Assembly (NCBI RefSeq): GCF_023638035.1
Contig: NZ_JAKRVX010000001.1
Location: 558,001-622,000, forward strand
Reading direction: 5' to 3'
Source of the DNA: Natronocalculus amylovorans
GTDB taxonomy: Archaea > Halobacteriota > Halobacteria > Halobacteriales > Haloferacaceae
DNA: 64,000 nt
Part shown: piece by piece, positions 1 to 64,000 of the stretch
How positions within the stretch are numbered: the first letter of the stretch is position 1
Layout of the letters: each line of letters opens with the position of its first letter
Translations under genes and position numbers: made by a program
Notes under the pieces: model-generated
What the model saw: only the letters and a program-made list of their open reading frames with translations
Told to the model about the DNA's origin: nothing
The model's database searches: none

Positions 1-158
1 ACGGAAAGTTCCAAGCCCGTGGTGGGTTCCAGGAATTCACGAAAGAGATCGAAGCAGTAAACGAAAACGTTGCAAAAGAGCACGTGCTTTCGCAGATCGG
101 AAGTGAGCACGGTCTCAAACGAACCCAGATCGAAATAACGGGTGTGTCCGCAGCATGA
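1..158 (+). CDS. rplX: 50S ribosomal protein L18a (LX), 3' part
   Basis: This is the last 51 codons of a reading frame that enters from the left edge and stops at TGA 156-158. The peptide has the L18Ae/LX pattern GRFQARxGxQ-like (seen here as GKFQARGGFQEF) and ends HGLKRTQIEITGVSAA, which fits the roughly 58-residue haloarchaeal protein, so only a few N-terminal residues are missing. It is a small protein of the large ribosomal subunit. Its stop codon overlaps the start of the prefoldin gene. The order rplX-pfdA-ftsY is a conserved archaeal arrangement and supports the call. Confidence 0.9.
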   Translation, partial: GKFQARGGFQEFTKEIEAVNENVAKEHVLSQIGSEHGLKRTQIEITGVSAA

Positions 159-619
159 TGGGTGGCGGTGGTCAACAGCAGCTTCAACAGTTGTCCCAAG
201 AGCTGCAAGCGATCGACGCCGAAATCGAAGAATTGCAAACAGATATTGAGGGCCTCCGTACCGAGCAGTCGGAGATCGACGAGGCAGTCGAAGCGATCAA
301 CACCCTCGAAAGCGGCTCAACCGTGCAGGTGCCGCTTGGCGGTGGCGCATACGTCCGCGCAGAAGTCGATGACATTGACGAGATTGTCGTGAGCCTCGGT
401 GGCGGCTACGCTGCAGAGCAGGCCCAAGGTGGTGCGATCGAAACGCTCCATCGGAAACAGGATGCGCTGGACGATCGGATCGCAGATGTTGAATCCGAGA
501 TTGACGAGCTCGAGCAGGAGAGCGCACAGATCGAACAGCAGGCCCAACAGATGCAACAGCAGATGCAGCAACAGCAGATGCAGCAGATGCAACAGCTACA
601 GGAAGACCAGGACGAGTAA
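155..619 (+). CDS. pfdA: Prefoldin subunit alpha
   Basis: This 154-residue protein has the prefoldin alpha layout: an N-terminal coiled coil (residues about 5-50), a central beta-hairpin section around VQVPLGGGAYVRAEV, and a C-terminal coiled coil. Prefoldin is a cytosolic hexameric chaperone that captures unfolded proteins and hands them to the thermosome. The C-terminus is unusually rich in Met and Gln. Two ATG codons are adjacent at 155 and 158; the first overlaps the rplX stop codon, which indicates translational coupling. ftsY begins 3 bases after the stop. Confidence 0.92.
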   Translation: MMGGGGQQQLQQLSQELQAIDAEIEELQTDIEGLRTEQSEIDEAVEAINTLESGSTVQVPLGGGAYVRAEVDDIDEIVVSLGGGYAAEQAQGGAIETLHRKQDALDDRIADVESEIDELEQESAQIEQQAQQMQQQMQQQQMQQMQQLQEDQDE

Positions 620-622
620 ACC

Positions 623-1810
623 GTGTTTGACGGACTGAAAGACAAGCTGAACAAGTTCCGGAAGAACGTTGAGGAGACGGCAGAAGAGAAATCTGAAGCC
701 GAAGTCGAAGCCGGATCTGAGACCGAATCTGAACCAAAAACAGAGCCAGCGCTGGAGCCAGAAGCGGATGAACCCGTAGACGCTACGGCAGAACCAGCCA
801 CTGAAACTGGAAAGACAGGATCTGGGTCAGAACCGGAGCCAGAGCCAGAGCTGGAACCAGAACCGGCGTCTGAGCCAACGCAGACGGATGCTGAATCCGG
901 CGACAGTGAAGATAGCTCAGGGCCGAGCGCGTTCAAGCGCGCGGCAGCGTTTGCAACTGGGAAGATCATCATCGAGGAAGAGGATCTCGAAGACCCGCTC
1001 TGGGAGCTTGAGATGGCACTCATTCAAAGCGACGTTGAGATGAGTGTTGCAGAGGAGATGCTTGAGACAATCCGTGAGAAGATGATCGGCGAGACGCGAA
1101 AGCAGGTCGACACAACTGGTGAACTCGTCGAAGAGGCGCTCAAGGATGCCTTGTTGGATGTTATCAGCGTCGGACAGTTCGATTTCGATCAGCGCATTGC
1201 AGATGCAGACAAACCGGTGACGATCGTGTTCACTGGTGTCAACGGCGTTGGAAAGACAACAAGTATCGCAAAACTCTCAGAATACCTTGGAAACCAAGGC
1301 TACTCAGTCGTGCTTGCAAACGGTGATACCTATCGTGCAGGTGCAAACGAGCAGATCAAATCCCATGCAGATAATCTCGGTCGAAAGCTGATCTCTCACG
1401 AACAGGGTGGCGATCCAGCAGCAGTGCTGTATGACGGGGTTAAATATGCTGAATCAAACGATATCGATATCGTCCTTGGTGATACAGCAGGACGGCTTCA
1501 TACGAGCGACGATCTGATGTCTCAGTTGGCAAAAATCGATCGGGTAGTCGATCCGGATATGACGCTGTTTGTCGATGAGGCGGTTGCGGGACAAGACGCA
1601 GTCCAGCGAGCCAAGAAGTTCAATGAGGCAGCCGCGATTGATGGCACAGTACTAACGAAAGCAGATGCAGATTCCTCCGGTGGTGCCGCAATTTCGATCG
1701 CATACGTCACTGGAAAACCAATCCTGTTCCTCGGTGTTGGACAAGACTACAATGATATTGAGCGGTTCGACCCAGAGCTCCTAGTCGAGCGCCTCCTTGG
1801 CGACGAGTAA
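623..1810 (+). CDS. ftsY: Signal recognition particle receptor FtsY
   Basis: This 395-residue SRP GTPase docks SRP-bound ribosomes at the membrane. Residues 1 to about 110 form a very acidic low-complexity region with repeated Glu-Pro and Thr-Glu pairs, typical of haloarchaeal FtsY and probably membrane-associated. The NG domain follows, with the P-loop GVNGVGKTTS near residues 204-213, DTAGRLHT near 286 and TKADADSSGG near 344. The start is GTG at 623, three bases after the pfdA stop, and no better start lies downstream before the conserved N domain. Its partner SRP54 is encoded 1.5 kb away at 3326. Confidence 0.96.
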   Translation: MFDGLKDKLNKFRKNVEETAEEKSEAEVEAGSETESEPKTEPALEPEADEPVDATAEPATETGKTGSGSEPEPEPELEPEPASEPTQTDAESGDSEDSSGPSAFKRAAAFATGKIIIEEEDLEDPLWELEMALIQSDVEMSVAEEMLETIREKMIGETRKQVDTTGELVEEALKDALLDVISVGQFDFDQRIADADKPVTIVFTGVNGVGKTTSIAKLSEYLGNQGYSVVLANGDTYRAGANEQIKSHADNLGRKLISHEQGGDPAAVLYDGVKYAESNDIDIVLGDTAGRLHTSDDLMSQLAKIDRVVDPDMTLFVDEAVAGQDAVQRAKKFNEAAAIDGTVLTKADADSSGGAAISIAYVTGKPILFLGVGQDYNDIERFDPELLVERLLGDE

Positions 1811-1854
1811 TCCCGCTGCGATACTTTTTCAGAGCGTATCACGTAGAGTTCGTA

Positions 1855-2619
1855 GTGACATCTATTCGTGGCCCTGGAGTGTTAGATCCAACCGATCCGC
1901 AGTCGCTTGCAGAGCGATCGAATCGGCTCCTTGCGGCAGTTCGAAAGCGCGAAGAGACCGACTGGCTCGTCGACGAGTTGGAAACATACGATCGCGAGAC
2001 AATTGATGGGCTCACCGATAATCAAGATGCAGCACGAACATTTTGGATCAACATCTACAATGCGTTTGTGCAGCTCGCGCTCCGTGCCGATCGAACGCGA
2101 TTACATAAAAAGCGGGCATTCTTTGGCGATCAATTCATCACGATCGGCGGTGTTGAGCTAAGTTTAGACGAGATCGAACATGGGATTATCCGGAGTGAGC
2201 AGTGGAGCCTTGGGCTCGGCTATCTCGGGTGGCCGTTCTACAGAGATGTTGTTTCGGAGTGGGCACTCGAAACCCGGGACTACAGAATCCACTTTGCGAT
2301 CAACTGTGGTGCCGTGAGCTGTCCGCCAATCATCGCGTACACGGCGTCTTCGATTGCGGACGAGCTAGACGTCGCAACACGATCGTATCTTGAACAGGAG
2401 GTGACGTATGATCCAAAGACAAATGTCGCTCGATTACCACGGCTGTGTCTCTGGTATCGTGGTGACTTCGGTGGCCGATCGGGACTTCAAACAATGCTTG
2501 AGCAGTACGATATCGTGCCACCGAACACAACGCCAACGCTCAGATACAACACGTATGATTGGTCAGTGTCACTCAACCAATTTAAAACAAATAATAAGGT
2601 AGATGAAACGGGTCGTTAG
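1855..2619 (+). CDS. DUF547 family protein
   Basis: This 254-residue protein carries the DUF547 signature: FWINIYNAFVQLALR near residues 62-76, and INCGAVSCPPI near 150-160 with the Cys residues typical of the family. The biochemical role is unknown. Some DUF547 proteins elsewhere are membrane-linked, but no signal peptide or membrane segment is visible here, so it is probably cytosolic. The GTG start at 1855 is 44 bases after ftsY. Its stop codon overlaps that of the convergent halocyanin gene by 4 bases. Confidence 0.8.
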   Translation: MTSIRGPGVLDPTDPQSLAERSNRLLAAVRKREETDWLVDELETYDRETIDGLTDNQDAARTFWINIYNAFVQLALRADRTRLHKKRAFFGDQFITIGGVELSLDEIEHGIIRSEQWSLGLGYLGWPFYRDVVSEWALETRDYRIHFAINCGAVSCPPIIAYTASSIADELDVATRSYLEQEVTYDPKTNVARLPRLCLWYRGDFGGRSGLQTMLEQYDIVPPNTTPTLRYNTYDWSVSLNQFKTNNKVDETGR

Positions 2620-3200
2620 ACGACGTTGACTGCACCTTTCATTCCAAGCGCTTCGTGCGGCGTGCAGAGATAGGTGTATGTGCCTTCGTCATCGAATGTG
2701 TGTTCAAAGGTGTGGCCCTCGTCACCAACAAGTTCGCTCTCGAAAGAATCGTCACTGGCAGCAACATTGTGATCGCCACCGTTGCCGGTCCATTCGAAGA
2801 CGACAGTGGTTCCAGCGTCAATCTCGATCGCTGCAGGGTCGTATAACAGCCCATCATCTCCAGCACCAACAACTACCTCGACAGTGTCCTCTCCAGTGAA
2901 ATCAAGTGTACCATCATAGTTGTCAACGTCGTCAAACCAGCCATCGTAGTCTGGTTCCTCGTCGACAAGTTCGACGTCCTCTTCACCGTCTCCATTTTCG
3001 CTCTCGTCGGCCTCGTCACTGTCACCATTGCCGTTACCGTTGTCGTCAGCATCATCGTCACTAGAGGCACCACGCGGAACGCTCTCTTCGCCGCTTCCAG
3101 CTTCACTTGCTGTGCAGCCCGCAAGCGAGAACGTGAGCAATCCTGCACCGGTTAGCTGTAGTACATCTCGTCGATCGAACCGGGATCGGTCAGTCATCAA
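2616..3200 (-). CDS. Halocyanin, type 1 copper lipoprotein
   Basis: The 194-residue product has a Tat signal with twin Arg at 10-11 and a lipobox LAGC with Cys29, so it should be exported folded and lipid-anchored outside the membrane. Residues about 35-105 are an acidic Asp/Glu/Gly linker. The C-terminal cupredoxin domain shows the copper ligands: His in GGDHNV, then Cys, His and Met in LCTPHEALGMKG. Halocyanins carry electrons between membrane redox complexes. The gene is divergent from srp54 and convergent with the DUF547 gene. Confidence 0.92.
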   Translation of the reverse strand: MMTDRSRFDRRDVLQLTGAGLLTFSLAGCTASEAGSGEESVPRGASSDDDADDNGNGNGDSDEADESENGDGEEDVELVDEEPDYDGWFDDVDNYDGTLDFTGEDTVEVVVGAGDDGLLYDPAAIEIDAGTTVVFEWTGNGGDHNVAASDDSFESELVGDEGHTFEHTFDDEGTYTYLCTPHEALGMKGAVNVV

Positions 3201-3325
3201 CTGTAGCTATGTCGTCCGCTAATAAATCAGCATATCGAATTCCTATTCGATGAGAGGCCAACGCCCCGGATACCTCGATGGCGGACGAACAAGGCTTTAC
3301 CAATTCGGCCGCGTAGAAAGACCAA

Positions 3326-4711
3326 ATGGTACTTGACGATCTTGGGAGTTCCCTCCGCGGAACTCTCGACGACCTCCGAGGGAAATCCCGTATCGACAAA
3401 GCGGATGTCGACGAGGTCGTTAAACAGATTCAACGATCGCTCTTGCAAGCTGATGTTGATGTAGGCTTGGTGATGGGACTCTCCGACAGCATCAAAGATC
3501 GTGCGCTGAATGAAGAACCGGTCGCAGGCACGACCGCACGGGACCAAGTTCTGAAGATTGTCTACGAGGAGATGGTTGGCCTCGTTGGTGACTCAACGGA
3601 GATTCCGCTGGAGTCACAGACGATCATGCTTGCAGGATTGCAAGGATCCGGAAAAACGACAACTGCCGCAAAGATCGCATGGTGGTTCTCAAAGAAGGGG
3701 CTACGCCCGGCAGTGATCCAGACCGACACCTTCCGTCCTGGCGCATACGATCAGGCAAAGCAGATGTGTGAGCGTGCGGAGGTTGATTTCTACGGCGACC
3801 CCGATGGGAATGATCCAGTGGAGATCGCACGGGAGGGACTCGAAGCGACAGCCGATGCAGAGGTTCACATTGTGGACACTGCTGGACGACACGCCTTAGA
3901 ATCCGATCTCATCGACGAAATTGAGGAGATCGACACTGTCGTTGACCCTGATCTAAGTCTGCTTGTACTGGATGCAGCGATCGGGCAGGGTGCAAAGCAA
4001 CAGGCCCAAGAGTTCGAAGAGTCGATTGGAGTCGGTGGTGTCATCATCACCAAACTGGACGGAACCGCAAAAGGTGGTGGGGCGCTTACCGCAGTGAACG
4101 AGACGGAGTCGTCGATCGCATTCCTCGGAACTGGTGAAACCGTACAGGATATCGAGCGATTCGAGCCAAACGGCTTCATCTCACGGCTGCTTGGAATGGG
4201 CGATCTCAAACAGCTCTCTGAGCGTGTAGAGCGAGCCATGGCGGAAACGCAGGCCGAGGATGAAGACTGGGATCCGGAAGATATCATGAAAGGGAGCTTC
4301 ACGCTCAAAGACATGAAAAAACAGATGGAGGCCATGAACCGAATGGGACCGCTCGATCAGGTCCTCGATATGATCCCTGGATTTGGTGGTGGGATTATGG
4401 ATCAGCTGCCGGATGACGCCATGGACACCACCCAAGACCGAATGCGCCAGTTCGAGGTCATCATGGACTCGATGACTGACGAAGAGATGGAGAACCCACA
4501 ATCAGTCACGTCAGCGCAGATTGAGCGGATTGCACGTGGCTCCGGCACTGAGGAAGAAACCGTTCGTGAGCTCTTGAGCCAGCATAAGATGATGGACCAG
4601 ACGCTCAATCAATTTAAAGGAATGGGCGATGGAGACATGCAGCGGATGATGAAGAAGATGCAAAAAGGCGGTGGCGGCGGTGGTCTTGGCGGAATGGGGC
4701 CGTTCGGATAA
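3326..4711 (+). CDS. srp54: Signal recognition particle 54 kDa protein
   Basis: This 461-residue GTPase binds signal peptides and 7S RNA and targets nascent membrane proteins through FtsY. The order is N domain (1 to about 85), G domain with P-loop GLQGSGKTT near 104-112, DTAGRH near 184 and [10 protein letters not shown] near 242, and a Met-rich M domain from about 300 to the end. The M domain contains MIPGFGGG, and the tail is Gly- and Met-rich. The length is normal. The 7S RNA gene is not in this window. The 3' end nearly abuts convergent surE. Confidence 0.97.
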
Positions 4712-4715
4712 GCCG

Positions 4716-5537
4716 CTAAATTGCGTTATTATATGCGGTGACAACGTCAGCGATCGTCTTCCCATCGGCAGGAATTTGTGGGAGTCTCAGTGGTGTCACG
4801 CTTGAGACGCCGTCAACAACTGCTGCCCGATCGCTCCATTCCGGGTAGACATTTTTGTAGGTATCCAATTCAGGAAGCCCATCGGGGCCGACCGGTTTTG
4901 CAGCCCAATACGTATTCGTAAAATCACCAACGCCATCACCATTAGCCTCAATCGCGGTATCATAGTCTGCAAGCGGCTGTGTCGATCGGAGCGTCGTTTC
5001 AGTATCTACACGGGTATTGAGATTCAGCACGTCAACCGTTGAAAAGAGGTCGTGCTCGATCGCTTCTGTGACAATCCGCCTAGTCGCAACTGCGGGTGCA
5101 CTGTAATCGTTAGTGTTTGGGAAGAAACGCTCGTAATCGTACGCTGAGACTGCGATCGACGGCACGCCAAGAAATGCAGCTTCGACAGCCGCACCAACAG
5201 TTCCCGAGTGGCCCATGATATACGAGCCAACGTTTGGACCAACGTTGCAGCCAGAGACAACAACGTCGAGTGCATCCGGATTACAGAGTTCTCGGAGGCC
5301 AACGGCGGTGCAGTCTGCAGGCGTTCCGCCGATCGCATACCCGAGTTCATGTTCCTCAATGGTTACCGTTGGTTCGCCGTGTCCAATGCCAGTTCTTGAT
5401 CGACCGACACCGCTCTGATTGGTTGCCGGTGCGACGGCAGTGACATCAGCAATCGTACTCAGTTCATCATACAATGAGGTAAGTCCGGGGCTGTCGATCC
5501 CGTCATCGTTCGTCAAGAGAATACGAAGGTCGCTCAT
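4716..5537 (-). CDS. surE: 5'/3'-nucleotidase SurE
   Basis: The 273-residue protein has the SurE metal-site motifs: LLTNDDGIDSPG with the Asp pair at 11-12, APATNQSGVGRS near 36-47, and SGCNVGPNVGSYIMGHSGTV near 94-113. SurE dephosphorylates nucleoside monophosphates using a divalent metal in the cytosol. The ATG at 5537 immediately precedes the conserved N-terminus. The gene is convergent with srp54, with 4 bases between stops. No operon partner is evident. Confidence 0.95.
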   Translation of the reverse strand: MSDLRILLTNDDGIDSPGLTSLYDELSTIADVTAVAPATNQSGVGRSRTGIGHGEPTVTIEEHELGYAIGGTPADCTAVGLRELCNPDALDVVVSGCNVGPNVGSYIMGHSGTVGAAVEAAFLGVPSIAVSAYDYERFFPNTNDYSAPAVATRRIVTEAIEHDLFSTVDVLNLNTRVDTETTLRSTQPLADYDTAIEANGDGVGDFTNTYWAAKPVGPDGLPELDTYKNVYPEWSDRAAVVDGVSSVTPLRLPQIPADGKTIADVVTAYNNAI

Positions 5538-5593
5538 ACAGCACTGTTTGTGGGGAGTGTAAAAAGCCGATCGAGAGTATTGTTGACACAGTC

Positions 5594-5974
5594 TCAGTGG
5601 AGAGATACGTCGATCGATCGGGTTCGCGGACCGTCACACTCAACGAACAGGACGGATTGCCAGCGACCAAAATCGAGTGAGCCGTTTGTCACAGGGACAG
5701 TGGCGCTCTGAGAAAGCAACATAGTTCGAATATGTGCGTCCGCGTTACCATCCAATTCGTCATGTTCCCAGCCGTCAGCTGGAATAAGCTGTTCAATCGC
5801 ACGCGTGAGATCCCGGAGCAGCCGATGCTCTGACTCGTTGATGATGAGTGCAGCAGTCGTGTGTCGAACAAAGATCGTACAGAGACCCGTATGCTGCTCG
5901 GGGAGCGTATTTTCGACATGATCGGTGACATCAATGACTTCGGTTCGATCGGTTGTTTGGACAGTGAACTGCAT
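5594..5974 (-). CDS. YjbQ (UPF0047) family protein
   Basis: This 126-residue protein has the YjbQ pattern: CTIFVRHTTAALIINE, then GWEHDELDGNADAHIRTMLL, then GRWQSVLFVECDGPRTR. The family is a small beta-barrel fold, sometimes annotated as secondary thiamine-phosphate synthase from complementation data; its true substrate is uncertain. The frame is open 23 codons further upstream, but the family N-terminus matches MQFTVQTTDR, so I place the start at 5974. It is divergent from the membrane protein at 6064. Confidence 0.85.
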   Translation of the reverse strand: MQFTVQTTDRTEVIDVTDHVENTLPEQHTGLCTIFVRHTTAALIINESEHRLLRDLTRAIEQLIPADGWEHDELDGNADAHIRTMLLSQSATVPVTNGSLDFGRWQSVLFVECDGPRTRSIDVSLH

Positions 5975-6063
5975 ACAGAGTGTATGGAGACAACCGTCAT
6001 AGAAATATGGCCAATAACTGAAGAGATCGATGCGCATATGCAATCAGAATTGTAACAGTATGT

Positions 6064-7041
6064 GTGCAGACAGCTGTCTTGCTTTCGGAGTTTGCAGGAA
6101 CCCTCGGTGAGGTATTACTCCGAGTCGTACAGATCTCGATCGTTATTTCGATCGCAGTGTATATTGCAAACACCGCAGTCGCATTCGGGCTTGTTGAAAA
6201 GATTGCAGGGCTCTCTCGATTCCTGACCGGGCCAGCAAACCTTCCGGATGAGGTTGGAACTGCAATCTTGACAACGACTGCATCGACGACCGCGGGCTAT
6301 GCGATGTTAGCCGACCTACGCGAATCGGGGTATTTGGATGACACAGCGACGCTTGTTGCAGTGACGATGAACACGTTCTTTGGATTTGCACAACACGTAT
6401 TCACGTTCTATATTCCCGTACTGATCCCAATTCTTGGTTGGTACGTCGGGGGATTCTATGTTGCAATGCGTGCAGCGATCGCACTTGCAATCACGATTGT
6501 CGGAGTCCTCGCGGGGATGGTACTGCTCTCTTCGCAGAACATCAACCCGGATGTCCAACTCGATCCGGACGCGCTTGATTCGGAAGACCAAACAACAAAA
6601 GAACGGTTAGTAGCTGCATGGGAACGAACATACCCGACACTGCGACGATTGGTTCCCCGGCTTGTGGTGGTCTATACCGCAGTGACGCTGCTCATCACCT
6701 ACATTGATGTGCAGTCGGTGACGGCAGTGGCAGACCCGATCGCCAGTCTTGTTGGGCTCCCAGTAGAGGCAGTCGCCGTCATTGCGGTATATACGTTCGA
6801 TACGACCGCTGGTGCCGCAACGATCGCACCGATGTTAGATGAGATTTTCACACCAGTACAAGCCGTTGCGACGTTGCTACTCGGTGGGATTGTTTCATTT
6901 GCAGTATCGACATTTAAGCGGTCTATTCCGTTTCAGTATGGAATTTGGGGCCCGGAGTTCGGAACAAAAGTGATCATCCTGAATACTGTGTTGAAAATCA
7001 TCTTTATTGGACTGTCTGTGATACTGTTGCTCTCGCTGTAG
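6064..7041 (+). CDS. Nucleoside recognition (Gate) domain membrane protein
   Basis: This 325-residue polytopic membrane protein has about eight hydrophobic segments. Sequence such as LTTTASTTAGYAML and FNTFFGFAQHVFTFYIP-like stretches (here MNTFFGFAQHVFTFYIPVL) resembles the nucleoside-recognition/Gate domain seen in NupC- and SpmA-like proteins. The transported substrate cannot be told from the sequence. The likely start is GTG 6064 because the first helix begins right after it. It is flanked by convergent and divergent genes and appears monocistronic. Confidence 0.75.
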   Translation: MQTAVLLSEFAGTLGEVLLRVVQISIVISIAVYIANTAVAFGLVEKIAGLSRFLTGPANLPDEVGTAILTTTASTTAGYAMLADLRESGYLDDTATLVAVTMNTFFGFAQHVFTFYIPVLIPILGWYVGGFYVAMRAAIALAITIVGVLAGMVLLSSQNINPDVQLDPDALDSEDQTTKERLVAAWERTYPTLRRLVPRLVVVYTAVTLLITYIDVQSVTAVADPIASLVGLPVEAVAVIAVYTFDTTAGAATIAPMLDEIFTPVQAVATLLLGGIVSFAVSTFKRSIPFQYGIWGPEFGTKVIILNTVLKIIFIGLSVILLLSL

Positions 7042-7055
7042 GTGGAAGGTTGGCG

Positions 7056-7472
7056 TTACCGGCTGTTTGGATCGATCGGACGTCCATCCTCTGTTGGTGG
7101 CGCAATATGGTCAATAAATGATTCAACGTCCGGTTCACGAACAGTAACAGTAACTGTGATATCTCCAAGTTCATCCGGGTTTCCGACCGCAAAGTTGACG
7201 ACACCTTTGTAGGCGGCTTGTTTTTTGAGTGAGAATGTGAACCCCGCTTCGTCTGCGTGTTTGAAGAACTCTCGCCGAGCAGTATCAAGGATCTCTTGTT
7301 CAAAAAGAACATCGGAGAACGCATCGAGACTATGTGTTTCTGCAACGAGTTTGCCAGGGCGGGACTCAACGGTTGCCTTCGGGAATACATGTTGAATCGC
7401 ATCCGCGACTCGATCGGTTACCTCTGTATCGTTGACCGGGGTTTCAATCCGGACATCAATGCTGTATATCAT
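7056..7472 (-). CDS. UPF0201 (COG1325) RNA-binding-like protein
   Basis: This 138-residue protein matches the archaeal UPF0201 family, also annotated as an RNA-binding protein, with the family-like sections IDVRIETPVNDTE and the central LFEQEILDTARREF helix. The exact role is unknown. Its ATG overlaps the stop codon of the upstream P-loop kinase by 4 bases (ATGA), so the two are translationally coupled. That pairing is common in haloarchaea and supports a shared role. Confidence 0.8.
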   Translation of the reverse strand: MIYSIDVRIETPVNDTEVTDRVADAIQHVFPKATVESRPGKLVAETHSLDAFSDVLFEQEILDTARREFFKHADEAGFTFSLKKQAAYKGVVNFAVGNPDELGDITVTVTVREPDVESFIDHIAPPTEDGRPIDPNSR

Positions 7473-8044
7473 TGTGTCTCCGTTTGTTGTTCGAACACAT
7501 CTGCATCGCCATCAAAAATGGCGTTGATCTGGTCATGGAACGCTTCGAGCGTATTCGTATTCTTGATTGTCAGATCGGCATAGTCGATAACGTCGCCCAT
7601 CCCCAGTTCGAGTTCCCGCTCGTCGCGTGTTCTGAGCTTTTCGAGGTCGCCATCGGATTCATCGCGGCCACGATCACCAAGCCGTTCTGCACGAACATCG
7701 AATGGTGCTTCAATGCTCACGAGAAGAAACCCATCGCCGTACTCGGATTCAAAAGCATCAACCTCAACCATCGATCGCAGCCCATCAACGAGAACGGTAT
7801 CCGCATCCGAGAGTGCCTTGTTAATCATCGGGATTGATCGTTCAGCAATCGCGGCTGGGCCGTTTTCCTCACGAAGTGTCCGTGCCATCTGTCCGTGATG
7901 CTCCGCAGGGTCCAGCCCACGGTCTCGGCACGCCTGTCGAATAACGTCGCCCATTGTGATGACCGGAATCCCCCGATCTTCAGCGACCACCGCAGCCTCA
8001 CCTTTCCCGCTTCCGGGAAGCCCAACGGTTCCAAGTACTCGCAT
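7469..8044 (-). CDS. UPF0200 P-loop nucleotide kinase-like protein
   Basis: The 191-residue protein starts MRVLGTVGLPGSGKGEA, a Walker A motif at residues 8-15, followed by DRG/DRGRDESDGD stretches typical of the UPF0200 group, which is related to dephospho-CoA and adenylate kinases. It probably phosphorylates a nucleotide or cofactor, but the substrate is not known. The frame stays open for 109 codons upstream; that extension is antisense to the YccF gene and lacks homology, so I start at 8044. It is coupled by ATGA to the UPF0201 gene. Confidence 0.8.
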   Translation of the reverse strand: MRVLGTVGLPGSGKGEAAVVAEDRGIPVITMGDVIRQACRDRGLDPAEHHGQMARTLREENGPAAIAERSIPMINKALSDADTVLVDGLRSMVEVDAFESEYGDGFLLVSIEAPFDVRAERLGDRGRDESDGDLEKLRTRDERELELGMGDVIDYADLTIKNTNTLEAFHDQINAIFDGDADVFEQQTETQ

Positions 8045-8153
8045 ACCGAGCGGTACTTCGAGGACGAACTTAGATGTGCTGTTGTCTGTGTACGGTATGC
8101 ACCCGATCGAGACAGTCGGCGTGGTTTTGTCGCTTGAGACTGTGGAGTACAGC

Positions 8154-8531
8154 ATGGGACAACGATCGATTTTCATTCGAGCACTGTGGTTTATTTTTGT
8201 TGGCTGGTGGGTCACACCGGTCGTCATCAATGTTGCCTGGGTTCTGAACGTCACGGTGATTTTGCTGCCGATCGGGATCAAACTGATCAATCTTGTACCA
8301 ACCGTGTTGACGCTTGCTGAGCCACGATCGCTCTCGGATGCGACTGCTGGGCGTGGACAGCGATCGCTCATAGTTCGTGCCCTCTATTTCGTATTCATCG
8401 GGTGGTGGCTCAGTTTGCTCTGGGCGAACGTGGCCGCGCTGTTGGCACTGACGATTATTGGGCTGCCGATCGCGATCTGGATGCTCAATCGGCTGCCATT
8501 CGTGACCTCGTTATATCGGTTTCACGGGTAA
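8154..8531 (+). CDS. YccF (DUF307) family membrane protein
   Basis: This 125-residue protein contains two copies of a roughly 55-residue unit, each with a basic start (QRSIFIRALWF and QRSLIVRALYF), a GWW motif, and a helix ending in PIGI or PIAI. That duplication is the YccF pattern of inner-membrane proteins with four helices. The function is unknown. The ATG at 8154 begins MGQRSIFIRA, just before the first unit; the longer open frame upstream is antisense to the kinase gene. Confidence 0.85.
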   Translation: MGQRSIFIRALWFIFVGWWVTPVVINVAWVLNVTVILLPIGIKLINLVPTVLTLAEPRSLSDATAGRGQRSLIVRALYFVFIGWWLSLLWANVAALLALTIIGLPIAIWMLNRLPFVTSLYRFHG

Positions 8532-8573
8532 CGAAATCCCGTAGTACTGTTGGGCGCAACCAAACCCGAATCG

Positions 8574-8581
8574 CTTTTAGG
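8574..8581 (+). promoter_or_regulatory. Promoter of tRNA-Arg
   Basis: The element CTTTTAGG sits about 28 bases before the tRNA 5' end and is preceded by CCGAATCG, a BRE-like stretch. A closely similar pair (CGAAACC then CTTTAGAT) lies before tRNA-Pro, which supports both as tRNA promoters. Confidence 0.6.
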
Positions 8582-8587
8582 TACTGC

Positions 8588-8603
8588 GTTCGATCGATCG
8601 AAC
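8588..8603. repeat. 16-bp perfect palindrome before tRNA-Arg
   Basis: GTTCGATCGATCGAAC is a perfect palindrome ending two bases before the mature tRNA 5' end, where transcription should start. It contains two overlapping CGATCG sites. It may be an instance of the genome-wide CGATCG enrichment rather than an operator. Confidence 0.6.
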
Positions 8604-8605
8604 GA

Positions 8606-8713
8606 GGGCACGTAGCTCAGTCTGGACAGAGCGTCGGACTTCTAATCATGACAGCCCCATTGCTGTGATGAGAAGTAATCCGACGGCCGTGGGTTCGAAT
8701 CCCATCGTGCTCG
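8606..8713 (+). tRNA. tRNA-Arg(UCU) with a 33-nt intron
   Basis: The acceptor strands GGGCACG (8606-8612) and CGTGCTC (8706-8712) pair with one G-U, and G73 is at 8713. The D arm, the anticodon stem TCGGA/TCCGA (8634-8638 and 8679-8683) and the T arm GTGGG-TTCGAAT-CCCAT are complete. The anticodon TCT is at 8641-8643. An intron interrupts the loop at the canonical 37/38 site, 8645-8677, or equivalently 8646-8678 since both give the same mature tRNA. CTTCT/AGAAG and CATGACAGC/GCTGTGATG (one mismatch) form a bulge-helix-bulge around the junctions. CCA is not encoded. Confidence 0.93.
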
Positions 8714-8887
8714 TACTTGATTCTTGTGAACGGAACACATGATGATCTTAATCTGAGAGCAGTGTGCTTCGATCGTGGTTTCAAATCGGTTCAGAGAACG
8801 ATACGATAAAAACGAGGTACAAGTACGGTAATCGTAACCACAAGATGATTGAGTGAGTCGCTGTCACAGGACCGGTAGAACGAAACC

Positions 8888-8895
8888 CTTTAGAT
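8888..8895 (+). promoter_or_regulatory. Promoter of tRNA-Pro
   Basis: CTTTAGAT preceded by CGAAACC resembles the element upstream of tRNA-Arg. It lies about 40 bases before the tRNA 5' end, implying a short 5' leader. The remainder of 8714-8932 shows no gene. Confidence 0.5.
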
Positions 8896-8932
8896 GCACA
8901 GCGGATTACTCGTGAATGCAGTAAGACGTAAT

Positions 8933-9005
8933 GGGTTCGTGGGGTAGCTTGGTATCCTTCGACGTTTGGGACGTTGTGACCCCAGTTCAAATCTGGGCGA
9001 ACCCA
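8933..9005 (+). tRNA. tRNA-Pro(UGG)
   Basis: This 73-nt tRNA has acceptor strands GGGTTCG and CGAACCC with A73, anticodon stem CGACG/CGTTG with a G-U pair, loop TTTGGGA with anticodon TGG at 8967-8969 and G37, and a T arm CCCAG-TTCAAAT-CTGGG. It has no intron and no encoded CCA. A hairpin plus T-run follows 18 bases downstream. Confidence 0.95.
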
Positions 9006-9022
9006 CTCTATTCAAATACAAT

Positions 9023-9048
9023 CCGACAGCCTTTGTCGGTTATTTTTT
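9023..9048 (+). terminator. Hairpin and T-run after tRNA-Pro
   Basis: CCGACA (9023-9028) pairs with TGTCGG (9034-9039) and is followed by TTATTTTTT. In archaea the T-run itself can stop transcription, so this fits termination of the tRNA-Pro transcript. Confidence 0.65.
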
Positions 9049-9204
9049 ACAACTCAAGACGGCTGTTCTTAATCAAGTTACAGCTGTGAAGAGGGCGTTT
9101 GCTGAGAGTGGTCTCTGTTGGGAGCGATTCTCAATCCACGGACGCTGTAGACGGATGAGCGGACATCCATGCCGATCCAAATTCGATCGTATGCTGACGA
9201 TCGG

Positions 9205-9214
9205 TTATAAAATA
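9205..9214 (+). promoter_or_regulatory. TATA box of the surface-protein gene
   Basis: TTATAAAATA lies 66-75 bases before the ATG at 9280, which would give a 5' leader of roughly 45 bases. The rest of the 9049-9279 gap has no ORF or RNA that I can support. Confidence 0.5.
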
Positions 9215-9279
9215 AAATGTATATGGAATATATTCTGAAAGAACGCCTAATCCTCCCGATTGAGTAAGGGACGGTTGAA

Positions 9280-10698
9280 ATGGACGATCGACGCGGACAA
9301 ATAAATCGCCGGGTGGTACTCCAAACGATTGGAAGTGTTGGAGTTGCAAGTGTAGCGATCGCTTCAAACGGGCAGGCACAGCAAGAGAATCAAACGACAA
9401 CACCAACAGACGAGCCATTCGAACCATCACTTCGAGTCAGCTGCTACGATGTCGGTATCGATGCAGCGTCCTATGACGAAGTTGAACTCACGTTTGTCAC
9501 CGGCGAAACAGTACTGTTTGATGACGGATACACCGGAGAGAATACATTTGGATATGCCGGATATGGGCCGCTCGCTGATGCGCCGGCCGATCGGACGTTC
9601 GAAACCTTTCAGGGTGCAATCGAGCAGTTGCTTGTTCGGGAAGGAAACGAGACACGTACCATCTCACAGACGCAACCGTGTGGCGTCCAAGAGTTAGAGT
9701 TCAACTGTTCATCAGTAACACGCGAAGGAGATGGTGATGATATTGCACTGTTCTTCATCGATGGCTCTGAGAAGTTGTGGGATCCACCAGTGAATGCAGG
9801 ACAGGAACTGTTTGGCTCACCTGGACGGGCGATCGATCGCATCCAGTTTGGTGGTGAGGATCTCACGGTGGAGGCCCCGGATCCAAACTGTACACCAACT
9901 GAGGAGCCGGCTGTGATTTTTGATGGAGATCAAGTCACAATTACTGCCGAAGAGTTTGCTGGCACATCGGAGTTCGATAGCGCAGTAGTTCGGTTTACAG
10001 ATGGTGTCGAACAGGAGTTTAGCGATGCGACTGGTTATACTGCGCCACAGACGTTCAGTGCTGACGAGACAAATGCAGGCAAAGCAATCGATCGCCTCGA
10101 AATTGTCCAAGGGGGTAGTGATGTACTCATGAATTTTGTTAATCCTGATCCACAGCCGCCCGAGACACCTACTGAGACTGAAACGGAGACCGAGACTGAA
10201 ACTGAAACGCCCACTGACACAGAGCCCCCAGCAGAAACAGAGACCGAGACCGAAACTGAAACACCACAACCAACTGACGAGCCGGCTGAGACAACAGAGA
10301 CAGAGACGGGGACGGGGACGGAACCAACCACGCCAACTGAAACACCGGCCGTAACCGAGGAGGCTGGTGCAGCAGCCGGTGGAGGCGACGATCGGACGTG
10401 GCTTGGATTACTTGCAGCAGCACTCGCCGCAACAGCCGGTGCCGCCGCAGCATTGTGGTGGGGGTTGCGTGGCGATGACGGGGAGGCTGGTGTAGTAAAT
10501 GATGCAGGTGAAGGACAACCACCGACCACAGGCGCAGGGCCAGAGGCTGCAGTAAATGAAAACGGGAGCGCAGCGCAGGAGACAACACCCACCGACAGCA
10601 GACCGCGAGAGCGATTACCGAACGGTGAAGTCGATCCCCTCGCGGACTCGAATCCATCACGGAGGCCTGATGAGGATTCGCTAAGTCGATCGGGCTAA
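9280..10698 (+). CDS. Tat-exported surface protein with three internal repeats and Thr/Glu linker
   Basis: I do not recognise a named family. The 472-residue protein begins with a Tat-like signal (twin Arg at 10-11, then a hydrophobic stretch). Residues about 45-285 hold three diverged copies of a unit of about 70-80 residues: each has an FxDG or VTGET turn, a Phe/Gly-rich middle, and a closing AIDRI/AIDRL/AIEQL helix. A Thr-Glu-Pro linker (about 286-362), probably O-glycosylated, leads to one membrane helix near 371-394. A polar tail of about 75 residues follows. It is probably a cell-surface protein anchored near its C-terminus. Confidence 0.7.
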   Translation: MDDRRGQINRRVVLQTIGSVGVASVAIASNGQAQQENQTTTPTDEPFEPSLRVSCYDVGIDAASYDEVELTFVTGETVLFDDGYTGENTFGYAGYGPLADAPADRTFETFQGAIEQLLVREGNETRTISQTQPCGVQELEFNCSSVTREGDGDDIALFFIDGSEKLWDPPVNAGQELFGSPGRAIDRIQFGGEDLTVEAPDPNCTPTEEPAVIFDGDQVTITAEEFAGTSEFDSAVVRFTDGVEQEFSDATGYTAPQTFSADETNAGKAIDRLEIVQGGSDVLMNFVNPDPQPPETPTETETETETETETPTDTEPPAETETETETETPQPTDEPAETTETETGTGTEPTTPTETPAVTEEAGAAAGGGDDRTWLGLLAAALAATAGAAAALWWGLRGDDGEAGVVNDAGEGQPPTTGAGPEAAVNENGSAAQETTPTDSRPRERLPNGEVDPLADSNPSRRPDEDSLSRSG

Positions 10699-10771
10699 AA
10701 TCTACGCTCGGTCAGTATGGGCACACACCGAGCATGAGATTCATACGTGATGACCCCTTACAGTATTCTCA

Positions 10772-12874
10772 ATGGCTCAGGCGGGTAATCAGGAACTTAC
10801 CGAGCGGTTCATTCAGTTCTATCGGGGGTACTACAGAGAGGCGATCGGCAAACTCGCTCAGCGCTACCCAAATGAACAGCGCTCGCTCTATATCGACTAT
10901 GACGATCTATATCGCTTCGATCGAGACCTTGCGGAAGACTACAAAACGAAACCGGATCAGCTACAAGAGTATGCTGAGGAAGGGCTTCGTTTGTTCGACC
11001 TCCCGGCGGATGTGAAGCTTGGAAATGCACATGTACGAATCAAGAATCTACCGGAGACGATCGATATCCGGAGTATCCGGGTTCACGATGACCATATTGG
11101 CAAACTGATCGCCGTACAGGGAATCGTACGAAAAGCAACCGATGTCCGTCCGAAGGTCACTGATGCTGCATTTGAATGCCAGCGCTGTGGAACGATGACA
11201 TATATTCCACAGACAGATGGTGGATTCCAAGAACCACATGAGTGTCAAGGCTGTGAGCGGCAGGGGCCGTTCAGGATCAATTTTGATCAGTCGGAGTTCA
11301 TCGATGCTCAAAAGGTCCGTGTCCAAGAGAGCCCAGAAGGATTGCGCGGTGGTGAAACCCCACAGAGCATCGACATCAATGTTGAAGATGATATTACAGG
11401 AAAAGTAACGCCTGGAGACCACGTGACGATCGTCGGCATTCTCCATATCGAGCAGATGTCAAATGGCCAAGAAAAGTCTGCACTCTTTGATCTGTATATG
11501 GATGGCGTCTCGATCAAGATCGAGGACGAAGAGTTCGAAGACATGGATATATCTGAGGAAGATGTCCGAGAGATTGTGGAACTCTCATCCGACCCAGGGA
11601 TTTACGAGAAGATGGTTGGATCGGTTGCGCCATCGATCTACGGCTATGACGAGGAGAAGCTCGCGATGATCTTGCAGCTCTTCTCAGGCGTTACAAAGAA
11701 CCTCCCGGATGGGTCGCGGATCCGTGGCGATCTACATATGCTGCTTATTGGTGATCCCGGAACAGGTAAAAGTCAGATGCTCTCATACATCCAGAATATT
11801 GCGCCTCGATCGGTGTACACATCCGGGAAAGGTAGCAGCTCGGCAGGTCTCACTGCTGCAGCTGTTCGCGACGACTTCGGAGATGGTCAACAGTGGACAT
11901 TAGAGGCTGGTGCGCTCGTGTTGGCTGATAAAGGAATTGCTGCCGTCGACGAGCTAGATAAAATGAGACCGGAGGATCGATCGGCAATGCACGAAGCGCT
12001 CGAACAGCAGCGGATCAGTGTGAGCAAAGCCGGAATCAATGCAACACTCAAGTCTCGCTGTTCATTGCTCGGCGCTGCAAACCCAAAATATGGTCGCTTC
12101 GATCGCTACGAACCGATTGGCGAGCAGATCGACCTTGAGCCTGCGTTGATTTCTCGATTCGACCTTATTTTCACCGTCACCGACCAGCCGGATCCGGAGC
12201 ACGATGGAAAGCTGGCCGACCATATTCTCAAAACAAACTATGCAGGAGAGCTCAACACCCAACGAGAGCGGTTAACAACGTCCGAGTTCACGCAACAGGA
12301 GGTTGATTCGGTTACCGAAGAGGTGGCCCCAGAGATCGACGCTGAGCTCCTCAGAAAGTATATCGCCCACTCAAAACGGAGCTGCTTCCCAACAATGACT
12401 GATGAGGCAAAGCAGGCAATTCGGGATTTCTATGTCGATCTTCGAGCGAAAGGCGCAGATGAGGATGCACCCGTTCCAGTGACAGCCCGTAAGCTCGAAG
12501 GACTGGTCCGGCTTTCGGAAGCAAGCGCTCGAATCAGACTCTCCGATACGGTTGAATCAGAAGATGCTGATCGGGTAATCGAGATTGTCAGATCATGTCT
12601 GCAAGATATTGGTGTCGATCCAGAGACGGGTGAGTTCGATGCGGATGTTGTTGAAACCGGGACATCAAAAACACAGCGCGATCGAAAGATGAGCATTAAC
12701 GGACTGATCGAAGAGATCGCCAAAGAGTACGAAAACGGCGCACCGTATGAGGAGGTTCTCGATCGGGCAGCAGAGATTGGGATTGATGGCTCAAAAGCTG
12801 AAAAAGAAATTGAGAGCCTCAAACGGCGCGGTGAGGTGTACGAGCCAAATCAAGGCTACCTCCGGACGACGTAA
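10772..12874 (+). CDS. mcm: Replicative DNA helicase MCM
   Basis: The 700-residue protein is a full-length archaeal MCM without an intein. The N-terminal region has a four-Cys zinc site (CQRCG near residue 134 and CQGCERQG near 153). The AAA+ core has Walker A GDPGTGKSQML near 327-337, the GSSSAGLTA pre-sensor region, Walker B AAVDELDKM near 390-398 and the arginine finger in SRFDLIF. A winged-helix domain forms the C-terminus. It is the hexameric 3'-5' replicative helicase. The start is the ATG at 10772. The gene is convergent with hemD, with 12 bases between the coding ends. Confidence 0.98.
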   Translation: MAQAGNQELTERFIQFYRGYYREAIGKLAQRYPNEQRSLYIDYDDLYRFDRDLAEDYKTKPDQLQEYAEEGLRLFDLPADVKLGNAHVRIKNLPETIDIRSIRVHDDHIGKLIAVQGIVRKATDVRPKVTDAAFECQRCGTMTYIPQTDGGFQEPHECQGCERQGPFRINFDQSEFIDAQKVRVQESPEGLRGGETPQSIDINVEDDITGKVTPGDHVTIVGILHIEQMSNGQEKSALFDLYMDGVSIKIEDEEFEDMDISEEDVREIVELSSDPGIYEKMVGSVAPSIYGYDEEKLAMILQLFSGVTKNLPDGSRIRGDLHMLLIGDPGTGKSQMLSYIQNIAPRSVYTSGKGSSSAGLTAAAVRDDFGDGQQWTLEAGALVLADKGIAAVDELDKMRPEDRSAMHEALEQQRISVSKAGINATLKSRCSLLGAANPKYGRFDRYEPIGEQIDLEPALISRFDLIFTVTDQPDPEHDGKLADHILKTNYAGELNTQRERLTTSEFTQQEVDSVTEEVAPEIDAELLRKYIAHSKRSCFPTMTDEAKQAIRDFYVDLRAKGADEDAPVPVTARKLEGLVRLSEASARIRLSDTVESEDADRVIEIVRSCLQDIGVDPETGEFDADVVETGTSKTQRDRKMSINGLIEEIAKEYENGAPYEEVLDRAAEIGIDGSKAEKEIESLKRRGEVYEPNQGYLRTT

Positions 12875-12886
12875 CAAAAACTGGGA

Positions 12887-13630
12887 TTATATATTACGTT
12901 CGTTGATTCGATCGACAACAGCGGTTGCCAGACGGTCGAACGTAGCCTCGGTTGGTACAATATCGACGTCTATGTCAAGAGCAGCAGCGGTCTCTGCAGT
13001 TGGTGGGCCAATTGCCCCGACAACCGCATGATCAAGCCCAGCAAGCGCCTCGTCTTTGATTCCACGTTCAACAGCAGCCTCAATAAAGTGCTCAACAGTC
13101 AGGGACGAAGTAAATGCGGCGCCATCAAGTTCGTTTGTTGCAGCAAGTTCAACCGATCGGCCAGCGGATGCAGGTCGGGTGAGCCGATAGAGGATCGTCT
13201 CATGCACAAGTGCACCTGCATCCGAAAGCCCATCCGTGAGGACTGGACTCCCGTGATCGCTTCGCGCAACCTCAACTGTCTGCCCGGAAACACGATCGAC
13301 AAGCAGTGAGACAAGCCCGCGTGAGGTGTATGTATCCGGGACAAGATCGACAGCCCAACCGGCTGCTTCGCATGCGGCTGCGGTTTTCGGACCGATACAA
13401 CAGAGCGTTTCGGTTGTCGGCCCCCATCCAGCCGCAGAGACAAGTTCGACACCAGTCTTGCTTGTCAAGATGACAAACTCAGCACCGGATTCTGGAACTG
13501 CGTCCGTTGGTTCGATTTCGAGCATTGGATCGGGGACGGCAGTGGCACCAATCGACTCAAGCGTCTCGATCGCGGATTCGATGCGCTCATCATTTGGGCG
13601 AAATACCGCAACACGTGGACGATCGCTCAT
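12887..13630 (-). CDS. hemD: Uroporphyrinogen-III synthase
   Basis: This 247-residue protein has the low-conservation HemD pattern: N-terminal RVAVFRPNDERIESAIETLES, the middle FVILTSKTGVELV, and C-terminal AAFTSSLTVEHFIEA, then AIGPPTAETA. It cyclises hydroxymethylbilane to uroporphyrinogen III. Its ATG overlaps the cobA stop by 4 bases, making it the last gene of the minus-strand run hemL, membrane protein, hemC, cobA, hemD. Confidence 0.85.
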   Translation of the reverse strand: MSDRPRVAVFRPNDERIESAIETLESIGATAVPDPMLEIEPTDAVPESGAEFVILTSKTGVELVSAAGWGPTTETLCCIGPKTAAACEAAGWAVDLVPDTYTSRGLVSLLVDRVSGQTVEVARSDHGSPVLTDGLSDAGALVHETILYRLTRPASAGRSVELAATNELDGAAFTSSLTVEHFIEAAVERGIKDEALAGLDHAVVGAIGPPTAETAAALDIDVDIVPTEATFDRLATAVVDRINERNI

Positions 13631-14415
13631 GTATCCTCCGGGAGGGAGGTGTTCTCCAAAAAGGAGAGCACGCGATCGCGAGTTGCTGCAACATCACCAA
13701 TGACGGTAATTGCAGGCGGTTCGATCTCGTGTTCATCTCGAACGGAGACGATCGTTGAGAGCGTTCCGGTCACAGTGCGCATAGTTGGCCATGTTGCACG
13801 TTCAACGAGTGCAACTGGTGTCTCTGGACTCATTCCCGCATCAAGCAGCGCTTGCGTATAGAGCGGAAGCTTCCCAACACCCATCAATACGACGAGTGTA
13901 CCACCGGTATCTGCAAGCGCTTGCCAGTCGATCGCAGATTCGTCTTTTGTTGGGTCCTCGTGTCCAGTGACAAACGAGACGCTTGAAACGTGGTCTCGGT
14001 GTGTAACTGGAATCCCCGCAACACCAGGGCCAGCGATTGCAGACGTGATTCCCGGAACAACCTCGAACGGAATCTCATTCGCAGCGAGGTGTTCCATTTC
14101 CTCGCCACCGCGGCCGAACACAAACGGATCGCCGCCTTTCAGCCTGACAACCGTTTTTCCTTCCAGCGCGAGGGTAACAAGTCGATTGTTTGTATACTCT
14201 TGTGGCGTCCACTCGCCACCAGCTCGTTTTCCAACATCTTCACGTTTATGTTCGGGAATCAACGAGAGAATTTCTGGGCCAGGGAGTTTGTCGTGGAGGA
14301 CAACGTCAGCAGTCTCAAGCAGCCGCGTTGCTTTCACTGTGAGGAGGTCTGGGTCGCCAGGGCCACTCCCAACGAGATACACTTTGCCGATTGTCTCTGC
14401 TGTTTCGTTACTCAT
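13627..14415 (-). CDS. cobA: Uroporphyrinogen-III C-methyltransferase
   Basis: The protein is 262 residues from MSNETAETIGK at 14415. It shows VGSGPGDPDLLTVKA, VLHDKL, RLKGGDPFVFGRGGEE and PVTHRDH, all standard for SUMT (CobA/SirA). It adds two SAM methyl groups at C2 and C7 to make precorrin-2, the branch to siroheme and, in archaea, to heme via siroheme and to cobalamin. The frame is open 11 codons further, but that start overlaps hemC more and lacks homology. It overlaps hemC by 8 bases and hemD by 4. Confidence 0.93.
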   Translation of the reverse strand: MSNETAETIGKVYLVGSGPGDPDLLTVKATRLLETADVVLHDKLPGPEILSLIPEHKREDVGKRAGGEWTPQEYTNNRLVTLALEGKTVVRLKGGDPFVFGRGGEEMEHLAANEIPFEVVPGITSAIAGPGVAGIPVTHRDHVSSVSFVTGHEDPTKDESAIDWQALADTGGTLVVLMGVGKLPLYTQALLDAGMSPETPVALVERATWPTMRTVTGTLSTIVSVRDEHEIEPPAITVIGDVAATRDRVLSFLENTSLPEDT

Positions 14416-15481
14416 CGGTTTCAGTAGCCGTCTGTTTGGCCTCCTCAATCAAGGTTGCTGCGCCTTGTTCGCGAAGGTCATGTGCGAACGATTCCGCTTC
14501 TCTTGCATGGTCACGAACGGGGATATCGCGGGTTGATTTAACCTCTTCACTGCCATCACTAGCAAGCACGCGAACATGTGTTTTGACGTGGCTGCCCTGA
14601 AGAATTGCATGGACCCCGATCGGCGCAATGCAGCCACCGCCGAGCGTCTCAAGCACCGTTCGCTCAACTGTCGTCTCAATTCGGGTTTGTGGGTGATCAA
14701 CCGCAGTTTTGATCGTGTCGATCACATCCGAGTCCGTTGCGGTAACCGCGATCGCGCCCTGTCCCGGAGCGGGGACAAACTCGCGGCGATCGAGTCGCGT
14801 GGTTGCAAGCTGGTCAAGCAAACCGATTCGTTTCAGCCCTGCTTCAGCAAGGACGATCGCATCGAACGCTGTATCGACGTTTCGCCCAAGCGCCTCACGT
14901 TCGAGCTCTGAAAGCGTCTCAAACCACTCATCTGCGGTCTGGTCAAACGCATCATCGCTGTCACTTTCCATCCGAGCCTCGTGCTCGCGTTGAAGCGTTG
15001 GTGCAAGGAGCTTTTGAACACGTGTATCGACATTACCGCGGATCGGGACAACTTCGAGATCGGGTCGGTTTGCGTTCAACTGCGCAGTTCGACGGAGTGA
15101 GGATGTGCCAACGACTGCGTTTGGAGGAAGTTGATGGAGTTCATCCCCCTCTGGGGTAACAAGAACATCACCAGCAGGTGCACGCTCTGGAACGCCTGCG
15201 ACAACAAGGGCGTCGGGCATTTCGGTTGGCATATCTTTCATCGAATGAACGGCAGCCTCGACGTCGCCTGCAAGCACTTTCTCATCAAGCGATCGGACAA
15301 ATGCACCTGTTTTTCCAAGTCGGTGAATAAGTTCGTCTCGGATCTCATCACCGCGTGTCGAAACTTCTGTGAGCGTCACTGTCCGTCGTCGAGATTCGAG
15401 CGACGACTGCACAAGTGATGCCTGTCGACGGGCTAGGTCAGAGCCACGCGTCGCCAAGCGAAATGTCGTGTCTGTAGTCAT
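14408..15481 (-). CDS. hemC: Porphobilinogen deaminase
   Basis: This 357-residue enzyme builds hydroxymethylbilane from four porphobilinogens. It has RLATRGSDLARRQA near the N-terminus, the substrate-binding section GTSSLRRTAQL, and LGGGCIAPIGV with the Cys that carries the dipyrromethane cofactor. It is slightly longer than bacterial HemC because of an acidic, Glu/Asp-rich insertion near residues 165-195 (EHEARMESDSDDAFDQ). It overlaps cobA by 8 bases and is followed by hemD. Confidence 0.95.
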   Translation of the reverse strand: MTTDTTFRLATRGSDLARRQASLVQSSLESRRRTVTLTEVSTRGDEIRDELIHRLGKTGAFVRSLDEKVLAGDVEAAVHSMKDMPTEMPDALVVAGVPERAPAGDVLVTPEGDELHQLPPNAVVGTSSLRRTAQLNANRPDLEVVPIRGNVDTRVQKLLAPTLQREHEARMESDSDDAFDQTADEWFETLSELEREALGRNVDTAFDAIVLAEAGLKRIGLLDQLATTRLDRREFVPAPGQGAIAVTATDSDVIDTIKTAVDHPQTRIETTVERTVLETLGGGCIAPIGVHAILQGSHVKTHVRVLASDGSEEVKSTRDIPVRDHAREAESFAHDLREQGAATLIEEAKQTATETDE

Positions 15482-15565
15482 ACCTGTGTTTCAGCGGTGG
15501 GGAGTGAAAAGGTCACCAGTTCCGGCTTCGATCGTGAACGGCTCTCGTGGGGCATGATGTCGGCA

Positions 15566-16261
15566 CTATGGAACGCCGAGTTCACGATGTCGAATGATGA
15601 GATAGGAGATGGCGACGATTGGTTGGAGAATCGCAATAAAGAGACTCAGAAATGCGATACCAAAATAGAGCCCAGGATTTGGTTTCCACTGCGGATCAGT
15701 CGCTCGAATGTAGCGTGTATCTTCGTACAGTGCAACCGGAAAGAGCCCGTACGCGATCGCGCCAGCAAGCCCAAGTCCTGCGACAATGAACGCAGGCACG
15801 GCTAACACAGCACCAATAGCTGTGAGTACGATCCCGAAGAGGTATGCGAAGACAGCAACAGCAATCACGATCCACCACCACGGCTCACCCGGTACGCACT
15901 GGGTGAATGTATGACGACGGTAGAGATAAAAGATACCTACAAGCGGTGCTGAAAGGATTGCAAATCCAGCATAGAGCCATGGGTTTGGTTTCCATGCACG
16001 ACGTACACCACTTTCACGTGCTGCACGAGACACTGCACGTGCATCCAGGAAGATGCAAACTGGAATGCCAACCGAGAGCACCAGATAGCCAACAGAGGTG
16101 AACAGTAAGAGTGCATCAGAAATAATTGGCGCACCCAGCTGTTGGAGCACACCGATGATACCGACACCAATGAGTGGTGGTATTAAAAACAGGAGCCGTT
16201 CAAGCGCCCAACGCCACCGCTCTGTGTGTAGTGCGTCGCCATCTGACGACGCGGTCACCAT
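15566..16261 (-). CDS. Polytopic membrane protein with two WKPNP repeats
   Basis: I do not recognise the family. The 231-residue protein has about six hydrophobic helices. Two cytosol- or surface-facing motifs repeat: RRAWKPNPWLYAGFAILS ending in FYLYRRH, and PQWKPNPGLYFGIAFLSLFI ending in SYLIIRHR, so the protein contains an internal duplication. It starts directly at the base after the hemL stop and lies 84 bases before hemC, so it is probably co-transcribed with tetrapyrrole genes. A role in heme or its intermediates is only an inference from position. Confidence 0.75.
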   Translation of the reverse strand: MVTASSDGDALHTERWRWALERLLFLIPPLIGVGIIGVLQQLGAPIISDALLLFTSVGYLVLSVGIPVCIFLDARAVSRAARESGVRRAWKPNPWLYAGFAILSAPLVGIFYLYRRHTFTQCVPGEPWWWIVIAVAVFAYLFGIVLTAIGAVLAVPAFIVAGLGLAGAIAYGLFPVALYEDTRYIRATDPQWKPNPGLYFGIAFLSLFIAILQPIVAISYLIIRHRELGVP

Positions 16262-17599
16262 CTACAATGCCTCTTTGTATGCTTCGAGCGTTTGTTCTAT
16301 ATCCGCTTTCGTGTGTGCATAGGAGACAAACTGTGACTCAAACTGATTTGCGGTGAGGAAGATACCCCTGTCTTTCATTTCATGCCAGAAGATACGCTCC
16401 CACCGATCGGTTTCCGCGCGTGAGACATCCGCACCGGTTTTTGGGCAGTGAGCAAATCGTGAACAGTCAGAGTTCTGTTGACAGCCGCCGCTGCAGTGAC
16501 CATCCGGGTCAGGAGCGCCATCTCGTGTAAAGATCGTTTTGAACATACTATCAGTGCCAACAACGGTGTATGTTGGTGCTTGATCAGCAACAATCTCTGA
16601 GAGGCCGGTTCGAAGCTGAGAGCCAAGGTCATTGATATGGCTGTAAACGTTGTTTTCCGCGGCATACTCAAGGTATGACAGCCCTGCAGCCATTGTCACG
16701 GGATGCCCGGAAAACGTCCCTGATTGGAATACCGGTCCCGCAGGCGTGAACTGTTCAATGATCTCCGATCGCCCACCGATCGCACCAACCGGGAAGCCGC
16801 CACCGATGATTTTTCCGAACGTGGTTACGTCAGGTGTCACTCCAAACCTCGACTGTGCACACCCAAGTCCACCAACACGGAAGCCAGTGATAACCTCGTC
16901 AAAGATGAGCAGTGAGCCATGGTCATCACACAGCGATCGAAGCGTCTCATGATAGCCATCGACAGGCATCACAATTCCCATGTTCGCAAGGATTGGCTCA
17001 ACAAGGACACCCGCAATGTCTGAGCCGTGTTCGGAGAATACCTGCTCGATCGCCTCGGTATCGTTGAATGGAACTGGAATCGTATGTTGTGCGAAACTCT
17101 CAGGAATGCCAGCAGTGCTTGGCTTCGGATGTTCCGCAGAGCCTTCAACGAGCGTTGATTCCTGCGCACCATGGTAGCCACCCTGCATAATGACGATCTT
17201 GTCACGACCTGTGTAGCCACGAGCAAGTCGGACTGCAGAAACAGTTGCTTCAGTACCAGAGTTCACAAACCGGATCATCTCAACGCTTGGAACGTGTCGA
17301 GAGACAAACTCCGCATGTTCGACTTCAATCTCGGTTGGTGCACCGTACATCGGCCCCGCAGATGCATGTGATTGGATTGCCGCTTGGATCTCTTCAGGGA
17401 CGGAGTGTCCGTACAGAAGCGGGCCATATCCCATGACATAGTCGAGATATCGGTTCCCATCAGCGTCGATGACGTGTGCGCCATCGCCACGTTGAATAAA
17501 GAACGGATACGGCTTGGTTGCTCGAACCGAAGAGTTGACACCACCTGCAAGCACTGAGAGTGCTCGGTCGTACAGTGCGCGTGAGCGATCGTGGTTCAT
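16262..17599 (-). CDS. hemL: Glutamate-1-semialdehyde 2,1-aminomutase
   Basis: This 445-residue PLP enzyme makes 5-aminolevulinate, the start of tetrapyrrole synthesis. It shows GGVNSSVRA near the N-terminus, [17 protein letters not shown], the PLP lysine in [14 protein letters not shown] near residue 262, and [10 protein letters not shown]. An insert near 366-386 has four Cys ([17 protein letters not shown]) that bacterial enzymes lack, possibly a metal site. The start [13 protein letters not shown] at 17599 is chosen over an upstream in-frame ATG because the family begins there. The membrane-protein gene follows with no gap. Confidence 0.95.
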
Positions 17600-17685
17600 A
17601 CACCCAAATTCGATCGGGGGTGAGAAAATCGTTCTGGAGATCGGTTGTGTTGCCACTCAAATAGCGATACACAACAGAAGTAATC

Positions 17686-17714
17686 GCAGCCCCTGTGCGT
17701 CATTTTGGGGCTGC
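17686..17714. repeat. 8-bp inverted repeat between amt and hemL
   Basis: GCAGCCCC (17686-17693) and GGGGCTGC (17707-17714) are perfect inverted copies with a 13-base loop, 87 bases before the hemL start. There is no T-run on the minus strand. It could be part of the hemL leader or a weak stop for readthrough from amt. Confidence 0.5.
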
Positions 17715-17797
17715 GTGTGGAAGTGGATCGTCGTAGCTGATTCACACAATGTAAGTCACTAACGGACGCGCGTCAGGAAGCGATACGGTTGGGCAGT

Positions 17798-17831
17798 GTC
17801 GATCCGGCGGTGCTCACCGGAACGGATCGAC
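17798..17831 (-). terminator. Long hairpin after the amt-PII gene
   Basis: GTCGATCCG (17798-17806) pairs with CGGATCGAC (17823-17831), and inside it CGGTG pairs with CACCG. It begins 32 bases past the amt stop on the minus strand. It has no T-run, so it may act as an mRNA 3' stabiliser rather than a terminator. Confidence 0.5.
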
Positions 17832-17862
17832 GGGCAGCGGATGTGGGAGGTACCCGATCGTA

Positions 17863-19599
17863 TTAGACTGCCTCCACGCCGGTTTTTCCTGTGCGGACTT
17901 GTGTTGCGTTGGTTACTGGGAGGACGAAAATTTTGCCATCTCCCGGCTCACCGGTATTTGCTGCATCACGGATTGCTGAAACAACATCCTCAGCAGGGAC
18001 ATCTGCAACAACACACTCAATCTTTACTTTTTGGTGGAGATCGACCGTGTACTCCTCGCCACGCCAGCTGCCTTTCTTTGCAGGCTGGCTTCCACGTCCG
18101 GAGACGTTTGTGACGGTCAGTGATGGTGCACCAGCTTCCGCGAGCGCCTTTTTAATAGCACCGAGTTTTTCTGGGCGGACAATTGCGGTGATCATATTGA
18201 TTTTACCGCTTGCAGGAACATCGTCGCCACCATCGGTACGGATATTGTGTTCGGTAAGGCCGGAGCCATCAGTGGCAATGCGGTTGCCGCCGAACTCTGG
18301 GTAGGTTTCGACACCGTGTTCTGCAATGTCGAGCCCATCTTGTTCGTGCTCTGGTGTCACACGTGCTTGACCGATCGCTTTGAGTCCGCCCCAAATTATG
18401 GCTGTTGCGAGGACTGTCCAGATCGTAATCACTGCAACACCGACAATCTGTGGGACAAATGCGCTTGCTTCGATCGAAAGGAATCCACCAGCGATAACAC
18501 CGCCGCCGAGTTCTGTTCCGTTAATCGACCAGAGCGGATAGAGGATGAGTCCAAGCATTCCTGCACTACCGTGCACTGGGAAGACAGCACAGACGTCATC
18601 GATTTTGAGACGTTTTTCAACAAAACGGAAGACGATCGGTAGCTGTGCGCCAGCAATGAATCCGATCGCGATTGCACCCATCGGGGTGATGAGATCTGTT
18701 GGCCCCGTAACACCGACAAGCCCGGCGAGCATTCCGTTTGCGACGTAGAGCGTGTCAACCTTGCTGTTGAGGTAGAGCGAAACGGTTGCTGCACCGAGTG
18801 CCCCGAGCCCCATACCGAGTGCGGTTACCATTGCAACACTACCGACGTAGCTGAAGTCTGCAAGTTCGAACGTACCGGCGTCAATAACTGTTGCAGCGGT
18901 TCCAACGTTGAATCCGAACCAACCGAAACAGAGAATAAGTGTCCCGAGCACGGCGAATGTCATCGAGTGGCCAGGGATGACATTTGCTGAACCATCGTCA
19001 TTGTATTTGTCGATGCGTGAGCCGATGATCCATGCGGCTGTGAGACCGGCAATACCACCGACACCGTGGACGACCATTCCGCCTGCGAAGTCAGCGAATC
19101 CGAGACTTTCAAGGATTGGTGTACCGCCTGGTGCATACCAAACCATTGCTGCGACAACCGGGTAAATAACGGCTGCAAGCAAGAACGTGTATGCGACGTA
19201 TGCACGAAGCTTTGCACGGCCTGCAACCGCACCGGAAACGATCGTTGCAGCAGTCATTGCGAACACTGCACTGAAGAGCCACATGACCCAGTCAAACGAA
19301 CTCTCACCGAACATGGTAAGTGGTGTTGCTTCACCACCGCCAAGCAACGAACCGACGTTGTTTGACACACCCATTCCGATTACGAAGAACACTGCAATCC
19401 CGACTGCCCACGTGAGCATGTTCTTTGTCAACTGGTTTGCGACGTTCTTCGATCGAACCTGTCCTGCTTCAAGCATCGCGAAGCCAGCGTGCATGAAGAA
19501 AATTAAGAAGGTGACAGTCAACGCCCACATCAGGTTCATCCCTGTTGCGATCTGTTCAAGATCGCCAACAGTTACTTCGAGTACGGTGAGATCGATCAT
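17863..19599 (-). CDS. Ammonium transporter fused to a PII (GlnK) domain
   Basis: A single uninterrupted frame of 578 residues joins two proteins that are usually separate. Residues 1 to about 415 are an Amt channel with about 11 helices, [11 protein letters not shown] near the start, and the twin pore His in [10 protein letters not shown] (near 177) and [10 protein letters not shown] (near 341). A hydrophilic linker of about 50 residues follows. Residues about 465-578 form a complete PII domain: [18 protein letters not shown], a T-loop with RGEEYTV including the conserved Tyr, and [10 protein letters not shown] for ATP binding. The PII part should sense 2-oxoglutarate, ATP and ADP and gate the attached pore. 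No separate glnK is adjacent. Confidence 0.93.
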
Positions 19600-19654
19600 G
19601 ATCTATCACCCATAAAACTGTAATTTCCACTAGTAAGTAATAATTCTTCACAAC

Positions 19655-19676
19655 GTTTGTGGACTATTCCACGAAC
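19655..19676 (-). promoter_or_regulatory. Hairpin in the amt-PII leader
   Basis: GTTTGTGGA (19655-19663) and TCCACGAAC (19668-19676) form a 9-bp stem with one G-U pair and a four-base loop. It lies 56 bases before the start codon, within the predicted 5' leader or just at its beginning, and could be an operator or RNA element in nitrogen control. Confidence 0.4.
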
Positions 19677-19725
19677 TCGCTTTTGGATTGTCTTTGAAGT
19701 CACGGTTGAACTGTGTGCAACATTC

Positions 19726-19735
19726 CCATATAAAT
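19726..19735 (-). promoter_or_regulatory. TATA box of amt-PII
   Basis: On the minus strand this reads ATTTATATGG, a good archaeal TATA box. Initiation about 25 bases downstream would be near 19704, giving a leader of about 100 bases, long for a haloarchaeon. Confidence 0.5.
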
Positions 19736-20028
19736 GTTAGAGTTGAGATAGGTGAATTATGACCTCAAATATATTACAAAGTCAAAATATTAGGATGTAC
19801 TAATGTAATATAAGGTTATAATTCAACGTGTCATTGGACAAATATTGCGAGGAAAGTTAACAGATGTATTATCAGATTTCAGTTACTTTTGGTTGATTAG
19901 CGCTTCGCGCGGACAATATTGCCAGTACATGCGCGAGAGGGCGTTTCCACTCAGATATTTTCGTTTCGGCACGGCTGAAAATATTCGAATAGTCAGAAAA
20001 CAATACAAAAGCAGTACGAAGAACCCAG

Positions 20029-21060
20029 TTATTCCGGTTTGAGACCTTCGCCTTTCACTCGCATGATCCCCTCGCCGTCTGCGAGATTTGGTGCGTCAAC
20101 AAGGCGAACAATCCGTTTGTTTCCTTTCGACTTTCGGAGATACATTCGGAATGTGGACGTATGTCCAAGGATATTTCCACCGATCGGTTGGGTCGGATCA
20201 CCGAAGTATGAGTCAGGGTTGGACGCAACCTGGTTCGTAACAAGAATTGACGTGTTGTACAGATCGCCGATCCGCATGAGGTCGTGAAGGTGTTTGTTCA
20301 GTTTCTGCTGTCGTTCTGCAAGCTGTCCACGGCCAACGTACTCTGCGCGGAAGTGTGCAGTAAGGGAGTCAACACAAACCATTCGAACTGGCCATTCTGT
20401 CTCCTCTTGTTTCCCTGCGATCTCTTTTGCTTTCTCTACGAGCAGGATCTGGTGGTTGGAGTTGAACGCTTTTGCGACGTGGATCTGATCAAGGAATGCA
20501 TTGACGAGCTCTTCCATTGCAGCCTCGTCACCAGGGGAGCCGTCAATCTCTCGATCGTCCATGGTCGCTTGGATTACATCATCTTCGAGCCCGCGGACCA
20601 TGTCGTCGATCCGTTCTGGTCGGAACGTATCTTCCGAATCAATGAAAATACACGAACCGCGAAGGCCGCCCTGCTCCGGTGGGAGTTGGACGTTTACTGC
20701 CATCTGATGGGTGACCTGCGATTTACCGGCACCGAACTCACCGTACACTTCGGTGATTGATTGTGTCTCGATTCCGCCACCAAGCATCTCGTCAATCTCT
20801 GGAATCTGCCATGAGAGTTTACCGATCTGCTCACGGCGCTCAAGCACAGTTGCCCCGGTTTCGAAGCCACCGATATCGGCAGTTTTCCGAGCAGCATTGA
20901 TGATATCTGATGCAGTACTATTTCCGATATCTGCTCGGTTGGAGAGTTCGCCCGGACTCGCAACTGCAATACTTTGGTAGCTTTCGTAGCCGTTTTCTAC
21001 AAGTTTATCAGCGGTTGCGGGACCAACACCTGGTAGGGATTCAAGATCGTCTTCTGGCAT
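20029..21060 (-). CDS. radA: DNA repair and recombination protein RadA
   Basis: This 343-residue recombinase forms filaments on single-stranded DNA and exchanges strands. Residues 1 to about 60 are a helix-hairpin-helix domain ([19 protein letters not shown]). The ATPase core has Walker [14 protein letters not shown] and Walker [17 protein letters not shown]. The C-terminal part shows [14 protein letters not shown] and PIGGNILGH. No intein is present. The start [11 protein letters not shown] at 21060 is chosen over an in-frame start 23 codons upstream by family length. Confidence 0.97.
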
Positions 21061-21196
21061 AGTTTGTCCTTGTTCGCCTCCATACATAAACCATCGTTTA
21101 CCGTAGAGTGAAAGTGAAACTACAACCAAAGCGATCGCTCAAATAGCAGGTTTCAGCGGCAGGAAGCGAGCGGTTCACGTCCGCTTTTTTACGCAC

Positions 21197-21802
21197 TCAC
21201 TCCCACGGATAGTCGCCCGCACGATCGGGCCACAGCGGATACCAGTAGCTTTCATCGGATTCGATCCCAAGTTCACCGTCAAGCACAGATTGAAGTTTGA
21301 ACTCCGTTTTGTTGTCTCGCGTGCTGGAGCCGGTTGGAACGAACGGATAGTAGCCACCCCGACGGAATGAGTAGATCCAGTAGGCGTGGTGATCACCTTT
21401 GTCAAATGCAAAGATCGCTGCAAGCAGCCGTGAGCCGTAGCCCTCCTCAATGAAGGTGTCTGCAGCAAAGTGGATGCTCGTCAACAAATCCTCCGGATCA
21501 GCATCCTCAAGAATAACCCAATTGTAGCCGTGATGATCGAGATGTCGACGGAATGTTGTTCCGGTCTCTTCCTCGCCAGCCTCAAGGATGGCTTCAACCT
21601 CTTCGACCATTTTTGAGAAACTATTGCTGTCTACGGAGGAGAAACAAAGCGCAGCAGCACCCGCATTGTCATAGCCAAGATCAGCTTCCATGGTTACGTA
21701 CGCGGTGGACATCCCAAAGAGATCCTCCGGATCTGCATCCCGCGTTGCATCCGCTTCCGCACGGATACCGAGGACCGATCGGATCGTATCAAAAACTCCC
21801 AT
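21197..21802 (-). CDS. pspAB: PspA-associated protein PspAB
   Basis: The 201-residue acidic protein starts MGVFDTIRSVLGIRAEAD and matches the haloarchaeal PspAB family by its DPEDLFGMSTAYVTMEADLGY section and Trp/Tyr-rich C-terminus (YWYPLWPDRAGDYPWE). The role is thought to be in envelope stress with PspA, but the biochemistry is unknown. It follows htpX by 74 bases on the same strand, the usual pairing, which suggests a membrane quality-control unit. Confidence 0.85.
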   Translation of the reverse strand: MGVFDTIRSVLGIRAEADATRDADPEDLFGMSTAYVTMEADLGYDNAGAAALCFSSVDSNSFSKMVEEVEAILEAGEEETGTTFRRHLDHHGYNWVILEDADPEDLLTSIHFAADTFIEEGYGSRLLAAIFAFDKGDHHAYWIYSFRRGGYYPFVPTGSSTRDNKTEFKLQSVLDGELGIESDESYWYPLWPDRAGDYPWE

Positions 21803-21876
21803 ACACATGTGTACGGGTGTAAGAGTAAAAGACCCGACGAACTTGAGTGTGGAAGACTGGCTGCTAGCGAGTGCGA

Positions 21877-22749
21877 TTAGGCAGTTGCCATCTCTTTTTC
21901 CATCTCACGGAGCTTTGCAATACGGTTTTCCATGGATGGGTGCGTGCTTGCGAGCTTTCCGATGAGGCCCGATCGGATCGGGAAAATGAAGAACGCATTC
22001 ATTTCGGCTTGGTCACGCAGATCTTCTTTCGGGACCGTGTCCATTCGGCCGTTGATCGACATGAGCGCGGATGCAAGTGCGGCTGGGTTCCCAGTAATAA
22101 CCGCAGCACCACGATCGGCGGAATACTCGCGGTAGCGGCTCAAGAGGCGGATCAGGAGGAACGAAACCACCCACACCATAAGCGAGACGGCAATCGCAAC
22201 CCAGACAGGCGGTGCATTTCGATCGTTGCCCGCAAAGAGCCATCCCCAGCGGACAATCAAGAACGCGATCGATGAGAGGAACGATGCGATCGTCATCACC
22301 ATCACATCACGGTTCTTGATGTGTGCAAGCTCATGAGCCATCACACCCTCAAGCTCTTCTTGGTTGAGCGTACGGAGCAGTCCAGTTGTTACGGCAACGG
22401 TTGCGTTCTTCTGGTTTCTACCGGTTGCAAACGCGTTTGGAACCTGTGTGTCAGCGATCGCAACTGTTGGCTTTGGAAGATCTGCCTGCTGAGAGAGCCG
22501 TTCAACCATGCGGTGTAGCTCCGGGTGCTCGTCTGCAGACACTTCTTTTGCACCCATACTGTAAAGCGCGATTCGGTCGCTGAAGTAGTACTGGGCGAAC
22601 GAGAACAGGCCGATAACGACGATTGCACCCGTCATCCCAATCATCCCGGATCCGACAAGGAATCCGAGGAAGACAATGTAGAGGGCAAAGAGCAGGAACA
22701 TCGTGATCGCCATGCGGCCACGCAATCCCCAATCGGTACTCCATTTCAT
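21877..22749 (-). CDS. htpX: Zinc metalloprotease HtpX
   Basis: This 290-residue M48B membrane protease cleaves misfolded membrane proteins. Two hydrophobic helices lie near residues 10-60, the zinc motif HELAH is near 139-143 in GVMAHELAHIKNRD, two further helices follow, and the third zinc ligand lies in REYSADRGAAVITG. The C-terminus THPSMENRIAKLREME is typical. pspAB lies downstream on the same strand. Contrast it with the degenerate M48 protein at 58914. Confidence 0.95.
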   Translation of the reverse strand: MKWSTDWGLRGRMAITMFLLFALYIVFLGFLVGSGMIGMTGAIVVIGLFSFAQYYFSDRIALYSMGAKEVSADEHPELHRMVERLSQQADLPKPTVAIADTQVPNAFATGRNQKNATVAVTTGLLRTLNQEELEGVMAHELAHIKNRDVMVMTIASFLSSIAFLIVRWGWLFAGNDRNAPPVWVAIAVSLMVWVVSFLLIRLLSRYREYSADRGAAVITGNPAALASALMSINGRMDTVPKEDLRDQAEMNAFFIFPIRSGLIGKLASTHPSMENRIAKLREMEKEMATA

Positions 22750-22862
22750 ATCTGTTGATAGTCACTCGCCGGCTTAAACACTACCGGAGACGGACCAGTT
22801 TTCGTATCTGAAGTGGCCGCTGTCATGTGGTATTTTAACACACAACATAGAATGGGATTAGT

Positions 22863-23768
22863 ATGGAAACAGTCGTTGTGACGGGGGGATTGGGTCGATC
22901 CGGAGCGTGGATCGTGGATCGGCTAGCATCAACATATCAGGTAGTCTGTGTTGACCGCACACATCCGGGGTTTGAGGTCTCACCAGCGCCGAACGTTGAT
23001 TTCCGAGCCGTTGATCTAACCGATCGGGGACAAACGTACGATCTCATCGGCGAAATTGCGCCCGAATACGTGGTCCACTGGGCAGCACATCCATCACCGA
23101 CTCGGCACTCCGGTGGTGAGGTATATGAAACGAATACGATCGCAGCATACAACGTCCTGACTGCTGCAGGTCGTATCGGTGCAGATATTATCAATGCATC
23201 AAGCGAGAGCGTCTACGGCTACGCGTTTGGCCGTGACGGGCAGTATCCGCAGTCGGTGCCGATTACAGAGGGCGCACAATGTTTACCCGAAGACCCCTAT
23301 GGCACCGGGAAAGTTGTTGCAGAAGAAATCGCCCAGATGGTTGTTCGACAAGCAGAAGTGTCAGCAATATCGCTTCGGCCATCATGGATACAGTATCCTG
23401 GCGAGTATCACTGCCGCACAGGCGAGCAACTAACAGATGTACAGACAGGAGATGGAAACTTTTGGTCCTACATAGACGTCAGAGATGTTGCAGCAGCGGT
23501 AGCAGTTTCGATAGAATGTATAGCTGAATATGAACAGCCAGTACACGAGCCAGTTCATGTAATGGCGCTTGAGAACTATTTTGATCGACCAACAATCGAA
23601 CTATTTACCGAGTGTTTTGATGCAGTGCCTGATGAATCAACGCTTGAAAATGATGCATGTGTGTTTTCAATGGAGAAAGCCGATCGACTGTTAGATTGGC
23701 AGCCACATCACAGTTGGCGGGAAGCAGCAGACGAAGTCGTTGATCCACCACAGCTGTATATAACGTGA
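22863..23768 (+). CDS. NAD-dependent epimerase/dehydratase
   Basis: This 301-residue extended SDR has an N-terminal Rossmann motif VVVTGGLGRSGAW, Asp for NAD binding in CVDRTHPG, the conserved NASSESVYG strand with catalytic Ser, and the active-site YxxxK in DPYGTGKVVAEE. The C-terminal half would bind a nucleotide sugar, which cannot be specified. A phosphoribosyltransferase gene begins 4 bases after its stop, so the two are one operon. Confidence 0.88.
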   Translation: METVVVTGGLGRSGAWIVDRLASTYQVVCVDRTHPGFEVSPAPNVDFRAVDLTDRGQTYDLIGEIAPEYVVHWAAHPSPTRHSGGEVYETNTIAAYNVLTAAGRIGADIINASSESVYGYAFGRDGQYPQSVPITEGAQCLPEDPYGTGKVVAEEIAQMVVRQAEVSAISLRPSWIQYPGEYHCRTGEQLTDVQTGDGNFWSYIDVRDVAAAVAVSIECIAEYEQPVHEPVHVMALENYFDRPTIELFTECFDAVPDESTLENDACVFSMEKADRLLDWQPHHSWREAADEVVDPPQLYIT

Positions 23769-23772
23769 TACC

Positions 23773-24405
23773 ATGACCTTTGTAGACCGACACGATGCAG
23801 GTGTGAAACTCGCGGCAAAACTCCAAACAGAGGATATTGAGCCCGACTATGTGTTTGCAATTCCTCGCGGGGGGCTTCCGGTCGCAAAGCCGGTTGCAGA
23901 CGCGTTTTCTGTACCGCTAGGTGTGGTTATTGGGACAAAGATTGGTGCACCCCACAATCCAGAGCTTGCGATCGGTGCTGTTGCTGCCGATGGAAGCATG
24001 TGGCTTAATGAGCCGGTCATAGCGCAGTTAGATGTTGACGCAGCCTATATTGAACAAGAACGGACAAAAGAAGCCGAGGCTGCTGCTGCAAAGGTGGAGC
24101 AGTATCCACAGGCAGAAATTGGATCCGTCGACGGTGCTGTTGCTGTACTCGTTGATGACGGGATTGCAACTGGTGCAACCGCACGGGCCTGTCTCCAACA
24201 ACTCATCACAGCAAACGCTGGAACAGTTGTACTTGCAGTTCCCGTTGCACCCGAGGAGACCGTTACTGAACTCAAATCGATCGCCGATCGAGTTGTTGTC
24301 GTTGACATTCCACGCTGGTTTGGTGCGGTAGGATCACATTATCGGAACTTCACACAAGTTTCAGACGAGGAAGCAATCAGCTATCTTCGGGATGCCAACG
24401 AATAA
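23773..24405 (+). CDS. Phosphoribosyltransferase-family protein
   Basis: This 210-residue type I PRTase-fold protein has AIPRGGLPVAKPVADAF near the N-terminus and the PRPP loop VLVDDGIATGATARA near 120-134. It resembles the phosphoribosyltransferase-like proteins often found beside dienelactone hydrolases and heat-shock genes; the base or substrate is unknown. It is coupled to the upstream epimerase gene. Confidence 0.85.
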   Translation: MTFVDRHDAGVKLAAKLQTEDIEPDYVFAIPRGGLPVAKPVADAFSVPLGVVIGTKIGAPHNPELAIGAVAADGSMWLNEPVIAQLDVDAAYIEQERTKEAEAAAAKVEQYPQAEIGSVDGAVAVLVDDGIATGATARACLQQLITANAGTVVLAVPVAPEETVTELKSIADRVVVVDIPRWFGAVGSHYRNFTQVSDEEAISYLRDANE

Positions 24406-24423
24406 GACACCGTTTCAGGAATA

Positions 24424-24651
24424 CTAATTGATATATGCCGGTGAGTCGTCCGCTGCACTATCGACACCCGACGAGACTGCTGGTGAATCGGATGCATCAG
24501 CGATTGGGACTCGATGAACCGGTGTAATGTACGATACACGGAGGTATCCCGGTTTGGTGCTTGGCTCAACGGTAACGTCGCGTGCGTGGTCTGGAACTGT
24601 AATACGCTGCCCGGCGTGTTTAAGTTCGGAAATACGTGTGTACTCTTTCAT
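24424..24651 (-). CDS. Small hypothetical protein
   Basis: I do not recognise this 75-residue protein. It begins MKEYTRISELKHAGQRIT, continues with a beta-rich section VTVEPSTKPGYLRVSYI, and ends in an acidic low-complexity tail (SSGVDSAADDSPAY). The frame extends 7 codons upstream to 24672. It has haloarchaea-like composition and lies downstream of the Q-rich/Hsp20 pair on the same strand, past the inverted-repeat region. A TATA-like AATATACAA on the minus strand lies near 24733. Confidence 0.5.
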   Translation of the reverse strand: MKEYTRISELKHAGQRITVPDHARDVTVEPSTKPGYLRVSYITPVHRVPIADASDSPAVSSGVDSAADDSPAYIN

Positions 24652-24780
24652 ATCTTTACAGTTACCCATCACAGCATGATGCCCGTGTGATAGTGTAACT
24701 TTGACCTACTACACAATGAGTGACCGGTTGTATATTACCTTTTCCTAGAGGGATAAAATGGGTGTGTCGCGGTGGATGCT

Positions 24781-24866
24781 GAGCCGATCGCCCCAAACTG
24801 TACTGACTCAGACAGAGTTGCTTTGTTGATGGTGTCCAGTCATCAACGAAGTGGGGCGATCGGCTC
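24781..24866. repeat. Nested inverted-repeat element (15-bp arms, two inner hairpins)
   Basis: GAGCCGATCGCCCCA (24781-24795) and its exact inverse (24852-24866) flank 56 bases that fold into two further hairpins: AACTGT with ACAG-AG-TT, and CTTTGTTGATG with CATCAACGAAG (11 bp with one G-U, nine-base loop). The result would be a three-way junction as RNA or a cruciform as DNA. A GATAAAAT element 24-30 bases upstream on the plus strand could be a TATA box. No target-site duplication is seen, so a MITE is possible but unproven. Confidence 0.7.
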
Positions 24867-24884
24867 GTATAAAAAGTACGAGCC
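24862..24884. repeat. 8-bp inverted repeat around a TATA-like core
   Basis: GGCTCGTA (24862-24869) and TACGAGCC (24877-24884) are perfect inverses around TAAAAAG. On the minus strand the centre reads CTTTTTATACG, a strong TATA-like sequence, so this may be an operator palindrome enclosing a promoter. Its left arm shares five bases with the 15-bp arm of the preceding element, so the two structures exclude each other. Confidence 0.6.
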
Positions 24885-24934
24885 TAAGCGGGTCACGTGG
24901 GGGTGGTTTAGCGATTGTGGGGTGGTATAGAACG

Positions 24935-24962
24935 GGCTTCGAGTGCGTGTCTATTCGAAGCC
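24935..24962 (-). terminator. Hairpin overlapping the hsp20 stop codon
   Basis: GGCTTCGA (24935-24942) and TCGAAGCC (24955-24962) form an 8-bp stem with a 12-base loop containing the hsp20 stop codon. It lacks a T-run and may be an mRNA 3' end structure rather than a true terminator. Confidence 0.4.
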
Positions 24963-25556
24963 TATTGTTCGTCGATTGCTTGACTCGGCTTTTTGGATTC
25001 GGATTCGACAGACACCATCTGCGTGCTTTGCACTGGCATCTTCTCCTGTCGCCCCTAGTGGGAGCTGCACAAGACGCTCCATGCGTATTGGGCGTTCCTG
25101 TTGAATGAGTTGGTGGCTCTCATCCAATTTGAGATCGCGCTCTGCAGTGATAATCAGCGTCTGATCATCAGTTTGGAGCGTGATATCATCGGTGTCGAAT
25201 CCAGGAAGATCGACATAGATGAACAGCTCGTCTTCTGTTTCAGTGATGTCGATCGCTGGCTGCTGTGGTAGTGCAGCGTACTGTTGCTCTTGGACCGTGT
25301 GGTCGCTCATCTGGGGTTGTGCAGGTGATGCGGTTGTGACACCCTGTTGAGTAGTACCCTGTGTAGGGGGTGGAGCAGTAGCGGTACCGATTGCAGCTGA
25401 AAGCGGGTTGACTCCTTGTTGTGCTTGTTGTGCTTGTGGTTGTATCCCAGTTTGTGATTCGACAGCTGGTGGTGCCGATCCACGCGGACCGACAATTGGC
25501 TGGGTATACTGTGACTGTTGGCCGGTCGGATGCTGTGGATATCGTGGATCGTTCAT
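24951..25556 (-). CDS. Hsp20/alpha-crystallin protein with Q-rich N-terminal arm
   Basis: The 201-residue protein has a disordered N-terminal arm of about 100 residues rich in Gln, Pro, Thr and Ala, then an alpha-crystallin domain: IDITETEDELFIYVDLPGFD, DDITLQTDDQTLIITAERD, and MERLVQLPLGA with DGVCRIRIQKA. It is an ATP-independent holdase by family. Ordinary haloarchaeal Hsp20 proteins have short acidic arms. Its ATG is 11 bases after the stop of the Q-repeat protein, so they form an operon, and the shared Gln/Pro composition suggests the two proteins interact. Confidence 0.88.
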   Translation of the reverse strand: MNDPRYPQHPTGQQSQYTQPIVGPRGSAPPAVESQTGIQPQAQQAQQGVNPLSAAIGTATAPPPTQGTTQQGVTTASPAQPQMSDHTVQEQQYAALPQQPAIDITETEDELFIYVDLPGFDTDDITLQTDDQTLIITAERDLKLDESHQLIQQERPIRMERLVQLPLGATGEDASAKHADGVCRIRIQKAESSNRRTIGFE

Positions 25557-25567
25557 TGTATCCTCAG

Positions 25568-26308
25568 TTACTGTCTGAACTGGAGTCCTTGACCGATCGG
25601 TTGGCTCCCATACGCTGCAAACTCACTTGCTTGGAGCTGTCCAGGCTGTTGTTGCTGTTGTTGCTGTGGAATCGGTTGGCTCTGGGTCACCTCCTGTGGC
25701 TGTTGGGATTGTGGCTGTGACTGTCCAAACTGCTGAGGCTGTGGCTGTTGCAGTCCGAGCTGCTGAGGTGACTGCTGTGGTTGCGTTTGCAGGCTCTGTG
25801 GCTGCTCAAACTGCTGGGCTCCCTGCTGTGGGTTCGGTTGCTGGGTTCTCTGCTGTGGAATCTGCTGCTGTTGCTGTGGGTTCTGTTGCTGTTGTTGTGG
25901 GATCTGCTGCTGTTGCTGTGGGATCTGCTGTTGTTGCTGTGGGTTCTGCTGCTGTGGGTTCTGCTGCTGTTGCTGTGGAATCTGCTGCTGTTGTTGTGGG
26001 ATCTGCTGCTGTTGCTGTGGAATCTGCTGTTGTTGTGGGATCTGCTGCTGTTGTTGTGGGATCTGCTGCTGTTGTTGTGGGATCTGCTGTTGTTGCTGTG
26101 GGTTCTGCTGCTGTTGCTGTGGAATCTGCTGCTGTTGCTGTGGAACCTGCTGTGGGAGCTGGCTTGAGAATTGCTGCGGTTGTGATTGTGCGATCGCACG
26201 TGGGTTCTGTTGTTGCAGAGGTGAAATCTGTGACTGTGGCTGTGTGGACTCCATTGTTTGCGGGCTGTTCGCTGGAACGTTCTGTTGTGGCTGTTGTGCA
26301 AATTGCAT
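25568..26308 (-). CDS. Glutamine/proline-repeat low-complexity protein
   Basis: I do not recognise a family. From the ATG at 26308 the protein has 246 residues, with a central array of about 17 units of the form IPQQQQQ or NPQQQQQ (some with fewer Gln). The flanks are also Gln-rich, and a distinct tail contains LQASEFAAYGSQPIGQG. I count only four acidic residues, extreme for a haloarchaeon. It has no signal peptide or membrane helix. The frame is open to a TTG at 26413 (with a GTG at 26365), close below a TATA-like element near 26448, so the start is uncertain. Consistent Gln coding with mixed CAA/CAG supports a real gene. Confidence 0.75.
   Translation of the reverse strand: MQFAQQPQQNVPANSPQTMESTQPQSQISPLQQQNPRAIAQSQPQQFSSQLPQQVPQQQQQIPQQQQQNPQQQQQIPQQQQQIPQQQQQIPQQQQIPQQQQQIPQQQQQIPQQQQQNPQQQNPQQQQQIPQQQQQIPQQQQQNPQQQQQIPQQRTQQPNPQQGAQQFEQPQSLQTQPQQSPQQLGLQQPQPQQFGQSQPQSQQPQEVTQSQPIPQQQQQQQPGQLQASEFAAYGSQPIGQGLQFRQ
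25847..26160. repeat. 21-bp tandem repeat array (codes IPQQQQQ units)
   Basis: The array has about 17 head-to-tail copies of a 15- to 21-base unit built from CAG/CAA with one Pro and one Ile or Asn codon on the minus strand. Unit lengths always differ by multiples of 3, so the frame is kept. It is a coding minisatellite prone to length change, not a CRISPR. Confidence 0.9.
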
Positions 26309-26509
26309 AGTTTGTGGGTCGGGGGTTGCCGCCGGTCCCTGGGTGCCTGGGGTGAGTGGCGGCACCTGATGCTTCCGGGGAGAAGGGAATAAAGCCGGAA
26401 TACTGTCGCACAAAACAGTTCAGAATTTCGACATGGTAAGGAGAGCTTAAATGGTGGATATGCGCTCCTGTTCGGGCTGTTTATCAGCACTCATACCATA
26501 GCTCGGTGC

Positions 26510-27628
26510 ATGACGCAGGCACGTGATTTTTGTCCTCGCTGTGGCGATCCAGTTCCGGATCGAACAGAACCGCTCCCGGGTGAGCCCCGTGAGCGTGATG
26601 CCGTCCTCTGTGATGCCTGTTACTTTGCGAACTTCACGCTCGTCGATGCGCCGGAGAAAATTCTTGTCTCGGTCTGCTCGGAGTGTGGGTCGATCGAACG
26701 TGGAAATCGGTGGATCGACATTGGCGCACGCGACTACACTGACGTTGCAATTGACGAAGTAACAGAAGCGCTCTCCGTTCACGTAAACGCAGACGAGATA
26801 GACTGGATGGTAACACCGGAACAGGTAGATCAGACAACGATCCGAATGCACTGTGTATTCACTGGCGTTGTTCGTGAGACATCGCTTCAAGAGGAGGTGA
26901 CTGTCCCTGTAAAGTTCTCCTACGGCTCTTGTGACCGGTGTGGACGGATTGCTGGTGGCTACTTTGCAAGTCTTATTCAGCTACGAGCCGATGAACGGAC
27001 ACCAACGAGTGAGGAGGTCGACAGAGCGATCGCGATTGTCGAATCCTACATTGCAAACAGAGAACAAAAAGGCGATCGAAACGCCTTCATTACCGAGTCG
27101 AAACGAACCGACGATGGGGCCGACATCAAGCTCTCAACAAACCAAATGGGACAGGGTGCTGCCTCACGGATTACGGATGAACTCGGTGGCACGATCGATA
27201 ACCATCCAACGCTTGTCACTGAGGATGGTGACGGAAACGAAGTGTATCGTGTCACATTCGTTGTTCGACTCCCTCGGTATATTCCCGGAGATATTATTTT
27301 GCCAGTAGGTGACAAGAACGGACCTGTCTTGGTGACGAGTGCCCGTGGAAATCTAAAAGGCGAATATCTTACAACCGGCGATCGATACGAAGCAGACAGA
27401 GAGGACGGAACTGCTCCCGACGCAACCAAGTTGGGAACGATCGACGATGCGGTTGAAACCACAGTTGTAACCGTCGAAGATGAACATGCGGTACAGATTC
27501 TCGATCCAGAGACGTACGAAGCCAAAACCGTCGCACGACCGGATTTTTTCGATCCGAACGCACCAATGGTTCCAGTGTTGAAAAGTACGGAGGGAATCCA
27601 TATCGTCCCTGACTCGCTTCAGTTGTAA
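26510..27628 (+). CDS. NMD3 family ribosome-export/assembly protein
   Basis: This 372-residue archaeal NMD3 homologue has paired zinc knuckles at the N-terminus (CPRCG, CDACYF, CSECGS, CDRCG), the NMD3 core, and an OB-like C-terminal region. In eukaryotes NMD3 binds the large subunit during export; in archaea it probably acts in 50S maturation. Start ATG 26510. It is divergent from the Q-repeat gene. A haloarchaeal start MTQARDFCPRCG is typical. Confidence 0.9.
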   Translation: MTQARDFCPRCGDPVPDRTEPLPGEPRERDAVLCDACYFANFTLVDAPEKILVSVCSECGSIERGNRWIDIGARDYTDVAIDEVTEALSVHVNADEIDWMVTPEQVDQTTIRMHCVFTGVVRETSLQEEVTVPVKFSYGSCDRCGRIAGGYFASLIQLRADERTPTSEEVDRAIAIVESYIANREQKGDRNAFITESKRTDDGADIKLSTNQMGQGAASRITDELGGTIDNHPTLVTEDGDGNEVYRVTFVVRLPRYIPGDIILPVGDKNGPVLVTSARGNLKGEYLTTGDRYEADREDGTAPDATKLGTIDDAVETTVVTVEDEHAVQILDPETYEAKTVARPDFFDPNAPMVPVLKSTEGIHIVPDSLQL

Positions 27629-27884
27629 GCATACATTTACGAATGCAACAGTTGGTACGTCGATTGTATCAGAATGTATGTGCAATCTACTTTTATACGA
27701 ATGGTTGTTGGGTCAAAACGGAGCGATCGGGTACCAGCTACTCGCTGCTCCGAACATAACAAAAGCGTGTGAAAACGAAGCACACAGCGATCGAACCAAG
27801 TGGATGAGCTCCTTGTCATTCGAGCTGTGTGCCGCTCTTCTCAGCGGAAAAATACGTAAGAACAACGAGTGTAACGCAGAGCGT

Positions 27885-28079
27885 TTAGTCTGCGCGAATT
27901 GATGGCTCCGAAACCGCGTGTACGTCTTGGGTCTCGATGTTGGTGTGATCGATTCCGTACTGTTCAAGGACGCGTTCAAATGACGAAACTGTCCGTCCTG
28001 CTCGAGCAGCAGCCTGCTCAAGTGTCAGCGTTCCGCTGCGGTACAGTGTAAGTGCGGTTTGGAGACCGTGTGTCGCCAT
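27885..28079 (-). CDS. Small HTH-like protein (DUF7317/UPF0175-like)
   Basis: The 64-residue protein contains LYRSGTLTLEQAAARAGRTVSSFERVLEQYGI, a helix-turn-helix-like pattern similar to UPF0175 and other small haloarchaeal regulators. No toxin partner is adjacent. The 256 bases between NMD3 and this gene have no supportable ORF, only a possible 6-bp stem CGGAGC/GCTCCG near 27719-27751. Confidence 0.65.
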   Translation of the reverse strand: MATHGLQTALTLYRSGTLTLEQAAARAGRTVSSFERVLEQYGIDHTNIETQDVHAVSEPSIRAD

Positions 28080-28217
28080 ACAGGTAATGAGATAGCGACG
28101 TATGTAAAGCTATCGTGAGAATGAGTAACAACACAACCATGTAAGACTCTGTCAAAGTTAACAAACAAATACTATTTGAGCTTTTTAGTTTATCTTTACG
28201 TAATAACATTAACGAAC

Positions 28218-28226
28218 ATTATATAC
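28218..28226 (+). promoter_or_regulatory. TATA-like element before the 27-residue ORF
   Basis: ATTATATAC in a very AT-rich stretch (28140-28230) would direct initiation near 28250, 55 bases before the small ORF. An SD-like GGAGGA at 28269-28274 is 30 bases from the ATG, too far to set the start. Confidence 0.4.
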
Positions 28227-28304
28227 ATGCATTGCTGTAGAGGTCGTTGCACAACATGTACGAAAGACGGAGGAAATAAGATAGACGAATACCAATAGTC
28301 GCGT

Positions 28305-28388
28305 ATGGACAGAAGCAAGTTCTTCGCGATCTTCTTCGCGTTCCTTATGATGAGCTCGATGATCGCGTGGGGAGCAACGTTCCTCTGA
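28305..28388 (+). CDS. 27-residue single-helix membrane microprotein
   Basis: The ATG at 28305 opens a 27-codon frame ending with TGA at 28388: MDRSKFFAIFFAFLMMSS followed by MIAWGATFL. It has a short basic start and one hydrophobic helix. It fits exactly in the gap before the convergent helicase gene (6 bases between the coding ends) and has TTC/ATC/GCG codon choices like its neighbours. I think similar tiny proteins occur in other haloarchaea, but this rests on memory. Function unknown. Confidence 0.55.
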   Translation: MDRSKFFAIFFAFLMMSSMIAWGATFL

Positions 28389-28394
28389 GGTCTG

Positions 28395-30215
28395 CTACTC
28401 GTCACCCCAAACGTCGGAGAGTGGGTGTCGTTTCTTCCGGCTAGCCGATCGGCCGGGTTGTTGATTTTCACCCTGAGACGTTCCATTAGTCGATCGAAGA
28501 GATCGAGAAGCCGACGGTGACGAGCGCCCGGCTCGCTGCGTCGGGGCTGCAGAGCCGCTGTACGCTGAGAGTGCAGCATCTGGATCAAATGGAGGAAGAG
28601 ATGGAGTTGTCATTGCGTCAAGCCCTGCTTGGAACCACGGTGGCGTATCTGAGGCCGCCCTATCGAACAGATCAAGCAAACTTGAGTCGCCAAGGTAGGT
28701 CGCACCATAATCCTCTGGAGCACGGACAACACGACCACAGCCCTGGATGACCGTTCGAAGTGCTGCTCGATGGTACCATGGCCATTGTCCATCTTCAAGT
28801 CTCCGTGCAACTCGTGAATCATTGGTATTGAGATACGGTGCCTTACACAGCAACTGCCAGCGAGCAAGGTCATCTTTCAAATCAAGCGCCTCCTCCATCT
28901 TTACCGAAACAAAGACGTCCGGTCGATCGGTTGCTTTCCAACTGTCCAGTTCAGCATCCCGATTCTGTGACGTATGGCTGCGAACTCGCTCGCCTACACC
29001 GAACTGATAGAGCCGATCGGTCAACTCCTCCGCAATGCTATAAGAGTGTGCGTGGATCAATCCCTTCTCGTCAGGGTGTTGTGCCATGAGTTGTACGATG
29101 ACACGAGCGAGTTGAGGGATTGTTTCAGTTCGGTGTTCAAATGTCATTTTTCCCTGCGTTACATCGTATATTGGCCGGTTTTTGAGCGGAAATGTGTGGG
29201 GGACATCAACAAGTGCGACACGTGAGGGGGCAAGGCCGACACCTCGACAGAATGCGTCTTTATTAAGAATTGTTGCCGAAAGAAGTGCGAACTTGTTTCC
29301 ACGATCCCAGACCGTGTGATGAAGATACCGTGCAGGATCGAGCGGCTTAATCGTCAGTGACGTGCCTTCACCATCTGGCTGATCGACAACCCACGTCGTT
29401 GGACTCTCCGGGTCACGGTAGTCCTCAACAAACCAATTAAGCTCCGAAATGAGCTCATTAAGCCGATCGCGTCGAGCGACTTCATCAGGACTGAGCTCCG
29501 GCCTCCCGGTGAGCTCATCCTTTGCGCGCGAACAGACACCAACGAGCGTTTCAGCGAACCTCGCAGTCCGATCGATAGGGTCTCCTTCTGCATGGACTGC
29601 CGGAACGCCGATCGATTCCCACACTGGAACCCGAGCAGGAGTAAGCTCAATAGTTGCATACATTTCCGCCCATTCTGCGAGGCCGTGCGCTTCGTCGATA
29701 ACAACGACATCGCGCTTACGGAATATCTCCGAGCCTGCAGTTTGCATGAAGTATGCAAGCGTCATAGCTGCAATCTCGCGACTGGATGCGATGGCCCGAT
29801 CGGAATAGTATGGACAGCGGTGTTTAACCGTGCAATCGTACCCTCGTTGACGAACACACGGCGCCTGAGTAACTGGCGTGCTGTGTTCACCTGGAAGGAT
29901 ACAGTTGTAGTTGCTCTTTCCACGAATAACGTTGAGATCGTCGAGCAGGTCATCATCTGCAACGTCATCGAGCTGTGAGACTTGTGGTGTGGTATAATAC
30001 GCGCCCGTGGCTTGTGCGGGGTCTGCTTCTTGGAGCGATCGGGCACAGCCCATGATGGCTCGGGCAAGCAGCGACTTCCCGCTTCCAGTTGGAGCACGAA
30101 CAAGGACCACGTCGTTTCCAGCGTCGAATGCGGCTTTGATATCGGTGAGGGCTTGTTTTTGCGCGCCGCGGTAGCTCGGTGCCGGAAACGCCTCAAAGAT
30201 CCGAGCGGGTTGCAC
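28395..30215 (-). CDS. Rad3/XPD-type ATP-dependent DNA helicase
   Basis: This 606-residue superfamily 2 helicase has Walker A APTGSGKSLL at 41-50, four Cys for an Fe-S cluster between about 100 and 140 (NCILPG, APCVRQ, YDCTVKHRC), DEAH box VVIDEAHGL near 172, and the C-terminal QGCGRVVRAPEDYG motif VI. Residues about 535-606 are a Ser/Arg/Gln-rich low-complexity tail. Such enzymes unwind 5'-3' in repair. The last gene-free side is the 27-residue ORF; the zinc protein at 30275 is 59 bases upstream on the same strand. Confidence 0.92.
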   Translation of the reverse strand: MQPARIFEAFPAPSYRGAQKQALTDIKAAFDAGNDVVLVRAPTGSGKSLLARAIMGCARSLQEADPAQATGAYYTTPQVSQLDDVADDDLLDDLNVIRGKSNYNCILPGEHSTPVTQAPCVRQRGYDCTVKHRCPYYSDRAIASSREIAAMTLAYFMQTAGSEIFRKRDVVVIDEAHGLAEWAEMYATIELTPARVPVWESIGVPAVHAEGDPIDRTARFAETLVGVCSRAKDELTGRPELSPDEVARRDRLNELISELNWFVEDYRDPESPTTWVVDQPDGEGTSLTIKPLDPARYLHHTVWDRGNKFALLSATILNKDAFCRGVGLAPSRVALVDVPHTFPLKNRPIYDVTQGKMTFEHRTETIPQLARVIVQLMAQHPDEKGLIHAHSYSIAEELTDRLYQFGVGERVRSHTSQNRDAELDSWKATDRPDVFVSVKMEEALDLKDDLARWQLLCKAPYLNTNDSRVARRLEDGQWPWYHRAALRTVIQGCGRVVRAPEDYGATYLGDSSLLDLFDRAASDTPPWFQAGLDAMTTPSLPPFDPDAALSAYSGSAAPTQRAGRSSPSASRSLRSTNGTSQGENQQPGRSASRKKRHPLSDVWGDE

Positions 30216-30274
30216 GAGAATCGATCAGGCGTCCTCGGTGAAAAGTATGCGGATGCAGGTGGTCAGTATCCGGG

Positions 30275-30493
30275 TTATGTTTCTTCGCTTGGGAGCGCGT
30301 GGACGTCCTCCGCAGTTGGTTCTTTATCAGCTGGGAGCTGGTCAACACAGTCCAAACAGAGAAAATGGTCGCTACCATCGGCAAGTTCAAGAATCATCCC
30401 ACCGGTTGGGCCCCAACTAAAACTCCAGAGATCGCCAATGCCGCCTGCAATCTTGACCTTCGTCTGACAGCCGTCGCAGCGTCGCTTCGCCAT
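30275..30493 (-). CDS. Small zinc-finger-like protein
   Basis: The 72-residue protein has CDGC near residue 6 and CLDC near residue 47, a CxxC...CxxC pair that should bind zinc. It ends in an acidic Glu/Asp tail. I do not assign a family with certainty. MAKRRCDGC at 30493 is the natural start; the longer open frame upstream is antisense to the YkgJ gene. It lies upstream of the Rad3 helicase on the same strand. Confidence 0.7.
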   Translation of the reverse strand: MAKRRCDGCQTKVKIAGGIGDLWSFSWGPTGGMILELADGSDHFLCLDCVDQLPADKEPTAEDVHALPSEET

Positions 30494-30569
30494 ACAACCA
30501 GTATGGGTTTGGCTCAAAAGAACACTCCGCTCCCCGGCATTAATCACTGTTGCTAGCATACAACATACT

Positions 30570-31436
30570 ATGGAGGTCAACTGCGCTGGCTGTGCAGGCT
30601 GTTGTATCGACTGGCGCGCACTTGTGTCAGATCCGGTTGCGCATGAGAGGCAGGGCGATCGAGCACCGATTGACGACACATACAATCTAGTACCGCTTCG
30701 AGGCCATGAAGCGCGTTCGTTGGTTGATTGCGGCTATGGTGATGCGATGACACCACGATTGTTTGAAGCGGGGCCAGATGACGATTGCATCCGAGTCGAT
30801 GGATTTGATCTTGCAGCGATTGGCGATCGGCCGGTATTCTACCTTGGGCTCCGAAAGCCCCCTAAACCGGTTGCCCCGTTTGGTGAGCACCGACAATGGC
30901 TCCGGTCGTGTGCCTTTCTCGATCCCGAAACGCTTCAGTGCCGGATTCATGGAGACGACCTGTATCCGGAGACCTGTTCGGTGTATCCGGGTGATAACCT
31001 GCATATGGATCAAGAAACGGAGTGCGAGCGTGTGGAGGATGTGTTTGGCGGGATACGGCTGATTGATGCGACGCCACCAGACAACCGATCACAGCCACAG
31101 TTTGCTGGGGCAGTTGGGTCGAAAATATTCGGCTACCCGGACCCCGACGAACTCTCGGGTGTTGTCGATCGGTTGGCTGCGAATGCGCTCACAGCGTACG
31201 ACCGATCGCTCTTTGTGGGTATTGCCAGTGGGTCGAGCCCCGGAATGCTTGATATAAATAAAGCGATTGCTGAAACGTACCAATCAAAAGCACATAGTGC
31301 AGAGTCGTGGGTTGGAAAAACAATCGAACACTGGGAGAAGCGAGCAGATGCAGCAGGAACGCGTGCAGTTGTGGACAATCCAGCAATATATGAAACGGAT
31401 CACGGTGCACCGGAGACAACAGGCTGGAACCCGTAG
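30570..31436 (+). CDS. YkgJ family cysteine-cluster protein
   Basis: The 288-residue protein opens with VNCAGCAGCCIDW, the zinc/iron-chelating Cys pattern of YkgJ proteins, and has a second Cys set in CAFLDPETLQCRIHGDDLYP followed by ETCSVYPGD. The metal and role are unknown. The C-terminal half is haloarchaea-specific. It is divergent from the small zinc protein. Confidence 0.85.
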   Translation: MEVNCAGCAGCCIDWRALVSDPVAHERQGDRAPIDDTYNLVPLRGHEARSLVDCGYGDAMTPRLFEAGPDDDCIRVDGFDLAAIGDRPVFYLGLRKPPKPVAPFGEHRQWLRSCAFLDPETLQCRIHGDDLYPETCSVYPGDNLHMDQETECERVEDVFGGIRLIDATPPDNRSQPQFAGAVGSKIFGYPDPDELSGVVDRLAANALTAYDRSLFVGIASGSSPGMLDINKAIAETYQSKAHSAESWVGKTIEHWEKRADAAGTRAVVDNPAIYETDHGAPETTGWNP

Positions 31437-31477
31437 GTGGTGCGAATAGTTATCATAACAGCAGTCGTGTATCATGT

Positions 31478-32404
31478 ATGCGAATTTTAGTCACGGGTGC
31501 AACAGGATTTGTCGGGAGTAGGCTGGTTCCTGCACTCGTTGACGCAGGGCATGAGGTTGTTGCGTTAACGCGCGATGCAGGAACGTACAAATCTCGTGCC
31601 GATGTGACGGTTGTTGAGGGGGATTTATTGGACGCGGAGACGCTTACAGACGGATTCGATGTGGATGTTGCCTACTATTTGGTTCACTCGCTTGACTCCG
31701 GATCTGCATTTGAGGAGTACGATCGGATCGCGGCACGAAACTTTGTTGCTGCAGCTGAAGCAGGTGGTGTAAGACGAGTCGTCTATCTTGGAGGGCTTGG
31801 TGATGATTCGGCATCGCTCTCGAAGCATCTTCGATCGCGTCGCGAAGTAGAGCACATTCTCGAAGAAAGATCCTTCGCGTTAACAGTCCTTCGAGCGGCA
31901 ATCATCATCGGTGAGGGCAGCCTCAGTTTCACACTCATCAGGCAGTTGGCCGATCGGCTCCCAGTGATGATTACCCCACAGTGGGTATTGACTGAATGCC
32001 AACCGATTGCGATTGATGACGTGATCACATATCTCGTTGGTGTGTTAGAACATCCAGAGACTGCAGGAGAGACGTATGAGATCGGTGGCCCTGATGTGTT
32101 TACATACGCTGAGATACTCCGGCGTGTTCGAGCACAGCTTGGAAAACGGCTAGTTATCGTTCCCGTTCCAGTGCTGTCTCCTGAACTCTCCTCGCGGTGG
32201 ATTGGGCTAGTGACCGATGTCCCGCCTGCTGCTGCTCGACCGCTCGTGTCTGGACTCAAAAACCCAGTAACGGTAACCGATCACCGAATTGAGACGATCA
32301 TCCCGATCGAACGCACACCATTTGAGACGGCAGTCGCACAGGCGCTAGTCAATCGATCAGCGAAGAGCAGCGTCGAACCTGTGATACCAGTTGTACAGGG
32401 ATGA
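31478..32404 (+). CDS. NAD(P)-binding protein, NDUFA9-like
   Basis: This 308-residue atypical SDR begins MRILVTGATGFVGSRLVPAL and shows GGVRRVVYLGGLGD and the C-terminal YEIGGPDVFTYAEIL, typical of NDUFA9-like/YfcH-like proteins. In mitochondria the relative is a complex I accessory subunit; in archaea the role is unknown. Its stop codon overlaps the start of the next gene (ATGA), so they are coupled. Confidence 0.85.
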   Translation: MRILVTGATGFVGSRLVPALVDAGHEVVALTRDAGTYKSRADVTVVEGDLLDAETLTDGFDVDVAYYLVHSLDSGSAFEEYDRIAARNFVAAAEAGGVRRVVYLGGLGDDSASLSKHLRSRREVEHILEERSFALTVLRAAIIIGEGSLSFTLIRQLADRLPVMITPQWVLTECQPIAIDDVITYLVGVLEHPETAGETYEIGGPDVFTYAEILRRVRAQLGKRLVIVPVPVLSPELSSRWIGLVTDVPPAAARPLVSGLKNPVTVTDHRIETIIPIERTPFETAVAQALVNRSAKSSVEPVIPVVQG

Positions 32405-33111
32405 TACGGGATGCAGAGTACGGACAAACGTGGGTCTATGAGAGCATCGTCGGTGCGCTTCCTGGGCTGTCGCTTTCAGATACGCAAGCGGTTGCGATCC
32501 AGCTTGGGCTGTTTCAGGTTGCAGTCGTAGTGTTTGGATTGCTCTATGGGCTTCCAGAAGCGGCCATTGCAGGCACTGCAGCGGTGTTTGTCGCAGCAGT
32601 CGGAAGCGTCGCAATGTTACGACTTGGGCATATTAACCGGTCGCTCGACGTTCCACACACCTACTATCGGCTGCTGTTCGGCTCCAGTATCGAAGTTGTA
32701 CTTGGTGTACTAGCGTTTATTGCACTCGTGACACATCTGTTTGTGTTTGACCCACTCAATACGGATGGAATTCCGCTTATTACGCGGCTGTTTGGGCCGG
32801 AACCCCCGGTCGTCGTGATCTATCTCACACTGCTTGTACTATGGGATCTTTGTTACCGGCTTGGAACGTCGTGGTGGGCGGCAGTCGTCTCGTTGTGGCG
32901 AGCAATACGAGTTCCAGTTGATCGGGAGACTGCGCAGCTGTTCATCCGATTAGATGTAATGAACGTTGGGTTTGCAATTATTCAGCTTGTGCTTGTCCCG
33001 TTCATTTGGAGTGAGACAGTGCTTTTGCTCGCGATCGTTGGACACGTGATTGCAGTAGCCGTCGTCTCAACGGCTGCAATTAGCTTGACCGTATGGAGAA
33101 CAAGTGGGTAG
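32401..33111 (+). CDS. Haloarchaeal membrane protein, uncharacterised
   Basis: The 236-residue protein has about six hydrophobic helices, including two C-terminal ones after a charged DRETAQLFIRLDVMNVG section. I recognise no function. The four-base overlap with the NDUFA9-like gene indicates co-translation and perhaps a functional pair. Confidence 0.75.
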   Translation: MIRDAEYGQTWVYESIVGALPGLSLSDTQAVAIQLGLFQVAVVVFGLLYGLPEAAIAGTAAVFVAAVGSVAMLRLGHINRSLDVPHTYYRLLFGSSIEVVLGVLAFIALVTHLFVFDPLNTDGIPLITRLFGPEPPVVVIYLTLLVLWDLCYRLGTSWWAAVVSLWRAIRVPVDRETAQLFIRLDVMNVGFAIIQLVLVPFIWSETVLLLAIVGHVIAVAVVSTAAISLTVWRTSG

Positions 33112-33123
33112 TCGTACTTCGGC

Positions 33124-33297
33124 TCACTTGCCGTGAATCTGCTTGAACTGTGTAAGCAGATCTTCGGCGGACTCACCGGAGTCGTATGTAAGCTTTCCGC
33201 GGTACTCTGTCCGCTGTTCATCGAAGTCAGCATCGATCGTAGCGGTCTTCTGTTCGCGGCGTTCGTGTTCTTCTTCGTCGTAGGCACCCATTGACAT
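33124..33297 (-). CDS. DUF5786-like small acidic protein
   Basis: The 57-residue frame runs from MSMGAYDEEEHERREQ to TQFKQIHGK. It matches the haloarchaeal pattern MGAYDE...HERRE...IDADFD...YDSGESAEDLL. The start may instead be the second ATG at 33291. A TATA-like GATATATACA on the minus strand about 30 bases upstream predicts an almost leaderless mRNA. Function unknown. Confidence 0.8.
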   Translation of the reverse strand: MSMGAYDEEEHERREQKTATIDADFDEQRTEYRGKLTYDSGESAEDLLTQFKQIHGK

Positions 33298-33434
33298 GGT
33301 ATAGTTTCACTTGGTAACAGTTGTGTATATATCTAACGGTTACGTTCAATCGTTATATATAAAATCTGATAGTCAGGAAAACACGGCCACACCGTATCCA
33401 AACACGTAATTGGGAGTATCGCATCCAGTTTTGT

Positions 33435-34484
33435 GTGGCTAAACCGCTTCGCTTCAGGTATGCACCCGGGAAATGGACAGCCGAGCGTGTCCATAACAAT
33501 ATTTTTCGATCGTTGGATGCCAATCTAGGTGCAACCGCTCGAACACCATGGTTCCGTCCACCACCAGGGTATGAGGCGAAGCGGTTTGAGATGGATAACG
33601 GGGACATTGCGCTTTTTTGTTGGACCGATCGGGACGATGGCCCAGCTGAAATCGGTGGGGGGCCTGCAGGCTACTGGCTCGGGAACACCGAAACACCGGA
33701 ATCGCTCTGGCGCACAGACAAGTATGGATTTGAGCAGGTTCCATACCCTGTTGGACGGTGGGCACAGCGTGAACTCCTCGCACAACTGCATGAGGAGTCG
33801 CCATGGCTGAAGCCCTATCCGCATGTGTCGTGGTTTTTTTTGCCAGTATTTCTCTCGAAAGACGGTCGGGAGACGACCCGTGAGTTCTTTACAGAGTATG
33901 CTGCAGGATTCCCTGATGCGACCCAAACTGACGCGCTTGAGTTTTTTGAGTCATTTCTCAGAACGGGTGCGCTCGATGACTATCGTGCGGTAATGGCTGG
34001 AAAACTCGGCACATCGGAGTATCTTGACGAGACTCGAATGGCGGCTGCAATGGGTGAGTTCGTTGTAGGCCGGCTGCTTGTCGATGCGGGATACAAGATT
34101 ACGCCGGAAATTGAAGTAACAACGGGTCATTCGATCGACTACCGCGCAGACCCTATTGGGTCGGACGGATCCAATGGAGTTCTTGTCGAAGTAACGCGGC
34201 CGCTTCCCCCAAATCGTCGTGCAATTGATTCACCAACACGAGCGATAAAAGAGACGGCAAGTTCGAAGGCAACAGGACAGCTCGATGCACACGCTGGTGG
34301 TGTCGTGTTGTTTGTCGACTGCTCATCGTTCCCGGATGATGACTGGCAGACAATCCTTGCAGCACAGCCGATGGTGAATCATAAGCCCGCAGTGATTTTT
34401 CGAGCGCGACCAGACGGTAGGTTTGAAGGATACACGGTTGGATCGGTGCCGCTTGAGCTCACGAGCGAATTACGTCAAAAGTAA
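33435..34484 (+). CDS. DUF5784-like haloarchaeal protein
   Basis: The 349-residue protein is mostly soluble, with an N-terminal region rich in Arg, Trp and Pro. Near residues 215-260 it has GRLLVDAGYKITPEIEVTTG, then IDYRADPIG, then GVLVEVTRPLPPNRR. The spacing of acidic residues (E...D...E-x-T-R) looks like the PD-(D/E)XK nuclease core, though the final Lys is replaced. I infer a possible nucleic-acid role but cannot confirm it. The start is GTG at 33435. Confidence 0.7.
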   Translation: MAKPLRFRYAPGKWTAERVHNNIFRSLDANLGATARTPWFRPPPGYEAKRFEMDNGDIALFCWTDRDDGPAEIGGGPAGYWLGNTETPESLWRTDKYGFEQVPYPVGRWAQRELLAQLHEESPWLKPYPHVSWFFLPVFLSKDGRETTREFFTEYAAGFPDATQTDALEFFESFLRTGALDDYRAVMAGKLGTSEYLDETRMAAAMGEFVVGRLLVDAGYKITPEIEVTTGHSIDYRADPIGSDGSNGVLVEVTRPLPPNRRAIDSPTRAIKETASSKATGQLDAHAGGVVLFVDCSSFPDDDWQTILAAQPMVNHKPAVIFRARPDGRFEGYTVGSVPLELTSELRQK

Positions 34485-34545
34485 CAGCCAGATTCGGCTG
34501 CTACAGAACAGATGGTGACACGGGTTAGTTATCGAGCGATACAGG

Positions 34546-34830
34546 TTAGAATGAAACCGGGTCGGGCCCGTTTTCACCTAACGCATACTGATCACGATCG
34601 CTGTAGTACCGACGGCCGATCGCTTTGTGACTCAACGCGGAGAGCACGGCAGTTCGTGCATCCTCCGAGTCGTGGTACGTCTCTTCTCCAAGCCGAGAGA
34701 GTACGTCGCCAAGTGTCTCGGTCCCGTTTTGAAGTTCGATCTGGCTGTCGCCATAGGCGGTGATCAGCTCAGTGGTTGTCGCAGGATACTCGTGACCGTT
34801 CAACAGGTCGTCGGTGCTGTGCAATCGCAT
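34546..34830 (-). CDS. DUF5789-like small protein
   Basis: This 94-residue protein has the haloarchaeal pattern YPATTTELITAYGDSQIELQ, NGTETLGDVLSRLGEETY and KAIGRRYYSDRDQ, ending in DPVSF. It resembles DUF2795/DUF5789 proteins, small predicted DNA- or RNA-associated domains without proven roles. It is convergent with the preceding gene and divergent from the PHP gene. Confidence 0.75.
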   Translation of the reverse strand: MRLHSTDDLLNGHEYPATTTELITAYGDSQIELQNGTETLGDVLSRLGEETYHDSEDARTAVLSALSHKAIGRRYYSDRDQYALGENGPDPVSF

Positions 34831-34961
34831 CAGCTACGTGTCGGGGGAGCACATTCTTAATGATTTTCCATGTATGAATATGATGAAAACCCCATTCCTT
34901 AAGGAATATTAATTTGGAATCGTGTCGGAATTGCTTCCACTGCGGATGTAGTGGTCTCTGT

Positions 34962-35780
34962 ATGAGCGAGAGTCCCCCGACCGCAGACCTGCACCTGCAT
35001 ACCACCGTATCAGATGGAATCCTTACTGTTGGGGATCTCCCTACTGCAGCGGACGCTGCCGGGTTAAATCTTATTGCGGTAACTGACCACGATGTGATTC
35101 ACCCAAAGATACCAGCACCGGTTGTGGCCCTTGATTCGCTAACTGTTGTTCGAGGCATTGAGCTGCGAGTTGAAACGCCAACAGAGCAGATCGATCTGCT
35201 TGGCTATGCAGTCTCTCGGACTGACGCACTTGAAACAGAGCTCGATCGAATCCAACAGAACCGAATCGATCGCGGCGCAGAGATCATCGAGAGCGTCGAA
35301 TCCTATCTTGACATCGATCTCGATATCGAACCACGTACAGGATTAGGCCGACCGCATATTGCCCGGGCGATCGACGCGAGCGATGCACCGTATGATGTTG
35401 AGAGAGCGTTTGACGAGCTCATTGGGAATAACGGACCGTGCTTTGTGCCACGAGCGGTGACTTCATTCGAAGCGGGTGTCGAGCTTCTTACGGAGGCCTG
35501 TGCAGTCGTCTCACTTGCGCATCCGTTCCGGTATGAGGATTCAGCAGCAGCATTAGAGCTGACGTCGGCACTTGACGGTGTCGAACGATACTATCCGTAT
35601 GGATTTGCGGTTGATACAGGTCGTGTTGATGCACTCATCGAAGCACATGGTCTCCTTGCAACTGGGGGCAGCGATGCCCACGGAGAGACACTCGGTCATG
35701 CTGGACTCTCCGGAGCAAAGGCCGACACGTTCCGATCGGCATTGCCAAAAGCGGAACGTTATACCCGATTGGGCGCATAG
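34962..35780 (+). CDS. PHP domain metal-dependent phosphoesterase
   Basis: The 272-residue protein has the PHP metal-ligand motifs DLHLHTTVSDG, AVTDHDV, VVSLAHPFRYE and GGSDAHGE. The family includes nucleoside-3',5'-bisphosphate and other phosphoesterases; the substrate is not clear. The start MSESPPTADLHLH at 34962 is preferred to an open frame beginning 16 codons earlier. A small zinc protein gene follows after 7 bases. Confidence 0.88.
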   Translation: MSESPPTADLHLHTTVSDGILTVGDLPTAADAAGLNLIAVTDHDVIHPKIPAPVVALDSLTVVRGIELRVETPTEQIDLLGYAVSRTDALETELDRIQQNRIDRGAEIIESVESYLDIDLDIEPRTGLGRPHIARAIDASDAPYDVERAFDELIGNNGPCFVPRAVTSFEAGVELLTEACAVVSLAHPFRYEDSAAALELTSALDGVERYYPYGFAVDTGRVDALIEAHGLLATGGSDAHGETLGHAGLSGAKADTFRSALPKAERYTRLGA

Positions 35781-35787
35781 CAGTAGT

Positions 35788-35955
35788 ATGCGCTGTCACT
35801 ACTGTGAGCGTGAGGCTGCCTATGCCGCAGAAACCGACAATATCAAAGTTGGACTCTGTTCGGAACACTTCCGTGATCGGTTAGCGGAGCTTTCTGACTC
35901 CGACGATCTTTCTGCACTTCGAGAACAGCTTGACGTAACTCGCACCGAGCGATAA
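35788..35955 (+). CDS. DUF6757-like small zinc protein
   Basis: The 55-residue protein starts [18 protein letters not shown] and contains [14 protein letters not shown] CxxC and a CxxH pair should bind one zinc. The C-terminal half is charged and helical. It is coupled to the PHP gene by close spacing. Confidence 0.75.
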
Positions 35956-36035
35956 TCGTCGAGTATATCGAGCAACATTTCACCGAACCTCCAACGATAC
36001 GATTTTGCCGCCACCCCACCGAGTATGAGCTACGA

Positions 36036-37022
36036 ATGACGTTTGAGCCAACTGCTCGTCCGCGACGGCTCCGTACCGATGGTGTGCGGCCGCTTGTTCG
36101 AGAGACGACGCTGAGTGCTAACGATCTGATTGCGCCCATCTTTGTCGATGAAACAACCGATAAACGCGTGCCGATCGACTCGATGCCCGGACACGACAGA
36201 GTGCCGGTCGAACAGGCCGTCGATCGGGTCAAAGAGATCACCGAAACCGGTGTCTCAGCGATTATGGTGTTTGGAATCCCTGATACGAAAGATGCGCGTG
36301 GAACTGGTGCATACGCTGAAGATGGGGTTGTCCAACGCGCAATGCGTGCAATCAGTCAGGAAACGGATGTCTATCTTATTGGAGACGTCTGTCTCTGTGA
36401 GTACACCGATCACGGTCACTGTGGTGTCGTTGAACCACACGCACACAACGACCCGACACTGACAGTCAAAAACGACGAGACACTCGAACTGCTTGCGAAG
36501 ACTGCCGTCTCACAAGCAGCGGCAGGTGCAGATATGATTGCGCCATCCTCTATGACCGACGGAATGGTCGGTGCAATCAGAGCCGGGCTTGACGAAGCTG
36601 GCTTTTCTCACATTCCGGTGATGAGCTACGCTGCGAAGTACGAGTCCGCCTTCTACGGGCCGTTCCGTGACGCTGCAGATGGTGCACCATCGTTTGGCGA
36701 TCGAAGACACTACCAAATGGACCCTGCAAACGCCCGAGAAGCGCTTCGAGAGGTTCAAATCGATGTTGAAGAAGGTGCAGATGTGCTCATGGTCAAGCCT
36801 GCACTTCCATATCTGGACATTGTTCGTGATCTCCGAACGGAGTTTGATCAGCCGATCGCCGCCTACAACGTCTCGGGCGAGTATGCAATGCTGCACGCGG
36901 CCGGTGAGAAGGGCTGGCTTGACGTCGAAGAAACAGCCTATGAATCCCTGTTATCTATCAAACGGGCAGGAGCCGACCTCATCTTGACATACTTCACAGA
37001 ACAGTTAGCCGATCGCCTCTAA
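36036..37022 (+). CDS. hemB: Delta-aminolevulinic acid dehydratase
   Basis: The 328-residue enzyme condenses two aminolevulinates to porphobilinogen. It has [19 protein letters not shown], the zinc Cys site [14 protein letters not shown] near 120-133, the first catalytic Lys in [17 protein letters not shown], and the Schiff-base Lys in [13 protein letters not shown]. It lies 19 kb from the hemL-hemC cluster but supplies the step between them. Confidence 0.97.
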
Positions 37023-37029
37023 CGCCCGG

Positions 37030-37452
37030 TTAGTCTTCGGTTTTTGTGATATCGAGATCCTCAACATCACCGTGGTAGAGTTTTGCGCCATCTTGAGCAA
37101 CTTGCCGTGCAAGCACTGCACACTTAACTCGCATCGGTGAAATCGTCACCCCAAGCATTTCTGTAATATCATCAGTGTCGAGGTCATGTAGCTCATCAAG
37201 CGACATTCCTTGCAGTCGCTCCGAAAGCATGCTTGCGGAGGCCTGTGAAATCGCACAGCCATCGCCGCTGAAAGTAACGTATTCGATCGTCTCTTCATCG
37301 TCATCGAGCTGTACATCAATTTTGATCGTATCGCCACAGGAGGGGTTCTCCCCTACGTGTGTGAAGGTTGGATCCTCCATCTCCCCGTAATTTCGAGGGC
37401 TTTTGTAGTGGTCGAGGATCTGCTGACGATACATATCAGAGCCGAGTCCCAT
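37030..37452 (-). CDS. sufU: Iron-sulfur cluster assembly scaffold SufU
   Basis: The 140-residue protein has the three scaffold Cys in ENPSCGDTIKI, SGDGCAISQAS and RVKCAVLARQ. It accepts sulfur from the cysteine desulfurase encoded 49 bases upstream and passes it on to Fe-S assembly. The start MGLGSDMYRQQILDHY at 37452 is chosen because the family begins at MYRQQILDHY; the longer open frame is antisense-like and overlaps sufS. Confidence 0.93.
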   Translation of the reverse strand: MGLGSDMYRQQILDHYKSPRNYGEMEDPTFTHVGENPSCGDTIKIDVQLDDDEETIEYVTFSGDGCAISQASASMLSERLQGMSLDELHDLDTDDITEMLGVTISPMRVKCAVLARQVAQDGAKLYHGDVEDLDITKTED

Positions 37453-37501
37453 TGGTACGGTATATGGGAGTCTGCTGCAAAAGGATTCCGGGGTCTTAGT
37501 G

Positions 37502-38779
37502 TTATGCGAACAGCTGTCGGGCAGCATCAACCGCTTCGACGAGCCGATCGATTTCGTCGGTCGTATTGTAGATGTAGAACGAAGCACGAGCGGATGCGGG
37601 TGCACCAAGCTTGTCGTGGAGCGGCTGCGTACAGTGGTCGCCAGCACGGATAGCGACTGCATAATCGTTGAGAATACTTGAGAGGTCGTGCGCGTGAACG
37701 CCATCAACGTTGAACGCGACAAGTCCTCCACGATCGTCTCCCGGTGGGCCGTAGATCGTTACATCATCATACGCCGAGAGTTCATCATATGCATACTCCG
37801 CGAGGAGTTCCTCATGTTTTTGAACGTTCTCCATGCCAATGTCGTCGAGATAGTCGATCGCCGCATGGAGTGCAATTCCTTGTTCGATAACGGGCGTTCC
37901 AGCCTCGAACTTCCACGGCAGATCTTCCCATGTTGAATCCTCATACGTGACGCTGCGGATCATCTCGCCACCGTACAGGTACGGGTTCATTGCCTCAAGG
38001 ATCTCTTCTTTCCCGTAGAGAACGCCAATCCCCGTCGGACCAAGCATCTTGTGCCCTGAGAAGGCATAGAAATCCGCATCGATCGCCTTCACGTCAACCG
38101 GCCGAGTCGGGACGGCTTGGGCACCGTCAATGAATGCAAACGCATCGTGTTCGTGTGCAAGATCACAGAGATCACCGACCGGATTGACTGTGCCAAGCGT
38201 ATTTGAGACATGCACCGCAGATACCATCCGTGTACTGTCGTCGATGAGTTCGGCTGCGTGATCCATGTCCAGTCGGCCTTCATCGTCAATCTGAATATAT
38301 CGAATCTCAGCGCCGGTTCGCTTACAGATCTGCTGCCAGGTGACGAGCGAGGCATGGTGTTCCATCTCGGTTGCAACCACCGAGTCACCAGGTCCGAGCG
38401 CTTCAAGCCCCCACGCGTAGGCGACGAGGTTCATCGCTTCGGTGGTGTTTTTGGTAAACACAATCTCTTCGCGCCCGTTTGCATTGATGAACGCCGCGAC
38501 GCGGTCGTGTGCCTCCTCGTATGCAACAGATGCCTCCTGACTCAGTTGATGAATTCCACGGTGAACGTTTGCGTTGTACCCGTAGTAGTAGTCAACGATC
38601 GCGTCAACAACCTGTGTTGGCGTCTGACTTGTGGCACCGTTATCCAGATAGACAAGCGGTTCAGTGTCGTTTTCGCTTTCGCCAGCAACGGTAACATCAC
38701 CCCCGACTTTCCGTGAGAGGATCGGAAAGTCTTGCCGGATCGACTCAACGTCGATCGGATACGTCTGTTGGGTACTCAT
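37502..38779 (-). CDS. sufS: Cysteine desulfurase SufS
   Basis: This 425-residue PLP enzyme (group II) takes sulfur from cysteine. It shows LDNGATSQTP near the N-terminus, HHASLVTWQ, the PLP Lys in FSGHKMLGPTGIGVLYG, and the sulfur-carrying Cys in IRAGDHCTQPLHDKL. MSTQQTYPID at 38779 is taken as the start. It has an acidic insert near residues 26-40 (VAGESENDTE). sufU follows on the same strand. Confidence 0.96.
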   Translation of the reverse strand: MSTQQTYPIDVESIRQDFPILSRKVGGDVTVAGESENDTEPLVYLDNGATSQTPTQVVDAIVDYYYGYNANVHRGIHQLSQEASVAYEEAHDRVAAFINANGREEIVFTKNTTEAMNLVAYAWGLEALGPGDSVVATEMEHHASLVTWQQICKRTGAEIRYIQIDDEGRLDMDHAAELIDDSTRMVSAVHVSNTLGTVNPVGDLCDLAHEHDAFAFIDGAQAVPTRPVDVKAIDADFYAFSGHKMLGPTGIGVLYGKEEILEAMNPYLYGGEMIRSVTYEDSTWEDLPWKFEAGTPVIEQGIALHAAIDYLDDIGMENVQKHEELLAEYAYDELSAYDDVTIYGPPGDDRGGLVAFNVDGVHAHDLSSILNDYAVAIRAGDHCTQPLHDKLGAPASARASFYIYNTTDEIDRLVEAVDAARQLFA

Positions 38780-38856
38780 TACCAGAAAAGACGGGCTCAA
38801 AGGCTAACATCCCTTCGATCCAGACAGCAAAACGAAACCAATTACAGTTTCGACAC

Positions 38857-39156
38857 TCACATCCACATGAGCTGTGCATGGAGTGTGCCATCAATCTCAA
38901 GCACGCGATTGGGGTCGATGATTCCCTCCTCGATTGCTGCGGTGACCGCTTGCTCGCCAACAATATTTGCAACGGCTGCACGTCGAAGCCCGTCCATTGC
39001 CTCGGAGACATCGACATTTTCTGCTTCGTCACCGCCGTAGAAACCCTCATTCACAGTGAGCGTCAGCTCATCCTCCGCGAACGTCTCACCAAGGCAGTCA
39101 CGATCGCAGAGTGAAACCAACAATCCCTTCGGTGTTTCGCGTTCACGTAGGAGCAT
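38857..39156 (-). CDS. DUF424 family protein
   Basis: The 99-residue protein has the archaeal DUF424 pattern LLVSLCDRDCLGETF, LTVNEGFYGG and AVANIVGEQAV followed by EIDGTLHAQLM. The function is unknown; in other archaea it often neighbours translation genes. It lies 58 bases before the TPR gene's stop on the same strand, and 77 bases before sufS. Confidence 0.85.
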   Translation of the reverse strand: MLLRERETPKGLLVSLCDRDCLGETFAEDELTLTVNEGFYGGDEAENVDVSEAMDGLRRAAVANIVGEQAVTAAIEEGIIDPNRVLEIDGTLHAQLMWM

Positions 39157-39214
39157 TCATATGGCAGTATTGACCGCAGATAGTTGCATGTGTCGATCGA
39201 AACGAGCGCGACCG

Positions 39215-39967
39215 TTACTGGCCCCGACCGTGTTCGTTGATGAGTTGCTCTTCGGCGTCAGCACGTAGCTCTTCGGCCTGGTCTTGGATAGTTTCCGCTT
39301 CTTCGTAGCGGCCGAGTTCTTCGAGGGCGATCGCTTTTTCCTCAAGGACGCCTGCGTTTCGCATTCCAAGTCGAATTGCGTTATCAAAGGCGTTGACGGC
39401 ATCTTCGTGCAGCCCTCGTTCTGAGAGGAAGAAGCCACGGTTGTACCACGCCTGCGGAGATCGTGGATCGATCTCAACCGCCCGCTCTGCATGATGCAGC
39501 GCATCTTCGGCCTCACCGAACTCCCAGAGTGCATATGCAAGGTTTGTTTCCGCACTCGCGGCATACTCCGAATCATCGTCAATTCGAAGTGCTTCCCGGT
39601 AGGCACCGATCGCCTCATCGTACTCTTCTAATTCCGCGTGTGCAACGCCTTTGTTGACCCATGCTTCTTGGGCTTCGTGTGAGTCTTCGTCGGCGAAGCG
39701 GGCCGCTCGCTCAAACGTCTCTGTTGCCTCCTCAAATCGATTGATTCCCATGTATGAGAGCCCAACATCAATGAGCGTCTCAACATCGACACTATCGGTA
39801 TTGATGTTTCGTTGATCGAGGATATCAGTCAATACACGAGAGTCAACGGGATCGACTTTCGTTGGATCAACTTTCAGCTCAGGCGGATCAAGCGTGAACT
39901 CATCGTAGTCGTCATCAACGCCTTGGCCCTCCGAAAACCGGTGGCGACGCTCTCGATCGTCAGTCAT
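39215..39967 (-). CDS. TPR repeat protein
   Basis: The 250-residue protein has an acidic N-terminal arm of about 65 residues and then four to five tetratricopeptide repeats, visible as GLSYMGINRFEEATETFERA, GVAHAELEEYDEAIGAYREA, NLAYALWEFGEAEDALHHAE and YNRGFFLSERGLHEDAVNAF. TPRs mediate protein contacts; the partner is unknown. The start MTDDRERRHRF at 39967 is taken over a longer open frame antisense to thpR. Confidence 0.88.
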   Translation of the reverse strand: MTDDRERRHRFSEGQGVDDDYDEFTLDPPELKVDPTKVDPVDSRVLTDILDQRNINTDSVDVETLIDVGLSYMGINRFEEATETFERAARFADEDSHEAQEAWVNKGVAHAELEEYDEAIGAYREALRIDDDSEYAASAETNLAYALWEFGEAEDALHHAERAVEIDPRSPQAWYNRGFFLSERGLHEDAVNAFDNAIRLGMRNAGVLEEKAIALEELGRYEEAETIQDQAEELRADAEEQLINEHGRGQ

Positions 39968-40028
39968 AGCCACAGATAGCGCGGCTGGTCGGGTAAGCGT
40001 TACGTCGTTCGATGAGAATGTCTCGCGT

Positions 40029-40592
40029 ATGCGCTGTTTTGTTGCGATCGATCTCCCTGAAACGTTGCGGGAACGATTTGTAGCGCTGCAGTCACAGCTT
40101 CCAAAGACACCAAATGTTCGCCCGGTTGATCCGGACAACGCACATCTCACGCTGAAATTCCTTGGAGAGGTTGACGGAACTGAAGCGCGGGAAAAAGAGA
40201 TTGCGGCTGCGATCGAAACCGCAGTTGAAACCGCAGCGGTTGGCCCATTTGATTGTTCGATCGGCGGAGTCGGTGTCTTTCCAAGCCCGGAGTATATTTC
40301 AGTAATCTGGACTGGCGTCGAGAATGCAGTTGCAGCCGAGCGGTTGTCCAGACTGCACGCTGCGATCGAGCAAGAAACCACCGCGATCGGTGTTCAACCG
40401 AACGAACGAGAGTTTACGCCACATGTGACGCTTGCACGAATGTCAGATCCACGTGGGAAGTCAGCGGTTCAAGCACTGCAGGGGAGTGATGTTTCGGTGG
40501 GATCGTTTCGAGTGAAGCAAATCAAATTGAAAGAAAGTGTGGTGACAGACAGTGGCCCGGTGTATGAGACAAGGGAGTCAGTTGCACTCTGA
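40029..40592 (+). CDS. thpR: RNA 2',3'-cyclic phosphodiesterase
   Basis: The 187-residue 2H phosphoesterase has both catalytic motifs, HLTLKFLG and HVTLARM, spaced as in LigT/ThpR. It hydrolyses RNA 2',3'-cyclic phosphates and can act in tRNA-exon end handling, which is relevant because this organism splices the tRNA in this window. Start ATG 40029 (MRCFVAIDLP). Confidence 0.92.
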   Translation: MRCFVAIDLPETLRERFVALQSQLPKTPNVRPVDPDNAHLTLKFLGEVDGTEAREKEIAAAIETAVETAAVGPFDCSIGGVGVFPSPEYISVIWTGVENAVAAERLSRLHAAIEQETTAIGVQPNEREFTPHVTLARMSDPRGKSAVQALQGSDVSVGSFRVKQIKLKESVVTDSGPVYETRESVAL

Positions 40593-40632
40593 GCGGTTAG
40601 GATTTTTATACAGGCAAGAGAGGCGGGGAATC

Positions 40633-40640
40633 ATTAAGTA
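40633..40640 (+). promoter_or_regulatory. TATA box of the orc1 gene
   Basis: ATTAAGTA is centred about 27 bases before the ATG at 40664, predicting a leaderless mRNA. A second TATA-like TTTTTATA lies at 40613-40620. Confidence 0.5.
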
Positions 40641-40648
40641 CTCGGCGC

Positions 40649-40662
40649 GTCCCTATCGGGAC
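40649..40662. promoter_or_regulatory. Inverted repeat at the orc1 transcription start
   Basis: GTCCC-TATC-GGGAC is a perfect 5-bp inverted repeat ending one base before the orc1 ATG, where transcription should begin. It may be an operator, possibly for autoregulation. No array of origin repeat boxes is evident nearby. Confidence 0.4.
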
Positions 40663-40663
40663 A

Positions 40664-41791
40664 ATGGCTGAGGAACCGGATGGCGGAATGCTGTCATGGG
40701 ATGAGACGGTGTTTCGAAATGAGCACGTTTTCGAGATTGATCACCTTCCAGAAACGTTCCGTCACCGTGAAACGCAGTTAGAGAGCCTCAAATACACGCT
40801 TCGTCCTGCAGTTCGTGGCTCTCGACCGCTGAACTCGATCGTTCGCGGTCCGCCAGGGACTGGGAAGACAACGGCAGTGCAGAAACTCTTTGGTGAACTT
40901 GACTCACAAAGCGGTGTCCGAACTGTTCACGTCAATTGCCAAGTTGATTCAACTCGATATGCCGTTTTCTCCCGGCTGTTCGAAGAGATGTTTGACTACG
41001 AGCCACCATCATCTGGAATCTCATTTAAGAAGCTGTTCGGGCAGGTTGCCGATCGACTGGTCGAAGAAGATGAAGTACTCATCGTTGCACTGGATGATGC
41101 GAACTATCTGTTCTATGAAAATGAGGCCTCTGACTCGCTGTATTCGCTTCTTCGCGCACATGAGGTACATACCGGTGCACGTATTGGCGTGATTATCATC
41201 TCATCAGATCTCTCATTAGACGTGATGGATGAGTTGGACACACGTGTCCAGAGCGTCTTCCGTCCCGAAGAGATCTACTTCCCCGTGTATGACGTAAACG
41301 AAGTTGTAGACATTCTTCGTGAGCGTGCCCGTCGAGGATTCCATGACGGTGTCCTTGGAACCGTTGAACTCGATCGGATTGCAGAGCTCACTGCGGAAAG
41401 TGGAGACCTCCGTGTTGGGATTGACCTGATGCGACGGGCAGGGCTGCAAGCAGAAATGCGTGCATCTCGGACGATCGCGATCGAGGATGTTGAAAACGCC
41501 TATGATAAATCAAAATATGTCCATCTTTCACGGCGGCTCCGTGGACTTTCGGACTCCGAAGAAGCACTGCTTGCAGTGCTTGCAGAACACGATGGAAAAC
41601 TAGCCGGTGAAGTGTATGATGCATTCTACGAAAAAACAGGGTTAGGCTATACGCGATACTCCGAGATTATCAATAAACTCGATCAACTCGGTATTATTGC
41701 TGCGGAGTATGCGGAGGTTGATGGCCGTGGTCGGTCTCGCGCGCTCACATTGTTGTATGATCCACAAGCGGTGCTCGATCGATTGAAATAA
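40664..41791 (+). CDS. orc1: Orc1/Cdc6 replication initiation protein
   Basis: The 375-residue initiator has Walker A GPPGTGKTTAV near residues 67-77, a Walker B LIVALDDANYLF in which the usual Asp-Glu is Asp-Asp, sensor and lid regions, and a C-terminal winged helix (LGYTRYSEIINKLDQLG then GRGRSRALTL). It binds origin boxes and loads MCM. Haloarchaea carry several Orc1 paralogues; this one cannot be ranked. The leaderless promoter and inverted repeat are listed separately. Confidence 0.95.
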   Translation: MAEEPDGGMLSWDETVFRNEHVFEIDHLPETFRHRETQLESLKYTLRPAVRGSRPLNSIVRGPPGTGKTTAVQKLFGELDSQSGVRTVHVNCQVDSTRYAVFSRLFEEMFDYEPPSSGISFKKLFGQVADRLVEEDEVLIVALDDANYLFYENEASDSLYSLLRAHEVHTGARIGVIIISSDLSLDVMDELDTRVQSVFRPEEIYFPVYDVNEVVDILRERARRGFHDGVLGTVELDRIAELTAESGDLRVGIDLMRRAGLQAEMRASRTIAIEDVENAYDKSKYVHLSRRLRGLSDSEEALLAVLAEHDGKLAGEVYDAFYEKTGLGYTRYSEIINKLDQLGIIAAEYAEVDGRGRSRALTLLYDPQAVLDRLK

Positions 41792-41849
41792 CAGCAGGTC
41801 TCGAACTGAATGACATCGATTTTTTGGTGCTGCTCACAGAGCGTAGTGC

Positions 41850-42548
41850 ATGAAGACTGAGGGCGGGACCACAGAACAAAAACGACGAGCAGGTGAGGCT
41901 GCTGCAGCGCACGTTGAGGATGGGATGGTTGTTGGGCTTGGAACCGGGAGCACAGCCGCACACGCGATTCGAGCGCTTGGGTCGACCGTCGATGGTGGAT
42001 GTGAGATACATGGGGTTGCAACATCGTTCGCGTCGAAAATGCTCGCACGAGAGGTCGGGATTCCACTGCGGTCATTAGACACCGTTGAGGAGCTAGACCT
42101 GACGATTGACGGTGCAGATCAGGTAGTGACAGAAACAGGAGCGTGTATAAAAGGTGGTGGTGCGGCCCATGCTCGAGAAAAGATTGTTGCCTCCATCTCA
42201 TCGGAGCTGTTCATTGTTGCGGACCCATCAAAAGTGACCGAGACGCTGGATCGATCGGTACCAATCGAGGTCCTTCCAGCCGCTCGAACGTCGGTCACAG
42301 CAGCACTTACAAAACACGGTGGAACAGCAACGCTTCGAGAAGCGACAAAAAAGGATGGTCCGGTAGTCACCGACAATGGAAATTTTGTGCTTGACTGCTC
42401 GTTTGGGGCAATTGGAGGGCCTCGATCGCTTGGAGAAACACTGTCATCAATTCCTGGAGTCGTCGAACACGGGCTATTCACTGGGCTCGCAACGGCAGTG
42501 TACGTTGGCACCGCTAAAGATGTTACGTGCTACGAAATCGACCGGTAA
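41850..42548 (+). CDS. rpiA: Ribose-5-phosphate isomerase A
   Basis: The 232-residue protein has VVGLGTGSTAAHAIRALG near residues 28-45, LTIDGADQVV, CIKGGGAAHAREKI and VTDNGNFVLDCSF, all RpiA motifs. It interconverts ribose-5-phosphate and ribulose-5-phosphate and supplies PRPP for nucleotides and histidine. It is probably transcribed on its own, 58 bases after orc1. Confidence 0.96.
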   Translation: MKTEGGTTEQKRRAGEAAAAHVEDGMVVGLGTGSTAAHAIRALGSTVDGGCEIHGVATSFASKMLAREVGIPLRSLDTVEELDLTIDGADQVVTETGACIKGGGAAHAREKIVASISSELFIVADPSKVTETLDRSVPIEVLPAARTSVTAALTKHGGTATLREATKKDGPVVTDNGNFVLDCSFGAIGGPRSLGETLSSIPGVVEHGLFTGLATAVYVGTAKDVTCYEIDR

Positions 42549-42601
42549 GCGGCATGGGGCCGCTCAGCGGTCAAATAGTTAAAAGTGGTTGATACCGGGG
42601 G

Positions 42602-42769
42602 TTACAGGTCGCGCGGCTGAACCGTTTTCCGGTCGTTTTCTTCTGCACGTCGTGCAGCATCTTCGAGCAGTTCTGCAACTTCCTCATCGAGCGCGTCGTA
42701 GAAGTCTGAAGCAACGTTTTTGTCTGCGAGCGCTTCTTTGACGGCTGCTTTGACGATAAGATCTGCCAT
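42602..42769 (-). CDS. 55-residue histone-fold-like protein (DUF1931/NFYB-like)
   Basis: The frame opens at ATG 42769 (MADLIVKAAVKEALADKNVA) and stops at TAA 42602. The helix content, with DFYDALDEEVAELLEDAARR in the middle and RKTVQPRDL at the end, resembles the second half of a histone fold as in NFYB/HAP3 and DUF1931 proteins. At 55 residues it is shorter than a full histone fold of about 65. The basic C-terminus could contact DNA. A palindromic TATA element is 20 bases upstream. Confidence 0.85.
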   Translation of the reverse strand: MADLIVKAAVKEALADKNVASDFYDALDEEVAELLEDAARRAEENDRKTVQPRDL

Positions 42770-42788
42770 GCAGTCGCTCGTACTAAGT

Positions 42789-42802
42789 CCTTATTAATAA
42801 GG
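42789..42802 (-). promoter_or_regulatory. Palindromic TATA box of the histone-fold gene
   Basis: CCTTATTAATAAGG is a perfect 14-bp palindrome centred about 27 bases before the ATG at 42769, so the mRNA is probably leaderless. Being symmetrical it could also fire toward larB. Confidence 0.55.
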
Positions 42803-42954
42803 GTTCCCATCCGAAACGCGTGAAACACCCGTAGACGGCCGTTTCGGCCCATATCTACCGCCACATTTATATATCGATCTACATTCGAAGGGGGAATCGT
42901 ACACAAAAAAGACTGATCGGAAGGTTCGAGAGTGTCCTTTACTTGCGTATTGAT

Positions 42955-43707
42955 ATGCAGAAGACGTTACGCGCGCTTGCTGATGGTGAGCTGACTGTCG
43001 AAGAGGCAGAGGCAAAACTCTCAGGCTATGCGACAACCGATGCTGGACGTTTTGATGCCGTCCGTGAAACCCGCCGCGGCATACCGGAAGCCATTCTTTC
43101 AGACGGAAAAGCAACAGAAGAGATTATCTCACTCACTCAGACCGCACTGAATACAACCGATCGTGCGATCATCACACGTATTGATGAGACAGAGGCAACA
43201 ATGCTCAAAAATGCAGTTGACGACACAACGATCATTTCACACGACAAGCGGGCACGGACGGTAATTATGCACTCTTCGGAGTTCAAGCAGCCGACAGTTG
43301 AGGCAGCTGTCGCGATTGTCACTGGTGGAACCGCAGACCTTCCTGTTGCAGGAGAAGCAAAAGCGATTACAGAGGCGATCGGGATTGAGACAACGCTCAT
43401 CACGGATGTCGGGGTTGCAAATCTCACACGAATGGTCGACCAACTGGACAGAATCAAACAAGCAGATGTTGTGATTGTGGCTGCTGGACGAGAGGGCGCA
43501 CTCCCAACCGTCGTTGCAGGGTTAGTGGACGCCCCCGTGATCGGGCTTCCGACATCGATCGGCTACGGCGCAGGAGGGAAGGGAGAGGCTGCGTTATATG
43601 GAATGCTTCAATCGTGCACTGTGTTAACAACAGTTAATATTGATGCTGGATTTACTGCTGGTGCACAGGCAGGGTTGATTGCCCGTCGTATTGCAGGCGA
43701 TCGATAA
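42955..43707 (+). CDS. larB: Nickel pincer cofactor synthesis protein LarB
   Basis: The 250-residue protein shows KLSGYATTDAGRFDAVRETR and GIPEAILSDGK near the N-terminus, then VVAAGREGALPTVVAGL and GLPTSIGYGAGGKGEAALYG, the PurE-like carboxylase core of LarB. LarB carboxylates and hydrolyses nicotinic acid adenine dinucleotide in NPN cofactor synthesis. An in-frame TTG lies four codons upstream; the ATG is preferred. larC, larE and larA are not adjacent. A TATA-like ATTTATATA is at 42865-42873. Confidence 0.93.
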   Translation: MQKTLRALADGELTVEEAEAKLSGYATTDAGRFDAVRETRRGIPEAILSDGKATEEIISLTQTALNTTDRAIITRIDETEATMLKNAVDDTTIISHDKRARTVIMHSSEFKQPTVEAAVAIVTGGTADLPVAGEAKAITEAIGIETTLITDVGVANLTRMVDQLDRIKQADVVIVAAGREGALPTVVAGLVDAPVIGLPTSIGYGAGGKGEAALYGMLQSCTVLTTVNIDAGFTAGAQAGLIARRIAGDR

Positions 43708-43831
43708 TAGCCGACAGTTGGATACCATCCAATATTTATCGGGAGAAACTGCAGTGAGCCGATAGAGGAAGAGTATTTGAGAGTCCAGCGCGTACACAGA
43801 ATGCCGGCAGCGGTGGATGCCGGTCCAACGA

Positions 43832-43987
43832 ATGCCAAGTTGTGACCATTGCGGGTCGCATGTTTCGGACCGCTTCGCACGCGTGTTCGCTGATGAGTAT
43901 GGGCAACTTAATGCGTGCCCTTCTTGCTCGGCTAATGCGGGGATTGCAGAGGCGGCACGGGACAGGTCCCGTCTACAAAACCTGTAA
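43832..43987 (+). CDS. DUF7563-like small zinc-finger protein
   Basis: The 51-residue frame begins MPSCDHCGSHVSDRFARVFA and contains CPSCSANAGIAEAAR, giving a CxxC...CxxC zinc site. Such 50-residue zinc fingers are common in haloarchaea and some regulate genes. No function is assigned. It sits alone between larB and the GIY-YIG gene. Confidence 0.75.
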   Translation: MPSCDHCGSHVSDRFARVFADEYGQLNACPSCSANAGIAEAARDRSRLQNL

Positions 43988-44126
43988 TCGGGACGATCGG
44001 CCGGTACACACACAATCTGTGGCTATCTCGATTGCCTCTCGTCTATCACAGTAATCGACGTGGCCGTTGTGGAGTGGCCGAACATGGTCGTTCCATCGAC
44101 CCGGATTTTTTGCGATACGGTGCAAA

Positions 44127-44399
44127 GTGACTAGCGTGCACTACGTGTATATTCTTCATTGCAACGATGGTAGCTACTACACTGGATACACGACAGATCC
44201 AGCCCGCCGTCTCAAAGAGCACAACGACGGGGTTGGTGCAAAATACACTCGCGGACGAGTCCCGGTTTCGATCGTTCACCTCGAATCCTACGGCGATCGA
44301 TCAACCGCAATGAGCCGAGAGTACGAAATTAAACAATTACGAAGGGCGAAGAAAGAAAAGCTAGTTGCAAACAGCGAGACGCCTACGGTCTCGGATTGA
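44127..44399 (+). CDS. GIY-YIG nuclease domain protein (UPF0213)
   Basis: The 90-residue protein has the GIY-YIG core YVYILHCNDGSYYTGYTTD, then ARRLKEHNDG, and SREYEIKQLRRAKKEKL. It is the single-domain UPF0213 type; its substrate is unknown. The start is a GTG at 44127 or 44136. The 3' end overlaps the convergent flavodoxin-like gene by 17 bases. Confidence 0.85.
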   Translation: MTSVHYVYILHCNDGSYYTGYTTDPARRLKEHNDGVGAKYTRGRVPVSIVHLESYGDRSTAMSREYEIKQLRRAKKEKLVANSETPTVSD

Positions 44400-44919
44400 G
44401 TCGTTCTGCCTCTTCGAGAACCTGTTGTGTCATCTTCTCAATTCGCGCGGTGATATCCGAATCAGCCACAACCCCGTTTTCGACTTTCCGTGATGCGCCA
44501 CGAATGCCGACTTGCTGTGGGACAACCCAGCCATGAACGCCACGAACCGTGCTTCGCATGTGTTCAAGCGTCGCCCCGTAGGAGCCTCCACCAGCGGTTG
44601 CAAGCAATCCAACGGCTGTATTCTCATACTCGTCCCACCCGCAGTAGTCGTGGAAATTCCTGAATGTTGACGAGTATGATCCATGATACACCGGTGAGCC
44701 GAGAAGTACGCCATCTGCCTCCAGAACGCGTTGGCAAAGCGCGGCAGAGTCTCCTTGTTCATTTTCATCGGGATGATATAGTGGAAGGTTAACAGCACCG
44801 AGATGAAGAAGATCGGTTTCTGCACCGCGTTCATCAGCGAATGAAAGCCCGTGTTGGAGAGCTGCCCGAGTAGTGCTGTTTTCGCGGCGACTACCGCTCA
44901 CAGCGAGGATTCGTACCAT
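44383..44919 (-). CDS. NADPH-dependent FMN reductase family protein
   Basis: The 178-residue protein has ILAVSGSRRENSTTRAAL near the N-terminus for the FMN phosphate, DGVLLGSPVYHGSYSS, and LLATAGGGSYGATL. It is a flavodoxin-fold oxidoreductase that reduces quinones, dyes or FMN with NAD(P)H. The gene is divergent from the phosphohexomutase gene. Confidence 0.9.
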   Translation of the reverse strand: MVRILAVSGSRRENSTTRAALQHGLSFADERGAETDLLHLGAVNLPLYHPDENEQGDSAALCQRVLEADGVLLGSPVYHGSYSSTFRNFHDYCGWDEYENTAVGLLATAGGGSYGATLEHMRSTVRGVHGWVVPQQVGIRGASRKVENGVVADSDITARIEKMTQQVLEEAERLNPRP

Positions 44920-45006
44920 ACACTCCGTCAGATCCGGATATGAAAAAAGACACCGAGTTTTGCGATGTGCATACTATTTTTTGAATTCGGAGTCATGAGT
45001 GTACGT

Positions 45007-46425
45007 ATGGATGCCATCTCTTTTGGAACCGACGGCTGGCGAGCAACGCTTGACACATTCACAGACGATCGAGTCCGAGTCGTTGGCCAAGCAGTAGCCA
45101 ACCATCTGCAAGCGGAGGATGACGAGCGGCCGGTGTTTATCGGCTATGACGCACGTGAAACGTCGGAAGGGTTTGCAGAAAGCCTCGCTGAGGTTCTTTC
45201 TGGGAATGGATTCGATGTGTTGTTGCCGGAACGTGACTGTCCAACACCGGTTGCAGCCTACGCAATTGTTGACCGAAACCTCGCAGGGGCGCTCATGGTC
45301 ACCGCTTCGCATAATCCACCGGAGTATAACGGTGTGAAGTTCATTCCGGATGATGGGGCACCAGCACTGCCTGACGTTACCGAGTCGATCGAATCCCGAC
45401 TTGAAGAGCCGACATCCGTTGCTGAAGCAGAACGTGGATCAATCAATCGAGTAGAACCGGTTAGTGCACATGCAGCACATGCACAAGACCTCGTTTCGGA
45501 GTATTTCGGTGATGTAGACCTCTCCGATGTGACGGTGGTGTACGATGCAATCCACGGAAGCGGCCGCGGAGTCACTGACAAACTGCTGGAAGCGGCGGGC
45601 GCAACCGTCGTCACTCGTCGTGTTGATCGAGATGTGACGTTTGGTGGTGGCTCACCCGAACCGAGCGCAGAGAATCTTGAAGGACTCGTTGAAGCCGTCC
45701 AAGCGCATGGTGCAGACCTCGGCGTTGCAAACGATGGTGATGCCGACCGGATCGCACTATGTACGCCAGAGCGTGGCTATCTTGATGAGAACCTGTTCTT
45801 TGCAGCGTTGTATGAGGCGCTCTTAGAGAGCAACGGAACCGAAGAATCAGGATCGAACAATGTTGTACGGACGGTTTCAACAACATTCCTTCTCGATCGA
45901 ATTGCTGATGCACACGGTGAATCTGTGACAGAAGTTCCCGTTGGATTCAAATGGGTCGCACAAGGGATGGATGACCCGAGTGTGATCGTCGGTGGTGAGG
46001 AGTCTGGTGGTTTCTCTGTCCGTGGTCATCTACGGGAGAAAGATGGTGTACTAATGGCACTTGTTGCTGCGGCGATTGCGGCTGAGCAACCGTTCGATGA
46101 GCGGCTGGACGCAATTGCGGAGACCTATGGCGAGATTCACGCAGACAAAATCAGTGTTGCGTGTCCAGATGCAAAGAAACAGCTCGTTCTTGACGCACTT
46201 GAAGATGTGCTTCCGGAAACCGTTGCTGGAGAGGAGATTGATTCGATCGTTACGAAAGATGGATTTAAACTCCTGTTGGCTGATGGCTCGTGGTTACTTG
46301 TTCGACCAAGCGGGACCGAACCAAAACTTCGCGTCTATGCAGAAGCATCCAGTATCGATCGGTTAAAAACGGTTCTTGAGGCAGGAAAACAGCTGGTTGA
46401 GCCGGTTGTGAACGCACAGATATAG
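45007..46425 (+). CDS. Phosphoglucomutase/phosphomannomutase
   Basis: The 472-residue phosphohexomutase has SFGTDGWRATLD at the N-terminus, the phosphoserine loop MVTASHNPPEYNGVKF, the metal loop ANDGDADRIAL, EESGGFSVRGHL for sugar binding, and RPSGTEPKLRVY for phosphate. It interconverts hexose 1- and 6-phosphates for glycan or nucleotide-sugar synthesis. MDAISFGTDGW at 45007 is taken as the start; an ATG four codons upstream is possible. Confidence 0.95.
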   Translation: MDAISFGTDGWRATLDTFTDDRVRVVGQAVANHLQAEDDERPVFIGYDARETSEGFAESLAEVLSGNGFDVLLPERDCPTPVAAYAIVDRNLAGALMVTASHNPPEYNGVKFIPDDGAPALPDVTESIESRLEEPTSVAEAERGSINRVEPVSAHAAHAQDLVSEYFGDVDLSDVTVVYDAIHGSGRGVTDKLLEAAGATVVTRRVDRDVTFGGGSPEPSAENLEGLVEAVQAHGADLGVANDGDADRIALCTPERGYLDENLFFAALYEALLESNGTEESGSNNVVRTVSTTFLLDRIADAHGESVTEVPVGFKWVAQGMDDPSVIVGGEESGGFSVRGHLREKDGVLMALVAAAIAAEQPFDERLDAIAETYGEIHADKISVACPDAKKQLVLDALEDVLPETVAGEEIDSIVTKDGFKLLLADGSWLLVRPSGTEPKLRVYAEASSIDRLKTVLEAGKQLVEPVVNAQI

Positions 46426-46465
46426 CTGAGACACGACCGCGTTTTTCCCCGGTAAATCGGGTGCC

Positions 46466-46473
46466 TTTTTACG
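46466..46473 (+). promoter_or_regulatory. Promoter of pcna
   Basis: TTTTTACG is centred about 28 bases before the ATG at 46498, consistent with a leaderless transcript, the common form in haloarchaea. Confidence 0.4.
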
Positions 46474-46497
46474 CAGCGATTACGTAGCAAAATTCAT

Positions 46498-47241
46498 ATG
46501 TTCAAGGCCATCGTGAGCGCGTCAACACTCCGTAATGCGCTCGATTCCGTGAGTGTGCTGGTCGATGAGTGTAAGATCCGATTAAATGAAGATGAGTTTG
46601 GAGTTCGCGCAGTCGATCCAGCAAATGTCGGGATGGTTGATCTAACCCTCGAAGCCGCGGCGTTTGAGTCGTATGAGGCCGATGGTGGCGTTATTGGCGT
46701 CAACCTCAACCGTTTAGAAGATATTGCAGGAATGGCTGGCTCGGGCGATCTCATCCATCTCGAACTTGATGAGGAGACACGAAAGCTCCATATTCAAGTC
46801 GAAGGACTCTCATATACACTTGCGCTCATTGACCCGGATTCGATCCGACAGGAACCCGATATTCCACAGCTTGATCTGCCAGCATCGGTTGTCATTGAAG
46901 GTGCACAGCTCAATCGCGGGATCAAAGCCGCAGATATGGTATCAGATCATATTGCACTTCGCGTGGATGAGGCAGAAGAAGCATTCTACATCGAAGCACA
47001 AGGGGACACAGACGATGTCGATCTGAAGCTCGAGCGTGAAGATATGATCGATATCACGGTTGGCGCTGCAGATTCGCTCTTTTCGCTTGATTACCTCAAA
47101 GACATGAACAAAGCGATACCAAAAGATGCAGAAGTGACGATCGACCTTGGCGAGGAGTTCCCTGTCAAACTCCACTATGAGTTTGCGGAAGGCCTTGGCC
47201 ACGTCACCTACATGCTCGCACCACGTATTCAGAGCGACTAA
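46498..47241 (+). CDS. pcn: DNA polymerase sliding clamp PCNA
   Basis: The 247-residue protein is a normal-length [21 protein letters not shown], the interdomain region [13 protein letters not shown], and C-terminal [20 protein letters not shown]. It forms the trimeric ring that tethers polymerase, FEN1, ligase and RFC clients through their PIP boxes. No intein is present. The gene is followed by two small membrane/PRC genes. Confidence 0.97.
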
Positions 47242-47343
47242 CGACAGGCCTCGTTGCAACTATTTTCCAGACAGTCACGCTTGCAGAGTACTCACCATAA
47301 CTGAAAGTAGAACTAAACAGGTGGCTGTGGTATCACCGTTTCC

Positions 47344-47583
47344 ATGACTACCACCGTGACTGCGTCAGATGTCGGAAAGCGTGTTGTAAATGCCGACAGA
47401 GAGACAGTTGGCTACGTTGTCGCAGTCGAAGATGGGACCGTATATATTGATCCGGATGCAAGTCTCACCGATCGGCTCCTCTCAAAACGTGGATGGACCG
47501 ATCAAAGTAACGACGAGTATGCACTCCAAGCGGCTGCAATTACAGAGATCACAGCAGACGTGGTCCATCTCGCGAGGGTGTGA
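47344..47583 (+). CDS. PRC-barrel-like small protein
   Basis: The 79-residue protein has VTASDVGKRVVNADRETVGY and VVAVEDGTVYIDPD, the pattern of a PRC-barrel domain. The role is unknown; such domains often help in RNA or membrane assembly. It lies 2 bases before the DUF1328-type gene, so the two are one unit. Confidence 0.75.
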   Translation: MTTTVTASDVGKRVVNADRETVGYVVAVEDGTVYIDPDASLTDRLLSKRGWTDQSNDEYALQAAAITEITADVVHLARV

Positions 47584-47585
47584 TC

Positions 47586-47783
47586 ATGTCTGTTGGTGCC
47601 GCAGTCGCGTTCGGACTCATGCCGTTGCAGAGTGGCTTTCTGTGGTATGCGATCGTCTTTTTTGTATTAGCGATCGTTGCCGCAGCGGTCGGGTTCAGTG
47701 GTGTTGCAGGCATTACAATGGAGATTGCGCGTATCTTCGTGTTGATTTTCCTCGTGCTTGCAGTGTTGAGCCTCCTGTTATGA
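47586..47783 (+). CDS. DUF1328-like membrane protein
   Basis: The 65-residue protein contains FLWYAIVFFVLAIVAAAVGF followed by SGVAGITMEIARIFVLIFLV, two hydrophobic helices with the DUF1328 pattern. The function is unknown. The start is the ATG at 47586; a GTG at 47580 would overlap the PRC gene. The 3' end overlaps the convergent MFS gene by 6 bases. Confidence 0.85.
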   Translation: MSVGAAVAFGLMPLQSGFLWYAIVFFVLAIVAAAVGFSGVAGITMEIARIFVLIFLVLAVLSLLL

Positions 47784-49148
47784 GAGCCCCGTTTGTTCCC
47801 GACTCGTTCCGGCTATGACCGCAATCAGGGTCGGGACGAGAAGCACGGCTCCAAACACAAACGGTGTCCAGCCCGCAACAAAGGCGTAAAGAAACGCCAT
47901 CAGTGGTGGGCCAATAGTTCGACCTAGGCTTCCAGCACCCTGTGTAACACCAAAAGCAGTTCCCTGTCGTTCAGCACTGCTTGAGAGCGACACGAGCGTT
48001 GAGAGCGCGACATTAAGCAACCCATTACCGAATGAGAGTCCGGCAAGGACAACAAGGAGTGCAATCAGTTCAGGTGTGAACCACGGAGCGATCGAATTGA
48101 GTCGTGCAAACTCACCACTGGCAAGTGGGGCAAGAGGAAGTGTCGCAAGGGCAAGAGCAAGCGACGTTCCACCAATAACGGCGATCCGAAGCGGCGAAAT
48201 ACGTTTTGCGAGTTTTCCAACAATGATTCCCTGATTAAGGACACCAAGAACACCAATATATGACAACAAGAGTGCAGTCTGTGCGGCAGTATAGCCGTAG
48301 CTGTCTGCTGCGAACGGGATGAACATTACTTGGACGCCGGAGAACGCAACAGAGAGCAAAAAGAACGCCACAACAAGTCCACGGAGCCGTTCATTACGGA
48401 GGGCACTCACAAACTGGCCGACAAGTGTTTCCGAGGTGTCGTTACTTCGATCGCGATCAGGCTCCTCTAAGAACATCGCTGCGCACAGGAGGCTCAGTAA
48501 ACTCAGTGCAGCTGCCGCAAAGCTTGGGAGCGAATACGGCGTTGTCGGAATAACATCGGGGAGGAGCGTATCTGCAGTCGAAACGACCGCCTCGCTTGCG
48601 AAGAATCCACCAATCGCAGGGCCAAAAATAAAGCCAAGACCAAAGGCTGCGCCAATGAGGCCAAGCGCACCAGCACGCTCTTTGGGTGCAGTAATGTCTG
48701 CGATATATGCTTGTGCAGCCGCGATGTTGCCACCCATAGCCCCAGCGACCAGCCGAGCAAGAAACAAGGTTGTGATCGCCGCGGTGGTCCCGAAGAGAAC
48801 ATCAATCTGGCCGGCAAGTCCAAAAATAACCCAGGCGATCGTGGCTCCGAAAAGCGAGAGCATGAGAACTGGACGCCGCCCACGCGAATCGGAGATCCGC
48901 CCGAGTGTTGGCGCAGCAACAAACTGTGCGATCGAGTAGGATGCCGCAAGCAACCCAATAAAGAGATCGCTCACGCCAAAGCTTCGGACATAAAACGGGA
49001 GGATCGGAATAATGACGCCAAATCCAAGCAGATCGATGAAAACAATCAGCAAAACGGTCCACAACGCCCGTTTTGGGTTCTCAATGGTGGTGTCATCGCC
49101 GGCTGGAACCGTTGCGTTGGCACCAGTTGCAGCACGGGGGAGAGCCAT
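47778..49148 (-). CDS. MFS transporter (tetracycline-efflux-like)
   Basis: The 456-residue protein has about 12 hydrophobic helices and the MFS loop motif GRISDSRGRRPVLML near residues 80-94. It resembles TetA-type drug/proton antiporters, but the substrate is unknown. The short N-terminus before helix 1 is polar (about 30 residues). The gene is not in a clear operon. Confidence 0.9.
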   Translation of the reverse strand: MALPRAATGANATVPAGDDTTIENPKRALWTVLLIVFIDLLGFGVIIPILPFYVRSFGVSDLFIGLLAASYSIAQFVAAPTLGRISDSRGRRPVLMLSLFGATIAWVIFGLAGQIDVLFGTTAAITTLFLARLVAGAMGGNIAAAQAYIADITAPKERAGALGLIGAAFGLGFIFGPAIGGFFASEAVVSTADTLLPDVIPTTPYSLPSFAAAALSLLSLLCAAMFLEEPDRDRSNDTSETLVGQFVSALRNERLRGLVVAFFLLSVAFSGVQVMFIPFAADSYGYTAAQTALLLSYIGVLGVLNQGIIVGKLAKRISPLRIAVIGGTSLALALATLPLAPLASGEFARLNSIAPWFTPELIALLVVLAGLSFGNGLLNVALSTLVSLSSSAERQGTAFGVTQGAGSLGRTIGPPLMAFLYAFVAGWTPFVFGAVLLVPTLIAVIAGTSREQTGLS

Positions 49149-49195
49149 ACAGTATAACAGAGATCGAACAGCCTAACTGTGTGGTGCGGTTTGTG

Positions 49196-49786
49196 CTATC
49201 TCGATCGGTCAATTACGGCTTTTGCCTCTTGGGCGGCCTGTTTCCAGCCGTAGCCAGCCTCATAGACGTGGCGCTTCCCCTCGACAAGCGCTTCCGGAGA
49301 CGGCTCCTCAAACCCGCCACGGGCCCATGTTCCACTTGAGTGAAGCCAATTAACGACATTCTCACGAGTTTCGGGCCATGAGAGACCAACCATCTCGTAC
49401 CATGCAATCATTGCAAACACCGCATGGTCGTGACAGCCGGGGACGCTCCCGTATTCATACAGTGTCCGCATTGGCTCGTTTGTTGGCTCGGAGACGAGTT
49501 CTTTGTACTCGGCTGCGGTCAGTAGCCGAAGCGTTCCGTCGTTGTCTTGCTCAACCCTTCGATCGCGTTTGAGTGTCTCTAATGCGCCTTTGTGTCGATC
49601 GCTCCAGTCGCTATGGACCTCCGTTCTGAGCGCGGCTTCCGTGATCTCGTCCGTTGTAAGCACAGCAATGATGTCTGTGTAGGCGTTCTCGATTTCGGGC
49701 CACGGTGTCCCCTCAAACCGACAGGAGGCGTCGTGGAGGCTGTTTGTGGTCCGACAACCAGGACACGGGTAGTGAAATCGCGGCAC
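49196..49786 (-). CDS. DUF7474-like haloarchaeal protein
   Basis: The 196-residue protein starts with FHYPCPGCRTTNSLHDASC, a zinc-type Cys set, then a helical region ALRTEVHSDWSDRHKGALET and a C-terminal part rich in Trp and His (AVFAMIAWYEMVG, WPETRENVVNWLH). I recognise it only as a haloarchaeal family. It is divergent from priL, with which its upstream region is shared. Confidence 0.75.
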   Translation of the reverse strand: MPRFHYPCPGCRTTNSLHDASCRFEGTPWPEIENAYTDIIAVLTTDEITEAALRTEVHSDWSDRHKGALETLKRDRRVEQDNDGTLRLLTAAEYKELVSEPTNEPMRTLYEYGSVPGCHDHAVFAMIAWYEMVGLSWPETRENVVNWLHSSGTWARGGFEEPSPEALVEGKRHVYEAGYGWKQAAQEAKAVIDRSR

Positions 49787-49884
49787 GATCGAACAGTAGT
49801 TGCCGATCCGCTAAGAGTTGTGCGGTTCTGTTTGCACGAAGACGGACCGTCGTGCTTATTCAACTCGCCTCAAAACTGAAACTG

Positions 49885-50973
49885 ATGAACTCGCTTCACG
49901 CCCGCTACCCGTTCTTTGAGGCGGCCCGTGATGCTGTCCGGGACGCAGACGTAGACCTCTCTGAACTGATTGCAGCTGAGGATCCCGCAGTTGAGAGAGC
50001 ACACGAGCGTGTGAGGCGATCGCTGCTTGAAGGAACCGCACGATCTGAAACGCCCGACGCATGGACAGAGACACAAGAGCTGCTTTCATATCCGGTCGCA
50101 CGAATCCTTGTGTCGCTCCTTAATTCAGCCCCAGCGATTGAAAAATATGCACAAGCGGAAGCAAAAACGGCAATCGATCGGCTTCAGACCGATATCGAAG
50201 CCGATGATGATGAACTCCGGAGTACGAGCACAGTCCGTCTCGATCGTAAGAGGCTGCTTCGTGAGTTGGGCCTCTCTGCAGTCATTGTCCCTGAACCAAC
50301 AACTGGACCGCGAGAGCCAGCCTGGTTCCGAATTGATGTTGGTCCATATCTTGAGCTGTCTTCTAGCACATGGAGAGAGAAATGGAAACTTGTCAATCGT
50401 GAGCTCGTAGACGGGCAGGTCAGAGTTGAACGGCACGAGTTACAGAAACTGCTTCAAAAAGCCGTAACAAATCAAGTACAAGCAGGGCTGCCATTCGAAG
50501 GGCTGGAAAATAATCCGATTAGCGACGCACTCGAAGCGGAGTTAGCAGATCTCAACCGGTTGCTCTCACAGCGCAGTACAGTTGGGGCAATCGATTTCGT
50601 CGCCCGAGAGCTCTTTCCACCGTGTATCGAAAATCTGTTACAGAAAGCGGAGAATGAGACACAGCTTATCCCGGTTGAAAGCTTTACACTCATGGCATTT
50701 CTAACAGGGATTGGAATGGATGCCGATGAGATTGTTGCGTTCTGTGACGCATCTTCACTTGATCCGGAAGGCATCAGATATCAGATCGAGTATCTCAAAG
50801 ATGACCGAGGCACACAGTACCCACCGCCATCGTGTGAAACGCTCAATACATATGGGATCTGCCACAACGAAGACGAACATTGGAAACAGGCCGGTGATCC
50901 ACTCACCTATTACAAAAAACAGGTTGAGCAACGGCGCGACGATGTGACTGATTGGCGGGAGACACGATCATAG
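49885..50973 (+). CDS. priL: DNA primase large subunit PriL
   Basis: The 362-residue protein begins MNSLHARYPFFEAARDA and has the PriL helical N-domain and a C-terminal Fe-S domain with Cys in FPPCIENLL, IVAFCDASS, PSCETLNTYGIC, and a HWKQAGDPLTYY tail. With PriS it makes RNA primers. The frame is open 60 codons further upstream, antisense to the DUF7474-like gene, so the ATG at 49885 is taken. priS is not in this window. Confidence 0.95.
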   Translation: MNSLHARYPFFEAARDAVRDADVDLSELIAAEDPAVERAHERVRRSLLEGTARSETPDAWTETQELLSYPVARILVSLLNSAPAIEKYAQAEAKTAIDRLQTDIEADDDELRSTSTVRLDRKRLLRELGLSAVIVPEPTTGPREPAWFRIDVGPYLELSSSTWREKWKLVNRELVDGQVRVERHELQKLLQKAVTNQVQAGLPFEGLENNPISDALEAELADLNRLLSQRSTVGAIDFVARELFPPCIENLLQKAENETQLIPVESFTLMAFLTGIGMDADEIVAFCDASSLDPEGIRYQIEYLKDDRGTQYPPPSCETLNTYGICHNEDEHWKQAGDPLTYYKKQVEQRRDDVTDWRETRS

Positions 50974-50976
50974 GCG

Positions 50977-51486
50977 CTAGGCGAAGACAAGTGTATATGA
51001 GCCAACCGTCAGACCGACGATGATGACGTAGTTGAGGACGGTTGAGGTGAGCGCCCAAAAGAGAAGCCTGCCAATTGGGTATGAGGCCATACCAGCAGGG
51101 ATACAAATAAAGCTCCCAAGATATGGAACGAGGTTCGTAATGAAGATTCCAGCACCGCTATAGGTCTCAAACCAGTAGTCCGCCTGTGCAAGTTGCTTTT
51201 CTGTTGGATTACTGTATGGAAGTGCGTCGATTGCCTCAAAGCCACGCTGCCGGGAAAGCAGATAAATAACGAGTTGCCCACAGACGTAGCCGACAGATGC
51301 AACAGTAATGCTCACAACGATATGTCTCCGGTCAGTCGAGACCGCGAGTATGTATCCTGGTAAAAAGACACTTGTTGGGAGCGGTTTGCCGATGATCGCT
51401 CCTTTACAAACGAACAGGAGAAAGAGCGCCGGAAGTCCAACAGCAAGGAGCAGTGAGAACGCGCCATCAATGAGTGGGTCAAACAT
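50977..51486 (-). CDS. DedA/VTT family membrane protein
   Basis: The 169-residue protein has about five hydrophobic helices, the re-entrant loop section GKPLPTSVFLPGYILA, and PYLGSFICIPAGMASYP, as in DedA/SNARE-associated (VTT) proteins that act as lipid scramblases or transporters. It is convergent with priL, 3 bases apart. Confidence 0.85.
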   Translation of the reverse strand: MFDPLIDGAFSLLLAVGLPALFLLFVCKGAIIGKPLPTSVFLPGYILAVSTDRRHIVVSITVASVGYVCGQLVIYLLSRQRGFEAIDALPYSNPTEKQLAQADYWFETYSGAGIFITNLVPYLGSFICIPAGMASYPIGRLLFWALTSTVLNYVIIVGLTVGSYTLVFA

Positions 51487-51519
51487 ACAACGAGCCTCGT
51501 CGTGCTCGGTCCAATAACG

Positions 51520-51723
51520 TTACTTTCGTGAGAGGTAGGCGCCGAGAATTGCCATCAAAAGGACAAAGCCAACAAGCGCCCCAACCATTGCGAGTGCGCC
51601 GTCTGCAGAGAGTCCATCAGCGCCGTTCTCCGCCGCACCGATCGCCAACAGTGCAGCCAAAAAGATACCAGCCGCACCCATAGAAACACCGATCTGTCGG
51701 AGGAGCTCCGCATCGAATTCCAT
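51520..51723 (-). CDS. Small two-helix membrane protein (DUF7472-like)
   Basis: The 67-residue protein starts MEFDAELLRQIGVSMGAAG and has two hydrophobic helices, MGAAGIFLAALLAIGA and AMVGALVGFVLLMAILGAYL, joined by an acidic loop. The function is unknown. The frame extends 18 codons further, but this Met matches the natural N-terminus. It lies upstream of the DedA gene on the same strand. Confidence 0.75.
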   Translation of the reverse strand: MEFDAELLRQIGVSMGAAGIFLAALLAIGAAENGADGLSADGALAMVGALVGFVLLMAILGAYLSRK

Positions 51724-51850
51724 GCTCAGCCGTCCGTTCGCGCAGGTCAAAAGAACTTCGAAACGCGGGAGTGCCAATTAGCGACCGTATTGATAACAGA
51801 TACTGGGCGGGAGAGATGACCTCATACAGTCAGGGAACATAGGTACAAAC

Positions 51851-52516
51851 ATGAATACAGCAGCAACACGTGGGCTCGAGACGGTGTGGGAGTTGCGGCA
51901 TGAAGTGCCCGAAAATGCGCTCCCAAGCCGAATGCAGAAAGCATTGCGAGAGCCAATGCAGATCCGCCGGTTTGGTGAGGACCGGTTCATTGTTGAGACG
52001 ACTGGCGGAACGTACGTCGTTGATCCAGATGCTGAAACCTGTACGTGTGCAGATGCAGCAATTCGATCGACAAAATGCAAACACCAACATCGCGTGCAAT
52101 GGGAGCTTGTGTATGGGACCCTGCAAACAGCCGATCGATTTTGTGCTGTCTGTGCAGCACCGATCGAGGACAACAGCCAGCCGGGCCTTTGTAAAGACCA
52201 CCACCCTGACAGCGGTGAGTTTGTTCGCGATCGAGAGACCAACGCCACGTTAATTGTCATCGCAATAACACCGTTTCGGGCAGATGTGTACCAAACAGCG
52301 GATGGGACACCGATCGCCGCCTACCCATCAAATGCAGCCTACGGAGATCACGAGCCGGTTATTCTTGCGACCTATGCGCGATCAGTTGGGCCGAACCAGT
52401 CAATTGAGGATGCACCACGATATGGGTTTCCGGCGTCACGCATCCAGCGTTTTAGTGACGCGCGCCGAGCAATGCGGTATCCGGGCGTGGGTTACGAATC
52501 GTCGCGCTCTTCGTGA
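51851..52516 (+). CDS. SWIM zinc-finger protein
   Basis: The 221-residue protein has a SWIM-type motif CTCADAAIRSTKCKHQ near residues 65-80 (CxC...CxH) and a second zinc-ribbon-like set CAVCAAPI with LCKDHH. SWIM domains bind DNA or protein. The C-terminal third is unique. Its end overlaps the convergent lipoprotein gene by 25 bases. Confidence 0.8.
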   Translation: MNTAATRGLETVWELRHEVPENALPSRMQKALREPMQIRRFGEDRFIVETTGGTYVVDPDAETCTCADAAIRSTKCKHQHRVQWELVYGTLQTADRFCAVCAAPIEDNSQPGLCKDHHPDSGEFVRDRETNATLIVIAITPFRADVYQTADGTPIAAYPSNAAYGDHEPVILATYARSVGPNQSIEDAPRYGFPASRIQRFSDARRAMRYPGVGYESSRSS

Positions 52517-52908
52517 TCGAAACATCGAGGCACAGTCACAGCGAGTCGATCGCTCCCATCCGCATGAACTTCGATTCGATCGCAAAACGTTTCATTTGCA
52601 GCTTCCCACCGAAAAACGGTGTCATCAGTATCAGGCCCACGTACCGTAATTGTATATCGGTCCTGTTGTGAGAGAATGTCAGCTTCAATGTAGGTCTCTC
52701 CCGGTGTCAGTGTAAGCCGCTCAGCATACCGAATGGTCGCATCGACGGTGCTAATTTCGACTTCGATACGCCGCTCTTCATCAGCGTGGTTGAACACATG
52801 TATGTCGATCGGTCTTGAGAGCGCGGTCTGTTGCCGAAGGCACCCACCAATACCAACGAATCCACCGCAGAGAGCAAGTACAGTCCGCCGTGACCAAATC
52901 GAAACCAT
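52492..52908 (-). CDS. Tat lipoprotein of unknown function
   Basis: The 138-residue protein begins MVSIWSRRTVLALCGGFVG with twin Arg at 7-8 and a lipobox-like GIGGC, so it should be lipid-anchored outside the cell. The mature part is beta-rich (IDIHVFNHADEERRIEVEI, YTITVRGPDTDD) and has two later Cys that may form a disulfide. The frame is open 20 codons further upstream, but the Tat signal fixes the start. I recognise no family. It overlaps the SWIM gene at the 3' end. Confidence 0.75.
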   Translation of the reverse strand: MVSIWSRRTVLALCGGFVGIGGCLRQQTALSRPIDIHVFNHADEERRIEVEISTVDATIRYAERLTLTPGETYIEADILSQQDRYTITVRGPDTDDTVFRWEAANETFCDRIEVHADGSDRLAVTVPRCFDHEERDDS

Positions 52909-52964
52909 ATACCACAACAGCCGAGCGCTACCCACAAACCGTTTTTTCACGATTTCTGAGGAGA

Positions 52965-53444
52965 TCAAAGCATCTCTGTCGCTTCATCAACGGTGAGCAG
53001 CCCCTGTTCGACAGCAACAAGGACATCTCTGACAGAGTGGTCGGTATCGGTTGACGCTGTTGAGAGTTCAGCAAGAGGCGTCCCCGATTCGATCGCAGTT
53101 TCTTTTTTAACTCGATAGTTACCACCGGCAGTTTGATAGAGGTCCGCAGGGTGGAAGCAGTACCACTGCTCACGGTCAAATCTCGCTGCAACCAACGGCT
53201 TCGCACCGAAGTTTTGCGCAAAATAGATGAGTGCTTCAATCTCTTCACCGGAGAGATAGATCGGTCGACCACTGCTTGCTTTTGCTTCGATCGCATAAAA
53301 CGTCGACCCATCGCCCGCTAACACATCTGGCAGCTCTCGTTGCGTTGCCCCACCGCTTGCGGGTGCCCGCATGACTGCAAAGCCACGCTCATCAAGCCGG
53401 TTTACGAGCTCTCGTTCACGTCGATCGCCTTTCGAGTTCGCCAC
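52965..53444 (-). CDS. hjc: Holliday junction resolvase Hjc
   Basis: The 159-residue nuclease has [38 protein letters not shown] with the catalytic Asp, and AIEAKASSG with the ExK pair, the PD-(D/E)XK core of Hjc. It cuts four-way junctions formed by RadA. The C-terminal tail of about 40 residues (from about residue 120) is acidic and beyond the usual core. Confidence 0.94.
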
Positions 53445-53531
53445 CGTTAGGACACCTCCTGAACCCGAGTTTGTGCGTGCATACCTCGCCTATCGCCGCA
53501 GCCAATAAAAGGTCGGCTATCATGAGAGTCA

Positions 53532-55442
53532 TCAGGATGGGCGATCTCGTGGCGCATTTGGGACCGAGAGCGAGTCGATATCCGTAATAACAACCGTTCC
53601 ACCTGCTGTGGAGTGGTCAATCGAGACATCCCATCCATGGCCGGTTGCGATCGAGTGAACGATAGAGAGCCCAAGTCCTGACCCAGTTTCGGAACCGGAG
53701 TAGCCAAGATCAAACACGTTTTCCTCCGGAAATCCATCGCCGTCATCTGTAACGCTGATCGTCGTCTCTGTCACTGAGACCGTAATCGAACAGTTGGTTC
53801 CAACGTGCTCAAGGCTGTTTGCAAAGAGGTTCTCAAAGAGTTGTTGGAGTCGAGGCGCATCAGCAGAGATGGTCATCTCAGGCGGGAGGTCGAAAGTAAC
53901 CGTTGCTGAGCTCTGTGCACCAGTCTGCCCCCAGGCAGCGGTGAGAATAGATTGCAGAGAAACCGGTGAACGACGTGTGACCCACTCACCGCGACGAGTG
54001 AGGAATAAAATGTCATCGATGAGCGAGTCCATCCGATCGGCGGCCCGGCCTGCGGCGGCCAGTGATGAACTGTCGTCAGTTTTTGTTGCAGTGTTGACAG
54101 CACCTTGAATAATTGATAGTGGATTACGCATATCGTGCGAAATTGCGGTTGCAAACTGCTGGAGCTGTTCATTTTGCTCATGAAGCGTTGTTTCATGCTC
54201 AACTCGATCAACAGCGATCTGCACATGCATTGCTAACAGCTCAGCGAGTTCGAGATCCGCATCAGAAAACCGCTCTGGGCCTCGTCGCGCAGCCTGAAAT
54301 ACACCTCGTCCCCCAATAGGGACACTAAGAGCTGATTGGAAATTGTCAGTTGGCTGGGCATCTGGCTCCTCGGAAAGGTCCGCGATCAGAAACGACTCAC
54401 CAGTTTGATATGTTTTGCCTGCAATCCCATCGGTAACGGTCTTTGGCTCGTTGCGAACCAATGGAATACCGGTTGATGTTGCTTTCCGTGGAAGGTACTC
54501 ACCCTCTGCAATATTGATCGTGCAGATATCGAATGCAAGGATACGCTCTGCAGCTTCGATTGCCCGGTCATATACCATCTGTGGATTCGTTGCGGTCATA
54601 AACTGCTCTGCAGCGGTGTGCAGTGCACTTAACTTCTCTCGATGACGTTTAAGTTGCGCTTGCTTTTCGTGTTCAGCACGCCGGTCTTGAACAATCGCAA
54701 GTGCTGATGGGTGGCCACCATATGTGATTCCTCGCGATGTGACCGCAACAGGGACTTCAGTGTCATCGGCAGTGATAAGTGTCCGCTTGCTTCGGCGGAC
54801 CTGTCTCTCACCAGTTTCAACTGGATTAATGTTTGATTGAATGGTCTCTCGATCAGACGGGTGGAACCATTCGACAATCGCGGTTCCAAGGAGCGACTCT
54901 TGTGATTCAGCAGCAGTCAGTTCAACAGCTGCGTCATTTACATATACAAATCGGCCGTCCTGACCGACAAAAACCATCATCGGGGCAAGATCCAGAATGG
55001 CTTTCGATTCCTGTTGGTTCTGTTTGAGTCGAGACTGAGTTCGGTACTGCTCAACTGCGTTGATAATCCGGTTTGCAAGGACAGTATAGTGGTCAGTACC
55101 AGTTTGTTTTTGCAGATAGTCTGTAACACCAGCTGCGATCGCGTCACTCGCAGTCTCCTCTGAGCCATGGCCGGTAAACAGAATAAACGGTGTTTCATCA
55201 CCACCGCTTCGGAGGACGTGCAACAGTTCTAATCCACTCATCCCGTCCATTTCGTAATCTGAGACAATACAATCGATCGACACAGTTGGATCCGAAAGCA
55301 CCGACAACCCTTCGGCTGCAGTTGTTGCACTCGTCATGATGAATCGATCGCTGTATCGAGTAAGCATTGACTCGACGATCTCCGACACCATCGGCTCATC
55401 ATCGACGTGGAGAACATGGATCGTCATTTCGTCGTCGGTCAT
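53532..55442 (-). CDS. REC-PAS-GAF histidine kinase
   Basis: The 636-residue cytosolic sensor has a receiver domain (HVDDEPMV near 12-19, phospho-acceptor Asp62 in VSDYEMDG), a PAS domain (about 145-265), a GAF domain (about 280-420), and a kinase core with H-box AISHDMRNPLSI near 433-444, N-box FENLFANSLEH, and G-boxes DDGDGFPEEN and GSGLGLSIVHS. It has no membrane helix, so the signal is internal. No response regulator is adjacent. Such REC-first kinases are common in haloarchaea. Confidence 0.93.
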   Translation of the reverse strand: MTDDEMTIHVLHVDDEPMVSEIVESMLTRYSDRFIMTSATTAAEGLSVLSDPTVSIDCIVSDYEMDGMSGLELLHVLRSGGDETPFILFTGHGSEETASDAIAAGVTDYLQKQTGTDHYTVLANRIINAVEQYRTQSRLKQNQQESKAILDLAPMMVFVGQDGRFVYVNDAAVELTAAESQESLLGTAIVEWFHPSDRETIQSNINPVETGERQVRRSKRTLITADDTEVPVAVTSRGITYGGHPSALAIVQDRRAEHEKQAQLKRHREKLSALHTAAEQFMTATNPQMVYDRAIEAAERILAFDICTINIAEGEYLPRKATSTGIPLVRNEPKTVTDGIAGKTYQTGESFLIADLSEEPDAQPTDNFQSALSVPIGGRGVFQAARRGPERFSDADLELAELLAMHVQIAVDRVEHETTLHEQNEQLQQFATAISHDMRNPLSIIQGAVNTATKTDDSSSLAAAGRAADRMDSLIDDILFLTRRGEWVTRRSPVSLQSILTAAWGQTGAQSSATVTFDLPPEMTISADAPRLQQLFENLFANSLEHVGTNCSITVSVTETTISVTDDGDGFPEENVFDLGYSGSETGSGLGLSIVHSIATGHGWDVSIDHSTAGGTVVITDIDSLSVPNAPRDRPS

Positions 55443-55523
55443 TCGTGAAAAGAGTAGGCTGTGAACTAATAAGTATTTGTTACGTTAAATAGATTTGAAA
55501 ACCATCTGTGGTGTGCTGCCGCG

Positions 55524-56813
55524 TTATGTTCCGTGATCCCAACTGCCGAGATAGTCGATTTGCTCATCCGAGAGTGAATCATGAGACACACCCTCTGCGT
55601 CGAGTTTAATCGATGCGATCTCTTTGTCAAGGTCATCAGGAACGTCGTGCACACCGGCATCGTATGCAGCCGTATTTTCGACGAGTTCACGGACACACAC
55701 TGCTTGGACACCAAACGATTGATCCATCACTTCAACCGGATGCCCAAGTGCGATCGGACTGGCAAGATTCACAAGTCGACCCTTTGCAAGGACGTTGAGC
55801 CGACGGCCATCTTCAAGTTCGTACGCATCAACGCCGTCTCGTGCTTCATACGCATCGACCGCAAGCTCGCTCAGTGCTTCAAGATCAAGCTCAATGTCGA
55901 AGTGGCCTGCGTTGGCGAGGAGGACGCCATCTTTCATTTCGGTGAAGTGCTCCTCAACAACAACGTCTCGGTTACCGGTCGTTGTGATGATTAGGTCCGC
56001 TTTGCCAGCAGCCTCGCTCATCGGCAACACGTTGTATCCTTCCATGTGTGCCTCAAGCGCCTTCCGTGGGTCAACCTCAGTGACGATCACGTTGGCGTTC
56101 TGGCCGGCAGCCTTCTTTGCGACACCTTTCCCACAGTAGCCAAAGCCTGCAACAACGACATTTTTGCCCGCATATGAGAGGTTCGTCGTCATTGCGATCG
56201 TTGCAAGCGAGGACTCACCAGTGCCGTGAACGTTGTCGAACAGCGTCTTCATCGGGGTGTCATTGACAGCGAACACCGGGTATTTGAGTGCGCCGTCGCG
56301 CTCCATCGCACGGATGCGGTGAACACCAGTTGTCGTCTCCTCACAGCCACCAATGATCGTTTCAATAAGTTCGGGGTACTCCTCGTGGATACGGAAGATC
56401 ATATCACAGCCATCATCGACGGTGATCGTCGGGTTGTGGTCGATAACCGAGTCGATCGCGTCGTAGTATCCCTCATCATCGACACCACGGACAGCGTAAG
56501 AGGTGATGTTTTCGTGTGCATCCAATGCAGCACTTACATCGTCGTGTGTTGAAAGCGGATTGCAGCCGGTGATTGCGACCTCTGCCCCACCCAGTGCAAG
56601 CAGCTCGACAAGGTTTGCCGTCTTTGCTTCGACGTGCATTGCCATGCCGACGCGCTCGCCTGCAAGCGGCTGTTCGGCTTCAAACTCCGATCGAAGCGCC
56701 TGCAAAATCGGCATATGCTGAAGCGCCCAATCCATTTTCCGTCGGCCCTCTGTCTGTGCAGCCTCGACATCGTCGAGATGTTTTGAGACAGGTGGGTACG
56801 CGGTTTCACTCAT
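55524..56813 (-). CDS. ahcY: Adenosylhomocysteinase
   Basis: The 429-residue enzyme splits S-adenosylhomocysteine to adenosine and homocysteine. It has [18 protein letters not shown] near the substrate site, [12 protein letters not shown], and the NAD-binding [17 protein letters not shown]. The C-terminus YLGSWDHGT is shorter than the eukaryotic Tyr-containing tail. [10 protein letters not shown] at 56813 is the start. The deaminase gene lies 53 bases upstream on the same strand. Confidence 0.97.
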
Positions 56814-56866
56814 AGCTACATCTTTGGGTAGTGAACCCAAAACGCTACCGAAGCAGGATATTGTTT

Positions 56867-58165
56867 TCAGTTGGTTGCCCGATCGACAAGCGACACTGCT
56901 GCGTCAGCGGCCTCGTCCAGAATTGACGCTTCAGCAAGCGTCTGGAGCGCCCCATCCTGCATGAGGAACTGCCCATCACAGATTGTGTGACGAACATCCG
57001 AACCACGAGCGGCATACGCAAGATGGCTTACATAGTCGTGTGCCGGTGTGAGATGTGGAGCGTCGAAATCGATCACGGCAAGGTCAGCAACACCGCCCTC
57101 TCTGAGCTGTCCACCGGGAAGTCCGATCGCCTCTGCGCCCCACGAGGTTGCCATCTGAACTGCGGACGCTGCGGCAACCGCCTCAGCGTTCCCAGTGGCA
57201 AGCTTGCCGATCATTGCTGCATCACGCATCTCATCGAAAACATCCAGATCGTTATTCGAGGCCGCACCGTCCGTGCCAAGACCAACCGTTATACCAGCGT
57301 CAATGAGCTCCTGAATTGGAGCAATTCCGCTTGCGAGCTTCATATTCGAGGCTGGACAATGAACAACGCGTGTGTCTGTCTCTGCAAGGAGTTCGATTTC
57401 GGTTGCATCCAGGTGAACACCATGTGCGAGGAACGTGTTCTCACCGAGGAGTCCAAGCTCGGATGCGTATTCGATCGGCCGCATATTTCGCTCTGTGACG
57501 ATCGGCGCAACCTCATCGGTAGTCTCGTTTGCATGCAGGTGAAGGCCGATCTCTGCATCCGCCTCCGAGAGCCAGTCAGCGACTGCTTGTAGGTACGCTT
57601 CGCCAACAGTGGTCAAACTGTGTGGCATGACTGCGGTTTGGATACGGCCGTCTGCACGACCGGAAAGCGAGGCTGCAACGTCAAAACTCTCTTCGAGATC
57701 GTCCCACGCATCCGCCTCATTTTTTGCAACCGTCACAACACCGTGGCCGAGCCGAGCACGAAGCCCTGCTGTATCAACCACTGAGGCGACCTCATCCACG
57801 GCAAAGTACATATCTGCAAACGCAGTGACACCCGATCGGATCATCTCAACCGCTGCCAGTTCGGTTCCAACACGGATGTCTTCGGGCGTGAGCTCGGCCT
57901 CAACGGGCCAAATATCCTCTCTGAGCCATGCATCGAGCGGTTTATCATCGGCATAGCCACGAAGCAGTGTCATCGCCCCATGACAGTGCCCATTCACAAG
58001 CCCGGGGGTAACGAGACAACCTGAAATATCAATCATCTCAGGCGCGCTCGCATCTGGTGAGATTGATTCAATGGTTCCTGAATCCCGATCGACTACAACA
58101 TTCGCCGAAATAACGTCCAACTCCGGTGTGAGAACCAACCCACCGCTGAGACAGTACGTATCCAT
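56867..58165 (-). CDS. mtaD: Amidohydrolase, probable SAH/MTA deaminase
   Basis: This 432-residue metal-dependent deaminase has [19 protein letters not shown] for the first two metal His, [22 protein letters not shown], and [13 protein letters not shown] with the catalytic Asp. It matches the MtaD/DadD group acting on 5-methylthioadenosine, S-adenosylhomocysteine or 5'-deoxyadenosine. Its location next to ahcY supports the SAH link. The start is [14 protein letters not shown] at 58165; an ATG at 58174 is possible. Confidence 0.9.
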
Positions 58166-58284
58166 ACACGCCATTGTTTTGCAGCCGTTCTCAATGCACC
58201 GACTTTCTGTGATCACCGTCGCGGATACTCAGGCTATGTGAAACATCCGCATACTCAAGCGTATTGACCTCGAATGGTTTGTTG

Positions 58285-58902
58285 ATGACTTCGAGCGATC
58301 GGCATGGAGCATTTGCAAGTCGAGAGCCGGAGACGATCGATGACACCACAGAGTTGTATCTGCTTGAGGAGCACACCCACAAAGGTGGCTGGGTAACAGC
58401 TGAAATCACCGGCTGGCAGCGAGACGGTGAGGAGGTCATTGTTTCGTTTGCGCTTCCTACAGGCGAACGTACTGAGACAACGTATCCCTGGCCGACACCG
58501 AAAACGTTTGATGAGAATTCATTTATTCGGTTGGTTCGATCGCTGGGCTACAGTGCAGCCTCGATCGATTATATTGTTGGCGAACGAGTGTTGGCACGAG
58601 AACACAGCGAGTCATGGACGCTCATTCCTCCACAGGATACCGATTACGAGCGAACACAGCCGCTTGGGGCCGCGTGGCTCGTCCCGCTGTTTGGCTCACT
58701 GTCGATTGTTGAACGGCCGATCGATCTCGCAATGATCGGTATCTGTGCGATCTTTCTGGCGATTATGCTTCCTGGCTTTGCAGCGGTTGCGTTTGGGCCT
58801 GTCTCCCTTCTGGTATCGATCTCCTCAACGATCGCACTCCTCTCGTTCGTCTTCGGGATTCTATGCATCGGGACTGCAAGCTTGTATGCTCGGCCGGACT
58901 AG
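58285..58902 (+). CDS. Uncharacterised protein with two C-terminal membrane helices
   Basis: The 205-residue protein has a soluble N-terminal beta-rich region (TTELYLLEEHTHKGGWVTAE) with a charged central part, then hydrophobic helices near 150-205 (MIGICAIFLAIMLPGFAAVA and LLVSISSTIALLSFVFGILC). I do not recognise a family. A TTG start 7 codons upstream at 58264 is possible. It is convergent with the M48-like gene. Confidence 0.65.
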   Translation: MTSSDRHGAFASREPETIDDTTELYLLEEHTHKGGWVTAEITGWQRDGEEVIVSFALPTGERTETTYPWPTPKTFDENSFIRLVRSLGYSAASIDYIVGERVLAREHSESWTLIPPQDTDYERTQPLGAAWLVPLFGSLSIVERPIDLAMIGICAIFLAIMLPGFAAVAFGPVSLLVSISSTIALLSFVFGILCIGTASLYARPD

Positions 58903-58913
58903 CATAAAAAACG

Positions 58914-59633
58914 CTACTTTGCGTGGTTACGGAGCCGCGTTATCCGTTGCCCGAGCGGTGGCTGAATCTCAACCCACGTCGTCCAACTTGCCTGTTCTGG
59001 CGTAACACCCCGTAGGTCTGCAACCTGCTCAAATGCATCTGCGAGTTCGTTCGGGCCGACTTTGTCTGCCGCATTTCGATCGGCGCGGAACTGAAACTGC
59101 CGACCGATCCAAAACAGCGCAAGCGCAGCAACTGCAAGGATAAACAGCCCATCGCTAAAGCTCAACCAGCCAGCGAACATTGCGGTCGCAATGCCGAGCA
59201 CGGAGCCGGCAGCAACGATTCGGTACTCCAAATAAAAGAGCCGCGCACGTTCCGCTTCAGCAGCCAGGAGCGCGGCTGCAGTATCGGAATCAAGCTCTTG
59301 GATAACATAATCGGAGACGATAAGATATCGGCGCCCAGGTGGTCCGCGGATTGAAAGCGTGATTGAGTGCTCACCGATCGTCTCAACGACACGATACGCT
59401 GCAGGTGTAAACTCGGAGACAGTAAGCAAATCGTCGATGATACCCCGCTCAGGATCAGTTGGGAGACGGGCATCACGGAAGCGAAGCAACAGCAGCGGGC
59501 CAAACAGCGCAGCAACAAAAAAGAGCACAACAGAAACGCTCACAAAAATGAGTGGGTCGACTTGGACCTGTAGTGGCGTCGTCCCAAAAACCACCGCAGT
59601 ATCTGGAGGCAAACGCATTGCGATCGAGTGCAT
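58914..59633 (-). CDS. Degenerate M48-type membrane protein (pseudoprotease)
   Basis: The 239-residue protein keeps the shape of an M48 peptidase. Helices lie near residues 30-50 and 145-180. A region [19 protein letters not shown] stands where HExxH should be, with the His residues missing. [20 protein letters not shown] matches the usual third-ligand helix (ExxADR), and the C-terminus [11 protein letters not shown] mirrors the usual HPPLEERI. With the zinc His lost it should not cleave peptides. It could be a regulator of HtpX-like enzymes, an inference only. The start could also be Met6. Confidence 0.7.
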
Positions 59634-59729
59634 ACTGGTGGATTCTGGCGAACTGGTGAAAGGATTTCGTTCAGGAGATGGAGGCTACGGAGGGAAAGAC
59701 AGTTGAAGACCCGTGACAACCCATTGAGT

Positions 59730-60575
59730 ATGCGCATTGCCGTGCCTAACAAAGGCCGTCTCCACGAACCAACGCTCAAACTGCTTGAGCGAGCAGGGTT
59801 ACATATCCAAAACGGTGCCGATCGGAAACTCTACGCTGAAACGGTCGATCCGGACGTAACTGTCCTGTTTGCCCGTGCAGCGGACATTCCGGAATACGTC
59901 CATGATGGCGCTGCAGAGATCGGCATTACCGGTCTCGATCAGGTCAGAGAGTCCCGCCGAGAACTCACCGAACTGCTTGATTTGGAGTTTGGTCGCTGTC
60001 GGCTTGTCCTTGCTGCGCCGGAGGATGGCGACATTACAGCGCCAGCGGACCTCGCTGGCAAGACAGTCGCAACCGAGTTCCCGGAGATTGCACGATCGTA
60101 TTTCGCTTCGTTGTCGATCGATCCCGATATTGTCGAAGTAACCGGTGCAACAGAGCTGACACCACACGTTGAGATGGCCGATGCGATTATCGATATTACC
60201 TCTACCGGAACGACGCTTGCAGTCAACCGATTGGCCATTATTGATGACGTGCTCGAAAGCTCAGTCCGGCTGTTTGCCCGATCGGATGTCGTCGATGACC
60301 CAAAAGTCCAACAAATCCAAACAGCGCTCGATTCGGTGCTTGCCGCGAACGGCAAACGCTACCTGATGATGAATGTTGCACGCGAGGACCTAGATGCGGT
60401 TCGAGAGGTCATTCCGGGGCTTGGTGGCCCGACAGTGATGGATATTGCAGGAACGGACGACGTCGCAGTGCATGTTGTCGTCAACGAGCGTGAAGTGTTT
60501 GAGGTCATCACCGATCTCAAACGTGTTGGTGCAACCGGAATTTTAGTCACCGAGATCGAACGACTCGTCGAATAA
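59730..60575 (+). CDS. hisG: ATP phosphoribosyltransferase
   Basis: The 281-residue enzyme is the long, regulated form that starts histidine synthesis from ATP and PRPP. It has [36 protein letters not shown], the PRPP loop DIISTGTTL-like [10 protein letters not shown] near residue 165 and a C-terminal ACT-like domain ([21 protein letters not shown]) that binds histidine. The start at 59730 is chosen by homology. Other his genes are not adjacent. Confidence 0.94.
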
Positions 60576-60628
60576 CCTCATTTCAGCGCGGTATATGAAT
60601 ATCCTACTTGTTGGAGTTATGTTCTGTG

Positions 60629-61009
60629 CTATCCACCAGGGGCAGTCATTGCGATCGTAAGAATTCCAAAGAGAACGGTCCCAATGATGATTGTGACGAC
60701 GATATGGATTACTGTAATGTATGCCGTAATCCGTCGTGACTCGCCGTAAAAGTAGTTGATTGCAGCCCCATCCGCAACGATCGCAAGCGGGAGCGACACA
60801 ACTGCTGGAACTCCAAGTGCCTGTGCGACAACGGAAATAACAGCCGGAATTGGGCCAACGCCGAACGCTTTGATAACTGAAACATCACCAAGCACGTTTC
60901 GAGCGGCAATATGGGCCGTAGTGGAGAGAAACACGGCAAACAGTCCAACAGTCCCGATAATTGCAAGCGTAGATGCGGCCTGAAGGACGATCGGCGAAGA
61001 GAGTGCCAT
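60629..61009 (-). CDS. Small membrane protein (DUF7473-like)
   Basis: The 126-residue protein has four hydrophobic helices; helix 1 starts right after the ATG (MALSSPIVLQAASTLAIIG), and a short acidic loop with FYGESRRITAY separates helices 3 and 4. I recognise only a haloarchaeal family without a known role. The gene is convergent with hisG and upstream of nothing on its strand. Confidence 0.75.
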   Translation of the reverse strand: MALSSPIVLQAASTLAIIGTVGLFAVFLSTTAHIAARNVLGDVSVIKAFGVGPIPAVISVVAQALGVPAVVSLPLAIVADGAAINYFYGESRRITAYITVIHIVVTIIIGTVLFGILTIAMTAPGG

Positions 61010-61060
61010 TACGATTCTATAGGTAATTGCACAAACTATTGGTTTCGGTCTGGTACTGTG

Positions 61061-61618
61061 TCATAAGAGTCCGAGCGAGTCAAGACGCTCGCCGATTACG
61101 GAAACCGCACTTGTAGCATCCTCCGGTTGTTTTCCGCCAGTAATCACGAGTTTCCCGGACCCAAATAGCAGTGCGACAACCGCAGGCTCATCAAGCCGAT
61201 ACACAAGCCCCGGAAACTGCTCTGGTTCGTACTCAATATTTTCTAAGCCAAGTCCGATCGCAATGGCATTTAGATTGAGTGTCACACCAAGGTCGGCACT
61301 TGCGACAATGTTTTGCACCGTGATTTCTGGATCCTCGTCGATCGGAAGCTCAAGCGCACGAAGTTTATCAAAAACGATTGCCAAACTCTCATGGACAGCA
61401 TCGATCGAGTTTGCACCGGTACAAACGATTTTTCCGGATCGAAAGATGAGGGCAGCAGATTTTGGCTCTTGGGTCCGGTAGACAAGCCCTGGAAACTGCT
61501 CTGGGTCGTAGTTTGCACCGTCAAGATCCATCGCAACGTGTTGGAGCTCAAGTTCATGTCCAATCGCGGTGGAGGCAACGACGTTCTCAATCGAGATTGA
61601 GTCCGTGGGGTCCGTCAT
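61061..61618 (-). CDS. tbp: TATA-box-binding protein
   Basis: The 185-residue protein has the two TBP repeats of about 90 residues: IENVVASTAIGHELELQHV with FPGLVYRTQEPKSAALIFRS, and VQNIVASADLGVTLNLNAI with FPGLVYRLDEPAVVALLFGS. It binds the TATA boxes listed here with TFB. Haloarchaea have several TBPs. The tail has acidic residues. MTDPTDSISIEN at 61618 is the start. Confidence 0.97.
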   Translation of the reverse strand: MTDPTDSISIENVVASTAIGHELELQHVAMDLDGANYDPEQFPGLVYRTQEPKSAALIFRSGKIVCTGANSIDAVHESLAIVFDKLRALELPIDEDPEITVQNIVASADLGVTLNLNAIAIGLGLENIEYEPEQFPGLVYRLDEPAVVALLFGSGKLVITGGKQPEDATSAVSVIGERLDSLGLL

Positions 61619-61654
61619 GACGTATGTATAGTTTGTTAGAATCATAAAAGTGAG

Positions 61655-62026
61655 TTATCGATCGGCCGATCGGCTGGTATGCAGTTGTGTTGAACTCCGC
61701 GCAAGGGTTCGAAGGTTGACCGCTGTAACGAGCACACCCAGCATTGTAATCATGACCGGAATCCCGATCGCAATGGCGCTCTCATAGATGGAGAGAAAGC
61801 CGAGAAAACAGATGACAAGCGCGGTTGATTTGACCACCGCGAATCCGATCGGGGTTGGTTGCTCGGAGAGAAGCAACCGAATTGCAGGATTCGCCTCGAC
61901 GATATCGGCTCGCTGCACCGCAACAACGGTCGTAATGTAGTCACCAGCACCATAGAACAGGAGTGCAAGCAGCCACCACTGAAGTTCAACTGAAGTGAGT
62001 GATGGCGTGAGGGAGGCAAGGACCAT
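61655..62026 (-). CDS. Small membrane protein, uncharacterised
   Basis: The 123-residue protein starts MVLASLTPSLTSVELQWWLL and has about four hydrophobic helices with the pattern YGAGDYITTVVAVQRADIVE ANPAI, similar to DUF5658-type proteins. Function unknown. It lies 36 bases upstream of tbp on the same strand and may share its transcript. Confidence 0.65.
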   Translation of the reverse strand: MVLASLTPSLTSVELQWWLLALLFYGAGDYITTVVAVQRADIVEANPAIRLLLSEQPTPIGFAVVKSTALVICFLGFLSIYESAIAIGIPVMITMLGVLVTAVNLRTLARSSTQLHTSRSADR

Positions 62027-62145
62027 ACAACCTATGTTAGACACCCATACATCAGTACTTTCTCCTTAGTGGAGGTAATGAGACAATTCTATCGGATACA
62101 GCAGCGATCGATATGCTGATTTAATCGCTCCCCATTCGATCGAAT

Positions 62146-63141
62146 GTGTACTGTCTCGAACTTGCTGGCGAGTCCGACTCGTTTGCCATCTGTGAGGCGA
62201 AAACGGTATCATCTGCAGTTGAGCACGTAGCCCCTGGGCTTGCAACTGCCCGAGGTATCGATCGTGATGGTGTTCGCCGACTTGCATACACGCATTCAGC
62301 TATCGAGCTCATTGCAAAGGCGGATGCAGATATTAGTGGCGCAGCACTTGCACTCGAGGCAGCCTCATTCGATCGCACAGGATCGATCGCAGTACGAGCA
62401 CGTGACGTTCGCGGAGCGACCGGCGTAAGCACAAGCGAGGCTGAACGAACACTTGGTGGCAAGCTCGTTGAAAAAGGGTTTAGCGTTGACCTTGAGAATC
62501 CGGATCACGAGCTGCGTGTGCTATTTTCGGAGGGTGACGTGGATGGGGAGCCTCGATCGGTCTGTCTGCTCGGCTGGGTTGCCGTAGAGAGCGTTCGGGA
62601 TTTCCAGACACGAGCACCGACGGATCGGCCGTTTTTCCAACCCGGGAGTATGGCTCCGATCGATGCCCGTGCGTTTGTGAATATCGCTGGGGGTGGCCCC
62701 GGAACAACCGTCCTTGATCCAATGTGTGGGACTGGAGGGATCCTCTTAGAGGCCGGATTGGTGGGAGCGCGACCGATCGGAATCGATGCACAAGCGAAGA
62801 TGGCGCACGGTGCAGCGACAAACCTCGAAGCCTATTTAGATGCAGACCAGGAGTTTGCCGTCTGTCGCGGTGATGCAACGGCGCTTCCACTCCGGGATGA
62901 TTCGATCGACGCGGTGGTGTTTGATTCCCCATACGGTCGCCAATCAAAGATTGCAAGACACGAGCTATCCGAGCTGGTTTCCGGTGCACTGGCGGAGGTG
63001 CGCCGTGTTGCACCGCGGGCTGTCATGGTGGCCGATCGCTCATGGGACACCGAAGCCGAGGCGGCTGGCTGGACGGTTTCGGAGCGGTTTGTCCGCCGTG
63101 TGCATCGATCGCTCGATCGGCATGTCCATGTGCTTGAGTAA
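62146..63141 (+). CDS. trmG10: tRNA (guanine(10)-N2)-dimethyltransferase
   Basis: The 331-residue enzyme dimethylates G10 of tRNAs in archaea. The N-terminal half is a THUMP-type RNA-binding domain. The SAM-binding part has DPMCGTGGILLEAGL near residue 190, and the catalytic motif is DSPYGRQS, with Ser in place of the usual second Pro-preceding residue (DPPY). The start is GTG at 62146. It is the tRNA modification enzyme most relevant to the tRNAs in this window. Confidence 0.9.
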   Translation: MYCLELAGESDSFAICEAKTVSSAVEHVAPGLATARGIDRDGVRRLAYTHSAIELIAKADADISGAALALEAASFDRTGSIAVRARDVRGATGVSTSEAERTLGGKLVEKGFSVDLENPDHELRVLFSEGDVDGEPRSVCLLGWVAVESVRDFQTRAPTDRPFFQPGSMAPIDARAFVNIAGGGPGTTVLDPMCGTGGILLEAGLVGARPIGIDAQAKMAHGAATNLEAYLDADQEFAVCRGDATALPLRDDSIDAVVFDSPYGRQSKIARHELSELVSGALAEVRRVAPRAVMVADRSWDTEAEAAGWTVSERFVRRVHRSLDRHVHVLE

Positions 63142-63366
63142 TTACGAGTCTGAAGCACGATCAAATGTCTCAAAACAGAGGTAGCATCGGTAGAGATCAT
63201 ACGTTGTTGTCTCAAAAACGTCAGCGTCGGAGCTGACACTGTCGTGTGTCGATTGGTCGTACTCGTATGTCTCGCTTGCAAGCACAGTCCCGTCTCGAAT
63301 TTTGAAACAGAACCGTCGATCGCAGCGTGGACAGCGAGGACGGCTGCGGAGAGCCGATCGGAGCAT
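63142..63366 (-). CDS. Small zinc-ribbon protein
   Basis: The 74-residue protein has PRCPRCDRRFCFKIRDG near the N-terminus and RCYLCFETF at the end, a CxxC...CxxC zinc ribbon. The middle is acidic and Thr/Ser-rich. Its role is unknown. The frame is open 48 codons further, but this Met precedes the zinc motif. It abuts the trmG10 stop (63141). Confidence 0.75.
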   Translation of the reverse strand: MLRSALRSRPRCPRCDRRFCFKIRDGTVLASETYEYDQSTHDSVSSDADVFETTTYDLYRCYLCFETFDRASDS

Positions 63367-63478
63367 CGGTTGACTCCTACTACACGATCCGGTAGTAAAT
63401 TGTTTGTGTCCGTCTAAACCGCCGACCGCCACCGTTGATCCCGTCTGTTTAAGCCACTGGCAACCTCCAACTGGAATA

Positions 63479-64000
63479 ATGGCCGATTCGGAGCTTATTG
63501 CGGCGCTCAAAGATGCAAAGGCAGTACAGTATGGTGAATTCGAACTCTCTCACGGCGGGACAAGCGACTACTACGTAGATAAATACCTTTTTGAGACAGA
63601 TCCAACCTGTCTGAAACTGATTGCAGAAGCGTTCGCTGACGCGATCGACGATAACACCGAAACGCTTGCAGGCGTTGCACTCGGTGCGGTGCCACTCGTT
63701 GCTGTGACGGCTGTTGAGATGCAGCTCCCATACGTTATTGCTCGAAAGAAAGCCAAAGAGTACGGGACAGCCAAACGTATCGAGGGCCGATTAAATGAGG
63801 GTGAGGAGGTTGTTGTCCTCGAAGATATTGCAACGACAGGAAAGAGCGCACTCGATGCAGTCGAAGCACTCAGAGACGCTGGTGCAGACGTTGACGTCAT
63901 TTACGTGGTCGTCGACCGAGAAGAGGGTGCAAAAGAGCTGCTTGCAGAACACGATATTGAGCTTCGATCGCTGCTCACCGCAAGCGAGCTGCTTGCAGAT
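63479..64000 (+). CDS. pyrE: Orotate phosphoribosyltransferase, 3' end cut by window
   Basis: The 174 visible codons begin [20 protein letters not shown] and include [36 protein letters not shown] and the PRPP loop [21 protein letters not shown] converts orotate to OMP in pyrimidine synthesis. The protein probably ends within a few codons beyond the window. It matches the haloarchaeal PyrE type known to be functional. Start ATG at 63479. Confidence 0.95.

Follow-up and report, generated by a model that had tools for sequence, protein, structure and literature searches.

A conserved haloarchaeal gene set pairing a glutamine-rich protein with its own Hsp20 looks like an archaeal protein-deposit system

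The proteins of haloarchaea are as a rule strongly acidic, and this acidity maintains their solubility in salt. Archaea have few strongly Gln-rich proteins. In a survey of low-complexity domains, the occupancy of Gln-rich ones is reported to be uniquely high in eukaryotes (PMC11132505). In the DNA of Natronocalculus amylovorans analyzed here (64,000 nucleotides, referred to as the window), a low-charge, Gln-rich repeat protein is encoded directly beside a small heat shock protein of the Hsp20 family. Is the repeat protein real, do the two proteins belong together, and what might they do in a halophile? An earlier reading made from the letters of the window (the sequence-only reading) had seen a two-gene operon and suggested that the chaperone binds and controls the repeat protein. 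A near-neutral Gln-rich protein with its own Hsp20 offers a small, genetically separable system for two questions: what low-charge disordered proteins do in a cytosol of high salt, and whether archaea evolved prion-like chaperone arms independently.

The repeat gene and the Hsp20 gene in the window

The Gln-rich gene occupies positions 25568–26308 on the minus strand and encodes 246 residues from an ATG; because the frame is open up to a TTG at 26413 (281 residues), its exact start is unproven. The 246-residue protein contains 128 Q, 36 P, 4 E, 0 D, 3 R, and 0 K (52% Gln and 15% Pro), in agreement with the four acidic residues counted previously. A 21-bp tandem repeat array of ∼14.8 copies (25851–26152, minus strand) codes for its IPQQQQQ/NPQQQQQ units, and no known domain was found in the protein with Pfam or NCBIfam. 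The window protein has no hydrophobic segment (maximum 19-residue Kyte-Doolittle mean, −0.15), and the same maximum is at most 1.03 in any of its relatives. As had been claimed, the Gln-rich protein appears to have neither a signal peptide nor a membrane helix.

A CAR repeat expansion might happen to be open and yet be non-functional. All frames of the array in the window are open owing to the repeat, so that openness alone proves nothing, and the length of the Gln-rich gene differs between sister genomes. The pattern of changes argues against such an accident. Among the 11 full 21-bp units, minority bases number 0, 3, and 10 at codon positions 1, 2, and 3, respectively, and all three at position 2 make the Ile/Asn switch. 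In three sister pairs from other genomes (L072/L073, L077/L079, and L103/L119), the Gln-rich gene showed no internal stop and no frameshift, differences were enriched at codon position 3, and 22 of 22 indels were multiples of three, a pattern partly explained by repeat units whose length is divisible by three. Internal stops were likewise absent from a more diverged fourth pair (L082/L083), which was left out of the indel count because its DNA alignment was poor. Moreover, every related locus has a Gln-rich homologue in the corresponding position, the loci span at least five families of the order, and non-repeat C-terminal helices are conserved in relatives. This conservation argues strongly against an accidental frame, which we regard as extremely improbable. 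Taken together, the codon pattern and the sister pairs indicate that the repeat frame is a real gene.

The Hsp20 gene (24951–25556, minus strand, 201 residues) follows after a gap of 11 bp (25557–25567), and the coordinates and spacing first assigned to these two adjacent minus-strand genes were correct. Within the gap, the sequence GAGG (25562–25565, minus strand) lies five bases ahead of the ATG and is a possible Shine-Dalgarno sequence for Hsp20. Residues 103–196 match PF00011 (E = 6e-12; 46 bits versus a cut-off of 20.8). Residues 1–99 (25260–25556, minus strand) form the Gln/Pro-rich N-terminal arm that had been described, with 22 Q and 15 P. In a single-sequence structure model, the arm has low confidence and no secondary structure; composition and model agree, and both fit a disordered arm.

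Solved archaeal small heat shock proteins match the Hsp20 profile, and the window Hsp20 has the same domain as the archaeal Hsp14/Hsp20-type proteins Hsp16.5 and StHsp14.0. Unlike those proteins, it has a Gln-rich arm and a paired Gln-rich gene, it falls under the curated cut-off of 100 of the NCBIfam Hsp14 equivalog model (NF041799; 75.6 bits, 3e-21), and it carries a Cys in place of the usual Leu. This residue, Cys183 (codon 25008–25010, minus strand), gives “GVC” for the usual “GVL” and is invariant in this Hsp20 subfamily; the residue at its position is Leu in 37 of the 46 other Hsp20 domains examined. A genome-contig scan with P0002 gave only distant, generic Hsp20s.

Pairing in related genomes

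When the Hsp20 was compared by tblastn with 60 relatives, three genomes (G059, G015, and G031) scored far above all others, and each has a Gln-rich ORF directly upstream of the Hsp20 on the same strand. With a profile of the subfamily (A1), 17 strong members were recovered from 392 genomes of the order, along with weaker ones on both sides of a generic Hsp20 background of ∼103 bits; the weaker members L102–L106 likewise have a Gln-rich ORF upstream. The subfamily is present in 22 of the 392 genomes, and a 247-genome sample of the phylum added no other lineage (E ≤ 1e-29). This sparse distribution means that the unit is not a core stress system.

To describe the pairing, genes in the extracted loci were called by a simple script. 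The loci contain 70 distinct Hsp20 domains, 24 of which carry “GVC.” All 24 have a Gln-rich partner, 22 of them lying just downstream of a Gln-rich ORF and 2 being fused to one; none of the 46 Hsp20s without “GVC” has a Gln-rich ORF upstream. Automatic scoring accounted for 20 of the 24 pairings. The remaining four comprise the fusions (L051/L074 and L117) and the loci L056 and L058, which end at a contig or segment edge and whose Gln-rich ORF was read in the larger loci L078 and L080. No p-value is given for these counts because the loci were sampled for their similarity and related genomes do not give independent counts. The association of the Gln-rich protein with the Hsp20 is nevertheless well supported by the genomes compared, and the linkage expected from the window is conserved. 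Of the outcomes that would have refuted the sequence-only reading, neither a loss of linkage nor frameshifted sister copies was seen. The only other Gln-rich ORF of more than 100 residues in these loci encodes a prefoldin subunit with a Gln/Met-rich C-terminal tail (QQQMQQQQMQQMQQ), at 155–619 (plus strand) of the window.

The coupling is often closer than adjacency. The two genes overlap by 4 bp in many loci of one genus (f12), e.g. L077 and L079. In G278, a single chain of 406 residues has Gln-rich repeats first and the Hsp20 domain after them, and a fused chain of up to 363 residues is encoded on a Salinirubellus plasmid (L117). Together with the coupling in every related locus found, these overlaps and fusions bear out the earlier view that the pair belongs together, and the gene arrangements show a unit that selection has held together, in two lineages as one chain. 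On the plasmid of Salinirubellus sp. SYNS196 (L117:7218–8309, plus strand), the fused Hsp20 is unannotated and an antisense ORF, WDJ58_RS24550, is annotated over it, probably in error.

Two further Hsp20s (L107 and L110) lack the Cys, and each has a Gln-rich arm of its own. In a tree, the Hsp20s of L107, L108, and L110 group with the “GVC” Hsp20s (support 97/94); the tree does not show a single origin for the Cys group alone. The Hsp20 of L108 (781–1977, plus strand), which belongs to this clade, bears a long low-complexity arm that is charged, consists of EPRREA repeats, and is not Gln-rich.

We also compared what the partners keep. Their repeat units differ by lineage (IPQQQQQ, AAQQP, QQFQQPQQG, and GQQHQGG), and Pro falls to 1% in two lineages; a Gln-rich, low-charge composition is conserved, not a repeat sequence. 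The IPQQQQQ motif and proline, to which the sequence-only reading had pointed, are therefore not essential. A short conserved stretch, LLADTLARRxGLTSQQLAQVVPQL, closes several f12 partners, and the partners in Halobaculum and its relatives end in a domain of roughly 100 residues that is probably helical and for which Pfam gave scattered weak matches and no convincing one. No such conserved C-terminal domain was found in the window copy.

Types of the unit, third gene, and upstream element

The unit occurs in two types. Type A, which includes a small third gene, is that of the window, G015, G059, G133/G195, the f12 genomes, and G298, and lies on large contigs of complete assemblies. Type B is that of Halobaculum and relatives; the named Halobaculum copies are plasmid-borne, beside an orc1/cdc6 gene, and their Gln-rich gene is annotated “hypothetical protein.” Where a C-terminal I-x-I/V-type motif is expected, the Hsp20 ends in I-G-F or similar in type A and in I-x-V/I in type B. 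On the Halobaculum plasmids L115, L116, L118, and L119, the pair always adjoins the orc1/cdc6 replication gene, and a peroxiredoxin or FAD/NAD(P)-dependent oxidoreductase gene lies near the pair, which may be plain plasmid synteny.

In f12 genomes, the gene order is a divergent oxidoreductase gene, the Gln-rich gene, the Hsp20 gene, the small gene, and a DUF6149 gene. Sister species that lack the unit have the DUF6149 gene next to the oxidoreductase gene and none of the three genes between them, most clearly in L132. These alignments of gene order indicate that the unit is discrete, with clean empty sites in sister species; such sites, and the plasmid-borne copies in Halobaculum, provide natural controls.

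The third protein (∼60–82 residues) was found downstream of the pair in G059, and its homologue was then located in the window at 24424–24651 (minus strand), where 75 residues from an ATG match the homologues and the frame is open to a GTG at 24672 (82 residues). A search of the 392 genomes of the order with this protein gave a match in 23, and the 15 stronger matches (window excluded) all lie beside a Gln-rich/Hsp20 pair or its fused form. The gene is present at most loci with the pair and absent from type B in the loci seen. The window copy has no Pfam match; one homologue gave an SH3 hint far under the cut-off (E = 0.06). A single-sequence model of the third protein consists mainly of beta strands, and a fold search with that model found nothing at E ≤ 0.001; a separate search for a solved relative also gave none. 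The operon as first described is thus confirmed for its two genes and incomplete in that it missed the third gene and a possible co-regulated secreted protein, described below.

Between the Hsp20 gene and the third gene lies a strong hairpin (24781–24866, minus strand) with 14-bp perfect arms, a folding energy of −47 kcal/mol, and a z score of −4.8. It is a single copy in the genome, not a dispersed element, and matches no Rfam family. A smaller upstream inverted repeat has the same GAGCC, so that the two structures could be alternatives.

An upstream element, TGAACTATC-N7-TTTAT or a close variant, precedes the Gln-rich gene in most f12 loci as well as in G015 and G298, mostly about 50–70 nt ahead of the gene start. 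The f12 small gene has its own promoter-like motif, CGAAACnGTCTTAGTAG, ∼78 nt ahead of its start. When no more than one mismatch is allowed, the upstream element has one other recurrent target, a secreted DUF7282-type gene in four genomes of the f12 genus; in G061 and G090, the match before the DUF7282-type gene needs two mismatches. The DUF7282 assignment was confirmed by Pfam for the L147 copy and by visible similarity for the others. From these shared upstream sequences, the secreted DUF7282-type protein is a possible co-regulated partner. DUF7282-type genes were seen at L135, L144, L146, L147, L155, L162, and L041:11421–13520 (minus strand).

The recurrence of the element ahead of a secreted DUF7282 gene would suit a holding system, in which secreted or surface proteins would await export, held unfolded or stored by the pair, in cells making DUF7282 surface proteins. 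The same holds for G059, which has a DUF7282 gene two genes upstream of the Gln-rich one, and there is a yeast precedent in MitoStores, a chaperone-controlled storage of precursors (PMC10068336). Against it, searches of the window, type B, and the fusions did not turn up the element, and the pair in the window has no linked secretion gene. We consider a holding system improbable.

A proposed shared assembly and competing explanations

We give slightly less than an even chance to the proposal that a disordered, nearly uncharged Gln-rich scaffold and a dedicated Hsp20 with a disordered arm act as one cytosolic assembly. The low-charge Gln-rich chain would self-associate in the molar salt of the cytosol, the Hsp20 would join this assembly through its disordered arm, and the alpha-crystallin domain would bring in partly unfolded proteins or stop the assembly from hardening. 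The pair would then work like a split yeast Hsp42, and the small third protein may be an accessory or regulator of the assembly. Binding between the two proteins, the formation of a condensate or deposit, and a role in stress are what we infer for the pair. In favour of the assembly are the pairing in all “GVC” loci, the gene overlaps and the two fusions, the spread over at least five families, the kept composition, the clean empty sites, the intact frames in sister pairs, and the precedent of Hsp42. No stress-type promoter was shown in the window, which counts against the assembly, as do the sparse distribution of the unit and the absence of the small gene from type B. Gln makes up only 4–15% of the whole Hsp20 in many relatives; with the arm less Gln-rich there, the matching of arm and scaffold is not universal.

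The main rival to the assembly is that the Gln-rich protein is the working product, as a cytosolic fibre, scaffold, or cytoskeletal element, and that the Hsp20 is its private assembly or solubility factor. This would account well for a pairing that is strictly one-to-one, for a gene order in which the Gln-rich gene comes first and often overlaps the next, and for the conserved helices that end several partners, a possible assembly domain. However, both proteins are fused in two lineages, and other clade members have a Gln-rich arm but no separate partner; a single functional unit explains this better than a client and its helper would. In addition, the repeats vary freely in sequence, as most fibre-forming repeats do not. 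A client with a private chaperone is, in our estimate, unlikely. The chaperone controlling its client, as first proposed, is only one option among others, and a shared assembly accounts for the fusions at least equally well.

A more specific form of the shared assembly, which we put forward tentatively and at rather less than even odds, is a dedicated archaeal condensate or deposit system of a Gln-rich scaffold and a cognate small heat shock protein. It would be a convergent prion-like sequestrase operating in molar salt, with the parts of Hsp42 split between two proteins or, in two lineages, fused. The prion-like domain of Hsp42 is essential for its sequestrase function, and this N-terminal extension drives deposition of misfolded proteins (PMC6813348; PMC13287201). 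Hsp42 joins an alpha-crystallin domain and a long, prion-like, disordered N-terminal region as one functional unit; the haloarchaeal unit likewise combines an alpha-crystallin domain with a long disordered Gln-rich region in the same chain or unit, a likeness of composition only; the two natural fusions (L074 and L117; 406 and 363 residues) have the same layout. Unlike Hsp42, the low-complexity part is here mostly a separate protein encoded beside the Hsp20, the system is archaeal and halophilic, and the arms have no sequence relation. According to a review, phase separation by Hsp42 itself lacks direct evidence (PMC13287201), so that “deposit or condensate” is the safest wording. In a search of open-licence papers, we found no description of a Gln-rich haloarchaeal protein or of an Hsp20 pairing of this kind. 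The conserved gene set looks like an archaeal protein-deposit system that is undescribed in that literature.

Prolamins, such as wheat gliadins and glutenins, are repeat-built, low-charge chains rich in Gln and Pro or in Gln and Gly. Their likeness in make-up to Gln-rich, low-charge chains with a variable repeat unit raises the idea of a storage protein, a nitrogen reserve kept in bodies like those of seed prolamins, with the Hsp20 managing its packing. The gene is, however, small and single-copy, many relatives have conserved C-terminal helices, a fused form exists, and no linked nitrogen gene was seen. The window protein also differs from prolamins in being archaeal, apparently cytosolic, and paired with an Hsp20, and no homology between them was seen. 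A storage role is, in our view, very improbable.

Two haloarchaeal structures were considered and rejected as sites of action. The genome of the window has no polyhydroxyalkanoate (PHA) synthase (TIGR01836), and the synthase occurs in 6 of 22 genomes with the unit versus 11 of 29 without it, so that a role at PHA granules was dismissed. GvpH, an Hsp20-like protein of haloarchaeal gas vesicle clusters, resembles the Hsp20 described here in that it is haloarchaeal and its gene shares an operon with those of a dedicated structural system. In contrast to GvpH, the window genome has no gas vesicle gene (no PF00741 match), and the unit shows no association with such genes across genomes (again 6 of 22 with the unit versus 11 of 29 without). 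A further observation concerns the Hsp20 itself: Cys183 is invariant although haloarchaea are Cys-poor, and it may be part of a redox switch or a metal site.
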